Assembly (NCBI GenBank): GCA_010015655.1
Contig: ML976744.1
Span: 228,284-292,283, forward strand
DNA: 64,000 nt
Direction of reading: 5' to 3'
Origin: Bimuria novae-zelandiae CBS 107.79
Taxonomy: Eukaryota > Ascomycota > Dothideomycetes > Pleosporales > Didymosphaeriaceae
Each line of letters opens with the position of its first letter. Within the stretch, counting starts at the first letter, position 1. The notes beneath the pieces are model-generated. The model saw only the letters and a list, made by a program, of their open reading frames with translations, was not told the DNA's origin and did not search any database. Below, in pieces: positions 1 through 64,000 of this stretch. The position numbers and the translations under genes were made by a program.

Positions 1-417
1 CTTGGGGTGCAGCACCCAGATACGCTGACGAGCATGAACAACCTGGCGGGGGTGCTGCAGGACCAGGGGAAGTACGACGAAGCAGAGAAGCTCAACCGAA
101 GAGCGCTAGAAGAGAGGGAGAAGGAGCTGGGAGAGGATCACCCCGACACGCTAACATCTGCCTACTGCCTCGCTCATCTCTTGCACACACTGCGCCAGTA
201 TACAGAAGCAGCAGAGCTTTACCAACAAGCGTGCGACGGCTACACCCAGCAGCTTGGCTCTCAGCATCCAACGAGTGTGGCGTGCCACAATTCCTTCGCA
301 GCTATGCAGCAAGAGGCAACACAAGCTAGGTTAGCGCAAGGCGAGGGTCTATCTCTAGGTAGCCTTAAACGTGCTTCTAATACGGAGACTTATAAGAAAG
401 ATGTGTATTTAAAGTAA
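1..417 (+). CDS. TPR (kinesin-light-chain-type) protein, C-terminal part
   Basis: Partial: the frame is open at base 1 and ends at TAA 415-417, so the 5' part lies outside the window. The visible ~138 residues contain two tetratricopeptide units of the kinesin-light-chain class, with the recurring signature HPDTLTSMNNLA...LQ.QGKY.EAE.L..RAL and a second copy starting HPDTLTSAYCLA. Such repeats form the C-terminal sensor half of fungal NLR-like proteins (NB-ARC or NACHT plus TPR) and also occur alone; the N-terminal domain is not visible. The last ~30 residues leave the repeat pattern. Base composition is normal coding, without RIP-type stops, in contrast to the transposon remains that follow. 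Confidence 0.8.
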   Translation, partial: LGVQHPDTLTSMNNLAGVLQDQGKYDEAEKLNRRALEEREKELGEDHPDTLTSAYCLAHLLHTLRQYTEAAELYQQACDGYTQQLGSQHPTSVACHNSFAAMQQEATQARLAQGEGLSLGSLKRASNTETYKKDVYLK

Positions 418-484
418 TATTTACGGCATAGCCTGCCCGCCTAATAATATAACAGAGCGATATTAACAAGACAGTAATCTAAAG

Positions 485-545
485 CATGTTATACTACTCT
501 CACTCCCTCTCTGCCTATCTCGCACACACACACACTCTCTCTCTT
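485..545. repeat. CT/CA-rich microsatellite tract
   Basis: Low-complexity pyrimidine-rich DNA with a (CA)n run and a (CT)n run between the TPR gene and the first transposon. No gene seen in 418-573. Confidence 0.7.
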
Positions 546-573
546 GTGTTGCTAGGAATCACGCATTAATGTA

Positions 574-1645
574 TATCACCAGCTAGTCGGCCACACCAGC
601 TAGTCGGCCACCCCACCAAGACGCGCCCAACACGTCAACCTTCCATCGCGATGCCGCCACAACAATTATCTCTTTTGTCCTAGAATAAAGCTTGGCTGCT
701 TCTTGCAGCTTAGAATTATTACAATCAACGCGTATAAAGCTAGCAACGTCTAGCTAGGCTCTACAATATCCCACGATCGACCCTCCGTGACCGCCTCATA
801 GGCCGACAACCTAGACAGCTCGCCCACACCTCCCAGAGAAAGCTACACCCTACAGAGGAGCAGGACCTAATAGAATAGATCTTAGACCTTAACCGACGTG
901 GATTTCCGCCTCATATTATTAACGTACGTAGGATGGCCGACCATCTACTCGTTGCGCGCGGCCAGATCCCTGCCCTATAGCCTGTAGGTAAGAACTGGGT
1001 ATCGCGCTTCATCAAGGCTTAGCTAGAGCTATAGACAAATTGGTCTAGGAGCTTCCACGGCTAGCGCGCGCTCTGTGAGGATCCTGTCAAGATCTCTTCC
1101 TAGTACAAGCTTGTAGGAGACGCCGTTACCACCAGGGACAGCAGCAGGCGCTGAGGCAGCATGGACAGCTGAGACGCCTCACTACTAATTTACTCAGGTT
1201 AAGCAGCAGGCTAGGATCCTACGTGATCGCTTACAGCGATAGTCTTAGAGCCCAACACACCAACTGCTCAGGCAGGTTGTTAAAAGAGTAGAATAAGAGA
1301 CTACAAGCAACTAACTATTACTGTAAACAAAGGCAGGAAAGGTGCAGACAGTATATTGCCTCTGGAGGGGCTCTACATGCTGAGGAAGGTCAAAGGCTGG
1401 CTGCAGAGGCTGGAAGGGTTCTCCAGCAGGTAGAGCAAGAGGACTGTGTGGACAATCACGAGCAACACCTACATGCAGCAACTGCCACGAGCAAGGCTAC
1501 AGAAGGACTTAGTGTACCTAAAGATTATAGCTATTATATTAATCTATCTATATTAAATTTAACTGTTGTATTATTATCATGCAGAAAGCCGCGTTAGTTT
1601 TAGTAAAGTAACTAACTAGCTAGTGTGGCTAACTAGCTAGTAACA
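574..1645 (+). mobile_element. Pogo/Fot1-like DNA transposon remnant P1, internally deleted and RIP-mutated
   Basis: Bounded by inverted termini with a distinctive internal repetition: CCAGCTAGTCGGCCACACC near 579 is matched on the opposite strand near 1621-1640 after CAG->TAG and CGG->TAG-type changes. TA flanks both ends (572-573 and 1646-1647). The + strand between about 770 and 1120 reads as the N-terminal half of a Fot1/Tan1-type transposase: psq-type HTH, then the CENP-B-type HTH with EEQDLIE, LNRRGFPP, RMADHLL, VGKNWVSRF. After about 1120 the reading jumps to the basic C-terminal region (near 1300-1440), so the DDE catalytic core is missing. In-frame stops are nearly all TAG in place of Gln or Trp codons. 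Non-autonomous and dead. Confidence 0.75.
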
Positions 1646-1806
1646 TACATTATATATAAGTAAAAAATAATAATAACTACGCTTTGTTAGTGCGTAAGAC
1701 TTAGGATATATTACAGTAAGACCCTGTTTAGCGCTAGGACTAGGACGGTAAGCGCCTTGTTAGCGGACCGTGCGGTGAGAACAAGTGAAGTGCAAGACCT
1801 GGAAAC

Positions 1807-1819
1807 CGATTTCGGTCAG
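1807..1819 (+). repeat. Target-site duplication of LINE L1, 5' copy
   Basis: CGATTTCGGTCAG, identical to 7259-7271 beyond the L1 3' tail. A 13-bp direct repeat flanking the element is the expected product of target-primed reverse transcription. A related AACCGATTTCGG occurs again at 1834-1845, so a repeated 5' leader is a weaker alternative explanation. Confidence 0.7.
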
Positions 1820-1919
1820 GTCGGAGACAGGAGAACCGATTTCGGGTGTGAGAGAAAACAGCGAGAACTCAATTTGTGGAGAAAGAGGAGGGAATTTTCA
1901 AATAAGGGAGGGAAGCGTG

Positions 1920-3225
1920 ATGGAGACAGGGGAGAGTGACGCGCGCGCGACGCGCCGATCGGCCCGAACGCGCAGGAAAACTATAAAAGCTACCGAACTT
2001 CACCACAAGAACGCGCAGCACGAAAGCGATTTAAACAAGTCTAGTTACGTAGATAAAGATAATCACGTTAACCTTAAGCCGCCTAGGGCCCTATAATTAA
2101 ACCGTACAAGAAGGATACCTAAAGGACTAGTCAGGGGTAAGGCGGCGAACGAAAACGCGGAGCACACGAGGGCGCGTAGAGTCGAAGGCCAAAACCTAGA
2201 GAGAACGCTGGCAGCGATACTAGGCGCTTTAGAAGACCTTAGGGCAGACAATTCGGCACTAAAAGCGGACAACTAAGAGCTCAAGACAGCGGTTAAAGAG
2301 ATAACGAGGGAGTTAGCTAACACTAAGGCATAGCTTACAGATACTAGGGCCTAACTATTAGAACTTTTAGGCAAGTTAAGAACCTAGATAGTAACTAACA
2401 GTTCACTGTCTTATGCAGACGTAGCACGCACGCCACTAAGTAGTTAACCTAGCAACCTGCGTACCCTCTCCAGAATAGCAATACTAATAATAATAACCAA
2501 CATGCCCTACTGCACGATAGACACCTCTAGAGTAGAGGAGACGGATAGACAAGAGGCTTAGATAGGGAGGATCCGGGAAGCTATCGAGCGAGAGATTAAA
2601 ATAATTAAGGGTAAAGAAAAATGGCGGTGCGCAGCGATAGTAAAAGACCCTAGGGACACTAATAGGATTAGAATTTCGTGCAGGAGTAAGGAGGAGTTAA
2701 GGGAGGTTAAGGAAGCAGCATAGAAAACTACCATAAGGGGCGCAAGAATCCTCCGCGATTAACTATACCCGGTACAAATAGACAACGCGAATCACACTGC
2801 GGTCTTAAACAAGCGCGACGAAGTACGACAAGAGGCTGCGCAAGCCTTAGGGGAGGAGAACAAGGTGCAGATCGAAAAGATAAACTAGCTAAGCAAAAAG
2901 AACTCAGGCAAGACATACGGATCTATGGTCATATACGTAAAGAGAAGCAGCGAAGCGGCGCGGCTCCTCTAAGGACAATATTTCCACATTAACGGAGAAT
3001 CAGCATACACCAGGGAGTTCAAGCCCCATGTGGGCCATGTGCAATGCTACAAATGTCAGTAACTAGGACATAAGGCCTTTGCATGCACAGGGCAACAGAC
3101 CTGCGCGAGGTGCGCAGTGCCAGGTCATCACCACAAAGAATGTTAATCCGAAATCCCAAAGTGTATACCTTGCGGAGGGCCCCACGAATCCTTCTCGAAG
3201 AACTGCCAGATACTACACCCCAGCC
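1920..3225 (+). pseudogene. L1 ORF1 (gag-like nucleic-acid-binding protein), nonsense-riddled
   Basis: One register from ATG 1920 to about 3225, interrupted only by TAG/TAA codons. The N-terminus is basic and followed by a leucine/glutamate-rich stretch that may form a coiled coil (about 2190-2400). The C-terminus has three zinc-knuckle motifs between 3043 and 3215: CYKCxxLGHKAFAC, CARCAVPGHHHKEC and CIPCGGPHESFSKNC. ORF1 proteins of Tad/I-clade LINEs coat the RNA in the ribonucleoprotein. It overlaps the start of ORF2 in a different frame, an arrangement seen in related elements where ORF2 is made by reinitiation or frameshifting. Confidence 0.75.
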
Positions 3226-6200
3226 GTAATAAATAGACCGCTCCAGATCTTCCAGCTTAATATAAGAAAGCGGAGAGTGGTACAGCATAGTATAATAAAC
3301 AACGAACAACTGCAGCAATACAGTGTGCTAGCGATTACGGAGCCCCACACACAACGGAACAAGGAAGGCGAACTACTCACGACCCCTATAGGACACCCAA
3401 ACTGGATAAAGCTTATACTAATAACACAAAAAGAGGGCAAATGGCCAATTCGGAGCATAATGTGGATTAGAAGAGATATTAAGGCCGAACAGGTGGCGGT
3501 AAACTCATTAGACCTCACGGCAGCGGTACTACGGCTCCATGACAGACACCTCTTAGTCGTGTCGGTGTACGTAGAGGGCACGAATGCACGAGCGCTGGCA
3601 GACTCTATTAGCACGCTCCATGCCCTGATCCAGCAACAACGAAATCGTATACGGACGCGCACAGATGTGATACTGGTTAGCGACTTCAACCAGCACGACG
3701 CATTGTGGGGAGGAGACGATGTAATCGCACATCAAAGGGGAGAGGCAGACCCGATTATTAATTTAATGGACGGCAATTACCTGCAAAGCCTACTTCCGCG
3801 CGGCACAAAGACTTGGCACCACAGGGACCAAGAGAGCACGATTGACCTAGTGCTTGCTTCTACAGAACTGGCAGAGGACCTAGTGCGATGTAGAATACAC
3901 GGGACCGACCATAGGTCCGATCACAGCGCGATTAAAACGACATTTAACGTGAACACACCGCCTCAAAGAGACGAGGGGAGGCTCCTTTTCAAGAACGCAC
4001 TATAGGAAGAGATAAGACGAAGGATTATAAGGACACTACTTACTAAACTAGTAATAGGGGATACTCAACATCAGGCAGACCGTCTGATAGAGGCAGTACT
4101 CGAGGCGGTCCATAGCCTTACCCTAATAGCAAAGCCGTCACCGTACATGAGAAGGTGGTGGACGTCGGATCTAACCCAGCTACAAAGGGTACACACGTAT
4201 TAAAAAAACCAGGCGAGGGCGCAACGTCGGGCTGGCCGACTTAACCCAGCCACGAAAGAGAAAGCAAAAGAGGCAGCAAAACAGTTTCACGATACAGCAC
4301 GGCGACAGCAAAAGTCCCATTGGGACAACTTCCTTGCAGAAGACGGCAATATATAGAAAGCCGCCCGATACCTCCAGCCGGGCAAAAAGGCAGAATTCGG
4401 CAAAACCCCGCCCCTAACCAGGGAAGATAGGACTACAACTAAGGGACCGCAAGAGCAAGCGGAGGAGATGCTCTCTATCTTTTTTCCGCCACTACCAGAA
4501 ATAATTAAGGAGGAGGGAGAGAGACACCAAAGAAGGCAACTACCTATGCCACCGCTAAACGTAGAAGAGATAAAACAGGCAGTAAACGAGGCAAAACCAT
4601 AAAAAGCGCCTGGCAAAGACAGTCTACCAGCGGGAGTATAGAAACAAATATAATTAGTAGTGAAATAGGACGTACTGCGCCTGTTCCAAACGTCCATCAA
4701 TAAGGGTCAACTACCAACTCAGTGGTTAAACGCCAGGATTATCCCCCTGAAAAAGCCCAGGAAAGACGACTACACCAAAGCAAAGGCGTGGCGACCAATC
4801 TCACTACTATCAACACTAGGAAAGATAATAGAAGCGGTGCTCGCAGAAAGGATATCGTACATGGTGGAGGAGCATGGCCTCCTCCCCACAAACCACTTTA
4901 GGGCCAGAAAGAAGCGTTCAGCCAAACAAGCGCTGCTGGTGCTGCAAGAGCACATATATCAAGCATAGAGGCAGCGAAAGGTGCTTAGCCTTATTAGCTT
5001 CGATGTCAAAGGTGCATACAATGGTGTGTGCAAGGACAGGCTAATACAGAGGCTACGCGCCAGAGGGATCCCCCAAATTCTAACGCGTTAGGTGGACGCC
5101 TTCTGCTCGGAGCGAACAGCGAACATTGTAATAAATGGACTGTCGTCAGAGAAGAGAGACCTGCCACAGGCAGGGCTGCCGCAGGGCTCACCACTATCGC
5201 CTATCCTCTTTCTCTTCTTTAACGCCGATCTCGTCCAGGGCCAGATTAACAGGGATAAGGGGTCAATCGCATTTGTGGACGACTTTAGCGCATGGGTGAC
5301 AGGTCGCTCAGCCACAGACAACTACAAGGGGCTCCAAAAGATTATTAGCCACGCGAGCAGCTGGGAAAAGCGGAGCAGTGCAACCTTCAAGGCGGACAAA
5401 ACGACGCTAATACACTTCACACGGAACAAGGGGCGGACCTGCACCTAACCAATCAGAGTAAAAGGCCAAGAAGTTAAGCCAGCAGACGAGGCAAAGATAC
5501 TAGGGGTTATTATGGATGCAGAGCTCCGATACAAGAAGCATGTGGCAAGAGCAGCGACGCGAGGACTAAAAGTGGCAATGGCACTTTCCTAGTTAAAGAA
5601 CCTGTCACCTTGGACAGCTCAACAGCTATTCAGAGCCACGGTAAAACCAGTCGTGGACTACGCATCTTGTGTATGGCAGCACGTAGCCAAGCATACCCCC
5701 TCAGCATTCTAGAATATCCAGAGGATAGGTGCAAAGGCCATTATTGGCTGCTTTCGGACAACAGCTACAGCAATCGCAGAGGCCGAAGCAGGCATACATG
5801 CAGTAATAGAACGGCACAGCCACAAAGCAACAAAGCTTTGGGTCAACATCCACTCCCTGCCTAGGACGAACCCGCTAACACAGTTACGTTTTAAGCCATT
5901 TGCAAGGTTTATTTCACCCCTCTAGATAATAGCCTCAGCGCATGAAGATATAGACACTAGCCACATGAAAACAATTATGCCATATGTAATCAGCCCGTGG
6001 AGCAAACGCATCACGACAACGGTAGAGCCAGACTTAGAGAAGGCCACAGCACTAGTACACTAAGAGAATAGAATAAAGATTGCAACTAGCACGTCGGCGC
6101 GCCGTGGCAACGTCGGAGCAGGGTGGGTAACACTAGACACCCAGGACAACAGGACAAACAAACCCCGCACTAGCTCTGCTATCCTAGGCCCAAGGAAAGA

Positions 6201-7053
6201 GCAGAACCCGTATATAGCAGAACTATTTGCTATTGCAGGAGCGCTAGAGGCTCTAGGGAAACCGCACCGGAGGCGAATCGTAATCCTCATAAGAAACCTG
6301 GCCGCCCTTCAGGTGGTTCGCCAGCCAAAGAGACAGTCAGGACAACACATCATCCAAAGAATCTACCGCACAATCCAGGACCTGGAGATGCTAGAAAACA
6401 AAGTAGATCTTATATGGATTACAGTGAAATGCAGCAACGCTCTTACAGACGAAGCGAAGAAAGCGGTAAAAAGAACTACGCAGGAGGGCAGTACGCCACC
6501 CATGCAATAGCTTTAAGCTAAATCAACCGTTATCAACACGACAATGGCAAAAGCATAAGTAAAAAGGACTCTGCCAGACAGCACAGGTGCATATAGCAAG
6601 CGGATAGATGCAGCACTACCAGGACAACATACCCGCAAGTTATACGACAACCTTAGTAGATAAGAAGCAATCGTGTTAGCACAGCTACGCACAAGGATAA
6701 TATGGCTAAACGTATATCTCTACCAGATTAGAGTAGCGGATTCTAGGGCATGTGCGTGTGGTCACACGGAAACACCTAAGCACTTCCTCTTCCGATGCGC
6801 GCGATGGGACACGCTTAGGGAACAAATGCTAGAGTAATCAGACACGCTGAGGGGAAGCCTCTCATTCTACCTTAGAGGGAGAGCAAAGACAGATCTAGCG
6901 AAGACATGGACACCGAGCATAGAGGCAGTGAAAGCGACAATTCGATACGCGATAGCGACAAAACGCCTAGAAATAGCAAGCGGAACGTAGGAGGAAAAGA
7001 CTAACCCTCTCACTTAGCAGGTTCTGCTTCATTTGCCGAAGAAGGGACACTGA
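3079..7053 (+). pseudogene. L1 ORF2 (endonuclease / reverse transcriptase / RNase H), nonsense-riddled
   Basis: All domains lie in one frame ending at TGA 7051-7053. The apurinic-type endonuclease domain runs from about 3229 to 3950, with LNIRKR, ITEPHT, VSDFNQHD and a C-terminal SDHSAI. Reverse transcriptase runs from about 4560 to 5450, with WRPISLL, the block FDVKGAYNGV, the block AGLPQGSPLSP and the catalytic box FVDD at 5272-5283 (more often FADD/YVDD). RNase H occupies about 6090-6500, and a finger CACGHTETPKHFLFRC lies at about 6750-6800. Numerous TAG codons replace Gln/Trp codons, so no full polyprotein can be made. Long stop-free stretches remain (3079-4005, 5092-5448). Confidence 0.85.
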
Positions 7054-7258
7054 ACACTTAGGGGAACAGCCCTAAGACAACTTGCTACTAACCACTTAGG
7101 AGGGACTCTAGATACACAGAGTTAGGATAAACAGACACGAGGATGGTTATCTATAGGGGCTAGAGGGAGTTAGGTCACTACTGTAAGCTCTGGTATGTAG
7201 TTAGCGTAAAAAGGCCCTTTAGGCGAGTGAGCCGGGCGTAATAAATCAATCAATCAAT

Positions 7259-7271
7259 CGATTTCGGTCAG
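7259..7271 (+). repeat. Target-site duplication of LINE L1, 3' copy
   Basis: Second copy of CGATTTCGGTCAG, directly after the AATC-repeat tail and only 3 bp before the duplication that flanks L2. Confidence 0.7.
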
Positions 7272-7274
7272 CAC

Positions 7275-7286
7275 TGTATTGTTGAT
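7275..7286 (+). repeat. Target-site duplication of LINE L2, 5' copy
   Basis: TGTATTGTTGAT, repeated exactly at 8423-8434 on the far side of L2. Confidence 0.7.
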
Positions 7287-8422
7287 ACGCAGGGGAGTTA
7301 GCAGCAATGGCAAAAACCATAGACATGCTACCAAAGCTCAGGTCCTGCAATATTGCACTAGTAACAAGAAACAAAGCTGCCGTACTCACACTAAGAAGAC
7401 CGCACCAACAATTAGGACAGAGATATATTAGCAGCATCTACAGATCGATCATAGCATTAGAAAGAGAGGGGAATACGATATCGTTCCTATGGCTCCCAAT
7501 GAGCGAAGAATACGAACTTGCAACACTCGCCAAAAGGAAGGCAAAGGAAGCCACAAGACCAGGCGCTATACCACAGGCACCGCTCCCTAGGATGCGATCG
7601 ACAACACTTAACATCGCAAGAAAACTCGGCACTGCCAAAAGGCTACCAGAAAGGGTTAGGAAATACTCTAAAACGATTAATACAGCACTACCGGGAAAGC
7701 ATACGCGGCAACTCTACGACTAACTACCACAGAAAGAAGCTAGCGTACTTGCCTAACTTAGAACAGGCATGGCAAGGTTAAACGTATATTTACACTAAAT
7801 TAAAGCCTCTATAATAGATTAGTGCGAGTGCAGACAAGCGCGAGAGATAGTAGAACACTTTCTCTTCCGATGCAGAAGATAGACAACGCAGAGGACGGAG
7901 ATGTTACAATGTACACAAATAAACAGAAGCAACATGTCTTTCTACCTAGGTGGAAAGGCCCCTACGGATGACAAGAAATGGGCTCCAAATATGGACGCGG
8001 TCCGAGCAATAATACGGTTCGCAATCGCTATAGGTCGCCTTAACGCAAACTAATAATAGACAAACGAAGATTCCTAACCACCTTATACAATTAACCCACC
8101 CTACACATCACCTCGTGGCATAGAAGCAGGCGCCGCTTCACCCGCTAAAGATAAGACGTTAAATACTTAGAGAATGCACTCTGAGCTAGTCTGCGATTAA
8201 CACTACTAACCCACGAGAAATTAGAGAGAAAGGGCAAGCAGAGAAGGACGAAAGCGTAAAGGGATTAAATATAGGCTAAATAAGATTAGAACCTGCTAGA
8301 GGAAGTAGAATAATGTAGATGTAAGGGCTAAATAAGGCTAAGATTACTGGAGGAAGTGAAATAGTAAATTAGCGTTAGTAGCCCTTTCGGCTTAGCCGCC
8401 GGGCGTTAATGAAGTGTGTGTG
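7287..8422 (+). mobile_element. LINE L2, 5'-truncated Tad/I-like element
   Basis: Starts abruptly inside an RNase H domain (AGELAAMAKTIDML-like, in frame with 7307) and runs through the RNase H C-terminus to a finger at about 7829-7875 (CRQA...VEHFLFRC). One frame is kept with scattered TAG/TAA codons. It is similar to but distinct from L1. The 3' ends share a conserved tail (GCCCTTT.GGC...GCCGGGCGT near 7214-7240 and 8383-8408), so both probably belong to one superfamily recognised by similar reverse transcriptases. L2 ends in a short GT-repeat. The 12-bp direct repeats show an independent target-primed insertion with 5' truncation. No other gene seen. Confidence 0.75.
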
Positions 8423-8434
8423 TGTATTGTTGAT
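8423..8434 (+). repeat. Target-site duplication of LINE L2, 3' copy
   Basis: TGTATTGTTGAT, the partner of 7275-7286. Base composition changes to non-RIP host sequence just after it. Confidence 0.7.
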
Positions 8435-8684
8435 TCAAAATCCTTTTTGCGGGTGTATTCAGCCCCACTGAACTTTCCAACCTAAAAGTTGGGACAATAG
8501 ATCGTTGTCCAGAGCATTCTTTGTTTTCCTATCAATACTATTGTGCCCGCAGGTATGGTTTCTTTGTACACGACGGCAGCACTACTTCCATGAGCCCCAA
8601 GTTCTACGCACCTGTCAGTAAGAAAAATTAGATCTCACCATTTGAATTTTTCAACGTTTTCGACCTACCACGTACACAAATAAC

Positions 8685-8918
8685 ATGATGACCTCAACCG
8701 ATATCGAAGTCGGCCGTCCCAAGACCATTAGAGCGTCGCCCAACACTCCAAGAACCAACTCAAAATTCTTCCCATTTTCTAATTACTCGCCCAACACCCC
8801 GAGGATCAACTCAAGATTCTCTCCCCTTTTTCTATTCAATCGCCCAAAACCCCGCGAGTACCCTCAGCGGACCTCGAAGCTTTCACTTTCGGTCCATATT
8901 GCCCAGGAAAGGAAATGA
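8685..8918 (+). CDS. Hypothetical 77-aa protein with SPNTPR repeats
   Basis: ATG 8685 to TGA 8918. The protein carries imperfect repeats: SPNTPRTNSKF at about residues 19-29, SPNTPRINSRF at about 36-46, then a decayed third unit (RPKPREYP). No membrane segment or known domain is recognised. Its TGA overlaps the ATG of the next frame (ATGA at 8915-8918). It may be an upstream reading frame in the leader of the 8915 gene, or an exon joined to that gene by splicing; I found no convincing intron of usual length. Low confidence as an independent gene. Confidence 0.3.
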   Translation: MMTSTDIEVGRPKTIRASPNTPRTNSKFFPFSNYSPNTPRINSRFSPLFLFNRPKPREYPQRTSKLSLSVHIAQERK

Positions 8919-9382
8919 TCTCCATCGTTGAAGAAGCACCTTTGGGTAGTCATCACGCGCACCACCCCACCTCCCCTCGTCCAGCAACTAATCTTAATAA
9001 TCTTAACAAAACTCTCCCTGCTTTCCCAAAATGGAGAAGAAGACTACTCAGTGTTTGCCATCTCGTCCTATTTATCATAACCATCATCTTATTAGTAGTG
9101 TTAGTTACGATGATCGTGGTCGTCTGGGTGCCGTCGTTGAAGCGGCAAGAGCAAACTTTGCGCGACAAGTTCCAAAAATTTCCTGTACCTTCAAGCAGCA
9201 TTCCTAGTCCAACCAGCATCACTGAGCAGAAGCCGGTGACGAAGACGTTCATTATAGCCGTCCCAACCAATGCCACCGGGACTCCATCTATGCAAACTCT
9301 AGGACAGGAGACGGCAGCGCAAAAACCAGATTCTTCAAAGGAAACAGCGCAACCAAAGACAGCAAATGCGTCTTTATTTTAG
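8915..9382 (+). CDS. Small single-pass membrane protein (155 aa), family member 1
   Basis: ATG 8915 to TAG 9380-9382, intronless. A hydrophilic Pro/His-rich N-terminus (1-37) is followed by a basic KWRRR patch (39-43), a strongly hydrophobic segment of about 27 residues (45-73) and a Ser/Thr/Pro-rich C-terminus. The positive patch before the helix predicts an inside N-terminus (type II). No conserved domain is recognised. It is the first of three consecutive + strand genes with the same architecture (see 9600 and 10701). Its role is unknown, and the C-terminal Thr/Pro region would be a candidate for O-glycosylation. Confidence 0.55.
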   Translation: MISIVEEAPLGSHHAHHPTSPRPATNLNNLNKTLPAFPKWRRRLLSVCHLVLFIITIILLVVLVTMIVVVWVPSLKRQEQTLRDKFQKFPVPSSSIPSPTSITEQKPVTKTFIIAVPTNATGTPSMQTLGQETAAQKPDSSKETAQPKTANASLF

Positions 9383-9599
9383 GTTTGAAGAAAGAATTAT
9401 GAAGCAGTCCGTGGTCACTGCACGCCTTCCCTGAACTCCAATGTTCTTGCGCAACACAGCATGGCAATCACCCTTTCATCAGTGATTGTAATGTTGCTTC
9501 CTCTACTAAGTGCCGCACCTGCTAGCTCTCACTTGCTCACACCAAAACATTCCGATCGCTTCTAGCAATCCCTTTCTCCACACCGGCGACACCGTTGAG

Positions 9600-10160
9600 A
9601 TGCAGCAGGCAGGCACTTCGGACTTGCCCGCCGACTATCGCGATCCAAACCATCCGCTAGCACCGGCAGACCTTGAGATTCAGACCGGTAAAAATGAGCG
9701 CAAGTGGACAAAGAAAAGGATCGCTTACACTGCGGCTGGCGTTGCGACCCTCCTCCCTGCACTCGCCGCTGCCTTCCTTATCGGTACCAAGATTTCCCGG
9801 CGTGCAGAACCGATACCTGATCTTGCAAACACGTCGGAAACGGTCGTAGAATGGCACAAGGTTATTTTAACGACTACGGAGATGTCGACCAGCACCGAGA
9901 CACCACCTCCTACGACATTGATGAAGTGGATCACGGTCAACCCTATCGTATTTGCTGGACCGAATTATACTACGCTATCCACGGTGCCGTTCGTTGCGCC
10001 TGTGCGTCAGACTTCCAACGTTGAGGCGCTAACATCGACAGCACCGGTCTCGACTGATGGTCCATCTAAGCCTGGTAGGCGGTGTCTTGTTTTTGGTGCA
10101 TTTGGCGCAAAGGATATTTGCGACTCTCATTGCAATGCAATTCTGGAAGGGAAAGTGTAG
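9600..10160 (+). CDS. Small single-pass membrane protein (186 aa), family member 2
   Basis: ATG 9600 is chosen; the open frame upstream to 9510 has no ATG. The layout is an acidic/polar N-terminus (1-30), a Lys/Arg patch KNERKWTKKR (31-40), a hydrophobic helix of about 22 residues (42-63), a short basic KISRR, then a Thr-rich region with TEMSTSTETPPPTTL at about 93-107. The same TEMS..T.TP..TTL pattern appears in the 10701 gene. The C-terminal tail has three Cys (CLVF, ICDSHC) that could form disulfides outside the cell. A type II membrane protein is likely; function unknown. Confidence 0.6.
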   Translation: MQQAGTSDLPADYRDPNHPLAPADLEIQTGKNERKWTKKRIAYTAAGVATLLPALAAAFLIGTKISRRAEPIPDLANTSETVVEWHKVILTTTEMSTSTETPPPTTLMKWITVNPIVFAGPNYTTLSTVPFVAPVRQTSNVEALTSTAPVSTDGPSKPGRRCLVFGAFGAKDICDSHCNAILEGKV

Positions 10161-10700
10161 TACTGCGACGTTAGGAATAATAGGTGGGAGTTGTGTAAGG
10201 TGTGACGCTGCGTAGGAGACCAACTACCAGACAGAATACTAGGAGCTTCGATAGCTATGCAATGAGTGTATCCAACGTTTACTCAAGACAAGGCACTAGG
10301 GGCGTAGAGTATTTGCCTTTATCCGCTTGATGTGACTCACCTGCCTTTGCAGCAACCAAGTGGCCAGGACAAAGTCAAACCCAAGTTGATGTTTTGCATG
10401 AATCAAGGTCATACCAATGAATGATGAGCAGTTCAAGTCAGTCTTGGTCTACGCACCCACTTTTGATTTACAATTCCCTAATTGCCTAGCCTTCAGCGCG
10501 TACGATTCAAGCGTCCATCCAATTCATCTAGCGACTTACGGTCCGCATCATGCATCGTGCTTTCACATCGGCTGCTTGATCGTCTCTCATTTCTCAACCG
10601 CTGCACCTACATATAACCATATACTTCTCCACCTAACAAGGCTCACCAAAAGCCACACTCAACCCAGAATACCCTATTTCCACCATTATCTGCGTCAAAT
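10161..10700 (+). other. Intergenic, 540 bp
   Basis: Separates two members of the small membrane-protein group. An open frame at 10417-10704 lacks any recognisable feature and overlaps the next start codon. No RNA gene or repeat seen. Confidence 0.5.
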
Positions 10701-11072
10701 ATGAGCGAATGCAACCCAAACCCCGTCCCACCGACGTCCAACTCTCCAGAGACTCCCAGCCATCTCCCACTTCCACCCAAAAAGCTGTCACGCGTGGTGA
10801 AATTCTTCAAGAACAAGCTAGTTCAGGCAGTCTTTGCCGTTTCCGTTCTTGTTGTCTTGCTCGCACTTGCCCTCTGGGGCGGCGTTGAGATGGCGCGCAC
10901 GCACGGCAAGAAGCACGACGTCAAGCGTACTGTAGATACGGCGACGTCGGTGGTGACACTGCACTCGGCGTCTACAGCTTGGGTTACGAGGACCGAGATG
11001 AGTATGACCACGCAGACGCCTGGGACGACTTTGGTCACTGTCTTGGTGCCGAAGCCGAAGCCGACGGTGTGA
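10701..11072 (+). CDS. Small single-pass membrane protein (123 aa), family member 3
   Basis: ATG 10701 to TGA 11070-11072. The N-terminus is Pro-rich (NPVPP, LPLPPKK). A basic stretch (27-40) precedes a hydrophobic helix at about 42-61, then comes a Thr/Val-rich region containing TEMSMTTQTPGTTL at about 98-111 and a PKPKPTV end. It shares the TEMS..T.TP..TTL pattern and overall order with the 9600 gene, which suggests tandem duplication followed by rapid divergence. The function cannot be inferred from sequence. Confidence 0.6.
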   Translation: MSECNPNPVPPTSNSPETPSHLPLPPKKLSRVVKFFKNKLVQAVFAVSVLVVLLALALWGGVEMARTHGKKHDVKRTVDTATSVVTLHSASTAWVTRTEMSMTTQTPGTTLVTVLVPKPKPTV

Positions 11073-11257
11073 ATTTAGAACGCCTAGCTGCAGATACTGT
11101 GAGAGCATTTTTGTGTGATGTTCGTATGAAAATGTTGTTCCAAAACTGAAGGTGTAACACAATAGTATCGAAGAGACAATTTCACGATGTCCCCAACGCC
11201 GGCGCCAATGTCAACAAACCAAGCTCAATAGATCCACTATCAGTGTCATTCACGTCT

Positions 11258-12782
11258 TCAATCTTCCATCCAATCATCATTCTCGTTTCCATCCTCATCA
11301 CTCACGTTCGACAGCTCTCTGACCTTCCAAAACGCCGTTGGACCAGCTGGACCGTGAGGATCGAAACTCTTATCGTACCATACGCCAACAACACCACGCT
11401 TCGATCGCAGGCCGCCGACCTGAACTGCTTCGCTGCGCCAGCGATCTTCGTCACTGTGCACACATCAGTTGCTTGGTCCCGCAGCGTAGAGTTTCACTCA
11501 CCCATTAAACACCCATACCGTACTCCATCTCACGTCACCTTCGGCAGTCGTCCTCACGCACCCTCGTATACCCGAATTGGCGTTTGCATCCATGTTCGTG
11601 TCAACGGCGCGAGCCTTACCGCTGAAATGTACCACTGGCATCGTCGGGTCATCGTTCTTTCCTGGAGCGGTAATAGCCGTAACTGTAAGCTGCATCAGAA
11701 TATGGCGAATCGCTTCTTCCATCGTAATCGGCGGGTAGGGCTGTTCCTCGGGTGTCCGCACAGCTGTCGTGCCGAAATTGAAATGATACAAGTCGTCATA
11801 GTCCAAGAAACATACTACTCTAGCCCAGATACCGGAGATATTGTACGGATCCTGCAGGTCAAGCGGGAGATCAGAGTCCGTGGTCGGGCTGGCGGAGCTT
11901 GGGGGAGGTAGCTGGGCGAAGCGGTCTTGGAGAATGTTGGCAAATGGTGCCGACCAGGGTAGGCCGAAGCGGTCCATGTAGCGACGCGAGCAAAGACCGT
12001 TGTTGTAGCCGAGGACTACCATGATGCTTTCGATAAGCTCCCAGTCCACGCGCATGCTACCATCGTTGCGGAAGGGACCCCATCGAGAGCGCTTTGTGTA
12101 ATTGCGCAAGTCGTAGACGCGTGATCGAGCAAAAGGATGGGTAGAGAGCGTGCGTCGACCGGTTGAATTGTTGGGGATACCAAAGATGCAGTGGAGTTTT
12201 GCGCTTTTTTGGCGGGTTTCTGGATCATGTGCCTGGGATTGGGTTTCTGTGCCTGCTCTTCCATAGAGCGAGGACTTGTGTAGGAAGGTGTTTACATTTT
12301 GCGGGTCTGAAAAGAGCGAGATGAGCTCTTCTTTGTTAAGCGACGACCCGTTATGCTCTGAGCCTGTGCTAAGCAGATGATCAATTGTCTCGAGTACGAA
12401 GTCGAAGTTTTCGAACTGTGGTCGTGTTAGTGAGTAGCTCCGTACAATGGACGAAGGGCAACGCAACCTTTAGGTCTTGACTTTGCGACTGCAATATTTT
12501 TCGAAACTTGACGAGTCGTTGGAGCTCTGAGATCCAATCTGGTTCTGGGTCTGTTGGCCTGCGGCGGGGGTCATCCTACGGCAGGTTAGCGAATGATCCG
12601 CCAGACCAAGACATCCTGCAGCTTACCCAGTTTCTCAAATATTGGGCCTTATACAGCCTCTCATTTCCTTTGACGAAATGATTGAACCCAAACGATGTTT
12701 GCAGCAATGCACCCAGATCCTCGGGTTCCACCTCCTCTAGGATCTTAATGAGAACGTCGTAGTAGAGCTCCAAAAGCTCCAT
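11258..12782 (-). CDS. F-box protein (457 aa), four exons
   Basis: Exons 12782-12627, 12575-12468, 12415-11502 and 11453-11258; introns of 51, 52 and 48 bp with GT-AG ends (donors gtaagc, gttgcg, gtgagtg) and phases that fit. Residues 1-50 form an F-box-like helical region (ELLELYYDVLIKILEEVEPEDLG... LYKAQYLRNW), the Skp1-binding adaptor fold of SCF ubiquitin ligases. The C-terminus contains VQVGGLRSKRGVVGVWYDK and DPHGPAGPTAFWKV, a motif I recall from a family of fungal F-box proteins of unknown target. The intron 2 donor is the least certain boundary. A long antisense frame (11243-11911) is a shadow. Confidence 0.8.
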
Positions 12783-13832
12783 GAGGATTGTGTTGAACGA
12801 TCAAGTCAAAGCTTCACACTGTTGAAGGCTTTACCGCGTCTGCCGACGAAAATGGAAACTGATGTGAAGAGCAGGAACGACGTCCGCAGGGCACTAGATC
12901 AATGATACAACTGGGCAGCGTGGGGGGCCCGATACGGAGCCAGCCCGCGTACCACGGACCTCCGCTAAAGCTGGACGAAAGTTCACGTCCGGCAGACGAA
13001 AACGACGGACTTAGGTAACGTATGAAATATCAGCCTGGGCGTCGTGTACGAGCGGAAGGTTTGCGTTGGGATTCTCTACTTTGATGCGGCTTTGCCTTGC
13101 GGCGTGTGATTGGTCGGGACCGCGCATGGTGGGGTTCCACGAACGCAGCTTCTCTCCCATGATCGTCACTCCCTCCACGAGATACAGCTTCATCGTAATT
13201 TTTGGGGCTGCATCGCATCCCACGCGCTACTATCGATGGAATGTGTTGAATGCATGAAAGAGCTGGAATTAGTGTCGGGTCAGCCATGACAGTGCAGCAA
13301 TGCCACGATGTCATGCTGCACCCACGCCTCGAAGCCAATTGCAGTAGTTATTAAAGGATGACCACTCCTATTAAAGAAGATTTCTCGCAACGTCGATGCA
13401 TTCAAGTAGAGCAATCGTGAGGCCTGTTTTAGCACCGTTGCGATCGTATACAGTGTGGAGTGGGGAAGTAGGTTGCAGAGTGCGAACACCGCTGCATATT
13501 AAGATCGAGTGGTTGGTCATGAACGCTGGAGATCAGCTTGACGCTCACTATTGTGTAGGGTCGAGTGTGATGTAGGAGCATGTCAGAGCAGCCCATTCAC
13601 CAACCTGATACCGCAGGAGGGTCCGTCAGGTTGCAAAGAAGTGCGCAAAACCATGTTGGAAACAATGACAATCCCGTAGTCATGTCTCAAGGACTAGTGT
13701 TAAAACAGCATGTTCCAAGTTGCTGCTACAGTGCATCGCGTACAACTCGTCTAGTCATCTCATTTGCTTCGTCACACTCGAACACCTAATTTGCAGCTTC
13801 CCCTCTCTCGTCGTCACCCTGCCATTCGCGAT
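12783..13832. other. Intergenic, about 1 kb
   Basis: Between the divergent 5' end of the F-box gene and the 3' end of the MsrB gene. Only short overlapping frames without recognisable motifs; no repeat, tRNA or transposon remnant seen. Confidence 0.5.
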
Positions 13833-14490
13833 TCACTCCTTCTTTTCCTCAGGGCTGAAGTCAATAGAAACACTGTTCACACAATGCCTCTCATCCTTCG
13901 GGTTGCCGAAACGCTCGCCTTTGAAAATATGTCCCAAATGCCCTCCACAGTTGTTACACACGATCTCGGTACGCATCATGCCTAAGCCTGGGTCTGGACG
14001 CTGACCCACTGCATCTGGGAATGCATCCCAGAACGCGGGCCATCCGCATCCGGAATCAAATTTGTGGTTCGCTTTGTAGAGAGGCGCGTTGCAGCCTGCG
14101 CAAGTGTACACGCCGGCATCAGGGTAATGCTTTTCGAATTTGCCGGAGCCAGGCGGTTCGGTGCCCTTCTTGCGGAGGATGCGGAATTGTTCTGTGAGCG
14201 ATATGCGTTAGCCATGGCAAGAGTACGCCTACAAGTGACGCCCGGGCGCATTGCGACGTACCTGGAGAGAGCTGCGCCTGCCACTCTCCCTCTGTCTTCT
14301 GTACTGGGTACTGTGTGTTGTCTGCCATCTTTGTGCCGAAAAGTGCGCCTAGAAAGGGGATATTGGGCATCGATCGGATAAGTGTCGCGCGCTGAGGGGA
14401 GCAGTAGATAGATGGTTTCGCCGCTCGGAACGTTGTATTCGTGAAGGCGTGGAAGGTACGGATGATGGTCGGGATGGATGGGAAGCGCAT
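13833..14490 (-). CDS. Peptide methionine-R-sulfoxide reductase (MsrB/SelR), 195 aa
   Basis: Two exons, 14490-14262 and 14191-13833; 70-bp intron (gtacgt...cacag), phase 1. MsrB enzymes reduce methionine-R-sulfoxide in proteins using thioredoxin. Visible features are the zinc-binding pairs CAGC (107/110) and CNNC (155/158), the core FDSGCGWPAFWDA, and the catalytic Cys in RHCVNS at 180. The first ~54 residues are rich in Arg, Ser and Thr with almost no acidic residues, as in a mitochondrial presequence. Internal methionines at 41 and 55 lie just before the catalytic module and could give a shorter cytosolic form. Length is typical for a fungal MsrB with a leader. Confidence 0.92.
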
Positions 14491-15230
14491 GAAGAGGTAG
14501 TTATATGCAACTGAGACTGTTATGATGTGGAATCAATTGTTGCGAATGCAGGTGTCGATTATGGAATCTCGTGGCGGAGCTCGAGGTGCTTCAATGCGCC
14601 ACCCTCGACTTTGCCGTTTGGAGTTGATTGCGTCATGGAATCGCTGGAAATGAACATAGTCGCTTATTCTCCATACATCCGTTCAAGATAGAGTGCGCTG
14701 AATTCGCAAATTAATTGGTATCTATGTTCGACTTTGTAATTTACAGGATTCTGTTCAGTGCGAGGAGCTGAGCCTTGCGGGATAGCCATGTACACGTGAT
14801 TTGCTTATTCCCGAGGGGCCGCGGCTAGCTCCGCGGGCATCGCGAACGACGCTCTAGCCCCAAAGCAGAGGGTGATTCGGTATGATATATGGCTGTTATC
14901 ATCTTTCCGAAGGGAATAATGAAATTATATCATCAATGCGCTTTTTCTACCAAGCTACCCCGGATGCTGTTCTCTTGTGCGGCTGCTCGCAGTACCCGGA
15001 CAGACTTCCACACCAAAGCTGCAGGTGACGAACAAGCGCCCCGGTCTGCCGCCACACACCAATGAAAGCGCATGCTAAATTCAATCCGAGCTTTTTTATT
15101 CTGGTGTGGGCCTTGACCTTCACTGTGGAGGGGTGGGGTTATCTGTTCTTCCGATTCCGCACTCCTCTTCTGAGCCACTATCAAGTAAACGCCATCCGGT
15201 CTGCTTGGCTACTGTAGCACAGTATCACTG
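14491..15230. other. Intergenic, divergent promoter region of MsrB (-) and MFS (+)
   Basis: About 740 bp between two divergently read genes, so it must hold both promoters. No convincing gene; one short antisense frame (14933-15184) is without motifs. Confidence 0.5.
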
Positions 15231-17258
15231 ATGAGTGGGAAATTTACTCTCAAAGATGCGCATTTTGTTTCGGGAACACGGAATTTGCCGCCCGTTGATA
15301 TCGCCGACTCACCGGAGATAAGGCGTCAATCGGTACGATCACCCAGCAGAAGTTCGGAAATCGAACAAGAGGAAGAGGATGCATTTTTAGGGCAAGGAAG
15401 CACGGTACATGCTCAAGTAAAGGGGAAACCTGGGCTAGATGACGACAATGAACACCATAGACCCCCGCGAGACCTCATCATCCACACAAATGCCGAAGCT
15501 GGGACTGGACTGCCTCAGATCGATGAAACACAGCAGTCTGAAGCAGCAAAAGAGAAGCCTGTGACATGGTTATCGCTCCCTCGGAAAGATCAGCTGGCCG
15601 TCCTCACTCTCGCCCGTCTCAGTGAACCTCTCACTCAGACTTCGCTTGGCTCATACATCTTCTATCAGCTGAAGTCCTTCAATCCTACATTACCGGATTC
15701 TACGATTTCTTACCAAGCTGGGATTCTACATGCTGCCTTCCCAGGTGCCCAGTTCCTCACTGCGATAGCCTGGGGCCGTTTTGCAGACGCCGAGTACGGG
15801 GGCCGGAAGCGCACTATATCTATCGGCTTGCTAGGCACAATGGTTTGTTTTATAGGATACGGGTTCTCTCGTAGCTTTGCGATGGCACTCTTCTTTCGTT
15901 GCCTAGGTGGAGTACTGAATGGAAACATCGGAGTCATGAGGACGATGATCTCGGAGATCATCAAAGAGAAGAAGTATCAGAGTAGGGCATTTCTGCTAAT
16001 GCCCATGACTTTTAATATTGGCGTCATTGTAGGACCCATACTAGGTGAGTTACTATCCAGATCCATGCAAGTGTATTGCTGACTTGGGATAGGTGGTATG
16101 CTAGCGGATCCGGTCAAAAGCTATCCGTCAGTCTTTGGGCCTGATTCACTCCTCGGTGGCAAAGACGGTGTACAATGGATGATTAACTCACCGTATGCTT
16201 TACCGAATTTGGTGAACGCCGTTTTTCTACTCGCCGCTACTTTAGGCACATTTTTGTTCCTTGAAGAAACCAACGAACTTTGCAAAGACAAACCAGATCC
16301 TGGCCTTCGCCTGGGGCGCTGGATTCAAAGCAGGTTACTTCGTCGAAAATCAGCCGAAGACCATGCTTACACTGCCATTCCTGGGGACGAGTTTACTGCA
16401 GCATCAGCTATAGAGATGCAGCCTACGCTAACGTCGGTGCAACCGGATACACCTTCCCGCCGCACTAAGGAGATCGTTTCAGGCAGACCTAGACTGCCCT
16501 TTCGGCGGATTTGGACGCGAAAAGTGCTCATCACGCTGCTATCCCATGGTCTAATGGCTTGTCATGTCGGCACCTTCAATCCGCTTTGGTTCACTTTCCT
16601 GTCCGCCCCCAGGTATGATCCAAAACACCCATACCCGCCCGGCTTTAAACCTCACGGCTTCTTCCACTTCACTGGCGGCATGGCGCTCCCACCTCCACGC
16701 ATTGGCCTTGCTCTCGCAATACTAGGTGTCATCGGAATCACCTTACAGCTATTTCTATACCCAAGGCTAAGCGCTCGACTGGACACAGCGCGCAGTTATC
16801 GCACCTTCCTTCTCTTGTTTCCGTTCGCATATATTCTTTCGCCCTTCCTAAGTCTCGTGCCGAGCACGTCGAAGCCTCCTGCCGGCGTCTCTGGAGCCCT
16901 CATTTGGATAGCGATTACAGGCGTGCTGTTCGTTCAAGTATTAGCGCGCACATTTGCACTGCCGTGCACTGCTATTCTGCTCAACAATTGCTGCCCTCAT
17001 CCTTCAGTGCTTGGCACTGTGCACGGCGTGGGACAGTCGGTCTCGAGCTTCACGAGGACATTTGGCCCAATCGTATTCGGGTGGCTATTCGGAAAGGGCT
17101 TGGATATAGGTGTGGTTGCTCTGGGGTGGTGGAGCCTCGCGTGTGTAGCTGTTGTCGGTAGCATTGCAGCACAATTCGTAAGAGAAGGAGATGGGCATGA
17201 GATCCTGCTTGAAGGGGAAGTGAGAGGCAAAGATGGGACAATACAGTATACATATTGA
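15231..17258 (+). CDS. MFS transporter, ZIFL/YCR023C-like (DHA1-type), 659 aa
   Basis: Exons 15231-16044 and 16093-17258, 48-bp intron (gtgagt...gatag), phase 1. A long hydrophilic N-terminal tail (about 125 residues, acidic and Ser-rich) precedes the first helix, which starts near LPRKDQLAVLTLARLSEPL. The MFS signature lies in the loop between helices 2 and 3 (WGRFADAEYGGRKRTI), followed by FRCLGGVLNGNIGVMRTMISEI. A large central cytosolic loop with basic residues (RRKSAEDHAY to RRIWTRKV) separates the two six-helix halves. The second half contains SVLGTVHGVGQS. The family includes plant ZIFL and yeast YCR023C vacuolar/plasma-membrane carriers; the substrate cannot be told. Confidence 0.85.
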
Positions 17259-17532
17259 GGGAAAAGGTCGCCTAATGGGGAGAGAGGGCAACTAGGAAGA
17301 GACTCGGCCATGCGTAGCCATGTGACGTGGTCGGTCGGGGAATGAAATAGCTACCATGGGCTTACAAGCCGACCACCTCAACTCTGCCTCAAACCTGCCG
17401 AGGCCTCTTTGTATTCTTCTGTCTTAATATCCCACGGGTAACTTATAAGTTTTTTTTCTAACTCGAACTTATCATATAAATGCGCGTTACAGCAAAATAT
17501 TCTTGATTATACCAAATGCTTGGAGCGATTCC

Positions 17533-18410
17533 CTACATCCGTATGACCTCATCCTTGGTTGCTTCAGCGTATGTCGGAGGAGGCAGCACCACCTCCGTGT
17601 TATACTTTCCGACACCTTCAATGGTTTCCCCTGCAGATGAAAAGCCCTCCCCATCCAGCCGTTCTTCTTGTGCTTGTCCCTTGCTGTCCTCCGGACGTTT
17701 GTTCCTCCTCAGTCTCCATACTACAAATGCGATAACGATGGAAGTGACAATGGTCCCACACGTCAATCCTACTATTTTCCTCGTCCGCGCGATATCGCGC
17801 GCCTTAGCTTCATGGTCGAAGCCCGAGGGGATTTGATCGTTTGTATCATCGTCCTGGTCTCCGGATTCTGTTCCGCTGTTGCCACCTCCGGATTCTGTTC
17901 CGTTGTTGCGACCTCCAGATCCTGTTACGTTTGCCGTGCCTCCGGGCTTATCTCCTGGGCATAAACCGTGGTGTACAACATGGCCCTCAGGCGCTATTGT
18001 ATCACCCTGGCATCCAGATCTCTTACCATCAAACGATATGCCCCTCGGATATGTAGCGTTAAATATCCAGGGGTCTAATATTATTGCGTCCCGTGCGTCA
18101 TTTGTCCTCCCATTGGTACGCTTTCGGAGCGAGATGGGGAAGGGGACAGAGTAGTTCGAGTTAAAGACATTAGAATCGTAATCGAGGACAAGCATACAAA
18201 TGGCTGTGCCGCTCGTGCTTCCTGAGTTAGGGCCCATGCTGATTCGGGGAATCTGTATGCGTGTATTTGGCGAGATTGCTCGGGGACCTGGGAAGCCAAT
18301 CGACATTTCACCAAGCCATTTAAATTAATGCTCCATCTCCCAGAAGATAGGACTGAGAGTGCCGATGACAATACCTTTTGCTCCATTCACTATCTCCTTG
18401 GAGCTACCTG
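17533..18410 (-). pseudogene. 3' part (exons 2-3) of a membrane-protein gene split by LINE L3
   Basis: Exon 2 is 18407-18375 (33-bp microexon) and exon 3 is 18287-17533; the 87-bp intron 2 runs gtattg...ttcccag, phase 1. Encodes the end of an extracellular domain (CSSKEIVNGAKGPRAI...), a Gly/Ser/Asn/Asp-rich linker with NGTESG repeats and a single membrane helix (about TCGTIVTSIVIAFVVW) followed by RLRRNKR. A charged cytosolic tail ends in a PPPTY (PPxY) motif, a possible WW-domain ligand. Exon 1 lies 15.9 kb away at 34344-34743. Donor and acceptor phases agree (1, 1), giving an ancestral protein of about 395 aa. Unless the whole insertion is spliced out, the gene is dead. Confidence 0.8.
18400..18410 (+). 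repeat. Target-site duplication of L3, left copy
   Basis: GGAGCTACCTG, repeated exactly at 34273-34283. On the minus strand it reads CAG|GTAGCTCC, the acceptor of intron 1 of the split host gene plus the first bases of exon 2. Confidence 0.85.
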
Positions 18411-18469
18411 CACCTTCACCAACTTCTGAATTTTAAGAACCTGTTGAAATCTGTATATTTTTTATTAGA

Positions 18470-19259
18470 TTTAATCTTAAAATTACCTAAAACCTATCTC
18501 TACGCCATCCTCTGCCCCTGCAGTGCCTATAGCTAGTAAATGATAGCATAGAGACGCCTGCGAGACTCCCCCTAGAAGCCTCTATAGCAACCCGCCCCGC
18601 CAACCTAGAGTTAGCGAGGCACCTTAATATAAGCCACCCCTTAAGGAGATAGCTGTAGTAGCATGTAGTAGTAATACTATATCTTAACCTAGGTAGAGGA
18701 GTGCAGACCAGAAACGCGCTAGCTACTACTATAGTAACTAAAGCCCTAATAACCCACATCACGGCCGCCAAACAAGCTACCGCCACCTAGGAGGCTATAA
18801 TCTACACCCTAGCACAGGCTGTAGATAGCTACCTTAATGCCTATAAGCTCCCTAAAAAGTAGGTAGTCGCTAACGCCCTCTGCTAGCGCGTTATATAGGC
18901 CCTAAAAAACTATACTCTAGCGCTAAGCCTCTTGCGCATAGACTATACTAAGAGTATTAACACTAATGCTAGCACTAGTGCTAGCGATAGTAGCTATAAT
19001 TATAGCAAGGCTACGGGGCTAAGAATATAGGTAAACGTAGCTACTAGCGCGAACCCCTTAAGCACAGGGTACACTACCTCTAGTAGTAACTAGAGTAGCA
19101 CTAGGGCTACTACTAATAGACACACTTGCCGTAGTTAAAGCGATACTAAGGACCCTAGAATCCTTATTACCGTGCCTGCGCCGGAGCGGCTCTCACAGAG
19201 CTCACTATATGTAATTAGAAAGGCCATTTGCGACACGCTAGGCCTTAACCTTAGCGCTA
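18470..19259 (+). pseudogene. L3 ORF1, segment 1 (N-terminal/middle part, + strand)
   Basis: Read in the frame beginning at 18470 (positions congruent with 19256), the + strand gives a continuous protein broken only by TAG codons. It includes ...ITAAKQATAT, LAQAVDSYLNAYKLPKK, ALSLLRIDYTKSI, VPAPERLSQSSLYVIRK and AICDTLGLNLSA, which has the look of Tad-clade ORF1 proteins. It stops at the TA that flanks transposon A. The reading continues, in phase, at 27652 on the minus strand. Confidence 0.75.
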
Positions 19260-21395
19260 CCGTGTTTTATCAGATGACGCACAGCCATCACTTGGCGCAC
19301 GCTTACCGCCAAATTTTCGACTTCTTCACCCTCTCATAACTACACTAATATGGACCCAATTAAGGCTGCGTTAGAGTCGCTAAAATCGCTAAATCCTGGA
19401 GAAACACCTAATTACACTATAGTTGCGAAAAAGTATAGTTGTAATTAAATAACGCTGTTAAAGCGCCACCACGGGGTTTAAGGCACCTATACTTAGTGAA
19501 TTAATAATATACGCCTCCTTAATACTACGCAAGAGAAAGCTCTTATAACTTATATTAATAACTTTTGCTAACAAGGTCTACCACCTATAAGACAAATAAT
19601 ATAGAATTTCGCCTTAGAAATAGCTGGAAGAACTACTAAAAAATACTAGATTAACTACTTTATTGCTTAATATTATATTAACCTTATATTATATTAGAGC
19701 TCTAGTATGGACGCGTCACGGCATAAAGCTAATTTAGTATTTAAATATAGCCTCTACTTTAAGCTTTTAGCGTAGAAGATCGAATAGTATAACGTAGAAC
19801 CGTAATATATATATAATATAGACAAAAAAGGCTTCTTAATTAGGGTACTATTAAAGATAAAGCGCATCTTCTCCCGCCGAAGATATAAGAATGGTGGAGT
19901 AAAGCAAGTTATACAAGATAGTAATAGAAAGTAGATAATAATAATTATATATATTTGCGCCGACGGCAGTGCTCTTACGCTAACCTTAATTTACTAGGCT
20001 ATTTTTAGTAATATACAGGACTTATAGCTTTAAGATTTTAACCTATAAGAGCATAACTGTTTCTTTACTTCCTTAGCTAGTAGATGGACGAATAACAAGA
20101 TTAGCATATAATAGCTAAAACAAGTGTTTAATCGCGAGATAAAGGCAAAGGCGCGTCGCTCTTAGCGTCTCCTTATTCTTAATAGCCACGGCTCCTATAT
20201 AACAATAGAATTTATTAAGTATTATAATAAGAATTAAATTCTCCTAGCTATCTTTCCTCCTTACGCTACCTATACTCTCTAGCCACTTAATATTTACCTC
20301 TTTAAGCCTTTCTCTAGCGTATACTCTACCGAGCTTTTAGACTTTATATATAGCTATTAAGGCCTTACTTTTATTATAAAGCGCGACTTCTTTTGCATAT
20401 TCTATTACGCCTAGAATATAGCGTTTAAATATAAGATAATTATTAAGTCCTTTAAGGTTACTAGCCTCTCACCATTGAACGCAGAGGTAGTGTTATAAAA
20501 GTTTTAAAAGGTAGAAGCAGAGAGGCTATTATCCTTTAAAAATAGCTTGTTAGTACTTAGCGCTTTAGATTAGAGAAAGATAGAGCGCTTGCTACGCGAG
20601 GTTATTAAAAATACTTATTCTAAACACTTATAGTAGCTCTTTTAGATAATCTATTATATAGCCGTGCAGAAGTAGCTTCTCTAGCATAAAAATAACTGCC
20701 TTAAAGAAGCTCTTATTAATAAGAGAAAGCAGCAATAGCGTAATAAGCCTTTACTACTTAAAGCACTACTAGAGTATAATAGAGGCGCTATTCTCTAGTC
20801 GCCCGCCAAAGTCTAAGACGCCCGAGATAGGCAGGCGCAGAAGGATGCCGACGAGCAGTTGCAATAATAATAGAAGAAAGAGAAACTTGCTCTACAAAAA
20901 TAGTAGAAAGAATAGAAACAAGCCATGCTTAAGGAGAGGAAGCGTATAAGGCTTGCTGCTAAAGAAATCCGCCTCTAAGAGTAGCGTAGCAAGGCTACTA
21001 CGCGTAAAGAAGTACGTATTACACGCAAGGCTAAAAAATAACTCTAAAAAGATATATAATTATTCTAAAGGGGTACGAGACGTTAGCTAATCGCTTTTAC
21101 TACTTTATCTTATCTATATAAAGCGCCTAATATTACTAAGGTTGATTTCTCTTCTATTATTAATAAGGAGCCTACACTCGGCCCTAGCACGCGCATAAGA
21201 AATATACGCCTTCTATAGAGGTTTCGCATGTAAATTATTATAAGTAATTAATTGTTTAAGCTCCATAGACCTCTCCACTAGAAAATCTCGCGATAATAGC
21301 TCTTATATAGAGCTCTACAGCCTTAAAAGCAGTGGGTGTGGGCATCCGGAAATCGTGCGCCAAGTGATGCCCGTGCGTCATCTGATAAAACACGG
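19260..21395 (+). mobile_element. Fot1/pogo-like DNA transposon, copy A (2136 bp)
   Basis: Terminal inverted repeats of about 44 bp begin CCGTGTTTTATCAGATGACG at the left and are mirrored at the right; TA flanks at 19258-19259 and 21396-21397. The + strand from ATG 19350 encodes a decayed Fot1-type transposase: N-terminal psq HTH (MDPIKAALESLKSL...), CENP-B HTH, and DDE core with motifs resembling NIDKKGFLIRV, ICADGSALT, LLILNSHGSY and YTLQPLN. A Lys/Gln-rich C-terminus follows (about 20690-21060). The catalytic Asp codons appear partly changed to Asn, as RIP would do, and many TAG stops are present. Identical in length to copy B at 27655-29790, which lies in opposite orientation. Confidence 0.85.
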
Positions 21396-21397
21396 TA

Positions 21398-21588
21398 AGC
21401 TGTCCTAGGCTACCGCGGTTGCTACCTCTATTTTAGTACTTAGGGACGGGCGGTTAGCGTGCTTATAGGCCTAGCGACTGGCGTAGCGGTATGTGCCTAT
21501 CTCCCTCCTTATTAGCCTAATAACCTGCTTGTTAACTCGGCGAGGCGCTGCTAGGTAGTTAATATGCCTTACCTAATATAGGCTAAGA
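21398..21588 (-). pseudogene. L3 ORF1, segment 3 (C-terminal part, now inverted)
   Basis: Read on the minus strand it gives ...LAAPRRVNKQVIRLIRREIGT..., TKIEVATAVA, in the register that links segment 2 (27652-27112, via the two-base AC spacer between D and C) to segment 4 at 29793. It is flanked by TA of transposon C on one side and of transposon A on the other. Confidence 0.65.
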
Positions 21589-21590
21589 TA

Positions 21591-23693
21591 CCGTGCCTGA
21601 CGGGCTCGTGCACCGCGCGGGCTCGTGCACCAATACTAACATGCTCACCACTATAAAGATGAGGTTATTATAAGCGCTATAAAAGCGATTATCGCGAGAT
21701 TTTTTATTATAATTACTCCGTAGAGGCGTATAAATAAGTTATACTATCTAAGTTTTCGCGAGAGAGTGATTGCGCGACCGCGAGAGCTGACTTTAGGTAG
21801 AGGTGCTAGTGCAGCTTCTAGGGACGACGGATGAGCTGTAGCACCGCCCTTGGCTCGTTTTGGCTTGCGCTTTACTAGAGGTGCTTTTGAAGCTTTGCGC
21901 TTGCCTCTTTAGGTAATTGTAGAGGCCTGCCTAGTGTTTTGAGCAGCTTTTCTGGCATCCTGGGTAGCCACCTGTTTGGCCTTTATCTGATCTCGCACCT
22001 CCTTGGCTCTCTCTCTTGCTACACGACGCTCCTCCTTCTCTTGCTCCTTGAGGAGCTTGGCAGTAGCTTAAAGCTCCTTTCTGTTTAACTTTGCTAGTCT
22101 CTCCTGCTCTTCTTAGTATTGCTTTTCTGCCTTACGCTCACGTGCTCGCTTGAACTTAGAGGGCGACTAGAAAGTAGCACTACCGTGGTACTCCTCCTCG
22201 CGCTATAAATTAAGAGGCTTGCCAGCGTTCTTACGCTGCTTCTTAGTAGTAAGAGCATCCCTTAGGCCACTGTTCTTATAGTGTAGTAGCTCGTTTTGAA
22301 CCTGAAGTTAGTGTAGCGTTTGGGAGAGCTTCTGCGAGGTCTCTACCGAGGTATCCTTTACTGCAGCACGTATGAGACGCTCTATCTGCCTCCAGTCCTT
22401 AGGCAAAAGGGCTAAGAGCCGTGCCTTACTCTTATTATTGTCCTGTTTGCGGAAACGCTTAAGTACGACGTCAGCCTTTATAGGGGCTATACTAGTGGCT
22501 TTAAACGCCTTAAGGACGAGTTTTATTATAAACGTAGACTTCTAAGCACCCTAGAATAGCGGGAAGAAGTCTCCCTTTTAGATAGCTAGCAACCCTTACG
22601 TTTTAAAGAGGTAATTAGTAAGCTTAGCAGAGTAGTTGCTGCTAAGAGGTTTAAAGCAAACTATATTAAGAGGCTATAGTGTATAGGTTAAGTAAGGGGG
22701 AAACACGGCTAGCAGTATTTTATAAGCCTCGCAGTATTTAATAAAGTCTATTAAAAGGTGGCTACTGTGGCTATTAAGTATAAGAAGGCGCTAAGCTTAG
22801 CTAAGGCGTGCTTTTTACTTTATTTCGCGGTTAAAAACCTGCTCTAACTAGGCTAATCTAATATTATTATTCGTCTATCCTGTTAGTGAGGAGCTTACAA
22901 ACACACTATGCTTTCCTGCTTTAATTTAAGCTACTTATAAGGCTTGAAGTGTGCAGTTAGCTAATAAGTATATAAGGGCTAGTAACAAAACACTCCTATC
23001 TACTTTAATAGTTGTTATAACTATTACCTACTCTTAAGAGCTATCTTAAAGCGCTGTTTAGACCTTCTTTTCCTCCTATTAAAGCTAACTAAACACCCGT
23101 TTTAAGCGTCCTGTAATACTAATTATAAAGCCCTTTTCATCCATATTGTAGGTATTATAAGGCTCTACCTTATACTAAACAATCTTATAATATAAAAGGT
23201 TAAAGTATAACTTATACTTGCGTTATAAGTTAGCCTAGTAGCGTATAACGTCTATGCTAGCGCTCTATTTAGAGATAAGATAGTTGTAGTTACGGTTAAT
23301 AAAACGCGAAACCTAGCCCTCTCCAACATGCTTTTTTAATATATTAGACGCGAAATTTTATATCATAGCTCTCGTAGGAGGTAGCCCACGAGCCGTAAGC
23401 CCTCTAATATACTCCACGAGTCCCTCCTCTTGTTATAGGCTAAGTAGTTATTACGCGGCGTACCCGGCTGCCTAAGGGCCTGTCTGGTGGTTCCACCTTC
23501 GGCTAAGTGTTAAATGCGATACACCATATTTTTTCGCGATACCCTAGATACTGAAATTATCGCCAGCTTCACGCGATTCTAAATCTGCAATCGCCTTGTC
23601 AATTGGTGCCATGGTGGTGTAGTTATCGCGTGTTGAAAAAGTCGAGATGGACGCGTTGTTTGGTAGGGTGGTGCACGAGCCCGTCGGGCACGA
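21591..23693 (-). mobile_element. Fot1/pogo-like DNA transposon C (2103 bp), distinct family
   Basis: Inverted termini of about 24 bp, CGTGCC(T/C)GACGGGCTCGTGCACC-like, with TA at 21589-21590 and 23694-23695. The transposase is on the minus strand and begins at ATG 23612 (MAPIDKAIADLES..., IAKKYGVSHLTLSRRW: a psq-type HTH). Its Lys/Glu/Arg-rich C-terminal end lies at about 21780-22170. The middle is AT-rich and stop-riddled. Termini and protein differ from copies A/B, though all share the end CGTG and TA target, so this is a separate Fot1-like family. Dead by RIP. Confidence 0.75.
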
Positions 23694-23699
23694 TAGTTA

Positions 23700-26600
23700 T
23701 CGGTGCTTTGCAAAAGACCGTCCCGACCCACTCTGGGCGCTTGTTAGGTAATCGCTTCCCCACTTTCATTGTCGCTCATACAAAATTATATGAGAGACGA
23801 TGTAATTAAGGAAATTATACTAACTTTTCTTATTACTAGAGTTCTGTATAGTATGCTAATTAATCCTAAGAGGTCTATAAGCTATAGACTATAAGCGTTA
23901 ATAGTGCAGGCGATTATTAAGCGCATAAAGACAAGGTAAAAAAACCACGAGATTTATAGATCTCTTAGAGTTAACACTAAAACTATGTGGAAATACTAAC
24001 TTAATCTAGAAGTGTTTAGTTAGCCATACCCTCCGCGATATATTAAAATTAGTTAGCCACTATCGCTGTGTTAATGCTATAAAGACGCCCTGTTAGAGTT
24101 CCTACGGGGTAAACCTATAGCATATCTCGATGAGATGCAGGCCTTCTTGTGCGACGACTTCGACTTACAGGTGTCGATAGCCACTATTACGAGATTTCTC
24201 GCTGGCATAAGGTGGAGTCAAAAAGCTGCGTTAAAAGCTATTAGGGAGCGCTATAAAGGCCTTCGTTGGGTGTTTCGTGCACGCTGCTAATAAATATATA
24301 AACTAGAGTAGGTTGTTTGCCTCGACGAGAGTGCCTGTAATGAGAGAACCGGCGATAGAAAGTATGCCTGGTTACCTATAAACACGCTGGCAGACGTATA
24401 ATACTTAGCGTAACGCACGGAGAGGTGGAGCTTGCTCCTTGCCATAGATATAGACGGTTACGTTAATTATGTCCTATACTAAGGAGCAATCACTGTAGAT
24501 TTAATAGAGGAGTTTTTAGTAAATAAAGTACTCTCTTATTGCAATCCTTAGCTAGGTAAACGATTAGTAATAGTCCTTAATAATGTCTTTATCTATAGGT
24601 TAGAAAAGATCGTCTTATTATGCGCGGAGGCGGGCGTTATACTTAAATATTTACTACTATACTCGCCGGATTTTAACCTAATTAAGCAGACCTTTAAGGC
24701 GTTAAAAAACTAGATAAAAAAGCACTACGAACGCGCTTATACGTATAAGGATTTTGCTTACTTCTTAGAGGAGGTAGTATAGAATATATACTATAATTAG
24801 GTAGAATCCGCGCGAGGATTCTTTAAGTTCTATAGGTAGGTGCCGTAGGTGCTAGATAAGGTATAACACTAAAGGATTAGTGTCTATAATAATATCGCGG
24901 AGGTTACTAAAAGTTACCCGCTATTATTTAAAACTTTAGCTTTAATAGCTAGAGAAGGTGTAACTAATGTCGCTGAATTAATTAATATTATCTATTTTAC
25001 GATATCTATTATAGGTAAAGAGTTATAAAGGGAAAGATATTATTAGCGTGGATAAAGTATAGTGTTTTTAGTAGGTCTTAGCGCCTTTATAAGTAATTTT
25101 ATTACTAGACAGGCGCGCGTACGCGTGGACTTAGTTAAATTTTAATTAGAAAATGGCCTGTGCGTAGTGTATAGAACCTTTTCGCTAACGTCGCTAGCTC
25201 TCTATACTAAATTATCTCTCTCCCTACGTAACCTCTCACGCTGTTTACGCTCCTAATCCTCTTTATATATGTCTACGGCACCCTCCTTATCGCTCTCTAT
25301 AAGTCTATTATACCCAGATTGCCATCGAATCGCCATCCTGCGAAGGCGGAGGAGTAACAGCACTAGTAATATAAAATGCTACTCCTATATAGCGTATGGC
25401 ATCCCCGCGTTAGACAGATCTATTAGCATATTAAGGTTAATTTGCCCCTGTTAAATAACGTTATTAAACACCTAATTAATTTTAGGTAGCTCTCTAGCTA
25501 GTGCTTAGTTTTTCTACTAGTTAAAGAAGTGCTAAGTTTAATAGGCAAGCTCTATTGTGTTTTTATAAGTTAAGTCTTGCTATGCTAACGTTAAAAAGCT
25601 CCTTAAGGTCGTAGACGGCGTCTTAACCTATTATTATTAGCTAATAATTTGACTTTATGCTAACTGGCTTATAGAGAGAGAGCTGGCGGCGATAACCTTT
25701 ATAAAGTTGTCTATATTAAGCTTGGATCTGGCACCTTTTTTGGCTAATTTCTGCGACGCCTTCTCCTTTGCAGACCTCTCTTTGGCCAGCGAGAGACTTA
25801 GGCGTATATTGTCATGTGGCTTGTTGACTATACACCTGCCCTTTGTTATATCGCGCGCCTATGCCGCCACTATAGTGCTACTCGCCAGGTAATAGTTCTT
25901 GAAACGATTAGGTTACCTAGGCGTACGTTTAACCTAGCACACGTATAGATAGTTGCTATAGTAGGTATCCTAGCATCGCCATTAATTACGTATAGCGACT
26001 ATAGGGCCCTTGCTAACAGCAGTATGTGCGAGGACTTTTAGTAGGTTATATAACTAGCGCTAAGTTATAGTAAGTCGCGGTAAAGAGCTCTAAGAGCTCT
26101 GCGAGCTAAATACCCCCCTATTACGCGTCTAATTATTTTGGCTAGTTTCTAGCTTTAATAGCGTTAAATTAAAGTTAACGTAAGTTATCTTAGTAATAGA
26201 CTCCTCCTTTAACTTATACGCGCGCTTAACGACCTATATAAAGGTAACGCTGTTGCTACGTTTAAGAGACTACGTAAGTCTTTATTACTTAGGTATCTAT
26301 AGTATATATACGACTGCGGTTAAGTTTTTTACTATAGTTTTAATAGGGGGAGTTGACTCTAAGAGGTCTTGTATAATATTATCTACCTACTGCTAGAGCT
26401 CTGCGTAGAAGTACGTACGTATCCTTATTTTAGTATTAAAATTAGTCCTAACTTCCTCCTTGCGTAGGAACGCGCGCTAGCGATAGGTAACGTATAGCTT
26501 AACTTTATATAATTCTAGTAATTTGTTAAATACCCCCTTATTACACGTTTAGCTATTATTATTAATCTCTAGTAGCGGCGTTAGCGTATTAACTTTACTA

Positions 26601-27109
26601 AAAATTAAAGCCTGCTCGTTATTATTAAATACCCCCCTATTACGCGAATGCTCTTTCTCTAGCGACGTAGGCCTCTAAGCTAACTAAGGTTCTTTGTCCT
26701 CGAGGTAATTATTAACGTATATATGAAAGTCGTCGTCGTTAACGCCCTCTAGTAGAGGTTGTTCCTCCTCTGTAGGTCCTTCCTCCTCTATGCCGGCAAA
26801 TTGTACGACGGCCAGGGGTGCCCTTATTAATAGGGCTTTTTTTGGCGCCCTGCGCTTCCTTAGAGGGTTGCGGCTAGCGTTAAACACCTGTTTTGCCTTC
26901 CTTTTGCGGGTACTCGGCATAATACATTCACTACACGGTAACTAACTGCCTTTATACACCTCGTAGAAAGTTGATTTTCCTGTATTACATCGTCTCTCAT
27001 ATAATTTTAGGTGTAGGGCGATGAAAGCGGGGAAGCGATTACCTAAAAAGCGTGCAGCCACTCAGAAACTCGCCCCAAGTGGGTCGGGACGGTCTTTTGC
27101 AAAGCGTTA
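23700..27109 (+). mobile_element. Tc1/mariner-type transposon D (3.4 kb) with two opposed reading frames
   Basis: Inverted termini of about 100-120 bp with one internal indel: GCTTTGCAAAAGACCGTCCC at 23705 and its complement ending at 27105, plus a second matched block containing the complement of ATTATATGAGAGACGATG. TA flanks at 23698-23699 and 27110-27111. The + strand at about 23820-25080 encodes a DDE_3-type transposase with CLDESACNERTGDRKYAW, LLAIDIDGYVNYV, VIVLNN (formerly VIVLDN), LLYSPDFNLIKQTFKALKN. A second, opposite-strand frame fills about 25270-26920. Only 4 bp longer than TA-GT-TA separates it from C. Confidence 0.75.
25270..26920 (-). pseudogene. Second reading frame of transposon D, basic DNA-binding-like protein
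   Basis: Starts at ATG 26920 with a nuclear-localisation-like basic N-terminus (STRKRKAKQ, NPLRKRRAPKK) and an acidic stretch (EEEGPTEEEQPLLEG). The first 78 codons (26920-26684) are intact. Downstream the frame is repeatedly stopped by TAG, but recognisable segments persist, including LSLAKERSAKEKASQKLAKK at about 25810-25740. The short motif N(R/K)GVF recurs three times, at about 26647, 26548 and 26126 (DNA pattern AATACCCCC on the + strand). I do not recognise the family. It may be an accessory protein of D or the remains of an older insertion inside D. Confidence 0.45.
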
Positions 27110-27111
27110 TA

Positions 27112-27652
27112 GCGCACTACACTAGATAGGTGCATCCTAAGCCTAGGGGGCCTGTATAGTCCTCTTATTTCTTACTATAGTTGTTACAGCGAGGGAGGCG
27201 CACGCATTTTAGTAGGTTATAGTAGCCCTAGTAGCCTAGGTCGTGTCGTTATATAGCTAGGGTCTTAATAATCTCCTTTAAGGCGCTACTATTACCTAGG
27301 AGCCTAAATTATCGCACTTTCTTTATAAAGGAGATAATCTAGGTAATAGTTCCGTCTTTATTAGCGCCATGCCTTAACTATCTATAGTTAGTAGGCAGTG
27401 AGCCTGTCTGTATAGCTGCCTTATCCTCTATTATGTCGTGTATAACTAGCACCTCTAGGCCTAGCAAGGATTAGTACGCGCTAGGGACGTTAGGTATAGT
27501 ATAATTAAACTATTTTTATAGTAGCTTAGCTATGCTACCTCTTATAGCGCTTATTATTAAATCTTTCTTTCCTTGTTCTATAAGGCTGTCTCTTATCTTG
27601 TTATTGGCGGGGGTGACGGCCCATCCTGTCCTGATCTTTAAGGCGCTAGGTA
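27112..27652 (-). pseudogene. L3 ORF1, segment 2 (middle part, now inverted)
   Basis: On the minus strand from 27652 the frame gives SALKIRTGWAVTPANNKIRD, SLIEQGKKDLIISAIRG, LLGLEVLVIHDII, TNYR.LRHGANKDGTIT, LLKCVRLPRCNNYSKK, YLV.CAN. The RTGWAVTP block is typical of Tad-type ORF1 proteins. Stops are TAG/TAA at former CAG, CAA or TGG. It joins segment 1 in phase through the TA target of transposon A/B (GLNLSA + IPSALKIRTGWAV). Confidence 0.75.
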
Positions 27653-27654
27653 TA

Positions 27655-29790
27655 CCGTGTTTTATTAAATGACGCACGGGCATCACTTGGCGCACGATTT
27701 CCGGATGCCCACACCCACTGCTTTTAAGGCTGTAAAGCTCTATATAAGAGCTATTATCGCGAGATTTTCTAGTAGAGAGGTCTATAGAGCTTAAATAATT
27801 AATTACTTATAATAATTTATATGCAAAACCTCTATAGGAGGCGTATATTTCTTGTGCGCGTGCTAGGGCCGGGTATAGGCTTCTTATTAATAATAGAAGA
27901 GAAATCGACCTTAGTAATATTAGGCGCTTTATATAGACAAGATAGAGTAGTAGAAGTAATTAGCTAACGTTTCGTACCTCTTTAAGATAATTATATATCT
28001 TTTTAGAGTTATTTTTTAGTCTTACGTGTAATACGTGCTTCTTTACGCGTAATAGCCTTGCTACGCTGCTCCTAGAGGCGGATTTCTTTGGCGGCAAGCC
28101 TTATACGCTTCCTCTCCTTAAGCATGGCTTGTTTCTATTCTTTCTGCTACTTTCGTAGAGCAAGTTTCTCCTCCTTCTATTATTATTATAACTGCTCGTT
28201 GGCATCCTTCTGCGCCTGCCTATCTTGGGCGTCTTAGACTTTGGCGGGCGACTAGAGAACAGCGCCTTTATTATACTCTAGTAGTGCTTTAAGTAGCAAA
28301 GGCTTGCCACGCTATCGCCGCTTTCTCTTATTAATAAGAGCTTCTTTAAGGCGGTTATTTTCGTGCTGGAGAAGCTACTTCTACATAGCTATATAATAGA
28401 TTATTTAAGAGAGCTACTGCGAGTGTTTAGAATAAGTATTTTTAATAATCTTGCGTAGTAAGCGCTCTATCTTTCTTTAATTTAAAGCGCTAAGTACTAA
28501 TAAGCTACTTTTAGAGGACAATAGCCTCTTTGCTTTCGCCTTTTAAAACTTTTATAACACTACCTCTGCGTTTAATAGTGAGAGGCTAGTGACCTTAAAG
28601 GACTTAATAATTATCTTATATTTAAACGCTATATTCTAGGCGCGATAGAATATGCGGAAGAAGTCGCGCTTTATAATAGAGGTAAGGCCTTAATAGCTAT
28701 ATATAAAGTCTAAGAGCTTGGTGGAGTATGCGCTAGAGAGAGGCTTAAAGAGGTAAACGTTAAGTAGCTAGAGAGTATAAGTAGCGTGAGGAGGAAAGAT
28801 AGCTAAGAGAATTTAATTCTTATTATAATACTTAATAAATTCTATCGTTATATAGGAGCCGTAGCCGTTAAGGATAAGGAGACGCTAGGAGCGACGCGCC
28901 TTTACCTTTATCTCGCGATTAAACACTTGTTTTAGCTATTATATGCTAATCTTGTTGTTTGTCTATCTACTAACTAAGGAAGTAAAGAAACAGTTATACT
29001 CTTATAAGTTAAAATCTTAAAGCTATAAGTCCTGTATATTACTAAAAATAGCCTAATAAATTAAGGTTAGCGTGAGAGCACTGCCGTTGGCGCAAATATA
29101 TATAATTATTATTATTTACTTTCTATTACTATCTTGTATAACTTGCTTTACTCCACCATTCTTATATCTTCGGCGGGAGAAGATGCGCTTTATCTTTAAT
29201 AGTACCCTAATTAAGAAGCCTTTTTCGTCTATATTATATATATATTACGGTTCCACGTTATACTGTTCGATCTTCTGCGCTAAAAGCTTAAAGTAGAGGC
29301 TATATTTAAATGCTAAATTAGCTTTATGCCGTGACGCGTCTATACCAGAGCTCTAATGTAATATAAGGTTAATATAATATTAAGCGATAAAGTAGTTAAC
29401 CTAGCATTTTCTAGCAGTTCTTCTAGCTATTTCTAAAGCGAAATTCTATATTATTTGTCTTATAGGCGGTAGACCTTGTTAGTAAAGGTTATTAATATAA
29501 GTTATAAGAGCTTTCTCTTGCGTGGTGTTAAGGAGGCGTATATTATTAATTTGCTAAGCATAGGTGCCTTAAACCCCGTAGTAGCGCTTTAATAGCGTTA
29601 TTTAATTATAACTATACTTTTTTATAACTATAGTGTATTTGGGTGTTTCTCTAGGATTCAGCGATTTCAGCGACTCTAACGCAGCCTCAATTGGGTCCAT
29701 ATTGGTGTAGTTATGAGAGGGTGAAGAAGTCGAAAATTTGGCGGTAAGCGTGCGCCAAGTGATGGCTATGCGTTATCTGATAAAACACGG
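27655..29790 (-). mobile_element. Fot1/pogo-like DNA transposon, copy B (2136 bp), inverted relative to A
   Basis: Same length and termini as copy A but in opposite orientation, with TA at 27653-27654 and 29791-29792. The transposase start (complement of the MDPI... codons) is at about 29700-29692 and the Lys-rich C-terminus at about 28020-28300. A and B differ by scattered C/T and G/A changes (for example GACGCACAGCC against GATAACGCATAGCC near the termini), consistent with independent RIP mutation. Short frames such as 29072-29296 are by-products. Confidence 0.85.
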
Positions 29791-29792
29791 TA

Positions 29793-32700
29793 CCAGAGCT
29801 CCGTGATGGCCTATATAGTGCCCCTGCTGCCTCTAGCTTACATTTAGCAGGCGCAGCAACAACGCTAGTAAACGCTAATAAGTAATGTAACCTAGGAATA
29901 GAGGCGTTAATAAGGCCCTCTACTCGCCTATAACGCTCTACTTATATCCCTAGGAACCTAAATCTGGCGGAGATGTCGGCGCGCAGCGTTACGCCACCTT
30001 AAGATTATATAGCTTTATTCTTATTAGAGAGAGATATAAGTATAAGTAACAAGAATAATCTCTTATATTAAGCACACCCTTATAAAGATAAAGGACTCCC
30101 CTTAGGGAGCGTAATATACAGGTTAGCTAGATAAATATAAGGCGAAGCTCGCCTAGCTATATTACGGCCCTAGAACTCGCTTTTTAAGAAGGTATTAACG
30201 TAGTATATATATAGGAGCTGGCCACGTGGCCTGGCACTCGCACCTTAAACTACCTAAGCTACTAGCTATACTTACTTATTAATAGCTAAGACGACCCCTA
30301 GTATAGGAAGATATAGAAACCTAGAGTTCTTATCTACACGCTAAAAGGCGCATAGCTCCACATTACGACTATAGCGCCCTTGTAGGACAGGGATAGATAA
30401 TGGATTTAGGTTAACAGGGTCTCTATCCTTAATATCTATAGGCAGCCTCAGACCACACTAGTCCTAGAGTATATTATAGGCCTTACCCCCCTAGCAAGAT
30501 GCCTAGTGGGGGGAGACTTTAACACTAAGCACGATATATTTAAGCCTAGTATTATTATCTTATAAGGCGGCGCCGAGCTTGCGCGCTAGGCTATAGTTAG
30601 CGGCATAGACTATATTAGAGAACCTGGTAGAGCTACCTATAGAGCTGGCCACGTCCTAGACCTTAGCTTCTTTAATATTACCTTTACTAAAATAGAGGTG
30701 CGCGACGACCTGCACTACAGCTTTAATTACGCTACTTTAGTTACAATACTACTAGGTAGAGGCACACTAAGCCGCGAATAATATCGCCTTAGGCTTCTTA
30801 GAAAGAAGCTTCTTCCCTTTACCTGGCTAGTCGTAATAGGTATGCTATAGCTACCCTCGATAGCAATAGCCTCTAATCTACGCTAGGTAGAAAAGTGCGC
30901 TGCAGCGCTAACCTTATTACTTTAAAATACTTTACGCAAAACTAGCTGCCTAAAAAGGGATAGTAGGAAGGCGGCACCTTAGTAGATAAATAAGTATGCT
31001 AACGCTAGGCGCCTGCACCTTAAGTCTAAACAAGGCTATATAGGCACCTAGACCCTAGAGACTCGCAGCTTTCTAACTATAGTAAGAAAGGCTAAGAGAT
31101 AATACTAGTAATATACTATTAATAGCGCAAAGGAGGACTCTAACCTCTTTTAAATTATAGGCTAGCACAAGCTAGAGCTAATAAGACTAGACCCGCCGCT
31201 GGCCTACGAGGGGCGCTATATTACTAACCCGTAAAAGAAAGCGGAGACGCTTAGACAAGCAATACTCTACTATTTTAATAATAATAATAACCTACTAAAG
31301 GCTCTAGAACCTAACGTTTAAGGATTGCAGGGCTATTACGCCCTCCCTTAGGACCTATATCTTTCTCTTAAAGAGGTTAAGCGTAATATAATAGGAGTCT
31401 TAAGCACCTTACCTAGTATAGATAGAATTATTATCTGCATGCTTACCGCATGCTAGCACTATATCTAGACGTATCTTATTAGCCTATACTAGCACTATTT
31501 AGCCCTTAGCTACTTCTCCTACGCGTGGAGGGTTATAGAGGTCGTTATAATACCTAAGATAGGCAAAAAGGACAAATCCTCCCCTAGATTATAGAGACCT
31601 ATCGCCCTGCTATCCTGCCTTAGTAAGGGCCTAGAGAGAATTTTAGCAAGGAGATTTGCCAGCACTACTATAGCATACGGCATACTAAGCCCCTAATACA
31701 GGGGGGCTCTCCCTAAGAGATTAGCTATAGACCTAGTAGCCGCCTTTATATATAACGTAGAGGACGCCTTCTCCAACGGCTAGCACGTTACTATAGTTAC
31801 TATAGACGTCTAAGGCGCCTTTAACGCACTTCTTAAAAATTAACTTCTATATAGAATAAAGGCCTAAGGATAGCATAATAGCGCCCTCCTAATTATAAAA
31901 AACTTCCTCTAGGACCGTCGCGTCCAAGTGCGATTAGGAGAAGCCACTACAGCGCCCTACCTAGTATAGTGCGGGATGCCGCAGGGCTTACTACTATTAC
32001 TAGTGCTATACATACTTTATCTAGTAGAGCTACTTTAGCAAGACCCTACTAGGCACTTTAGGTATATAGACAATATCTGCCTCTATAAGCAATCCCACTC
32101 CCTAGACCAGAACGTGGAAATGCTGGCAGAAGATATAGGCGCTATAAATTCCTAGGGAGACGCTAATTACGTGGCATTTACCCTAGAAAAACTCGAAATA
32201 ATACACCTAACTAAGTAGAAAAGTGACTATTTACTACTTATCTAGATTAATAATTAGCTTATCCTCTAACCTATACTACTAAATAAGGCGCTACGCTAGC
32301 TAGGTGTTTACTTTAATAAAAAGCTTAATTTTAAAACATACGTTGTTACCTATATAGCCAAAGGACGCGTAGTTACATAGTACATCTACAGCCTTGCTAG
32401 AATCTAGCATAGCCTACTAGCTAGCTCACTGCGTAAAGCAGTAATCTTATGCGTACTGCCACGCCTACTATATAGAAATAAGGCCTAGTATGGAGGGCGC
32501 ACAAAGCCCCCTAAGATTATAAGAGCTGCGCAGAACTAAAAGGTTAGCACATGACTTAGGTGGCATATCGCCGCCCTAGAAAAGGCCCTTACGATAGCGG
32601 TTAAAGGCGTCGTCCCCGCCTATCGCACCACGCCTACTACCACGCTGTATAGAGACGTAGGCATTTCCTTAGTAGCTATAGCGCTTAAAGAGTGCAAGGC

Positions 32701-33850
32701 GAGGTTCGCTATATACCTACACTATATTAATAAAGGTCACCCGCTTACAGCGCGCACGTAACTAACCGTAGTATATAAAGGAAGAGGCGCTAGACGCCTA
32801 TAGCGCCTATATATAAAAGTTTAACTACTCGCACAGCTATTCGCACTAGTACTCCGCCCTATACTACTATAATCGCACTATTCTAACTAGTGCTAAATAG
32901 ACCCTATAAATAATAAGCCTAAAAAGCTCGCTACTAAAGAATTTAAACAATGGTGGATAAGCCTACCTATTAAGATAATCACAGTGTTCTCAGACGGCTC
33001 GGAACAGCGCACAGAAAACGGCGAGCGCCACGTAACCTATAAATACGCTGTGTACCAGGGCTAGAGTCTGTTGTACACAGGCAAAGGCTCCCTTAACACG
33101 TAGGCCTACGTCTTTAACGCAGAAGTAGTAGGGGCCTAGAGAGGTCTTTAACACGTGCTATAGACTTAGGCGCACCGCCTAAGCCAGATCTGAATGTGTG
33201 TAGATAGCACATTAGTTATTTAGGGCATTAGGGGAGACCCCGCGCCGTTATCCTAGTGGGCCTTTATATACTACTAGGAAGCTATAGACACCTAGGATAT
33301 TTAAATCTAATAGTTACTAGGCTACATAGGTATTAAAGGCAATAAGCTAGCTAATTAGCTAGTAGATAAAGTAGCTAAGGACCCACGCCTACCTACAAGG
33401 AAGGTAGCTAACCCTATAATATTAGGTCTATAATTTAATGCGCGCGCATACGTACGCGCTGTATAATAAGAGTAGTAACGTATACGCACACTAAATCTCT
33501 CTACATGGTATAACTAGTAGGGCCTAGCATACACCCCCTCCAGGCAACCGCCAGAGCTGGAGCTCACACGCCCCGCCCTGGCCAAGCTCCTATCCATAAG
33601 GACAAGACACGGCAACTACGCCTGGTACTATAGGAAGTTTAAGCATAATGAGGAGACCCTCACGTGCACCTGTGGAGTAGACCTGGCCCTAGACTATATT
33701 ATACACTGCCCACGGACAGTGCGACGCTTTAACTATTAGCTACAACGCCTAACACATCCCCTAATAAATACTAGAGAAGGAATATAGTACCTTAAGGCGC
33801 TAAGCCTAGGAGAATACGTAACCCTTCTTACACTTAGTATTAATAATAGT
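29793..33850 (+). pseudogene. L3 ORF1 end (segment 4) and ORF2 (endonuclease / RT / RNase H), nonsense-riddled
   Basis: 29793 to about 29990 continues ORF1. ORF2 then shows an endonuclease domain with LVGGDFNTKHD (about 30505) and AGHVLDLSFFN (about 30645). Reverse transcriptase follows with IPKIGKKDKS, RPIALLSCLSKGLERILARR (about 31560-31660), TIDV.GAFNAL (about 31800), CGMPQGLLL (about 31970) and RYIDNICLY (about 32060, where the usual YIDD reads YIDN). RNase H starts at about 32970 (VFSDGSEQRTENG) and a finger CTCGVDLALDYIIHCPRTVRRF lies at about 33665-33730. Register is maintained with many TAG codons. It is a different LINE lineage from L1/L2. Confidence 0.8.
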
Positions 33851-34252
33851 ATATATTAGTAAGTAACTAGCTAACTACGTTATAAGCGAGCGGACGTAAA
33901 CCCTTACTTTAGGTAAAGTAAATACACTACCTGCTTATAACTTACTAAGGTATCTACTATATAAGACTTAGCTCTCTCTTTTGTATACCTATATGCGTGT
34001 ATATATCTTTTCTTACCTTTAATAAGTCTTGGCATGCTTCTGTACAGGACTAGGGGCAGCTAGAAGGCCACCCCTTTTTCTACTATTATCACATAAAGGC
34101 CAGATTAAATAGCTAAGTCGCCCCTATCTAGAGAGGGACAGCAGCAAGAGAGGCCGCTCCTATAGCAGCGGTAGCACTAGCATGAGTGGCCCTTACTAAG
34201 TGCAGGGCACGTCTACATACCCCCTGGGAGGTTACATAGGACGTAAAACCAA

Positions 34253-34270
34253 TACTACTACTACTACTAC
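34253..34270 (+). repeat. (TAC)6 3' tail of L3
   Basis: Six TAC units immediately before the right target-site duplication, the short-repeat 3' end usual for I/Tad-clade LINEs. L1 has AATC units in the same position. Confidence 0.75.
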
Positions 34271-34272
34271 TC

Positions 34273-34743
34273 GGAGCTACCTGTATGACTTGTTAGTCGT
34301 GGTCAAACCGAGGTTGGGATTCACACGGAAGCTAATAACTTACATTTTTTGTTGTCTTGATAGATGGTGCCCGATGTTGACGGGGTACAGTAGCGACAAG
34401 CCATGCCCACGATCTTATCGTCAGTCGTATCCCAGGACAGTTGGATGAAATCCCCAAACATCACCACATTGTCTTCGAACCCGAATGGCGCGAACTGATC
34501 CGACCCATCTGTTGATAACTCTGCACGCTGGTAATCATTCAGATTCCATGCTGCGCTGGAAATAATGTCATTGCCCCATTCGAATGTGGAGTTGCCATTG
34601 CGTGGGTGTTCGTAGCTATATTTTGAACCCAACTCAGCGTTGTAATCGGAAATAAACGCTCGATCCAGGGCGCTCGGGAAGGTCCACGATGAGGTGGCAA
34701 GGGGCGCGACGTTACCCGGCCACATGGAAGTCGCATAGGCCAT
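34273..34743 (-). pseudogene. 5' part (exon 1 and intron 1) of the membrane-protein gene split by L3
   Basis: Exon 1 is 34743-34344 (133 codons plus 1 base), ending NKK at a gtaagt donor. Intron 1 ends ...cgactaacaagtcatacag, and its cag acceptor lies in the 11-bp duplication at 34283-34273. The encoded domain looks extracellular (NVAPLATSSWTFPSALDRAF, NNNEFEWGND-like Asn/Trp-rich stretch, FGDFIQLSWDTTDD, ACRYCTPSTSG). The ATG gives MAYATSMWPGN..., which is not a clear signal peptide, so an upstream exon or altered start is possible. Transcription would run from here into L3 in antisense, giving a truncated product ending shortly after the acceptor. Confidence 0.75.
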
Positions 34744-36192
34744 GACGAGCGAAAAGCGCTATGGTGCGACTGCTATGCTTCTTGTCGCGTGAGACCAAAT
34801 ACCACAAACGTATTTAAGCAGGCTCAAAGCCAAAAAACAGGCTCAGATCCAGGCCTGCTCCGTCTCACATGCATATGGCGATTGGCTACCGTACAAGCGA
34901 GGTGTGTATCATTGCTGGGCTGTGCCTCGTATTCGTTGACGCTTCCGCCACAAATATACTTTCAAATCGCAATCTCTTACCAGCCTTATCGATGCCCAGG
35001 CGCGATGCACGATAAAACCGGTGAAAGTAGGACTGCCGGACTTCAAATGTTAGCTTACACGATGCCAATATTCAAGAGCGGGTAGTACAAGCAGGATTTT
35101 TTCTATGCGCCGGCTTGAAGGAAATCTGGAAGTGAAAAGTTGAAGAATTGGACAGCAGGTATACCTACATAAATGGCCCCATGGACCCGCGAACAGTTGT
35201 AGTTCACGTAACGGTGTAATGCCCGGCCGGGTACCTTGACTCAGTCATCATATATAACTATAAGGGCATCGATCTCAAATTAATTTGAGCTGTACCCATA
35301 CTAGCCATAAGAGCCCATGTAGTTGACTGTTCACATCTCTAAGAGAAGCAAACAAACAAATGCGTCCCAGTGTCCCGGTACTAGCCTCTGGTGCCTGGAT
35401 GGCTCCCACCGCCCCGAAGTAGAGCCTTTCTTACTCAACGCTCGTGTTTTCTACGGCAGGCATGCGATTCGTCTCTGCGCTAATAATGCTTGGTTCCGAG
35501 CTGTGCACGCGCACATGCACAGGACATCAGTCTCGGTTGATAGCCTAGGAGACTAGAACGAAATCAGAAAGCCAAAGGCAAGAAGGCGCATAAAGAAATC
35601 GGGCCTGGGGGCATTCGATGGGGCTTGGAAGGTCGACATTTCCCGCCCCAGATGCCTGTGCCTGCATGTGATCTAGATGTCTAGGTTTGGTCGATGCTGC
35701 TGCGCACTTCTGGGGATAGCACCCTGCATGACATCGAGGTGCGCACCGTTTTGCGCTAGTACACAAGTGGCTAGGGTAAAAGCTTTCAACGTTTTTCACA
35801 AAATTCTGCAACTTACGGAAAAGCTGCACTGAATAATTTAAGGGCTCTTTTCATGGCAAGATAGGTCACAGTCGATAGCGATTGAAAGAATTCAGGCATG
35901 TGCGCTCCGGCACACGTCTTCGGCCAGCTTGCAAGATACTCCACGAATAGGTTTTTAGCATTCAATTTGTATATGCGCCTCCTAGACCTCGCGAAAGGAA
36001 ATATGCGGCAGTGATACGTAACAATCGATCCATCTTCGACTCACATAATCAGGGCTGGTAGTACTACAGCGTGTGCTCATAGTACGCGAGAGAAATGCGA
36101 ATGTTTTGCCACATTTCTCTCAATCGTGATAGATACATTCTCGCGATCTTCGATAAGTACGCTGAGTCCAGTACGGCTGTTCATGAATACCT
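34744..36192. other. Gene-poor interval, about 1.45 kb
   Basis: Non-RIP composition. No long coding frame with recognisable features on either strand, no tRNA and no transposon. It should include the promoter of the split gene at its left edge. Confidence 0.45.
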
Positions 36193-37234
36193 CTAAACTA
36201 GAATGATTCCAACAATAATCGCGTCATATCCAGCATGACGGACGTGGTAGAATTTCTCCTCTTCCGTGAAGAATTGCATGTAAAAATCATTAGCATTCAT
36301 GTTTGACTCGAAGCAAGTAGCAACAATGCGATTAGTTTGCGTTGATCTAAAACCGATTCCAGGATTCTTTGAGGAGAGCGGTGAGAAGATTCCCGTGCTG
36401 TGCGCCCGGAGCATTATAGCGAGCAGAGGCTTGTTGTTGATGCTGGGATCAGATGGGCCGTCCCATGCCGTCGATGTGGCTGGGAAGGAAGGCGTAATGC
36501 AAATATCTGCAAGCCACCCACGAACTGTCCCGGTGTGACCTAGCGTGATGTGCTAAATGCCACCAAGATTACCGTATCCTTTCCACGAGGAAAGTGAGTC
36601 GTAAATACGTTTCGCCACCTCCAGTTGAGTTGAGAACATTAATCCTGTGCTATCGGACGCCATGAATGTTTTGATGAGGGGCCAGCGGTTCAGGATGCAT
36701 CGTCCAGAAAGTCCAGGTGTGAGCTCGATGACGCCAGGAGTGCGAACGAAAGGTACATTTTCGTCCAGAAGTGGCACGAATACATTCATGTAATCCTCTG
36801 TATCAGCTACGGTGACCAGTAAGTGTCGTCGAGGGCGAAGTACCGAAAGAAATTCACGGCGAATCAGGCTACAGCCTGCTGTCAATCTACAGACGTCAGC
36901 AATCAAGTTAAATGATACATCTTCGATGTGCTGTACGAGGGCTCATATAATTATGAAACCGGAAGGCTACTTACCCCCATCCCGAGTGTGGGAAGTGATA
37001 GCCTTTATCATCCTCGTCAGCCTTGCGAATACTGACTGGGTTCTCTTCCGCGTCCTGAGCCAAGATGTCGTAGACTCGGTTCCTAAGTTCGACGGGAAGC
37101 TTGAGGAAAGGAAATATATCATACATCCGCAAAGCTGCGTCGCCATTTGCAGTAGGGCGGATGCGCTTGGCCGGCAGGTTGGAGGTGTCGTCAACAAAGG
37201 TCGCAAGTTTGCGCTTGTTGTCCGCGGGAGCCAT
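36193..37234 (-). pseudogene. 2EXR/F-box-like protein gene with an in-frame nonsense codon
   Basis: Exon 1 is 37234-36975; intron is 36974-36887 (gtaagt...tgtag, 88 bp, phase 2); exon 2 is 36886-36193. The N-terminus has a KR-rich segment (PAKRIRP, 22-28) and then FPFLKLPVELRNRVYDIL (41-58), the motif that opens many fungal 2EXR/F-box-like proteins. Exon 2 holds one frame for 231 codons interrupted by a single TAG at 36555-36553 (GGI.HITLGHTGTV). The sequence beyond it is clearly coding (TSTAWDGPSDPS, HSTGIFSPLSSKNPGIGF). A 34-bp intron removing the stop is too short to be credible. Either a 202-aa truncated protein is made or the gene is dead; the stop is a CAG->TAG type change. Confidence 0.65.
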
Positions 37235-38164
37235 GTTGGTGGCTGCCGTATCGAGGACTGCGTGCGATGGAGTCGTGTAGAGTGGCGATATGGAAGAGCA
37301 GCGCAGGTAGTGCGGCCTGTGGGTTTTATATGGTGTCGTGGCATGTGCTTCTCAAGGGTGAAAAACAGAGTAGGCGCGTCCGAGGTTGATTACGCTGGTG
37401 CGCGCCCAATCTTTGTACAAGTGAGAGCAGGCGCGACCGTAAGAGCGTAGCGCACAGACCAGCGAGTCGACAATCACCCTGTTGCGCATCCGTTCCGCGG
37501 TTGTAGTGCTGAGCGGCGTATCCATTTCGTGATTGTGGTGTTGAGCAGCGTGCCGAATTTACCTACCCCGGCATCCTTAACAGAGGGTCGCTGAGACGAT
37601 CGACAGTCATCCATTTTGTTTCCTGTTCAGGCACTGTTGAAGTATGATGTGAGAGCTAGTGATCCATACGCATAAGGAAGAAATTGAGAATTGTACTTGT
37701 TGTTGTATTGGGTGAAGCTACGAACAGTAGGTATACATGAGTGGCTGTAAACAGCGCTAGTGTAGGATGGGTAGTCGCATCTCAACACAGGTGAGGCGCC
37801 ACTGCAAGTGGGGAAAGGGAGACTCCAAACCGTGACATATGATAGCTCAGTGTGAAGGCACGAAAGTGTCAGCGGGGGAAGCATTCGAAAAAAATTAGAA
37901 ATTCACGAGCCCGCAAGTGTAGAAAGCCCATAAACAATCGGAACGATAAGCGATCAAAAGCGGATTTCTCGACCGTGGAGGTTAGCAAAAGGTGTTAGGC
38001 GCCGAAAACTGGTAAGCGTACTTGTTGTAAAACTAGGCAGCTAGATAAGGCACTGGAAGAGTACGAGTCAAAAAAGAAAGTATAGAGAAGCTCACTGAGA
38101 CTCAGCTGTTCAGGAAATGATTGTTTGTATTCTGTCTAGTGAAGTTCCACTGCGCGAAAGCTCG
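37235..38164. other. Intergenic, about 930 bp
   Basis: Holds the promoter side of the 2EXR-like gene and the 3' side of the arabinofuranosidase. An imperfect direct repeat around 37501-37560 (TTGTAGTGCTGAGCGGCG / TTGTGGTGTTGAGCAGCG) is the only structure noticed. Confidence 0.45.
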
Positions 38165-39667
38165 TCAAGCGAAGCTGGTACCAAGAACCCAAGTGGCGTC
38201 GGCATTGAATGAGCTCGCGGCGTCAAATTCATGAACACCGCCGTTACTCGCTATGTAGAGCACATTTGAATAATGCCGGAAGTATCGAGTGGGGTAACCC
38301 CAAGCCTGAATAGCATTACCCTTACCGGTGAAGCCGGCCTTCGAACAGAAGGTGGCATCTTCTTTGAACTGCTTGGACCCATCGTTCGCATTGACCAAAA
38401 GCACAAAGTCGTTGTGACGGAGATAACTTCCAGTCATATCCTTGGATTCGAATGAAAAACATGCGCTGTTGGCCAGACCAGCGCGAACGATCCAACTGGC
38501 CTGTTGCTTGAGGGACGTGGAGCTAGAGGAGGTGACGACTTGAGTGTTGACGGTGGAGCCGGTATGGGCGAGGTAGCGAGTGTCGAAGCCGGAGGTCGTA
38601 ACGCGGATTGAGACGGAGGAGCCAGCAGTCAGCGCTGGACCGCTTGTAAGAGATGTCGTCGCGTACTTCGCCGCCACGATGTTGGCTTGTACGGAGTTTT
38701 CAACATCGTCGGAAGGATAGCCACTAGTCATCACCCCTTCGTAGAAAGTACCTTGAGCGCTGACACTGTTATCACCACCTATGCCAAGGATTATTGCACC
38801 CTCTTTTTTCATCGGGTTATAGCCACCGACAGTTGGACGAGCGCCCTTGTAGTACGTCGACAGCGAGCCTGAAACAGCATTTCCACCCTTCAATGCCCAC
38901 TTGTTGGCCCCTCCCTTCAAAACCGCAGTCAGAAATCGATGTGTAACAGTTGGATCGCCTGTGTTCTGGCTTGGTCCCTGTCCGGAGAAAAGACCGTTCT
39001 CAAGATCGGCCATTACCCACGGGCCATTGCCAGAGCCAGTGCCCCAGGCTCCGTTGTCACCGAAGTAAAGGGCCTCCATGTGACCATTACCCGTGTCAAG
39101 ACTGCTTGTCTCTGCGTTGCCATAGTCGAAGCAGCAACCGTCATTGTAGTGAGTTCCATCGAAAACAGCATACATGCCTTCTGCAGCATCGCCCGTAGCT
39201 GAGCCGGACACCTTGTTGTTGCGATATCCTGTACCCGGAGAGATGAAGACGCCATATGCCTTCTGTCCGTTCAGTGTGACCGGGGCTCCGGTCGCACTCG
39301 CCAAGTTGTCATAGCCGTTGGCCTCTGGTCCGCTAAAGCCACCTGGAGGAGCTTGGGTGAGGTGGTTGCCTCTGCCGGACTGGTCGTAAATCTGGACAAT
39401 GAGGCAAGTGGTGGAGGCACAGAATGTGTCCTGAGCGGCGGCATTTGCAACTCCCCCGGCAGACAACGGTGCGATATTCGTTGTAGCACCGTCCGAGCCT
39501 CGTTTCACCTGGTAGAGCGATCCAGAATACGCACTGTAGAGTGCGCGAGTGGTCGAATGTGCCGCGATGCAAGGGGTACCACCAGCTGAGTAGAGATCAC
39601 AGGGTCCAGCAGTCACAAGGGACGCAGTGGCCACAAGAGCTAAAGCAACAGTCAGCCGGGAAGACAT
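38165..39667 (-). CDS. abfB: Alpha-L-arabinofuranosidase B, GH54 with CBM42 (500 aa)
   Basis: Intronless. ATG 39667 is chosen because it opens a clean signal peptide (MSSRLTVALALVATASLVTAG, cleavage near 20-21) followed at once by the conserved mature start PCDLYSAGGTPCIAAHSTTRALY. The catalytic GH54 domain spans about 21-335: DLENG Glu 223 matches the known nucleophile position and GIGGDNS Asp 298 the acid/base. The C-terminal arabinose-binding CBM42 (about 345-500) has the repeats SIRVTTSGFDTRYLAHTG, SYLRHNDF and RYFRHYSNVLYI. The enzyme is secreted and removes arabinofuranose side chains from arabinoxylan and arabinan. Length equals characterised fungal AbfB proteins. Upstream 27 in-frame codons start without ATG and are not coding. 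Confidence 0.96.
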   Translation of the reverse strand: MSSRLTVALALVATASLVTAGPCDLYSAGGTPCIAAHSTTRALYSAYSGSLYQVKRGSDGATTNIAPLSAGGVANAAAQDTFCASTTCLIVQIYDQSGRGNHLTQAPPGGFSGPEANGYDNLASATGAPVTLNGQKAYGVFISPGTGYRNNKVSGSATGDAAEGMYAVFDGTHYNDGCCFDYGNAETSSLDTGNGHMEALYFGDNGAWGTGSGNGPWVMADLENGLFSGQGPSQNTGDPTVTHRFLTAVLKGGANKWALKGGNAVSGSLSTYYKGARPTVGGYNPMKKEGAIILGIGGDNSVSAQGTFYEGVMTSGYPSDDVENSVQANIVAAKYATTSLTSGPALTAGSSVSIRVTTSGFDTRYLAHTGSTVNTQVVTSSSSTSLKQQASWIVRAGLANSACFSFESKDMTGSYLRHNDFVLLVNANDGSKQFKEDATFCSKAGFTGKGNAIQAWGYPTRYFRHYSNVLYIASNGGVHEFDAASSFNADATWVLGTSFA

Positions 39668-40733
39668 GTTCGATGGTTTGTGGAGTATGCGCACTGCCTC
39701 ATGTATGACCTGTAGCCTTTTAAGTAGTGATGGTACATCTTGACACAACTTTTCAAGGAACTTCCGGAAATGGGTTTATGCGTCCGATTCCCAAAGTCTG
39801 CTCATTAATAGCTCATATTGCTGACTTCCTCCAATGGATGCACGAGGCACGGTGCGATGACGGTGTATCGTGGAGCCGAGAGGTGGAGAATGAAAACTTC
39901 ACATTTCCTCTTTCCGCCCAATATAGTTGGCATGAACTCTGACTATGGCGGAAGCTTGTTTAATTCAAGATATTGCTAGTCGTAATAGGTATCGTGAAGG
40001 CTCCGACCACGCGCACTATCAGTAGTGATGCGGGGTCCCCGGATAATCTAGGAAATTAATCGGCCGGATGCCTGCGAGCGGTAATCCTCCGGTGGCCGAT
40101 TGTTTAATAAAGAAGTTATTGGTGGACTAGTTTGAAGACTGGTTGTTTCATCTTGTATTGCTTCAGTGTCGGGCAGCAAGACCTTAGGATCCCGAGACCT
40201 CACCTGGCACCTGGGCACAGGTAAAAGCACGTGACCCCAAGGAAGATTCGCGCCTCGCCAATTGTCCTCGCATTGAAAACAACCTCCACTTCAGAGATCT
40301 CTGACTTCTCCGTTTGTCATCAAATGTTGTTATCACCTCAATATATGTGAGTGAAGACGGCACAAGCTCGCTGTACAACGTTGGAAGAGCACGCAGCAGC
40401 CAGGCGCTGCTGCTCCACAGCCAAGGCGGATCACTTGGTTCCGTCGACGAGGCGATATGACTGCGGGCTTATATCCTCACTACATGATATCCTGAGAGCG
40501 CCAGCGTTGGTCGAGCGTGTGCGAAATGGAGATGGTGGTATAGCAACCTCCGGATTTTCAATGTTGGGTGCATATGGGGAAGGAACCCCACAGGCCACTT
40601 CACGGCTCAATCCCGCGCAACTACGCCTATAGTGGCAGCATGTCTCGGCGGCACTACCTCAGCCTTGCCGTATCGTCACAATGGAGAGTTCTGAAGTCGT
40701 CGCGCCATACGCGACGGTGTCTTGTCTGTCAAC
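39668..40733. other. Divergent intergenic region, abfB (-) and P450 (+)
   Basis: About 1.07 kb that must hold both promoters. Only short frames without motifs. No specific regulator site is claimed. Confidence 0.5.
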
Positions 40734-42352
40734 ATGTCGACCCTGAGGGTAATACTTGTTGCATTCGCAATTGCTTTCCTCAGCGCAGCCCTCCTCGAGC
40801 GATGGCTTCGCGCGCACCCCGACCCGCGAGAACCGCCTGTCTTGCACCCTAGAGTTCCCTTCATTGGGCATATCATTGGTCTTTTGACAGAGGGCGCGAA
40901 CTATTATAAAATCACCAGGTTTGTCAATGTCGTCTCATTCATCGATATGCATTCTCGCGAGAAGAGACATTGACTCCTTAAAGCACACGTAGCAGACATC
41001 CCATCTACGCGCTCCCCATGCTCTCCTCGCAAACCTACGTGGTCACGAGCCCTCATCTAGCGAATTACATCCAACGCGCATCCTCGACGCTCCTCTTCGA
41101 ACCTATAATCCTGCCTGTCACCCAACGCATGGTCGGCTTCTCCAAGTCGACGCTCGAGATCTTCCGCGATGCCGAGGCGAAGAAGGCAGGCAAGCCAAGC
41201 TTCATGGATCGCATGCACAATCTTCTGTATAGCTTGATGGGACCGGCTGAGATCAGGTATCAAGGCAAAATTGTCTTGGACCAGATAAGCCAGCGGCTCC
41301 ATGCGCGTTCGGACGGCGAGATGCCCTTGTTCGAATGGTGCCGTGAGCTGTTCTCAGAGGTGACCGCATATGCGTTCTACGGACCCGAGAATCCATTCGA
41401 ACTATACCCTGGTATTTCGAAGGAATTCTGGGTCTGGGAAGAAGACATGATTGGCGTGATGGCTTCGCCAATAGGGCAGGTGACGCACAGAAAGGCGTAC
41501 CTCGCGCGCGAGAAGGTAGTGCAGAAGTTGACTGAGTATTTGGAGAAAGGACGGGGCCAGGCGGCTAGCCCGGTCATACAAGCGCGCATTCGTCTTCATC
41601 TAGATGCTGGCGTACCGATTGAGGATACAGCCCGCTCGGAATTTGGCATGCTCTTTGGCACCCTTATTAATGGCAGCATTACGGTCTTTTGGCTCTTGAA
41701 CCACGTCCTTTCGCGGCCCCAGCTGGTCGAAGAGTTGCGCGCTGAGATCGCCAAGAGCGCTTTGAGGATAGACCAGTCAACGAAGACGACGAGCATATCT
41801 TTTGAAGCATTGCGCTCTGCTTGCCCAATACTAAACTCCGTCCTCCGGGAAACCCTCCGCGTAACCGCTCCTATGACCTCAGCACGGTTCGTGACGGAGG
41901 ACACCGTTCTAGCCGACACGTATCTGCTGCGTGCGAATTCTGTAGTACAGATAGCCGGAGGTGTTCTTCATCAGGACGAAGAAGTGTGGGGACCTGATGC
42001 GCGAGAGTTCAACCCCCACCGGTTTGTTAACACACCAAATGGTACCAGAACAGGCTCCACCGAGGCTGAGAAGCGTAGCGTTCACCCTGCGGCATTCAGG
42101 GGATTTGGTGGCGGCACTGTGTACTGCCCTGGCCGCCATTTTGCGCAAATTGAGATTCTATCTCTTGTCGCAGTCTTGTTGATGGGATGGGAATTCACGC
42201 AACCCAAGGGAGAAGCTGGGATAAGGTGGAACCCTCCCATGTACGAAAAGCGCACACCAATAGGGGTTATGAAGCCGCTAAGAGATGTTAATGTGACGAT
42301 GAAGAGACGTGAAGAAATGCGCGGCATAAAGTGGTCATTGCAGATGGAGTAA
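40734..42352 (+). CDS. Cytochrome P450 monooxygenase (513 aa)
   Basis: Exons 40734-40918 and 40996-42352, 77-bp intron (gtttgt...tagcag), phase 2. ATG 40734 is used. An N-terminal membrane anchor (about 3-24: TLRVILVAFAIAFLSAALLE) is followed by a Pro-rich hinge and VPFIGHIIGL. The I-helix region reads FGTLINGSITVFW, the K-helix ExxR is LRETLR, a PERF-like block is FNPHRF, and the haem loop FGGGTVYCPGRHFA has the thiolate ligand Cys 439. The pattern recalls the CYP7/CYP8-like group of fungal P450s (sterol or fatty-acid type oxygenases), but the substrate is unknown. It is an ER-bound class II enzyme needing an NADPH reductase. Confidence 0.9.
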
Positions 42353-42880
42353 GAGCTCTCTTACCCAAGCTCTTCGTCAGGTCAGACGGTGCATAGATGC
42401 AACAAGAAGTGCAGGAATACGAACGCATTCGTAATTCGGTTTTTCCACCTTCAATGGGCGAGCGTTATGGAAGCTCTAATCTGGGGCCTCGGTGGTTTGA
42501 AAGTGCCGGAACGAAGCCAAGATCTTAGTACGCTGTGTCACTCCAGGACAAGTGATGCGTACGTCAGTTTACAGGCAAACGTTCTACACTTGCGGCTCCA
42601 AGGTAGATGTCGATAGGCTTGACGGACATTTCACGAACCAATGTAATGCGACAGCTTTGTTCGCGCTTCATGCATCATTCTATTGTAACCGGAGACACGA
42701 CAACTATAATACTAGGAACTCTCTCTTCGATTCTTCTTCGCTAAACTTGGAGTGCCACATGCTCGCGTGACTTCTATGTCAACTCACAGCAGCCCTGAAT
42801 ACGCATGCCGCAACGTTGCTGTGCGAGAGCATAAGCCACGACCGTAGCGACACTACTTCGCTTCACGCAGGCCGAAGCAA
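42353..42880. other. Intergenic, about 530 bp
   Basis: Downstream of the P450. Short frames only; nothing recognisable. Confidence 0.45.
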
Positions 42881-43486
42881 ATGCAATTGCCAGATGGCGA
42901 TGTTTGTCCTCGCAAAAGACCCGTCGAAATTATCCCAATACATCGTCCACGGCGCACTTGGTCAGTGAGCCCTCCACGCTGCGCGGCTGAAGAGCCTCGT
43001 CCAAACATCAGGCTTTGCGAATACCACGATGTGAGCCCGTTAGCATCGCCAATCATAGAACAGTCAAGCTCCAAGAACAAGGAGAGATCTGTGAATCAGG
43101 TAGGTAATAAGCTTTCTGTACTTTCTTCAAACACCTGCGCTGATCAGATGAGCTCCGACAAATGCCTGACAGTCATTACTACTGCCGTGACCCCTCTCCC
43201 AGTCAGGAACGGCCTACGGAGGCCTCAAAGCGTAGAGAAAAAGCGGGGTCTCAAACAGCGCGATTCTTTGGGATGCCTCGTCTTCGAAACCAGGAGACAG
43301 ACTACACCACCAGTAGGCACAGCTACTTTCGTCGATCAATCTGCGCTACGTCGCCGGAACGCGGTATGCAAGGGTTCAAAACAAGTCGAGGGCCGTTCAG
43401 AGCCGAAGCGTCGGGTGCAAGAGACTGATACGATTGAGTACTATCTCGGGCTTGTGGATGCTGGTTTAGGGACCCAGCCTTTTTGA
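42881..43486 (+). CDS. Hypothetical protein (about 185 aa), possible 48-bp intron
   Basis: ATG 42881 to TGA 43484-43486. The frame is open throughout (201 codons). A good GT-AG intron, 43100-43147 (gtaggt...gatcag, 48 bp, a multiple of three), can be removed without changing frame, leaving 185 residues. The protein is basic and Arg/Pro-rich, has a CPRKRP segment, a KKRGLKQR patch and the ending TIEYYLGLVDAGLGTQPF, and shows no membrane segment or known domain. Retention or removal of the intron would give two isoforms. I do not recognise it. Confidence 0.45.
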   Translation: MQLPDGDVCPRKRPVEIIPIHRPRRTWSVSPPRCAAEEPRPNIRLCEYHDVSPLASPIIEQSSSKNKERSVNQVGNKLSVLSSNTCADQMSSDKCLTVITTAVTPLPVRNGLRRPQSVEKKRGLKQRDSLGCLVFETRRQTTPPVGTATFVDQSALRRRNAVCKGSKQVEGRSEPKRRVQETDTIEYYLGLVDAGLGTQPF

Positions 43487-43884
43487 AAGTGGTGCCATGT
43501 CAACAAGTTGAGTACAGTCATGAGTCTAGGCCATTTATATAGCGGTCAACCGGATTTAAGTTAACGGTGCGTAGAGGAGAGCAGGCTATAGACTGGAATA
43601 AGTACTATCCAACAAAACTCCTTTTTTTGAAGCCTTGCAGTTCCTGCTATGAAGCCAAGTTTGCAAAAGAATATGGACAAGGTCACAAGCTTCTGCTGCG
43701 CCAGTACTATTAACAATACCACATGTACAGATAGCCCTTTCACGCTTTCCATACCTTTCCTACGGCCACATCTGAATAACTAGAGAATTCCATGACTCAT
43801 TCTCTGTCCGGCGCCTGAATGCGCCACTGCAAAGCCTAATCCGTCGGCCCAAAGCGCCTGTTTGTCAGTCCCTTACCAGCTCCT

Positions 43885-45003
43885 CTACAAGCGCAGAACG
43901 TCCTTTCCGATGACGTCCTTCTTCACAACACTGAACCCCGTCTCCGTAGTATCATTGTCCACCAGTCTAGCCACGCAGTACGAGCCCCGGCTCCACCACT
44001 CCAACTTCATACTAGACGCAAAAACTGACAACTTCACCTCGCTCGCCTGTCCGCGGTTCGTTTTCGGTGTGACAAACAAGATTGTCAAGCCCTTCACGCG
44101 TTGATGCAGCGTCCTAACTCCACTCTTGTACACCCACCGAGCCAGATCCACAACGCGCTTCTTCTCGCTGGTATGCGCGGTGGCCTTGCAATTCAACGTA
44201 ATGCTGCTGCTCAGTCGATTGCGAGGATATCCAGTGTTGTTGCCATACTCGGTGCGTAGGTGCATGTCCAAGAAGCCCAGCTTGGGGATGTCGTTGCACC
44301 AGTGGGTCCATGTCTCGTGGAGGCTTTGAATGATGGCGAGTTCCCAGTTCCAGATGCACCACTTGTGGAAGCTAACCTTTAGGCTTTCACATTTGGCGAG
44401 GGCTCGGAGAATGGGTAAGAGAGCGACGCCGTTTGACAGAATGCGCTTGTGAACGCCTGCTCGGGACGCCCATACTTTGATATAGCCGTGTCGGTGAAGC
44501 TGCTTGACATTTCCATCGGGGTGGTTCTGGTCCTCTACCGATGGGAGGGATTTCTCTGCGGTAGGTCCGTGATAGAAGTCTTGCAGAAACTCTGCAAGCT
44601 CGCAGAGCGCTACTTGCGGTACACGCTCCGGTAGCACGAGTGGTAGTAGTTCAGACCGCAGTTGCCTGGAGACCTGGGTCAATGCCCATGCCGTACTACG
44701 CTTTGTTAGCGGGTGATATTTCGCAGTCTTGGCCATGGGAAACCGCTGCTTGTGGGGCTCGTAAAGGCGGAGGACTTCGATATAGATCTGATTGCGTAAC
44801 TCTCCAGGGAGCTTCAGGAATGGGAAGAGTTGCGTATTGCTTCTAGTGGCCGTGACCTTGGGGGTTGGTTCGACGGGAGCCATAACGGGCCCATGACTCA
44901 AGCCATGCGGCGGCAGAGTGCTCAAAGGGTGTGTTGCCAGATACCTGTGGAAGCGCGAGAATTCCATTGCACGCAGCCCGTCGAAGCGTCTGATCAGCTG
45001 CAT
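43885..45003 (-). CDS. 2EXR/F-box-like domain protein (372 aa)
   Basis: The frame is open from upstream; ATG 45003 is preferred and ATG 45147 (420 aa) is possible. Between them lies a plausible 5'-leader intron (gtaagc near 45080 to ctcag near 45036). Residues 59-78 read LFPFLKLPGELRNQIYIEVL, the conserved opening of fungal 2EXR/F-box-like proteins and close to the motif in the broken 36193-37234 gene. This is followed by WALTQVSRQLRSELLPL, the usual second block in which residents ask whether the protein is Skp1-linked. The rest is a C-terminal half without known motifs. The function is unknown; the family is highly expanded in dothideomycetes. Confidence 0.65.
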   Translation of the reverse strand: MQLIRRFDGLRAMEFSRFHRYLATHPLSTLPPHGLSHGPVMAPVEPTPKVTATRSNTQLFPFLKLPGELRNQIYIEVLRLYEPHKQRFPMAKTAKYHPLTKRSTAWALTQVSRQLRSELLPLVLPERVPQVALCELAEFLQDFYHGPTAEKSLPSVEDQNHPDGNVKQLHRHGYIKVWASRAGVHKRILSNGVALLPILRALAKCESLKVSFHKWCIWNWELAIIQSLHETWTHWCNDIPKLGFLDMHLRTEYGNNTGYPRNRLSSSITLNCKATAHTSEKKRVVDLARWVYKSGVRTLHQRVKGLTILFVTPKTNRGQASEVKLSVFASSMKLEWWSRGSYCVARLVDNDTTETGFSVVKKDVIGKDVLRL

Positions 45004-45385
45004 GTTTATTCTCAATTCGTGGCGTGTTAAGTACTGAGGTGGGTGTGAAGGGTGAAGCCTAGGGAAGCAAACATAGCTTACACTCCAGGGCTTGGTGCAT
45101 GCAACGTGACACGGACTAGAGAGTGAGTGGCTGTTGCCCCAAGGCATGCACCTTAGCACAGTGAAAAAAAAAAGTGAGTGCGAACGAAGACAAACGGGTA
45201 TATAGGGTAATATCTAGCTAACACAAACACTGAACTCGCTCTCCCGGGGATATCATCCATGCAAAAACTAAACCAATACGTAAATATTTTCGCTCAACGA
45301 GCACATCCTCAAAGAAACTGAAATCGCACGACTGGTAATTTCCTCTGTAGCGGTATTAACATCAGAAAACGTGGTTTGAGTCGGC

Positions 45386-46903
45386 CTATACGGCACCGTC
45401 TCTATTGGTAGGTGGTTGTGCCGAAGGATGCGGTTGTGAGCTAGTGGTATGTACAGGCTCCTGAGTCGGAGCTGGGGCTTCTGCTACGTTCGTCGGTTGA
45501 GTTGGCTGCGGCGGCACAGAAGGGGAAACAGGCGAGGGTACAGGCTGCGGCACGCCATAGTGCTGCACTGGAGACACCGATGCAGTAGTGGCGCTCGGCG
45601 CAGCCTTTGTCTGGTCGCCGTAATACTGAACAACACCGTTTGGTCCAGGCATATATGGTTGTCCTTGGGGAGGCATCGGATAGCCCTGGCCATTGGGTGC
45701 AACTGCCCAACCCTGGGGCGGAGGGTAGTAAGCTTGGCCTGGGCCGTTGGGAATGAAAGCACCAGGTGGTGGTGGAGGTCCCCCGGGATAGGTCCCATTT
45801 GTCTGTACCATGCCAGGAGCAGGAAGCGGCTGCCCTTCAGGAACGATGCCGACGGTATTGCGCGAGTACTGACCGAGGAGAGGAACGGGATATCGGTGTC
45901 TGAAGCCCCACTTAAACCAGAGCTTGATGGCAGTGCCGAAACCTGTCTGCTTCCATTTCTCCCTCAGCAGTTTCTGATCCTCCGGACTGCGTCGGCTTTG
46001 CGATCTTGTGAAGCACGCGACCCAGAGAGAAATACAGATCCAACAAATTGTCCCGAACCTCAAGCATCCCTTGCCCAACATGAGTCTGCGGAACCAAAAG
46101 TAGCTCTCGAAAATCCCAAGAACGAACAGGCCAGGAATTAGCGCCGCGATGATGATGACCCATACTTTGACGTCTGTGCATCCATAGCCATAATAAGTTA
46201 TGCAATACGAGTAGCCATCATCACTCCCTCCAGACAAGCCACCAGTACTGGACCCGGTTTCGGTTGGGTAGTAGTTGTATGGGGTAGTGCATGATTCGAT
46301 ATATTCGGTGTAGTAATAATCGTCTTCGCTCGAGAAAGGAGCCTGACCTCCCGAGAGGTACCAAGTCTCGTAGATGTATGTCGCAAACCTAGTTGGTGAG
46401 GGTGTTGATGTGACCACGGCGTAAGGGGTGACCTGATCAATGACTTGAGTTGGCACCAAGACTGACGCATTCGTGGTCATGGTGAAGGAACTGGAGCAAG
46501 AACTAGGGGCTGTATAGGTAACCAGCATGGAAAACACGTGGTAGGTCGAGGTTGAGGTCGTGGATGAATCAGTGGTAGTGGCGTAGATGTCGTAGGTTGG
46601 CTCAAGATCCGAGTTAGGCACAGCCCCAGACGAGTAATATTCGGCTGTCACCATGAGTTGGTCCGCATCCACGCCGTAGGTGTAGAAATCGCCATCTGTT
46701 GAATACGGTGTCTCTGTCGGGGTTACTGTAGACTTGATCGCACAGGATGTTGTGCTCGTGTATGTTGAGTAAACTCCTTCCCACGTAGAATAACAATCTT
46801 GGAAGCGTGTAGTGTATGTCCAGTACGGGGTTTGCGCAGTAACAGTTGCAAGACCAGTCAGGAAAGCGAGCCAAGAGCTCTTGCGCGCAGATGCTATCGC
46901 CAT
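45386..46903 (-). CDS. Secretory-pathway single-pass membrane protein with Pro-rich tail (505 aa)
   Basis: ATG 46903 is chosen since it opens a signal peptide (MAIASARKSSWLAFLTGLATVTAQ). The ectodomain is rich in Tyr, Thr and Ser with spaced Cys (about 25-250) and likely O-glycosylated. A short Cys pair (CITYYGYGC) precedes the membrane helix VKVWVIIIAALIPGLFVLGIFESYFWF, then RRLMLGKGCLRFGTICWICISLWVACF may form a second hydrophobic stretch. The cytosolic part contains SPEDQKLLREKWKQTGFGTAIKLWFKWGFRHRYP, which looks conserved, and a long Pro/Gln/Gly-rich tail with PPPPPG. This is the layout of a fungal cell-surface sensor or wall-associated protein; the specific family is not recognised. Confidence 0.7.
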   Translation of the reverse strand: MAIASARKSSWLAFLTGLATVTAQTPYWTYTTRFQDCYSTWEGVYSTYTSTTSCAIKSTVTPTETPYSTDGDFYTYGVDADQLMVTAEYYSSGAVPNSDLEPTYDIYATTTDSSTTSTSTYHVFSMLVTYTAPSSCSSSFTMTTNASVLVPTQVIDQVTPYAVVTSTPSPTRFATYIYETWYLSGGQAPFSSEDDYYYTEYIESCTTPYNYYPTETGSSTGGLSGGSDDGYSYCITYYGYGCTDVKVWVIIIAALIPGLFVLGIFESYFWFRRLMLGKGCLRFGTICWICISLWVACFTRSQSRRSPEDQKLLREKWKQTGFGTAIKLWFKWGFRHRYPVPLLGQYSRNTVGIVPEGQPLPAPGMVQTNGTYPGGPPPPPGAFIPNGPGQAYYPPPQGWAVAPNGQGYPMPPQGQPYMPGPNGVVQYYGDQTKAAPSATTASVSPVQHYGVPQPVPSPVSPSVPPQPTQPTNVAEAPAPTQEPVHTTSSQPHPSAQPPTNRDGAV

Positions 46904-47926
46904 CTTCTGTCTTTTCGTGATACCCGTGGCGAAGTTGCGCGTCAAGGCTGGGAGAAGGCTCGGGCTGCTGAGCTTCGCATGGCGCCCGTTGTCATTATAA
47001 CTGCCTCGCTACACAAAGGCGTCCCACGGTTTGCCTTCTCTCCACCGCTGCCTACGCCCTCCCCGGCTCCTGGACGCCATCTGATCTTTTCGTATTGTCT
47101 TCTGGGCACCGCGCCGCACCGTCCAATTGCAAATCTCCAGCCAAACTTTGCGACGCGATGATTGGGCCGTCGTACATCATCTAGCCCGATGCAGAGGTGG
47201 TCAATGCCATTTTAAGGCTGGACTCTCGTATAAAAGATGCCATCTCTTGGCGGTTTTCAGGGGTTAAAACCCGTTAAACCAATTCTGCCGTTTCGCGCCC
47301 CTACGCGATGCTTCAATATGGTGGTTGCGGCCTGCTTCTATCGATTAGGTGAGTCACGAAAGGGGTCACGGACTTGAGCAAAACTCAGCACTTCACACAG
47401 GCCGTAAAACCAACATTGCAAGGGTACCGAGTGTATGTTTTGCTTCTGGCACAGCCTTTCATTGTGTGACTAAGGTAGGAAATACGAAGTTGTGGGTGTA
47501 AAGCGGTCATTGGTGCTAACGCGAACTAGCGAAAAGTACGAGATACGGCTGTATGAGATGCCGAGGCAGTGTCGATCCTTCGTGCCCTCTCATTTCGCGT
47601 ACGGTTGAAGCGTTTGCGATACAGCGTATCTCAAGAAAGCAGTAGATAGAAGTTCTAGATTTCGTTTCATGAGACAGTGTACCGGGAGCGAACTCGCTGG
47701 GACCTCAAGATTATTTTTGGATCACGTGATGATCCGAACGCCCGATGCGGTCTGGGCGATCCAGATGACCAGTACCGTTTGTCTGTGCAGTTTTTCCTGC
47801 CGGATGTCGGTAATTGAAATCTACCATCATGCGTTACTCCGTTCGCGCGAGAGTTGAACAATTCAATTTTCAACCTAACGACAGTCCAGAGAGGTTCAAT
47901 TCCAGTTCGAAATATCGAATGCACCT
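46904..47926. other. Intergenic, about 1 kb
   Basis: Promoter side of the 45386-46903 gene and 3' side of the MFS gene. No motif-bearing frame, repeat or RNA gene seen. Confidence 0.45.
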
Positions 47927-49684
47927 CTAAAGTGTGTACTTGAAGAAAGGACTCTTATCACCCAGCTCTAGCATCTCCTGGTCCGAATACCGTGCTCGAA
48001 TCTCTCCCTCGCCATGTTCCGCGAAGAGTGCCTCTCTCTTTCTATTCTCCCGCGCATACGCCCATCGTAGCACGAACGTCATGACGATAGCTCCGCAACA
48101 CATACCAAGCGATACGCCAAAACCTGTCCTGTACTTTGGCTTCTCCCGGTCGAGATAGATGTTGCTTCCCATAATGCCGCCCATATTTCCGACGCTGATT
48201 AAAAGAGCCATGCCTACAGCTCGCTTGCTCGACGGAGCGAGCGAATTTCCGATCCAAGAGACGAGGATGATGAAAGGGCAATAGAGGCCTCCGGCGACAG
48301 GAAAGAGGAAGCCATAGGTCAAGCCCGGATATTTCGGGTGCGGAATTGCCAACTGCGCAATGAATCCACACGCGGCTATCACGAAGCCCGCAACGATAAA
48401 GGGTGACCGTGTCTGGATATGGTCGGACCACCAAGCGAAGATGATGGTCATGATTGAAGCGAAAACGTAGATGGGAATGGTGAGGAGTTGCGCATTCGCC
48501 GCTGAATAACCCAACTGGCTGATGACTGTAGGAACAGTTGCTGTAAATCTAATACAAGATCAGTGAGAAGGGTCTAGTTGCAATGGCGTCGGGGTTACAT
48601 ACCCATACACTCCGACGGTATTTCCCCAGAAGACCACAACTGCGGCCCATACTTTCCAATCTGATATTCCAGCTATGACAAACTTCTTGCCCATCTTATC
48701 CTGGTTCGTGACCCTACCATGACCGCTTCCTGTTTCCTCAGCGAGCCGTCGTACAAGGAAGTCGCGTTCAGTTTGGGTAAGGAAGCTAGCCGTCTCAGGC
48801 GAGTCAGGAAGCACTTTCCAGATGATCAGCGCCAGCGCGATCGGTACAAGTCCTTCAATGACTGGTCTTTGTTAGTGAAGTTGTGGATAAGAATCGGCTA
48901 TTGTTACTGACGGAAGATCCATTGCCAGCCTTCGAGGCCGGAGCGACCATCGAGCTTTTGAATGGCAAATGCAAGCAGGCCCGAAAAGGCACCTGACAGA
49001 GATGCAGCGACGTAGAAAACAGCCATGCGACGCTGGACTTCATATCGCCGGTACCAAAGCGTCAAGAGGAAGGTTGCAGCAGGAAAGAATCCGGACTAGA
49101 TATAGTCAGCGAACACGCTATGCGATACAGAACCACGCAACATACCTCGGTCACACCTAGGAAAAATCGTCCAGCGAGAAGACCTCCGTAGCTGCTTGTC
49201 AGACTCATAAGCGTCATGACAAGACCCCAAGAAAACATCAGGATGGCGATCCAATGGCTTGGCCGCATCAACTTGAGGACGATATTACTTGGAACTTCGA
49301 GCAGCGTGTACGGCACGAAGAAAAGCGTGACGGCAGTATTGTACTGTAGGCCCTTCATATTCAGATCGGTCGTCAGTCCTGCGACTCTGGCGTTTCCAAC
49401 TATCGATCTGTTAGCTTGATTGGACCTTGATCAAGCTGCGCCGCGCCGCGCTGAGGTTTTTTACTGTTGCTTCGATCGATGAACGCGACCAGGTACAGGA
49501 GTGCAAGAACTGGGACCAGCCGATAGTCGACCTTGCTCAAAATCCTTCGGGCTTCGGGTCCATCGAAGTCAATCGCATTCGCCTCAAGTTCACTGTCTGA
49601 GCCCTCTCTCTTTTCTCCCACATCCTCAATCTTCTTCTCCCCCTCTTCAGGCGCAAGTTTCACGTCTTCTGTCGTTGGTGCCAT
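47927..49684 (-). CDS. MFS transporter, Dal5/TNA1-like anion:cation symporter (512 aa)
   Basis: Five exons, 49684-49465, 49399-49146, 49095-48912, 48861-48603 and 48548-47927; introns of 65, 50, 50 and 54 bp with GT-AG ends and consistent phases. An acidic N-terminal tail leads to the conserved first helix VDYRLVPVLALLYLVAFIDRSNIGNARVAGL, then FVPYTLLEVPSNIVLK, GRFFLGVTESGFFPA and WRRYEVQRRMAVFY-like motif, all diagnostic of the ACS (allantoate/nicotinate permease) family. The second half has FWGNTVGVYGFTATVPTVI and ISVGNMGGIMGSNIYL. It is predicted to be a plasma-membrane importer of a small organic anion such as a vitamin or ureide; the substrate is not determined. Confidence 0.9.
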
Positions 49685-50331
49685 CTTTCCAAGGTTCCGT
49701 TTTCAGCGTTCCAGGAGAGCGGTGCGATCCCGCGCAAGCAGAAAGCGAATAACGACCATGGCAAGGGAGGGTGAGGCACATCCTTTATTACCAAGGTGAT
49801 GGCTTACCCCCGACCTCCGCATGCAAGGAGTGTCGAAATGCATCGTGCTCGGCTGACGTGCGGGAAGAACTAGTGGCTCGATTGTTGTTGCGGGGTAGCG
49901 CTAGGATCGCCATTGGCTCCACATCGTTCATTTGTCTGGCTATATCACCACGATTAATTGGCTTCAGCCGAGGGAGAATGCACCGGTGCATCTGCCGAGA
50001 CGCACGTCGGGTTGTTCTGCGCCGAATGTCCAAGTTCAGGTAGCCGGTCGGGGACACATAGCCACGGCGGTCGTCATTAATGACCAATCTCCTAAAACAC
50101 CAAGAGGCCAAGGTGAGACTACCAGCCTTGAGTTTTATCAAGCTTCCTTATATCCTGAATGAAAAGGAAATATTCGAATACGAGGGCACTGCCAGAGAAT
50201 GATACATTCCAAGCAACACGGCTTCAAGTTCGCCCCGCTGATGATCTGCCCGTACTGCTCAACTCTACCATCTACCAGTAAGATTTAAGGCATCCAGTCT
50301 CCCCAAGCTCCCGTGTAAAATGTCGCTTTCC
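49685..50331. other. Intergenic, about 650 bp
   Basis: Promoter side of the ACS transporter. Short frames on both strands are without motifs. Confidence 0.45.
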
Positions 50332-52043
50332 TCACGGGGTCGTTCCTGACGCAAGCTCGTTCTCGTCAAGCAAAGCTACGACGCCACCGACGAGATACAG
50401 GCTACCCGTCACGAACACGTCAATGACACCTTTTCTCCGCTCAGCCCTTGCACACAGTCGATGGCATTCTCGATGGTCGGCAATACTGCCACATCCGCAC
50501 TAGGATCTAACCGAAGCCACTCTCCTTGCAGCTCCTTCTGCAGCTCCAGCGTTTCCAATGCCTTGGGGTTCGCATTCTTATTTACGAAATCTAGAGCAGG
50601 CGTCAGATGTTGCTTAGTTCAAATTCGAGCGAAGCGAACTACCGCGCTTATAGTCCCTGTTCTTGTATGTCATACCTGTGCAAAAGATGACCTTCGCGAT
50701 ATATATTCCTTTGTTCGTGAGTAGTCGAAAGACGGTTCGCAGAAGACCGATATAGTCTCGCGTCGACTGTTGATTGAACATAAGCACTCGCTTGTGCTTG
50801 CTGGGGCTGTTATCTTCTGTCGCAATCAAAGACTCAGAGTGAGACGTACCTGTTGGAAGGCAGTTTACTGAACCACGAACAGGCAACCTGAAAGCTATCC
50901 TGAGTGTGCGCTCCATCGAGGTAGTAGTGCTGCTTTTCCAATCTTATGACTTCGCATCGGCCTCTCCATTTCATGTTTCCAAGACCAGGAACGAATTCTG
51001 CTGGTAAATCAGCGTAGGATGCACTGCCGGTCTGGCTTTCCTTTCGCTGGACAGAAATGCCGAAGCGTTGAAGTGCTTCTACCGCGAGGGCTATCGCAAG
51101 GGAAGCGTTATTGTATTGGAATTTCTCCGCCGGCTTGATGGCCATTGTTTCAAGTGCAGGGTGCAGCTCAATCCAGTTGAGCTCCGCACTCTTCTCAGCC
51201 GCGCGGTGTAACAGAACGATCTCTGCCTTGTCCACCTGGCGCACCGAGAGCGCTGGCTAGCACTGCTTGAATATACCGGCTTTGTGCCACGCGATCTTCT
51301 CGATGGCGTCACCAAGTGTTGGGACGTGATCGATGTCTAGCGCCGTGATGCTAGCCGCGACCGGTCGCTCGATGATGTTGGTGGTGTCGTACTCTCCTCC
51401 CACTCCGACTTCGTAGATCGCCATGTCAACCCCTTCTTGTATGAAAACATGGAAAGATAGGAGCGTAAGCATGCGGAAGTAGTTTGGTTTGAAAGCTGGA
51501 TCCAACCCTTCTTCTCTCGCTGTTCTCTCAAGCAAATCCCAAACCTGGAAGAAATACTTGCAGAACTGCTCCTCGGTAATCGGTTCAGAGTTAATACGTA
51601 TGCGCTCACGAGTGCAGACTAGGTGGGGAGACGTAAAGAGGCCAACCTTTGAAGGTTTTCCAAGCGTCTTTCTATATTCATTGAGGATGGAGTCGATATA
51701 GGCGCGCGTAGACCCTTTGCCTTTGGCGCCGGCAACGTGTACTATGTTGAGCCGATCCAAGTCGCTGGGCTGGTTCCGTGCACGTGTAATTAGCAGATCT
51801 CTTTCGTGTCACAAGCAGCGAGGACTCACTTGATATCCTATCCTTCGAAGCCAATCACGCATCTGCCCCAGATGCAAGGCTGGATCGCTTAGGCCCTGCA
51901 TCCTGCGAGCGTGCAGCTTTGCGAAGCCGCTTTGGCAGCTGTTTAGCTTCTTGATAGCAGACTGTGAAGAAAAGATCAGTCGAAGCCCCAGATTGGTAAG
52001 GTACAGAACATATTGCGTAATCTCTTCCCATAGCGCTGGTCAT
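50332..52043 (-). pseudogene. Decayed folylpolyglutamate synthase (FPGS) gene
   Basis: Recognisable from start to end. The start MTSAMGRDYA (52043-52014) is followed by ...SAIKKLNSCQSGFAKLHARR (exon 51961-51830), then from 51769 DLDRLNIVHVAGAKGKGSTRAY (P-loop), GLFTSPHLV, YEVGVGGEYDTTNII, ALDIDHVPTLGDAIEKIAWHKAGIF, YLDGAHTQDS, RVLMFNQQSTRD and finally VFVTGSLYLVGGVVALLDE to TGA 50332. FPGS adds glutamates to folates. Four lesions are visible: the intron 1 donor reads AT (52013-52012) instead of GT; in-frame TAG at 51259-51257; a one-base frameshift near 50845-50853; another near 50441-50455. A late intron, 50642-50591, is still canonical. As FPGS is essential for growth, another intact copy is expected elsewhere. 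Confidence 0.8.
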
Positions 52044-52483
52044 GGTGCAATGAAAAGAGTGCAAGAGAGTGTTCTTGTGATGCCAGTCTGCGGAGACACG
52101 TTACAATAGGAAACGGTAAATTCAATCCAGAAGCTCGAAAATGCGATTGCAGGAGTACGGACATCACGTCCCGTGGCCAAATTGAATGTTTTCCGTGTGA
52201 ATGCGCCGTCACAACTTGGAGTCAAATAGCGAACCGTGCTATCAAAGCACCCCAATCGTGGAGGTACAAGGTCGGGTAAGACAGTTTCATTTGAGAATGT
52301 CTTGATCCTGTGTTACCTTTTGATGAGTAATATAGTGGCTGACTGCAACTACTTTGTATCCTGCCGTCTGGACCGTAGCTACTGTGACTGCCGCGTGGTA
52401 CTCAGTGCGTTTCGTACGACGGGTGGCAATATTGACATTAAATATCGGATCTTTGGGCTTTGTTTGATGTCCGACTACGCCGC

Positions 52484-55036
52484 CTACTGTGCGCTCTCAG
52501 CTTCCTCAAAGATTGCAACACCGACTTTCCGGGTCCAGGTGCTCCCCTCGCTATCCTTAATGGCTACATCAACGTAGTCGATACCTGTCGACGAATCCGC
52601 TGTATACGTCATGCTTCCCCCGCTAACCTTCGCCGTTCCTTTCACGCTTCCGCTGGCTGTGAACGTCGGGCTTTTGAAGCCAGCGGCCAAACGCGAGATA
52701 AGATCGACCTCAACGCTCTTGCCTGGACTCACGAAAACATGCGGCTCGGCCATGAAGTTGATGTACCCTTCGATCGGAGTGTACCCTTCACCATCCGTGC
52801 TGCCGTCCCACCAGTCTGCAATACCGTCGTTGTCTGCATCCCATGATGGGGCGCGTGTGGTAGTGGGGAAGTCTTCGAGGCCACCGACATCTTCGGGGTC
52901 ATCTATTATACCCGCCTTGCCGGTTTTGGAGCCTTTGTATGTTTGTGTGCCAGTAACGGTCTCGTTGACGATGCGCTTGTCGTGATCGTCTAGAACTGGC
53001 GAGCGAGCTCCAGTGTCGGACACAACGCGTTTATACGCTTCCGTGGAGGGTTGAGTTTCAACATATGACTCGAAGAATCTATCGGACGGTTGTTAGAATA
53101 TCGAACAGCCGTACAGAACAGGGAAATGCACTTACGGAGAGTCGAAAAACTTCTGGTATGATACTCCGCCGTTGGTCACCTTCGCCGTGCAGGCAACGCT
53201 TGAGTTCTTTCCGTCGCCGTCGGAGAAGACTTGTTGGGAGTTCTGGTCAAATTTCCCGACCATGGAGTTGCCCTCGCAGTAGTATTGCTGCTTGCCGTTC
53301 GCAGCATCCTCGTACGTGCCACTGAGGTCGTACGTCGGCTTGCTGTTGGGGCCAGGTTTATAGTAGTTACCGACGAAGTTGACCTCGTTCGCGCCACCAT
53401 CGGTCGTCCTTCCGCCAAAGTTGTAGACCACGTTGTTACGGATATCGAGCCGGCCGGCAAAGTACCCACTGTCATTCAGCCCACCAGCCATCGACCAACT
53501 GCGACCTTCGGCGTGTGCGATGAGATTGTGATGGAAAGAGCCCACATTACCTCCGATACTAGCCGCATAGCCGTGCTGGGTGCCTGCTGGGTAGTTCTTA
53601 TGGCCTGCGTCGTTGAGCGGTTCTGCGATCATTGTTCGCTGGAGCGTAATATTGTTGGCAGCGCGCGATGAGAAGGACTCATCGATTGTCCAGCTAATCG
53701 AACAGTGATCGAAGATGCAGTGGTTTGATCCTTGCATGCCCATACCATCGATAGTTGAGCCCGAGATCTTTCCGGGGCGCACGCGCATGTGACGGATGAT
53801 CACATCGATGCCACCACTCAAGCCAACGGGCCAACCCTGGATGACTATGCCTTTTCCAGGGGCGGTTTGTGCTGCGACGGTGATATACTGCGAATTGACC
53901 GTCATGCGCGACTTTGTGGTGATTACACCGCCTACGTCAAAGACAACGATGCGGGGGCCTGTAGCGACAGTAAGGGCATAACGCAGGGTACCCTCAGCAG
54001 TGCTATCTTCCAAACTCGTGACCTTGACAACTTTTCCACCACGTCCGCCACGAGCGAATCGACCCCAGCCCTCGGCTCCTGGAAATGCGAGTTGTCGGCC
54101 ACGGAACATGTATACGCGACCAATGTATGTAGAGTTACCCGAGACCACGTCAACGCGCCAGTAGAATGTATCCAGGGTGTTCAGACCAGTAAGGGTTGCA
54201 GTATTCGAAGAAACCCCAGTAGCGACACTGTTGAGGCTTGTGGCTTCGGTGCCAACATACACGTTGTATTTTGCGTCTGAAACTCCAGATGGAGCACGCC
54301 ACGAAGCAAACAGTGAAGATGAGTTCTTTAAGTCAACCCATTCATCCTTGTTTGCTGGACTTGGAAACGAAATTTGCTGGGCAATGGAGGGACCGTCGAT
54401 TTCAATGCCGTTAAGGAATACGCGTCCATCGCCGCCACTAGGGACGTACACAATAACAACCATGGCTGTGGACGACGCAACGTTAAACTTGACGTACGAG
54501 CTGCCGGACTCATAGACATTGTCCACGCGCGAGGTCTGCTTGACGCCAGTTGCAACGCTCGTCCCATTGGCTGTGATCGAAACTGTTGCCGGGTTGGAGA
54601 CACCTTCCCAAGCATTGTGCCAGGTAGTCAAAGTATGTTCACCAGCTGGGAGCCCGGCGATTGTCAAAGTTATGCTCCCGTTATTCGTCTCGGTGGTGAT
54701 TCCTTGGTTAACGATACGCTCGCCGAGGGACGGAACTGGTCGACGATATTGTTGCTTGTACTCGCCGCCTTTGAGTGTGGCATTAGCTTTCAGTTCCAAT
54801 TTGACATTGTTGATCATCGTGGTGTTCCAATCCGATAGCCACCATCTTGACCAATCATTGTCCGATAGGTCTCGAGCGCTGGGTGAGTAAAATTGCACCC
54901 GCATTCGCGTACCACCATCGCTTGGGGCCACCGCTCTGGCGGAGATGGCAGTCTCTTTTGTCGCTATATCAGTAGCAGCAGCCCATGATAGGGTGCAAAG
55001 AGCCGTTAGGGCTCTGACAAAGATGAAACCCTTCAT
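52484..55036 (-). CDS. Secreted multidomain pectate lyase (831 aa)
   Basis: Exons 55036-53136 and 53078-52484; 57-bp intron (gtaagt...gatag), phase 2. Signal peptide MKGFIFVRALTALCTLSWAAA (1-21). Residues about 40-215 form a beta-rich N-terminal module, about 222-313 a fibronectin-III-like module (SPANKDEWVDL..., TFYWRVDV), and from 317 a pectate-lyase parallel beta-helix starting FPGAEGWGRFARGGRGGKV, then GTLRYAL, GPRIVVFDVGG, IIRHMRVRPG, HCIFDHCSISWTIDES and VVYNFGG. The C-terminal part has an Asp-rich segment (DADNDGIADWWDGSTDGEG) like a dockerin/EF-type calcium loop, and a beta-rich end. It would cleave pectic homogalacturonan by beta-elimination with calcium. The FPGAEG/GGRGGKV beta-helix type is better known from bacteria than from fungi. 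Confidence 0.85.
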
Positions 55037-56174
55037 TCTCTGGCAAACAGAGCATTTGAGTCGAAGAGGGGTGCAAGAAAGTTTAGGGACAATCGGAAAT
55101 ACGTTTCGCGAACATATTCGCGGGTAAACACTGACCGAGACGCGTCATTTTGCTATCAACATTATTGCAAGCATTCTGTGATTTTCCGTTTAGGCCTTCC
55201 CCTTCAGATGGGGATCGCCCATGGCTCGTGACATAAGTATTGTTCAGGTGGTCCTTAATCATGTTAGTTGGATTTGTGGGGCAGATAATGCGGATAGGGA
55301 CCTTTAGGATTGCCAAGACGGTAAATTGATGCTTAATCCAACTGTATATTAAGATACGCTGTAATAGTATTTATTTGATGCGACGTGTGATTCGTGGAAT
55401 TGCTCGATGTAACCAGGATAGGCGTCAGGTGCCCAGCCTGCAGGGACGCACGAAAATTCGCCATGTTCGATCGACAGAATGTAAACTTCATCATCCCATC
55501 TCCGTGGGGCAATTCAATTCACTGGCGTTTATTCTTTCAAAATATAGGGCTTCCAGTACCCTCACACTCTGCGCTGCAGCCTTGCGCTTGTAAGCTGGTG
55601 TTGCTCCGTCGTAATGGAGTCGCGGGTCTCAAATTAGCGACGATACCGGTATCTGGAAATGCGGGCGCAATCGGTCGGCGAATCTGGCATTGCGGTTTGA
55701 TACAGAGGAGCTACATGTCTTTTCGGTGTTCTCTGAACATGTATGTTGGTTCAGTCTTCCGGGTCGTGATGCGCAACAGAAGGTGGGGCGGGCCGGCGGC
55801 TCCCCGACTTATTCCCCGCTGATGGAGTAACCCTCGTCTTGAACACCCTGTGCCTCACTCAGTCTGGGTTGTGCGCTTTATCGCGAAAAGGATAAAAGGA
55901 ATGCATATGCGTTTATACGCGCGAGACAGCCCAGCCAGTGAGGAAAAGAAGACGCATGTGGTGCGTTTTTAGGAAGGAGCTTGTGATGAACAGGATGTTC
56001 GAACACGACTCACTGCGGCCTCCAGCGGCCGCTGAATTTACGGGTCGGCAAGTGGAGTTGCGAGGTAACACTTGCGGCGCACCGGATTTGGATGCTAATA
56101 TATAAGCTTCACGAGGCCCAAGCCGCTGAGTGAGAGCATATAATCGTTCGAGGGCAACAGCAAACCTGGCGAGC
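55037..56174. other. Divergent intergenic region, pectate lyase (-) and amidohydrolase (+)
   Basis: About 1.14 kb with both promoters. A TATA-like TATATAAGC lies at about 56098-56106, roughly 70 bp before the amidohydrolase ATG. No gene is supported. Confidence 0.5.
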
Positions 56175-57488
56175 ATGTCTTCCTTCCTCATTCGCGACGT
56201 ACAGATCTTCACCGGAGAAGAAACCATCCCAGATGGCTTCATCCACGTCTCAGACGGAAAGATCCAGGCCGTCGGTCCCGTATCCAGTATGCCCAATCTC
56301 TCGGTCAAGACGTACTCGAGACCGGGGCACACCCTGCTTCCAGGCCTTATTGACTGCCACATCCACGCCGACATGGCCAACCCCGTGGCATTACCCCAAG
56401 CTCTCCGCTTCGGTGTCACCACCGTTTGTGAAATGCAAAACGAGCTTTTAAACGTTCTTAAGCTGAAGAAGCAAACGTTGGAACCAGATACAGCATCTTA
56501 CAAGACGGCCGGCCAAGCCGCAACGATCGAGAATGGATGGCCAATCCCAGTAATCACCGCGCACGACAAGAGTGAGGAAACACTCGCGGAGATCGCCAAG
56601 TGGCCGAAATTATCAAATCGAGAGAATGTAATTGAGTACTTGGAGTGGATGACGAAGGAGATGCAGCCCGACTACATAAAGCTGATGCACGAATCAGGCA
56701 CCAGTATGGGCTGGTCATTGACAAAGCCCAGCGTGGAGCTTCAGCGGATTATTGTGGAAGAGGCAAACAAGAGAGGGTACCTGACGGTGGCCCATGCCAC
56801 GAGCCTGCAAGATACGTTGGAAGTTCTGGAGGCGGGTGTGAATGGTTTGACGCACACGATCTGCGACCAGCCGCCCACTCAAGAGCTTGTGGACGCGTAT
56901 AAAAAGACCAACGCTTGGCTGAATCCGACGCTCGCTACCATGGCAAGTCTGACAGGAGAAGGGAAGGAGCTCCAGAACCGGTTCGCACACGATCCACGAG
57001 TGAAGGATCTGATTGGAGAGGCCGAAGTGCATAATCTGTGCAACTGCATGGGCTTTGCGGCACAACACGGAAAGGTTGAATATGCGTATGAGAGTGTCCG
57101 CATGTTGAAAAAAGCAGGCATTGACATACTCTGGTAGGATTATAATACCGTTCGACTCTGTGTGCAATTACTAACTTTTTTTTTTTTTAGCGGAAGCGAT
57201 GCAGCCGGACCAGCCGTCGGTACTGCCTTTGGTCTCTCCATGCACCATGAGTTGAGCGTTTACGTCAATAAGATAGGCATGACGCCCGAGGAAGCCCTTC
57301 GATCGGCGACAAACCTCGTTGCAAAGCGCTTCAAGTTCACCGACCGTGGGCGGCTGGCGAAAGGTCTCAATGCCGACCTGCTTCTTGTTGAAGGAGATCC
57401 GTTGAAGGACATTGATGCGACGCTCAATATACGTGGGGTATGGCGCGAGGGTCAGCCGTGCAGTGCGCACGCATCGAAATTGGCCTAG
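56175..57488 (+). CDS. Amidohydrolase (imidazolonepropionase/prolidase-like), 418 aa
   Basis: Exons 56175-57133 and 57191-57488; 57-bp intron (gtagga, CTAAC branch, poly-T then ttag), phase 2. Metal-dependent TIM-barrel hydrolase. Motifs: LLPGLIDCHIHAD with the HxH pair at 62/64, a lysine in PDYIKLMHES (candidate bridging carboxylated Lys), the metal/substrate His in LTVAHATS and GLTHTICD, and the catalytic Asp in CGSDAAGPAVG. The C-terminus shows the usual LRSATNLVAKRFKFTDRGRLAKGLNADLLLVEGDPL. The family hydrolyses cyclic amides, dipeptides or aryl lactones; the substrate is unknown. Without the intron the frame would stop at TAG 57136. Confidence 0.88.
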
Positions 57489-58014
57489 GTACAGGCAGAA
57501 CAGCATGGACATGAACTACACCCCACTTATCGTGGGTGGACATGCCACCGTGATGTCTATTCGCGACTGCATCACCTCGGGGCACTTAGCACACAAATAT
57601 ATTCAAACTAGTACTTCTTCACTCTCGGCATTTGTCACGGTTTATGGCTCTTACCCTATGAGATGGGTACTCCTACCCTCGCTTGGTTGCTACTCACCTT
57701 TCTGAGAGTGGTATACCTGTCTAGGACTAGCGTTGTTTACGCTTGCGTACCTATACCTTCTGTAGCTCCTAGATAGTACAACCTCAGTTCAATCCTTCAA
57801 TCTTTTCCACTGCGTACTGTCCGCTCTGCTCACCGCGACAGCATTTCTTAATACGCCTTCAGCAAACACCTGCTCTCCTCTACTTGAAAACGAGGTCAGC
57901 TTCTGTATTTTTTTTTGTTGCGCAGATACCTAGGTAGTTGCAATTAGATGTACACAGCAAACGGCCGTCCAGCGGCATCTATCATTGCCTACGAATCTCT
58001 ACAAGCCTTTCTGC
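57489..58014. other. Intergenic, about 525 bp, convergent 3' ends
   Basis: Between the 3' ends of the amidohydrolase (+) and the 58015-58401 gene (-). No features apart from a poly-T run near 57908. Confidence 0.45.
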
Positions 58015-58401
58015 CTACACCCAGCGTCCGCGTGTACTCTCCATCGTACCATACATATCCCCCCTCTCCCTCATTACCCTTTCAGCACTCTCCTGCAGAC
58101 TAACCCGATAATCCTCCCACCTCCACAGCGACTCCTGCGAATCCCTCTTTGTCTCATCTCTCGGCGCGATCCAAGTAAAGCACCTATCTGGCACGAGCTT
58201 CAGCAAGTTACGTTCCGGAAAGAAGAGCGCTTTGAGCATGTTAAAGACAAATGCGACGAAGAGGAAGGCGACGAATAGCCACACCGAGGGAAGATTCCAG
58301 CGCGCGTGGGCGGCGTCTGCGAGGGCTTGGAGCGCGGTGGCGTTGAGCTGGGAGAGGTCGGTGTCTGGGGCGCGGGGGAGGAGTGGGGGGGAGGGCGACA
58401 T
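58015..58401 (-). CDS. Small single-pass membrane protein (128 aa)
   Basis: ATG 58401 (residue 21 of a longer frame) is chosen, giving MSPSPPLLPRAPD, a short lumenal-type N-terminus with one NAT glycosylation sequon. A helix at about 39-55 (VWLFVAFLFVAFVFNML) is followed by a charged C-terminus with ERNLLKLVPDRCFTW, SLWRWEDYRVSLQESAERVMRERGDMYG. This looks like a conserved cytosolic tail with amphipathic helix. No known family is recognised. Codon use and the long hydrophobic run support coding; the antisense frame at 57985-58278 is a shadow. Confidence 0.5.
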   Translation of the reverse strand: MSPSPPLLPRAPDTDLSQLNATALQALADAAHARWNLPSVWLFVAFLFVAFVFNMLKALFFPERNLLKLVPDRCFTWIAPRDETKRDSQESLWRWEDYRVSLQESAERVMRERGDMYGTMESTRGRWV

Positions 58402-60193
58402 TGTGGTTGTAGTTTGATGATGACTGATTACTGTCTGCATCAAAGGGGACAGGTATTTCATGTGATGGTGTAGGTTTGAGAGGTTTCATATGGGTTTGGT
58501 GAGGGACTTTGTCCTGTAGTATATGTGGGGACAGTGCCGCAACACAATGCAACAAACACAATGCAACAAACGCAATGCAGGGAAGCGATGAGTAAGGAGG
58601 CGTAGTTTGTTTCTTCTTGGAAGACCGTCTTTCAGACCAAAAGCGTAAGTGAGAAAACTGTCTCAAGACATGCATAACGGCGTAGGGTCTCGCCCGTATG
58701 TTTAGTAACCAAGCCCTCGCTCCCCTGGGTGGCGGTCGATGTGTAACCCAGGGAATCTAGTGAACGTTCTCTGGTCATGCCTGTGGAGTTGCGTCCGGTT
58801 GACAATCGAGCCCTCCACTCCCTCGCCCTGCACCAACGCACTGATTCGTCCAGAAAGTTCCTTACGTTCAACACCAAACAAGAATTCCCCCATACAGCAT
58901 ATCTTATAAAAAGCAATTTTGCACTGCAATACAGAGCGGACAGGACCTTCCAAATGCGGACTGCTCACCAAAAAGAAGCATTTCACTACTGCAAGTCACA
59001 CCCAAGCCCTTCCTTTCTAATAGGGTGTATCTGAAAAAGGAATTTTTTGACTGTAATCGACGGGAGATACAACCTGCCGAATCTGGCATATTCACAAGTA
59101 GACGCTTGAGGCTGAACTGCGGATGTCTCATGCGTTTCGCACCAAACCCTTGAGCAGAGAAGGTAAACCACGGACGTACTCGAAACGGACCAGGCATCAA
59201 GTCCTCACACCCACATTCAACCCCCAATTGCGTTCAACAGCAGATAGAAGACTACCTAGGCCAGGATGTTGCCTTGCCACACACCCGTCCCCAGCCATCC
59301 ACGTGTACAAACTCGCTTCGATGAACAAAGAACGCAGCCACAAAACCACCCCTCGCAACCAGCACAATCTGTCTCAAATTTCGGTACGGCATGCCCTCCT
59401 CCTTCCCCGCTACAACCCACACGTCCCTCCTACCTACCCAAAGCAGCATCTTCCCCACTCCGCGGAGTCCCAATCCCCCCTTACCACGCTTCCCAACCCA
59501 TCAATAGCGTAAACTCTAAAGTAAACAAACTCAAAGCCTTTCCTAATATCGCTGTTTTCAGTAATTTGTTCGCAATGCATAGAGTTGACGCCGTCGACGG
59601 GTCGGCTGGACGTGACGACCCCCCGTACCATGGTACGCATCCTCGACCGATCGCGGCTACATGCGCTAGCCCCGATGCTGTCATCGACGGAGAGGAGGGA
59701 TTGCCAAATACAGGATATTCATGGGTAGTTAGTGGAAAGGGAAGAGTGGTACGGTGGGACCGGCAAGTGCGCGTGATCGCGTGATGCCCTACTGTGATCG
59801 ATGGGAAAGAGGGATTGCCTGATCAGGGAGGGAGGAAAGAGTGATACGGTACGCGGGGAGCGGGTAGGTGGGAGCGTTGAGTTTTATCAAGGACATGTGA
59901 TGCTTCCAAACGTGATGTGGTTCCAAGGCACGGGGTTTGCTGGGATCTGCATGCTTACTGTTCGCTATACGAGTGTTCGCGGGGATGGGCTGTTGGCTTG
60001 GAAGGAAGTTATCCACCTGCATTCACATGGTCACACTACCACAACGACCGGGCCAGAATGGTGGATTCATGAATTGGAAAATTGCTATAGCCGTTAGAAT
60101 CCGGTACAAGCGCATCCAAAACACCAGGAGTGCACGGCACCCCAAACGCCTCTGTTAAAACCCACGGCCGTTCGCTGCGAGCAAAAAGTAGCG
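58402..60193. other. Gene-poor interval, about 1.8 kb
   Basis: Many short overlapping frames in all registers, none with recognisable motifs. Two structures seen: a short array of AACAAACACAATGC-like units at about 58540-58578, and an imperfect duplication, 59686-59755 against 59806-59870 (shared GAGGGATTGCC ... AGAGTGRTACGGT). A non-coding transcript cannot be excluded. Confidence 0.4.
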
Positions 60194-61529
60194 CTACTCC
60201 CAATCTTCCTCATCGCTCTCCTCGGCCACCGCCTTCTTCCTGTCCTGCGGGCTGCCGGGTGCACGGCTCGTCGCGCCGCTCACCAAGTCGTAGCTCGCAT
60301 CGCTGTCGGCCACGCTCTTCTCGTCGTGGGATCGCCGCGGTTGCTCGGGCTTCAGTGTGTCTGCTGGGACAGGCTTGAGGGTGTCCTTGGAGGCAGCAAG
60401 GTTGGTAGCGGATTTGGCGGCTTGGGGCGTCGAAGTGGACTTCTCGTCGGGCTCGTCGTCGGAATCCTCGTCCCAGGAGACTTCTTCCTCCTCGGCGGGT
60501 GCGGATGCTGCAAACGATCAGCTGGACGGGGTACAGATAGATGGAGTGTAGGATTCACGTACCCTTGAGCATCTCCCTTCGCTTCTGCTCCTCGCTCTCA
60601 ATCACATGGCGCAAGAAGTAGTATCGCTCCCAGAAAGTGCTATACTCCACCTTCTCAGGCACGCACTTCTCCATGGCTGTCCGCAGCCCCGCGTGTTTCT
60701 CCAGATCCTTTGCAATATCGTCTGTCTTCTTCTCCACATCGAAAGTCCTCCTCCAGCGCTCCCACTCTGGGCTCACGGGGTCCTTCAAGAACGAGTCCAG
60801 GGAGGAGTGTATGACGTGTAGCTGCGCGTCGAAGCGTGTAGCATGCACGACCTTCTTCCCCGAGCTGTCCTTTGACTCGAAGAGTACCGCACCCGGGTTG
60901 CCTTGTGCATCTTCGGCGGGCGGCGCGATGGTGACGGCGTCGCGCAGGAAGGAGCGGATGTTGGTGCCGAACTTGAGCAGCGCTTCGTCGGCGGCGTCTT
61001 CGGCCTTTTCAATGTCCTTGAGGCGCTTGGCTGCTTCGGCGCGGAAGCGGCTCAGCATGCCCTCTGCCTCCTTCACGATGTCTGCGGGCAGCGACTCTGG
61101 GCGGTCCGGGTGCGCATCTGGGTCTTGCGCTGCGGGCACTTTGGAGTCGGAAGGCGTGCTTTCGGTAGCAGAGGACGAAGATTCATCAGGGTTGACTGAT
61201 ATGTTGCGCGTGTGCTTTATGAGGGTCGAGATGCCGGCTGTTGCTTGCTTGCTGGCACCATCGTAGTATTGCTCGCCCTGGAGTAGTAGACTTGATCAGT
61301 CTTCCTCTCGTGTGTGCATCGCCGATCTCCTTACCTGCTTCTTCACCGTCCCGAGGAAGCCGCCTAGACGTGCGGCCCAGGGACTGCTCGAGATGGCCTT
61401 GTATGCATCCTGGACTTCGCTCTGGAAGTTGTTCGATGTGGGCGCGGAGCTGTCGTGGGTGGATTGCGACTGCGGGGTCGGGTCTTGCGGGTACGCCTCT
61501 TCCTGGATATGGTCGTAGGCGGAATCCAT
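60194..61529 (-). CDS. BSD-domain protein (407 aa), Dos2-like
   Basis: Exons 61529-61335, 61277-60563 and 60507-60194; introns of 57 and 55 bp (gtaagg...ctccag, gtacgt...tgcag), phases 0 and 1. The N-terminus has the amphipathic segment [24 protein letters not shown] typical of this family. A basic helical middle region precedes the BSD domain at about 234-290 ([24 protein letters not shown]... [11 protein letters not shown]), with the characteristic FW.RYYF block. The C-terminus is acidic and ends [12 protein letters not shown] ... ESDEEDWE, as in fungal BSD/Dos2 proteins. BSD domains occur in TFIIH p62 and synapse-associated proteins; the exact role of this clade is uncertain. Confidence 0.85.
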
Positions 61530-61957
61530 GGTGCTTCGGACCGGCAGCAGCAGCGAACGTGTTGTGGATGTCGACTTGGGCGGGGCGGCCAGATGCGCGT
61601 CGTGGTGTAGCTAGGCGTGGTCCGAAGCAGCGCTGTTGCAACGGCTCATGGGCTGCGCGGCTTAAATGCGCATCATGCACCGGGGCAACACATTCACGCT
61701 ACATCACTGCTCCATCGTTTATTATATTACCACAACAACTCAATATTCTATGTTTATCTGGGCATGCTAAACTGCTATCTCGCTGTTTCTCAGCCTCACT
61801 TCCTCCTACCAGGCCTGTCGTACCAAACTTGAAAATGACCTGAAATGATATGAAATATGCTATCTCGAAACCGACCGTCCATCTACATCATAACGCCTGG
61901 GCAAATGCATCACAGTATTCGTGTCATAAAATGAGTGTCCCCGGCCCAAGCTACGAA
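61530..61957. other. Intergenic, about 430 bp
   Basis: Promoter side of the BSD gene and 3' side of the Ran-binding gene. Nothing recognised. Confidence 0.45.
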
Positions 61958-64000
61958 TCAAGAAGGCCTAGTCGTGCTGGTGGGTGGTGTGCGCTCTCCT
62001 CCCAGTTTTCCTGCTCCCGCCGTAGCTTGCGGTGCGCGAGGTGAGCTAGAGGTGGGCGGCGCCGTGGGAGGGCCTCGGAAGCTGGGCTGCTTCATCTCTC
62101 TATACTGACTCGGTCGATCCGTCGCACGTCGCAGGAGTGGGCTAGGAGAGGATAATGATGGGCGAAACTCTCTCGATGGTAGCGGAACATCCGCAGAGGA
62201 TTTCGAGCGACTGCCTCCAATAGGCGAGGAGGTAGTCGAAGAAGGCGATGCAGGCGTAGCAGACCGAGAGCGCGGCGAGGCTCTCCCTTGGGGGTAGCCA
62301 TCGTAGTCAAAACGACCTTCGCCCGGAGAAAGAGGCGATGCATCATCGGGGCCGTATGGAGCACCGTCAAGCTGCTCTTCCAGATTCACACCATTGCGGC
62401 GCTTTATTGGGCTCTCGTTGTAAGGATCAAACCCAACCCTCATCCGCGCCTCGCGACGAACCCGTCGACGGAGTTCCGAGTCCGCACCAGCGCCTACCGT
62501 GCTGCTGTCGTTGAGGAAAAAGTTCAGGAGCTGGTCGGGCACGGCCAGATGTGATGTTTGTCGGAACTGCTGCAGCGCCGTGAGACGCACGAGCATCTCG
62601 AGCAGAGAGAGCGACGTCTTGATGGCGGGTGTAGCAGCGAGCCCATCTGCTTCATGATGAGAAGGCACCGAGGGCTTCTGCGGCGAGGGTACCAGTTGAG
62701 TATTCGATGGCGGAGGCGTGGATGTGGTTCGGTTGGATGGCCGCAAGTTCAGCTTCGAGAAATAAGAGGCTAGCCCGGGGGACGCAGAGTCAGCCCGTTG
62801 CGGTGTTGTCGTTGTTGATGACGGCAATTCAACGTCGATCTCAGACTCGTCCAGATCGGAGTCGGACGCTAATTCTTCGGTGTACACTTCGAAAGCCATC
62901 CACTCCAGATCCAGATTAGGGGGGAGGCGCCATGGGTGCGCCGAAGGCTCTTCTGCAGCATGCTCTTCCTCGTGAAGGTCTGCAGTCGACTCACGTCGTA
63001 GCTGCTCGTCTAACGCCGATTGTTCCTCGTCCGATTCGGAGCCGCCAACCGTATGTGAGCCGTCGGAGTCGTACTCCGGCTCGAGGTCGGTGTGGTCCAT
63101 CATTTCCCGAGGGGCTGCAGCGTGAACGTCCCTCTTGAAGAGCAGGATTGGATTGTTTGACTCTCCATCGGTTCCGATGTTCAGAATCTTTCCCGTGTCA
63201 GCGTAGAAGATCTTAGAGATCTCATGCACTGGGATGATCTCCCGGAGTCCCGCAAGACCAACGCCGTCATATGGGCCAGGCTGGACTTCGTCTTCCTCAA
63301 ATGTATGGACACGGTCATCCTCTAGGTCTTCGACAATCAAAAGCTGATAGGCGAACTCATGCAGTCGTCCTTCAGATGGGATATTGTTGTGATCGCGATC
63401 ATTAGCTCGACCTGTGTTTCCTTCAAAGGGCTGAGGGTAATCATAAACTTTATCAAGTGGGACCCTCAGCAATTTGACGCGAGCTTTGTGCATGACCTCC
63501 TTCCAAGTGGTCTCCCGGATTCCCTCTTCGTCTTGGGCCCTGAACGCATGTCCGGCGAATAGCATATACACGGAGAGGTAGAAAGATGGGCCAATTTGCT
63601 GGGCTCGAGGCATAGTCATGTTGTACTGCGTGTCGCCATGTGTGAGGAAAGTGCTTGCCTGCAACATCCTAGATGGCGAGACAGTATCTGGAAGGGTCGT
63701 TGATAGGTTGACACCGGATGTCGTAATGGCGAGATTGATCAGAGGTACCGCATCCTCAATCCGATCGAGCAATTTCTTGATCTCCGCAATGATGAGGCGT
63801 AGCTCGAGATCATTTTCAGCACGCGTCTTGCTCCGCGAGCTTCCTCTACGGGCCAACTGTTCTTCACCCACAGCCTTTGCGAGGCGAACGCCCAGGGACT
63901 GGATGTCGAAGCGAAGAGACTTGGTCAGGGTCACGGCCGACTCCAGAGACGTGTTTCCACGGGCTGCTATCAGTTCAATCATGTCGATTGCCGGCGAGAT
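61958..64000 (-). CDS. RanGTP-binding-domain protein (Yrb30-like), 3' part
   Basis: Partial: the frame is open at the window edge (64000) and ends at 61958, giving at least 680 residues. Near the edge it reads ISPAIDMIELIAARGNTSLESAVTLTKSLRFDIQSLG, which I recall from the fungal Ran-binding family typified by yeast Yrb30, a RanGTP-binding protein involved in nuclear export. It continues LIIAEIKKLLDRIEDAVPLINLAITTSGVNLSTTLP, GPSFYLSVYMLFAGHAF and KVWKEVMHKARVKLLRVP-like. The C-terminal half is acidic then Ser/Pro-rich and probably disordered, with one folded-looking stretch at SLLEMLVRLTALQQFRQTSHLAVPDQLLNFFL. It is intronless over the visible part. Confidence 0.75.
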   Translation of the reverse strand: MSPAIDMIELIAARGNTSLESAVTLTKSLRFDIQSLGVRLAKAVGEEQLARRGSSRSKTRAENDLELRLIIAEIKKLLDRIEDAVPLINLAITTSGVNLSTTLPDTVSPSRMLQASTFLTHGDTQYNMTMPRAQQIGPSFYLSVYMLFAGHAFRAQDEEGIRETTWKEVMHKARVKLLRVPLDKVYDYPQPFEGNTGRANDRDHNNIPSEGRLHEFAYQLLIVEDLEDDRVHTFEEDEVQPGPYDGVGLAGLREIIPVHEISKIFYADTGKILNIGTDGESNNPILLFKRDVHAAAPREMMDHTDLEPEYDSDGSHTVGGSESDEEQSALDEQLRRESTADLHEEEHAAEEPSAHPWRLPPNLDLEWMAFEVYTEELASDSDLDESEIDVELPSSTTTTPQRADSASPGLASYFSKLNLRPSNRTTSTPPPSNTQLVPSPQKPSVPSHHEADGLAATPAIKTSLSLLEMLVRLTALQQFRQTSHLAVPDQLLNFFLNDSSTVGAGADSELRRRVRREARMRVGFDPYNESPIKRRNGVNLEEQLDGAPYGPDDASPLSPGEGRFDYDGYPQGRASPRSRSATPASPSSTTSSPIGGSRSKSSADVPLPSREFRPSLSSPSPLLRRATDRPSQYREMKQPSFRGPPTAPPTSSSPRAPQATAGAGKLGGERTPPTSTTRPS

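What the first reader, a model, noticed from the sequence alone, without database searches (positions are those of the whole stretch)
18411..34272. Inversion between two inverted 2136-bp Fot1-like copies recorded by the reading frame of the LINE they sit in
Copies A (19260-21395) and B (27655-29790) are the same length and in opposite orientation. L3 ORF1 pieces read + (to 19259), - (27652-27112), - (21588-21398), + (from 29793). Flipping the segment between A and B and removing A, B, C and D, each with one TA, restores a single frame: GLNLSA joins IPSALKIRTGWAV, then CAN joins the inverted third piece, then DSL joins PELRDGL. Four independent junctions in phase are hard to explain by chance. 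Established: inverted repeats recombine to invert the interval.
Basis: partly seen in the sequence, partly recalled or inferred. Interest (0 to 1): 0.88.

Follow-up and report, generated by a model that had tools for sequence, protein, structure and literature searches.

The report
Transposon pair flipped a retrotransposon's middle
Inside one dead retrotransposon, a 6.3-kb middle stretch lies backwards between two opposite-facing copies of the same DNA transposon, likely flipped by recombination between those copies before a likely repeat-mutating genome defence scarred them; it is a well-preserved example of a known kind of rearrangement.

Summary
One LINE insertion (L3, 18411-34272), with an 11-bp target-site duplication at its ends, carries four TA-inserted DNA transposons (A, B, C, D), and the interval between A and B is inverted. 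Other L3 copies in the same genome prove it at DNA level: 41 of 43 scorable clusters keep the pieces in the predicted order on one strand, with junction gaps of 2, 6 and 2 bp as predicted (26 of 32, 37 of 37, 23 of 25).

The best mechanism is homologous recombination between A and B, opposite full-length copies of one family. The crossover cannot be placed: 24 family copies differ almost only by RIP-type transitions. RIP load is correlated along a copy, and A and B look unswapped for crossover points at 475-1300 of 2136. This weakly favours an inversion older than RIP and weakly disfavours a misjoin there; outside that range the test is weak or reversed. A locally similar A/B stretch (538-674, 3rd of 276 pairs) points the other way.

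The kind of event is known. Reads were not available, so misassembly is unlikely but not excluded.

The parts
18400..18410 (.). L3 target-site duplication, left copy (GGAGCTACCTG)
   Evidence: exact 11-bp match with 34273-34283
18411..19257 (+). L3 piece P1 (5' end and start of ORF1)
   Evidence: colinear with P2-P4 in other genomic copies
19258..19259 (.). TA target duplication, left of A
   Evidence: sequence; other L3 copies have 2 bp here
19260..21395 (+). Transposon A, Fot1/pogo-like, 2136 bp
   Evidence: inverted repeat with B; DDE_1 E 4.2e-8, HTH_Tnp_Tc5 below cut-off; family in genome
21396..21397 (.). TA target duplication, right of A
   Evidence: sequence
21398..21588 (-). L3 piece P3, inverted
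21589..21590 (.). TA, left of C
   Evidence: sequence
21591..23693 (-). Transposon C, a second Fot1/pogo-like family
   Evidence: DDE_1 E 1.2e-8, HTH_Tnp_Tc5 E 1.8e-5; terminal inverted repeats; family in genome
23694..23695 (.). TA, right of C
   Evidence: sequence
23696..23697 (-). 2-bp L3 scrap between C and D (AC in LINE sense)
   Evidence: the eight other copies shown have the TA, two bases and TA/TG/AA-type hexamer between P2 and P3; window has the two bases between C and D
23698..23699 (.). TA, left of D
   Evidence: sequence
23700..27109 (+). Transposon D, DDE_3 transposase, 3.4 kb
   Evidence: DDE_3 E 2.3e-13; terminal inverted repeats; family in genome
27110..27111 (.). TA, right of D
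   Evidence: sequence
27112..27652 (-). L3 piece P2, inverted
27653..27654 (.). TA, left of B
   Evidence: sequence
27655..29790 (-). Transposon B, same family as A, opposite orientation, 2136 bp
   Evidence: 93% to A without gaps; DDE_1 E 1.2e-6, HTH_Tnp_Tc5 at cut-off
29791..29792 (.). TA, right of B
   Evidence: sequence
29793..34272 (+). L3 piece P4 (rest of ORF1, reverse-transcriptase frame, ACT-repeat tail)
   Evidence: RVT_1 E 1.1e-10
34273..34283 (.). L3 target-site duplication, right copy

Best explanation
The interval 21398-27652 inside a single L3 insertion lies in inverted order between two opposite-facing copies (A, B) of one Fot1-like transposon, and the inversion was most likely made by homologous (ectopic) recombination between A and B while they were still near-identical, probably before RIP mutated them. 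Inferred course: L3 inserted; A and B landed at TA sites with 738 bp of L3 between them, in opposite orientation; D and C landed at two TAs 2 bp apart between them, before or after the flip; A and B paired and crossed over, which turned the interval round and left both elements full-length; RIP-type mutation then hit the copies independently. Shown: single insertion, ancestral order, inverted interval, exact boundaries, A and B as one family, RIP-type differences. Inferred: crossover as the mechanism, its timing, RIP as the process, and the fungal host.
For: Ancestral order from the genome's own L3 copies, 41 of 43 clusters colinear, gaps as predicted (from; independently on the fetched loci). 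One target-site duplication round the whole. Breakpoints lie at A and B, ungapped full-length copies in opposite orientation. No L3 base is missing or doubled at the junctions beyond the TAs. P1 is continued at the inner side of B and P4 at the inner side of A, which is the exchanged-flank pattern described for recombination between opposite copies (PMC3355041, passages seen). The family was near-identical before mutation: 534 of 547 variable columns are two-state C/T or A/G, so A and B offered over 2 kb of homology. RIP loads of the two parts of a copy correlate (r 0.52 and 0.65 at the 537/674 split, 21 copies), and A and B fit better unswapped at 20 of 22 trial breakpoints; for breaks 475-1300 only 2-10% of swapped control pairs reach the observed value.
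Against: No crossover footprint can be shown. Timing is weak: at breaks 1750 and 1825 the RIP-load test is reversed, at 250-400 and 1375-1675 8-27% of swapped controls reach the observed value, and its controls are called right in only 61-80%; control pairs share copies and are not independent. A and B are unusually alike at 538-674 (score 3rd of 276 pairs, one of the two higher pairs being a near-duplicate), which could mean exchange after mutation, although the 109-bp identical run there is of average length for the family (mean 109.3 over 276 pairs). The RIP polarity of the L3 pieces does not decide the order of events (lnL -8.48 against -8.52). No raw reads; 5 of 53 loci hold N runs.
Confidence: 0.8

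Rival explanations
1. Assembly artefact: the assembler crossed from A to B inside an identical run and so flipped the interval; the real genome has the uninverted order.
For: A and B share an exact run of 109 bp. 5 of 53 fetched loci hold runs of N (585 to 1277 bases), so the assembly may be scaffolded from short reads, though withheld stretches also read N. A shared stretch at 538-674 could come from collapsed reads.
Against: No N in the 64-kb window. A and B have 149 differences in 2136 bp. A misjoin would leave the halves swapped; the RIP-load test prefers them unswapped for breaks 475-1300, which includes the 109-bp run (swapped controls reach it in 3% at break 550 and 6% at 625).
Confidence: 0.08
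2. The inversion was made by transposase acting on ends of A and B together (alternative transposition), not by homologous recombination.
For: Both breakpoints lie at complete elements with TA on each side; the family was active, as it has many near-identical copies.
Against: A and B are full-length, ungapped, each with both ends and TA, and no L3 base is lost or gained at any junction; aberrant transposition is expected to leave footprints or a new target at one end (recalled, no call).
Confidence: 0.05
3. Homologous recombination between A and B, but after RIP, with the exchange at about 538-674 of the element.
For: A and B are mutually most alike there: 8 differences in 66 variable columns at 534-801; segment score 3rd of 276 pairs.
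Against: RIP loads left and right of that stretch fit the unswapped pairing (lnL difference 1.83; 2.22 and 1.30 at 550 and 625). The copies were then only 93% alike.
Confidence: 0.25
4. The inverted pieces come from another L3 copy, or from 5' inversion at the time of L3 insertion (twin priming), not from an inversion of this copy.
For: L3 is a LINE, and LINE insertions can show 5' inversions (recalled, no call). One other non-colinear cluster exists (C114).
Against: P2, the 2-bp scrap and P3 fill exactly the gap between P1 and P4 without overlap or loss; both ends of the inverted interval lie at A and B; the inverted part is internal, with P1 in normal orientation.
Confidence: 0.01

Closest known systems
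Inversions by ectopic recombination between opposite transposon copies in Drosophila, e.g. BuT5 and Galileo (PMC3355041, passages seen)
   Same: Inverted segment bounded by two copies of one element in opposite orientation, with flanks exchanged.
   Different: There the proof is exchanged target duplications and species comparison; here the duplication is only TA, and the surrounding LINE supplies the exchanged flanks. The interval is 6.3 kb inside a dead element, not a chromosomal inversion with genes.
Transposon-mediated recombination in fungi (PMC4112212 and PMC3562529, passages seen; an Aspergillus niger case cited in a passage of PMC3441728)
   Same: Same-family copies in fungal genomes act as recombination sites; inversion is named as an outcome.
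   Different: In the passages seen these are recombination signals, solo LTRs and unequal target sites, not a single inversion resolved to the base pair.
Inversion polymorphism between inverted repeats, e.g. the Saccharomyces chromosome XIV flip/flop region (PMC9731477, passages seen)
   Same: A segment between kilobase inverted repeats that exists in two orientations.
   Different: There the repeats are homogenised within strains; here they have been driven to 93% identity by RIP-type mutation, which likely froze the orientation.
Inversion of insertion sequences by TIR-TIR recombination in Wolbachia (PMC3004938, abstract seen)
   Same: Inverted repeats of DNA transposons recombine and turn round what lies between.
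   Different: There the element itself is inverted; here the DNA between two elements is.

Membership tests
[quoted passage not shown]
   A and B, 2136 bp each, 93% identical, opposite
[quoted passage not shown]
   41 of 43 L3 clusters colinear, exact gaps
[quoted passage not shown]
   L3 flanks are exchanged; the TA duplication itself is palindromic and says nothing
[quoted passage not shown]
   No marker: A-B 148 transitions, 1 transversion; similar stretch 538-674 against unswapped RIP loads
Fot1/pogo-like Tc1-mariner elements (A, B, C) | DDE_1 transposase and Tc5-type DNA-binding domain | tested here: met
   DDE_1 above cut-off in A, B and C; HTH_Tnp_Tc5 above cut-off in C, at it in B, below it in A; stops read as X
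Fot1/pogo-like Tc1-mariner elements (A, B, C) | Terminal inverted repeats and TA target duplication | tested here: met
   51-nt arms in A and B with TA included, 26 nt in C; TA both sides
LINE / non-LTR retrotransposon (L3) | Reverse transcriptase and endonuclease frame, target duplication of variable length, simple 3' tail | tested here: met
   RVT_1 E 1.1e-10; Exo_endo_phos_2 only below cut-off (E 0.0053); 11-bp duplication; ACT tail
LINE / non-LTR retrotransposon (L3) | Clade (e.g. Tad1) | not tested
   no tree was built
RIP (repeat-induced point mutation) | C-to-T/G-to-A changes only, CpA preference, confined to repeats | tested here: met
   534 of 547 variable columns are two-state C/T or A/G; CA+TG contexts 252 of 534, CG 106; RIP index +0.95 to +2.27 in eight repeat parts, -0.53 and -0.43 in two flanks. 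The process itself was not tested

The most novel reading that the evidence does not exclude
RIP acted as a latch. A transposon burst left identical inverted copies that could flip the DNA between them for a short time only, until RIP made them too unlike to recombine and froze one orientation for good. The LINE around them keeps the record, so such dead loci can time rearrangements against the burst and against RIP, genome-wide, from one assembly.
Probability: 0.43. Interest if true: 0.5.

Novelty: new member of a known kind. Interest (0 to 1): 0.38.

Why it matters
Inversions between opposite transposon copies are usually inferred from a few base pairs of exchanged target duplication or from species comparisons. 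Here a high-copy LINE serves as a built-in ruler, so one assembly is enough to prove the ancestral order. RIP load, which is correlated along a copy, may serve as a second internal clock that says whether halves of a repeat were swapped after mutation, and it doubles as a check on misassembly. If both hold up genome-wide, rearrangements in RIP-bearing fungi could be counted and placed before or after RIP.

Tried and rejected
RIP polarity of the L3 pieces as a clock: no power (window lnL -8.48 against -8.52; on 11 intact copies differences of -0.4 to 2.2). The first frames tried for P1 and P4 gave no Pfam match; the three frames of P4 were then scanned apart. C114, the only other non-colinear L3 cluster, was checked for a shared target duplication: no exact match of 7 bp or more in the two short stretches compared; left unresolved.

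Paper searches: eight (one search found none). Passages were seen of six papers and the abstract of a seventh. In these listings and passages I saw no inversion recorded by a LINE and dated against RIP; the library is partial, so this is no claim that none is in print. Organism identity was not pursued; 'fungus' is inferred from Fot1-like elements and the RIP-type pattern.

Rows dropped: one search leaves out two short hits (a 71% row and a 54-bp row). leave out six distant L3 copies (L027, L029-L033) and the window's own locus L009. leave out L042 as a near-duplicate of L041. The A-family alignment holds 24 of the 28 places that cover at least 2048 bases at 92% or more; itself scored 40 of 722 candidates.
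Full report
What is there. Bases 18411-34272 are one LINE insertion (L3) interrupted by four DNA transposons. Its outer ends share an exact 11-bp duplication, GGAGCTACCTG, at 18400-18410 and 34273-34283. Its last bases are an ACT repeat, as in the other copies shown (one of the six drifts to a GAC repeat). P4 carries a reverse-transcriptase frame (RVT_1, E 1.1e-10). A and B are Fot1/pogo-like (DDE_1 in both), C is a second such family, and D has a DDE_3 transposase. The eight repeat parts have positive RIP indices (0.95 to 2.27), and two flanking stretches negative ones (-0.53, -0.43).

Check of the observation. Each L3 piece was searched alone in the same genome. Grouping hits within 12 kb gave 52 clusters, 43 with two or more kinds of piece; 41 of the 43 are in the order P1-P2-P3-P4 on one strand. 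The gaps are 2 bp between P1 and P2 in 26 of 32 (the other six 2.4-9.0 kb), 6 bp between P2 and P3 in 37 of 37, and 2 bp between P3 and P4 in 23 of 25. Discounting A, B, C and D with one TA each and flipping the A-B interval predicts 2, 6 and 2. The 6 bp correspond to TA-AC-TA in the window: D sits in one TA, C in the other, and the AC survives between them at 23696-23697. This proves the ancestral order to the base pair without any reading frame. Four other copies carry 24 to 27 stops in their least stop-rich frame over 498-499 codons.

Mechanism. The inverted interval starts and ends at A and B, opposite, ungapped, full-length copies of one family. Recombination between opposite transposon copies inverts the DNA between them and exchanges their flanks (PMC3355041, passages seen). 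Here P1 is continued at the inner side of B and P4 at the inner side of A: exchanged flanks on a kilobase scale. No base of L3 is lost at a junction, which argues against end-joining and against aberrant transposition (inference). The nesting order agrees with age: the window's L3 piece P4 differs from 23 other copies by 0.16% transversions (159 of 98393), while all pairs in the A family differ by 0.05% (299 of 588687); the two measures are not built alike.

Timing and crossover. In 24 aligned family copies, 534 of 547 variable columns are two-state C/T or A/G, and A and B differ by 148 transitions and 1 transversion. Before mutation they were nearly the same sequence, so no marker swap can show the crossover. 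I used another property: the RIP loads of the two parts of a copy are correlated (r 0.52 and 0.65 at the 537/674 split, 21 copies). If the exchange came after RIP, the present halves should match better when swapped. They match better as they are at 20 of 22 trial breakpoints. For breaks 475-1300, 2-10% of swapped controls reach the observed value; for 250-400 and 1375-1675 it is 8-27%; at 1750 and 1825 the sign is reversed. Controls are called right in 61-80%. So the test speaks weakly for an inversion older than RIP if the exchange lay in the first half or so, and an exchange near either end is not excluded. Against the early date stands a stretch at 538-674 where A and B are unusually alike, 3rd of 276 pairs, although the 109-bp identical run inside it is of average length. 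The L3 pieces themselves have no power on this question. I put about 0.65 on the inversion being older than RIP.

Assembly. No N lies in the window, but 5 of 53 fetched loci hold N runs, so the assembly may be scaffolded; withheld stretches also read N. A misjoin at 475-1300 of the element, including the 109-bp run, would leave swapped halves, which the RIP-load test disfavours. Raw reads were not available; I leave 0.08 for artefact.

Novelty. The kind of event is established. What is good here is the resolution: a LINE as ruler and, more tentatively, RIP as clock in one assembly. I file it as a new member of a known kind, interest 0.38. The boldest reading, RIP as a latch that froze an otherwise reversible inversion, is not excluded (0.43).

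Noticed in passing
window 23700-27109: Element D is 3.4 kb with its DDE_3 transposase in the left half on the + strand; none of its six frames gave another Pfam match, so the content of the right half is unexplained.
   Followed up: no
window 21591-27109; G000 C24:575640-581172 and C8:1363076-1368816: Families C and D lie 6 bp apart here (TA, 2 bp, TA) and 18 and 35 bp apart at two other places (from coordinates), which hints at a shared taste for the same spots or for each other's ends.
   Followed up: no
G000 C114:166628-171167 (L054-L056): The only other non-colinear L3 cluster: a 5'-truncated P4 on the - strand joined head to head to P1-P2 on the + strand, with 4 bp of overlap. Could be a 5'-inverted insertion or two copies; no shared target duplication found.
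   Followed up: partly
G000 C92:185428-189392: A D copy ends at the base where an L3 P1 piece begins: D has inserted into another L3 copy too.
   Followed up: no
L041 and L042: Two A-family copies share nearly all their RIP-type mutations over 23-1828 (segment score 112.6 against 14.9 for the next pair), so one was copied, or the segment duplicated, after mutation.
   Followed up: no
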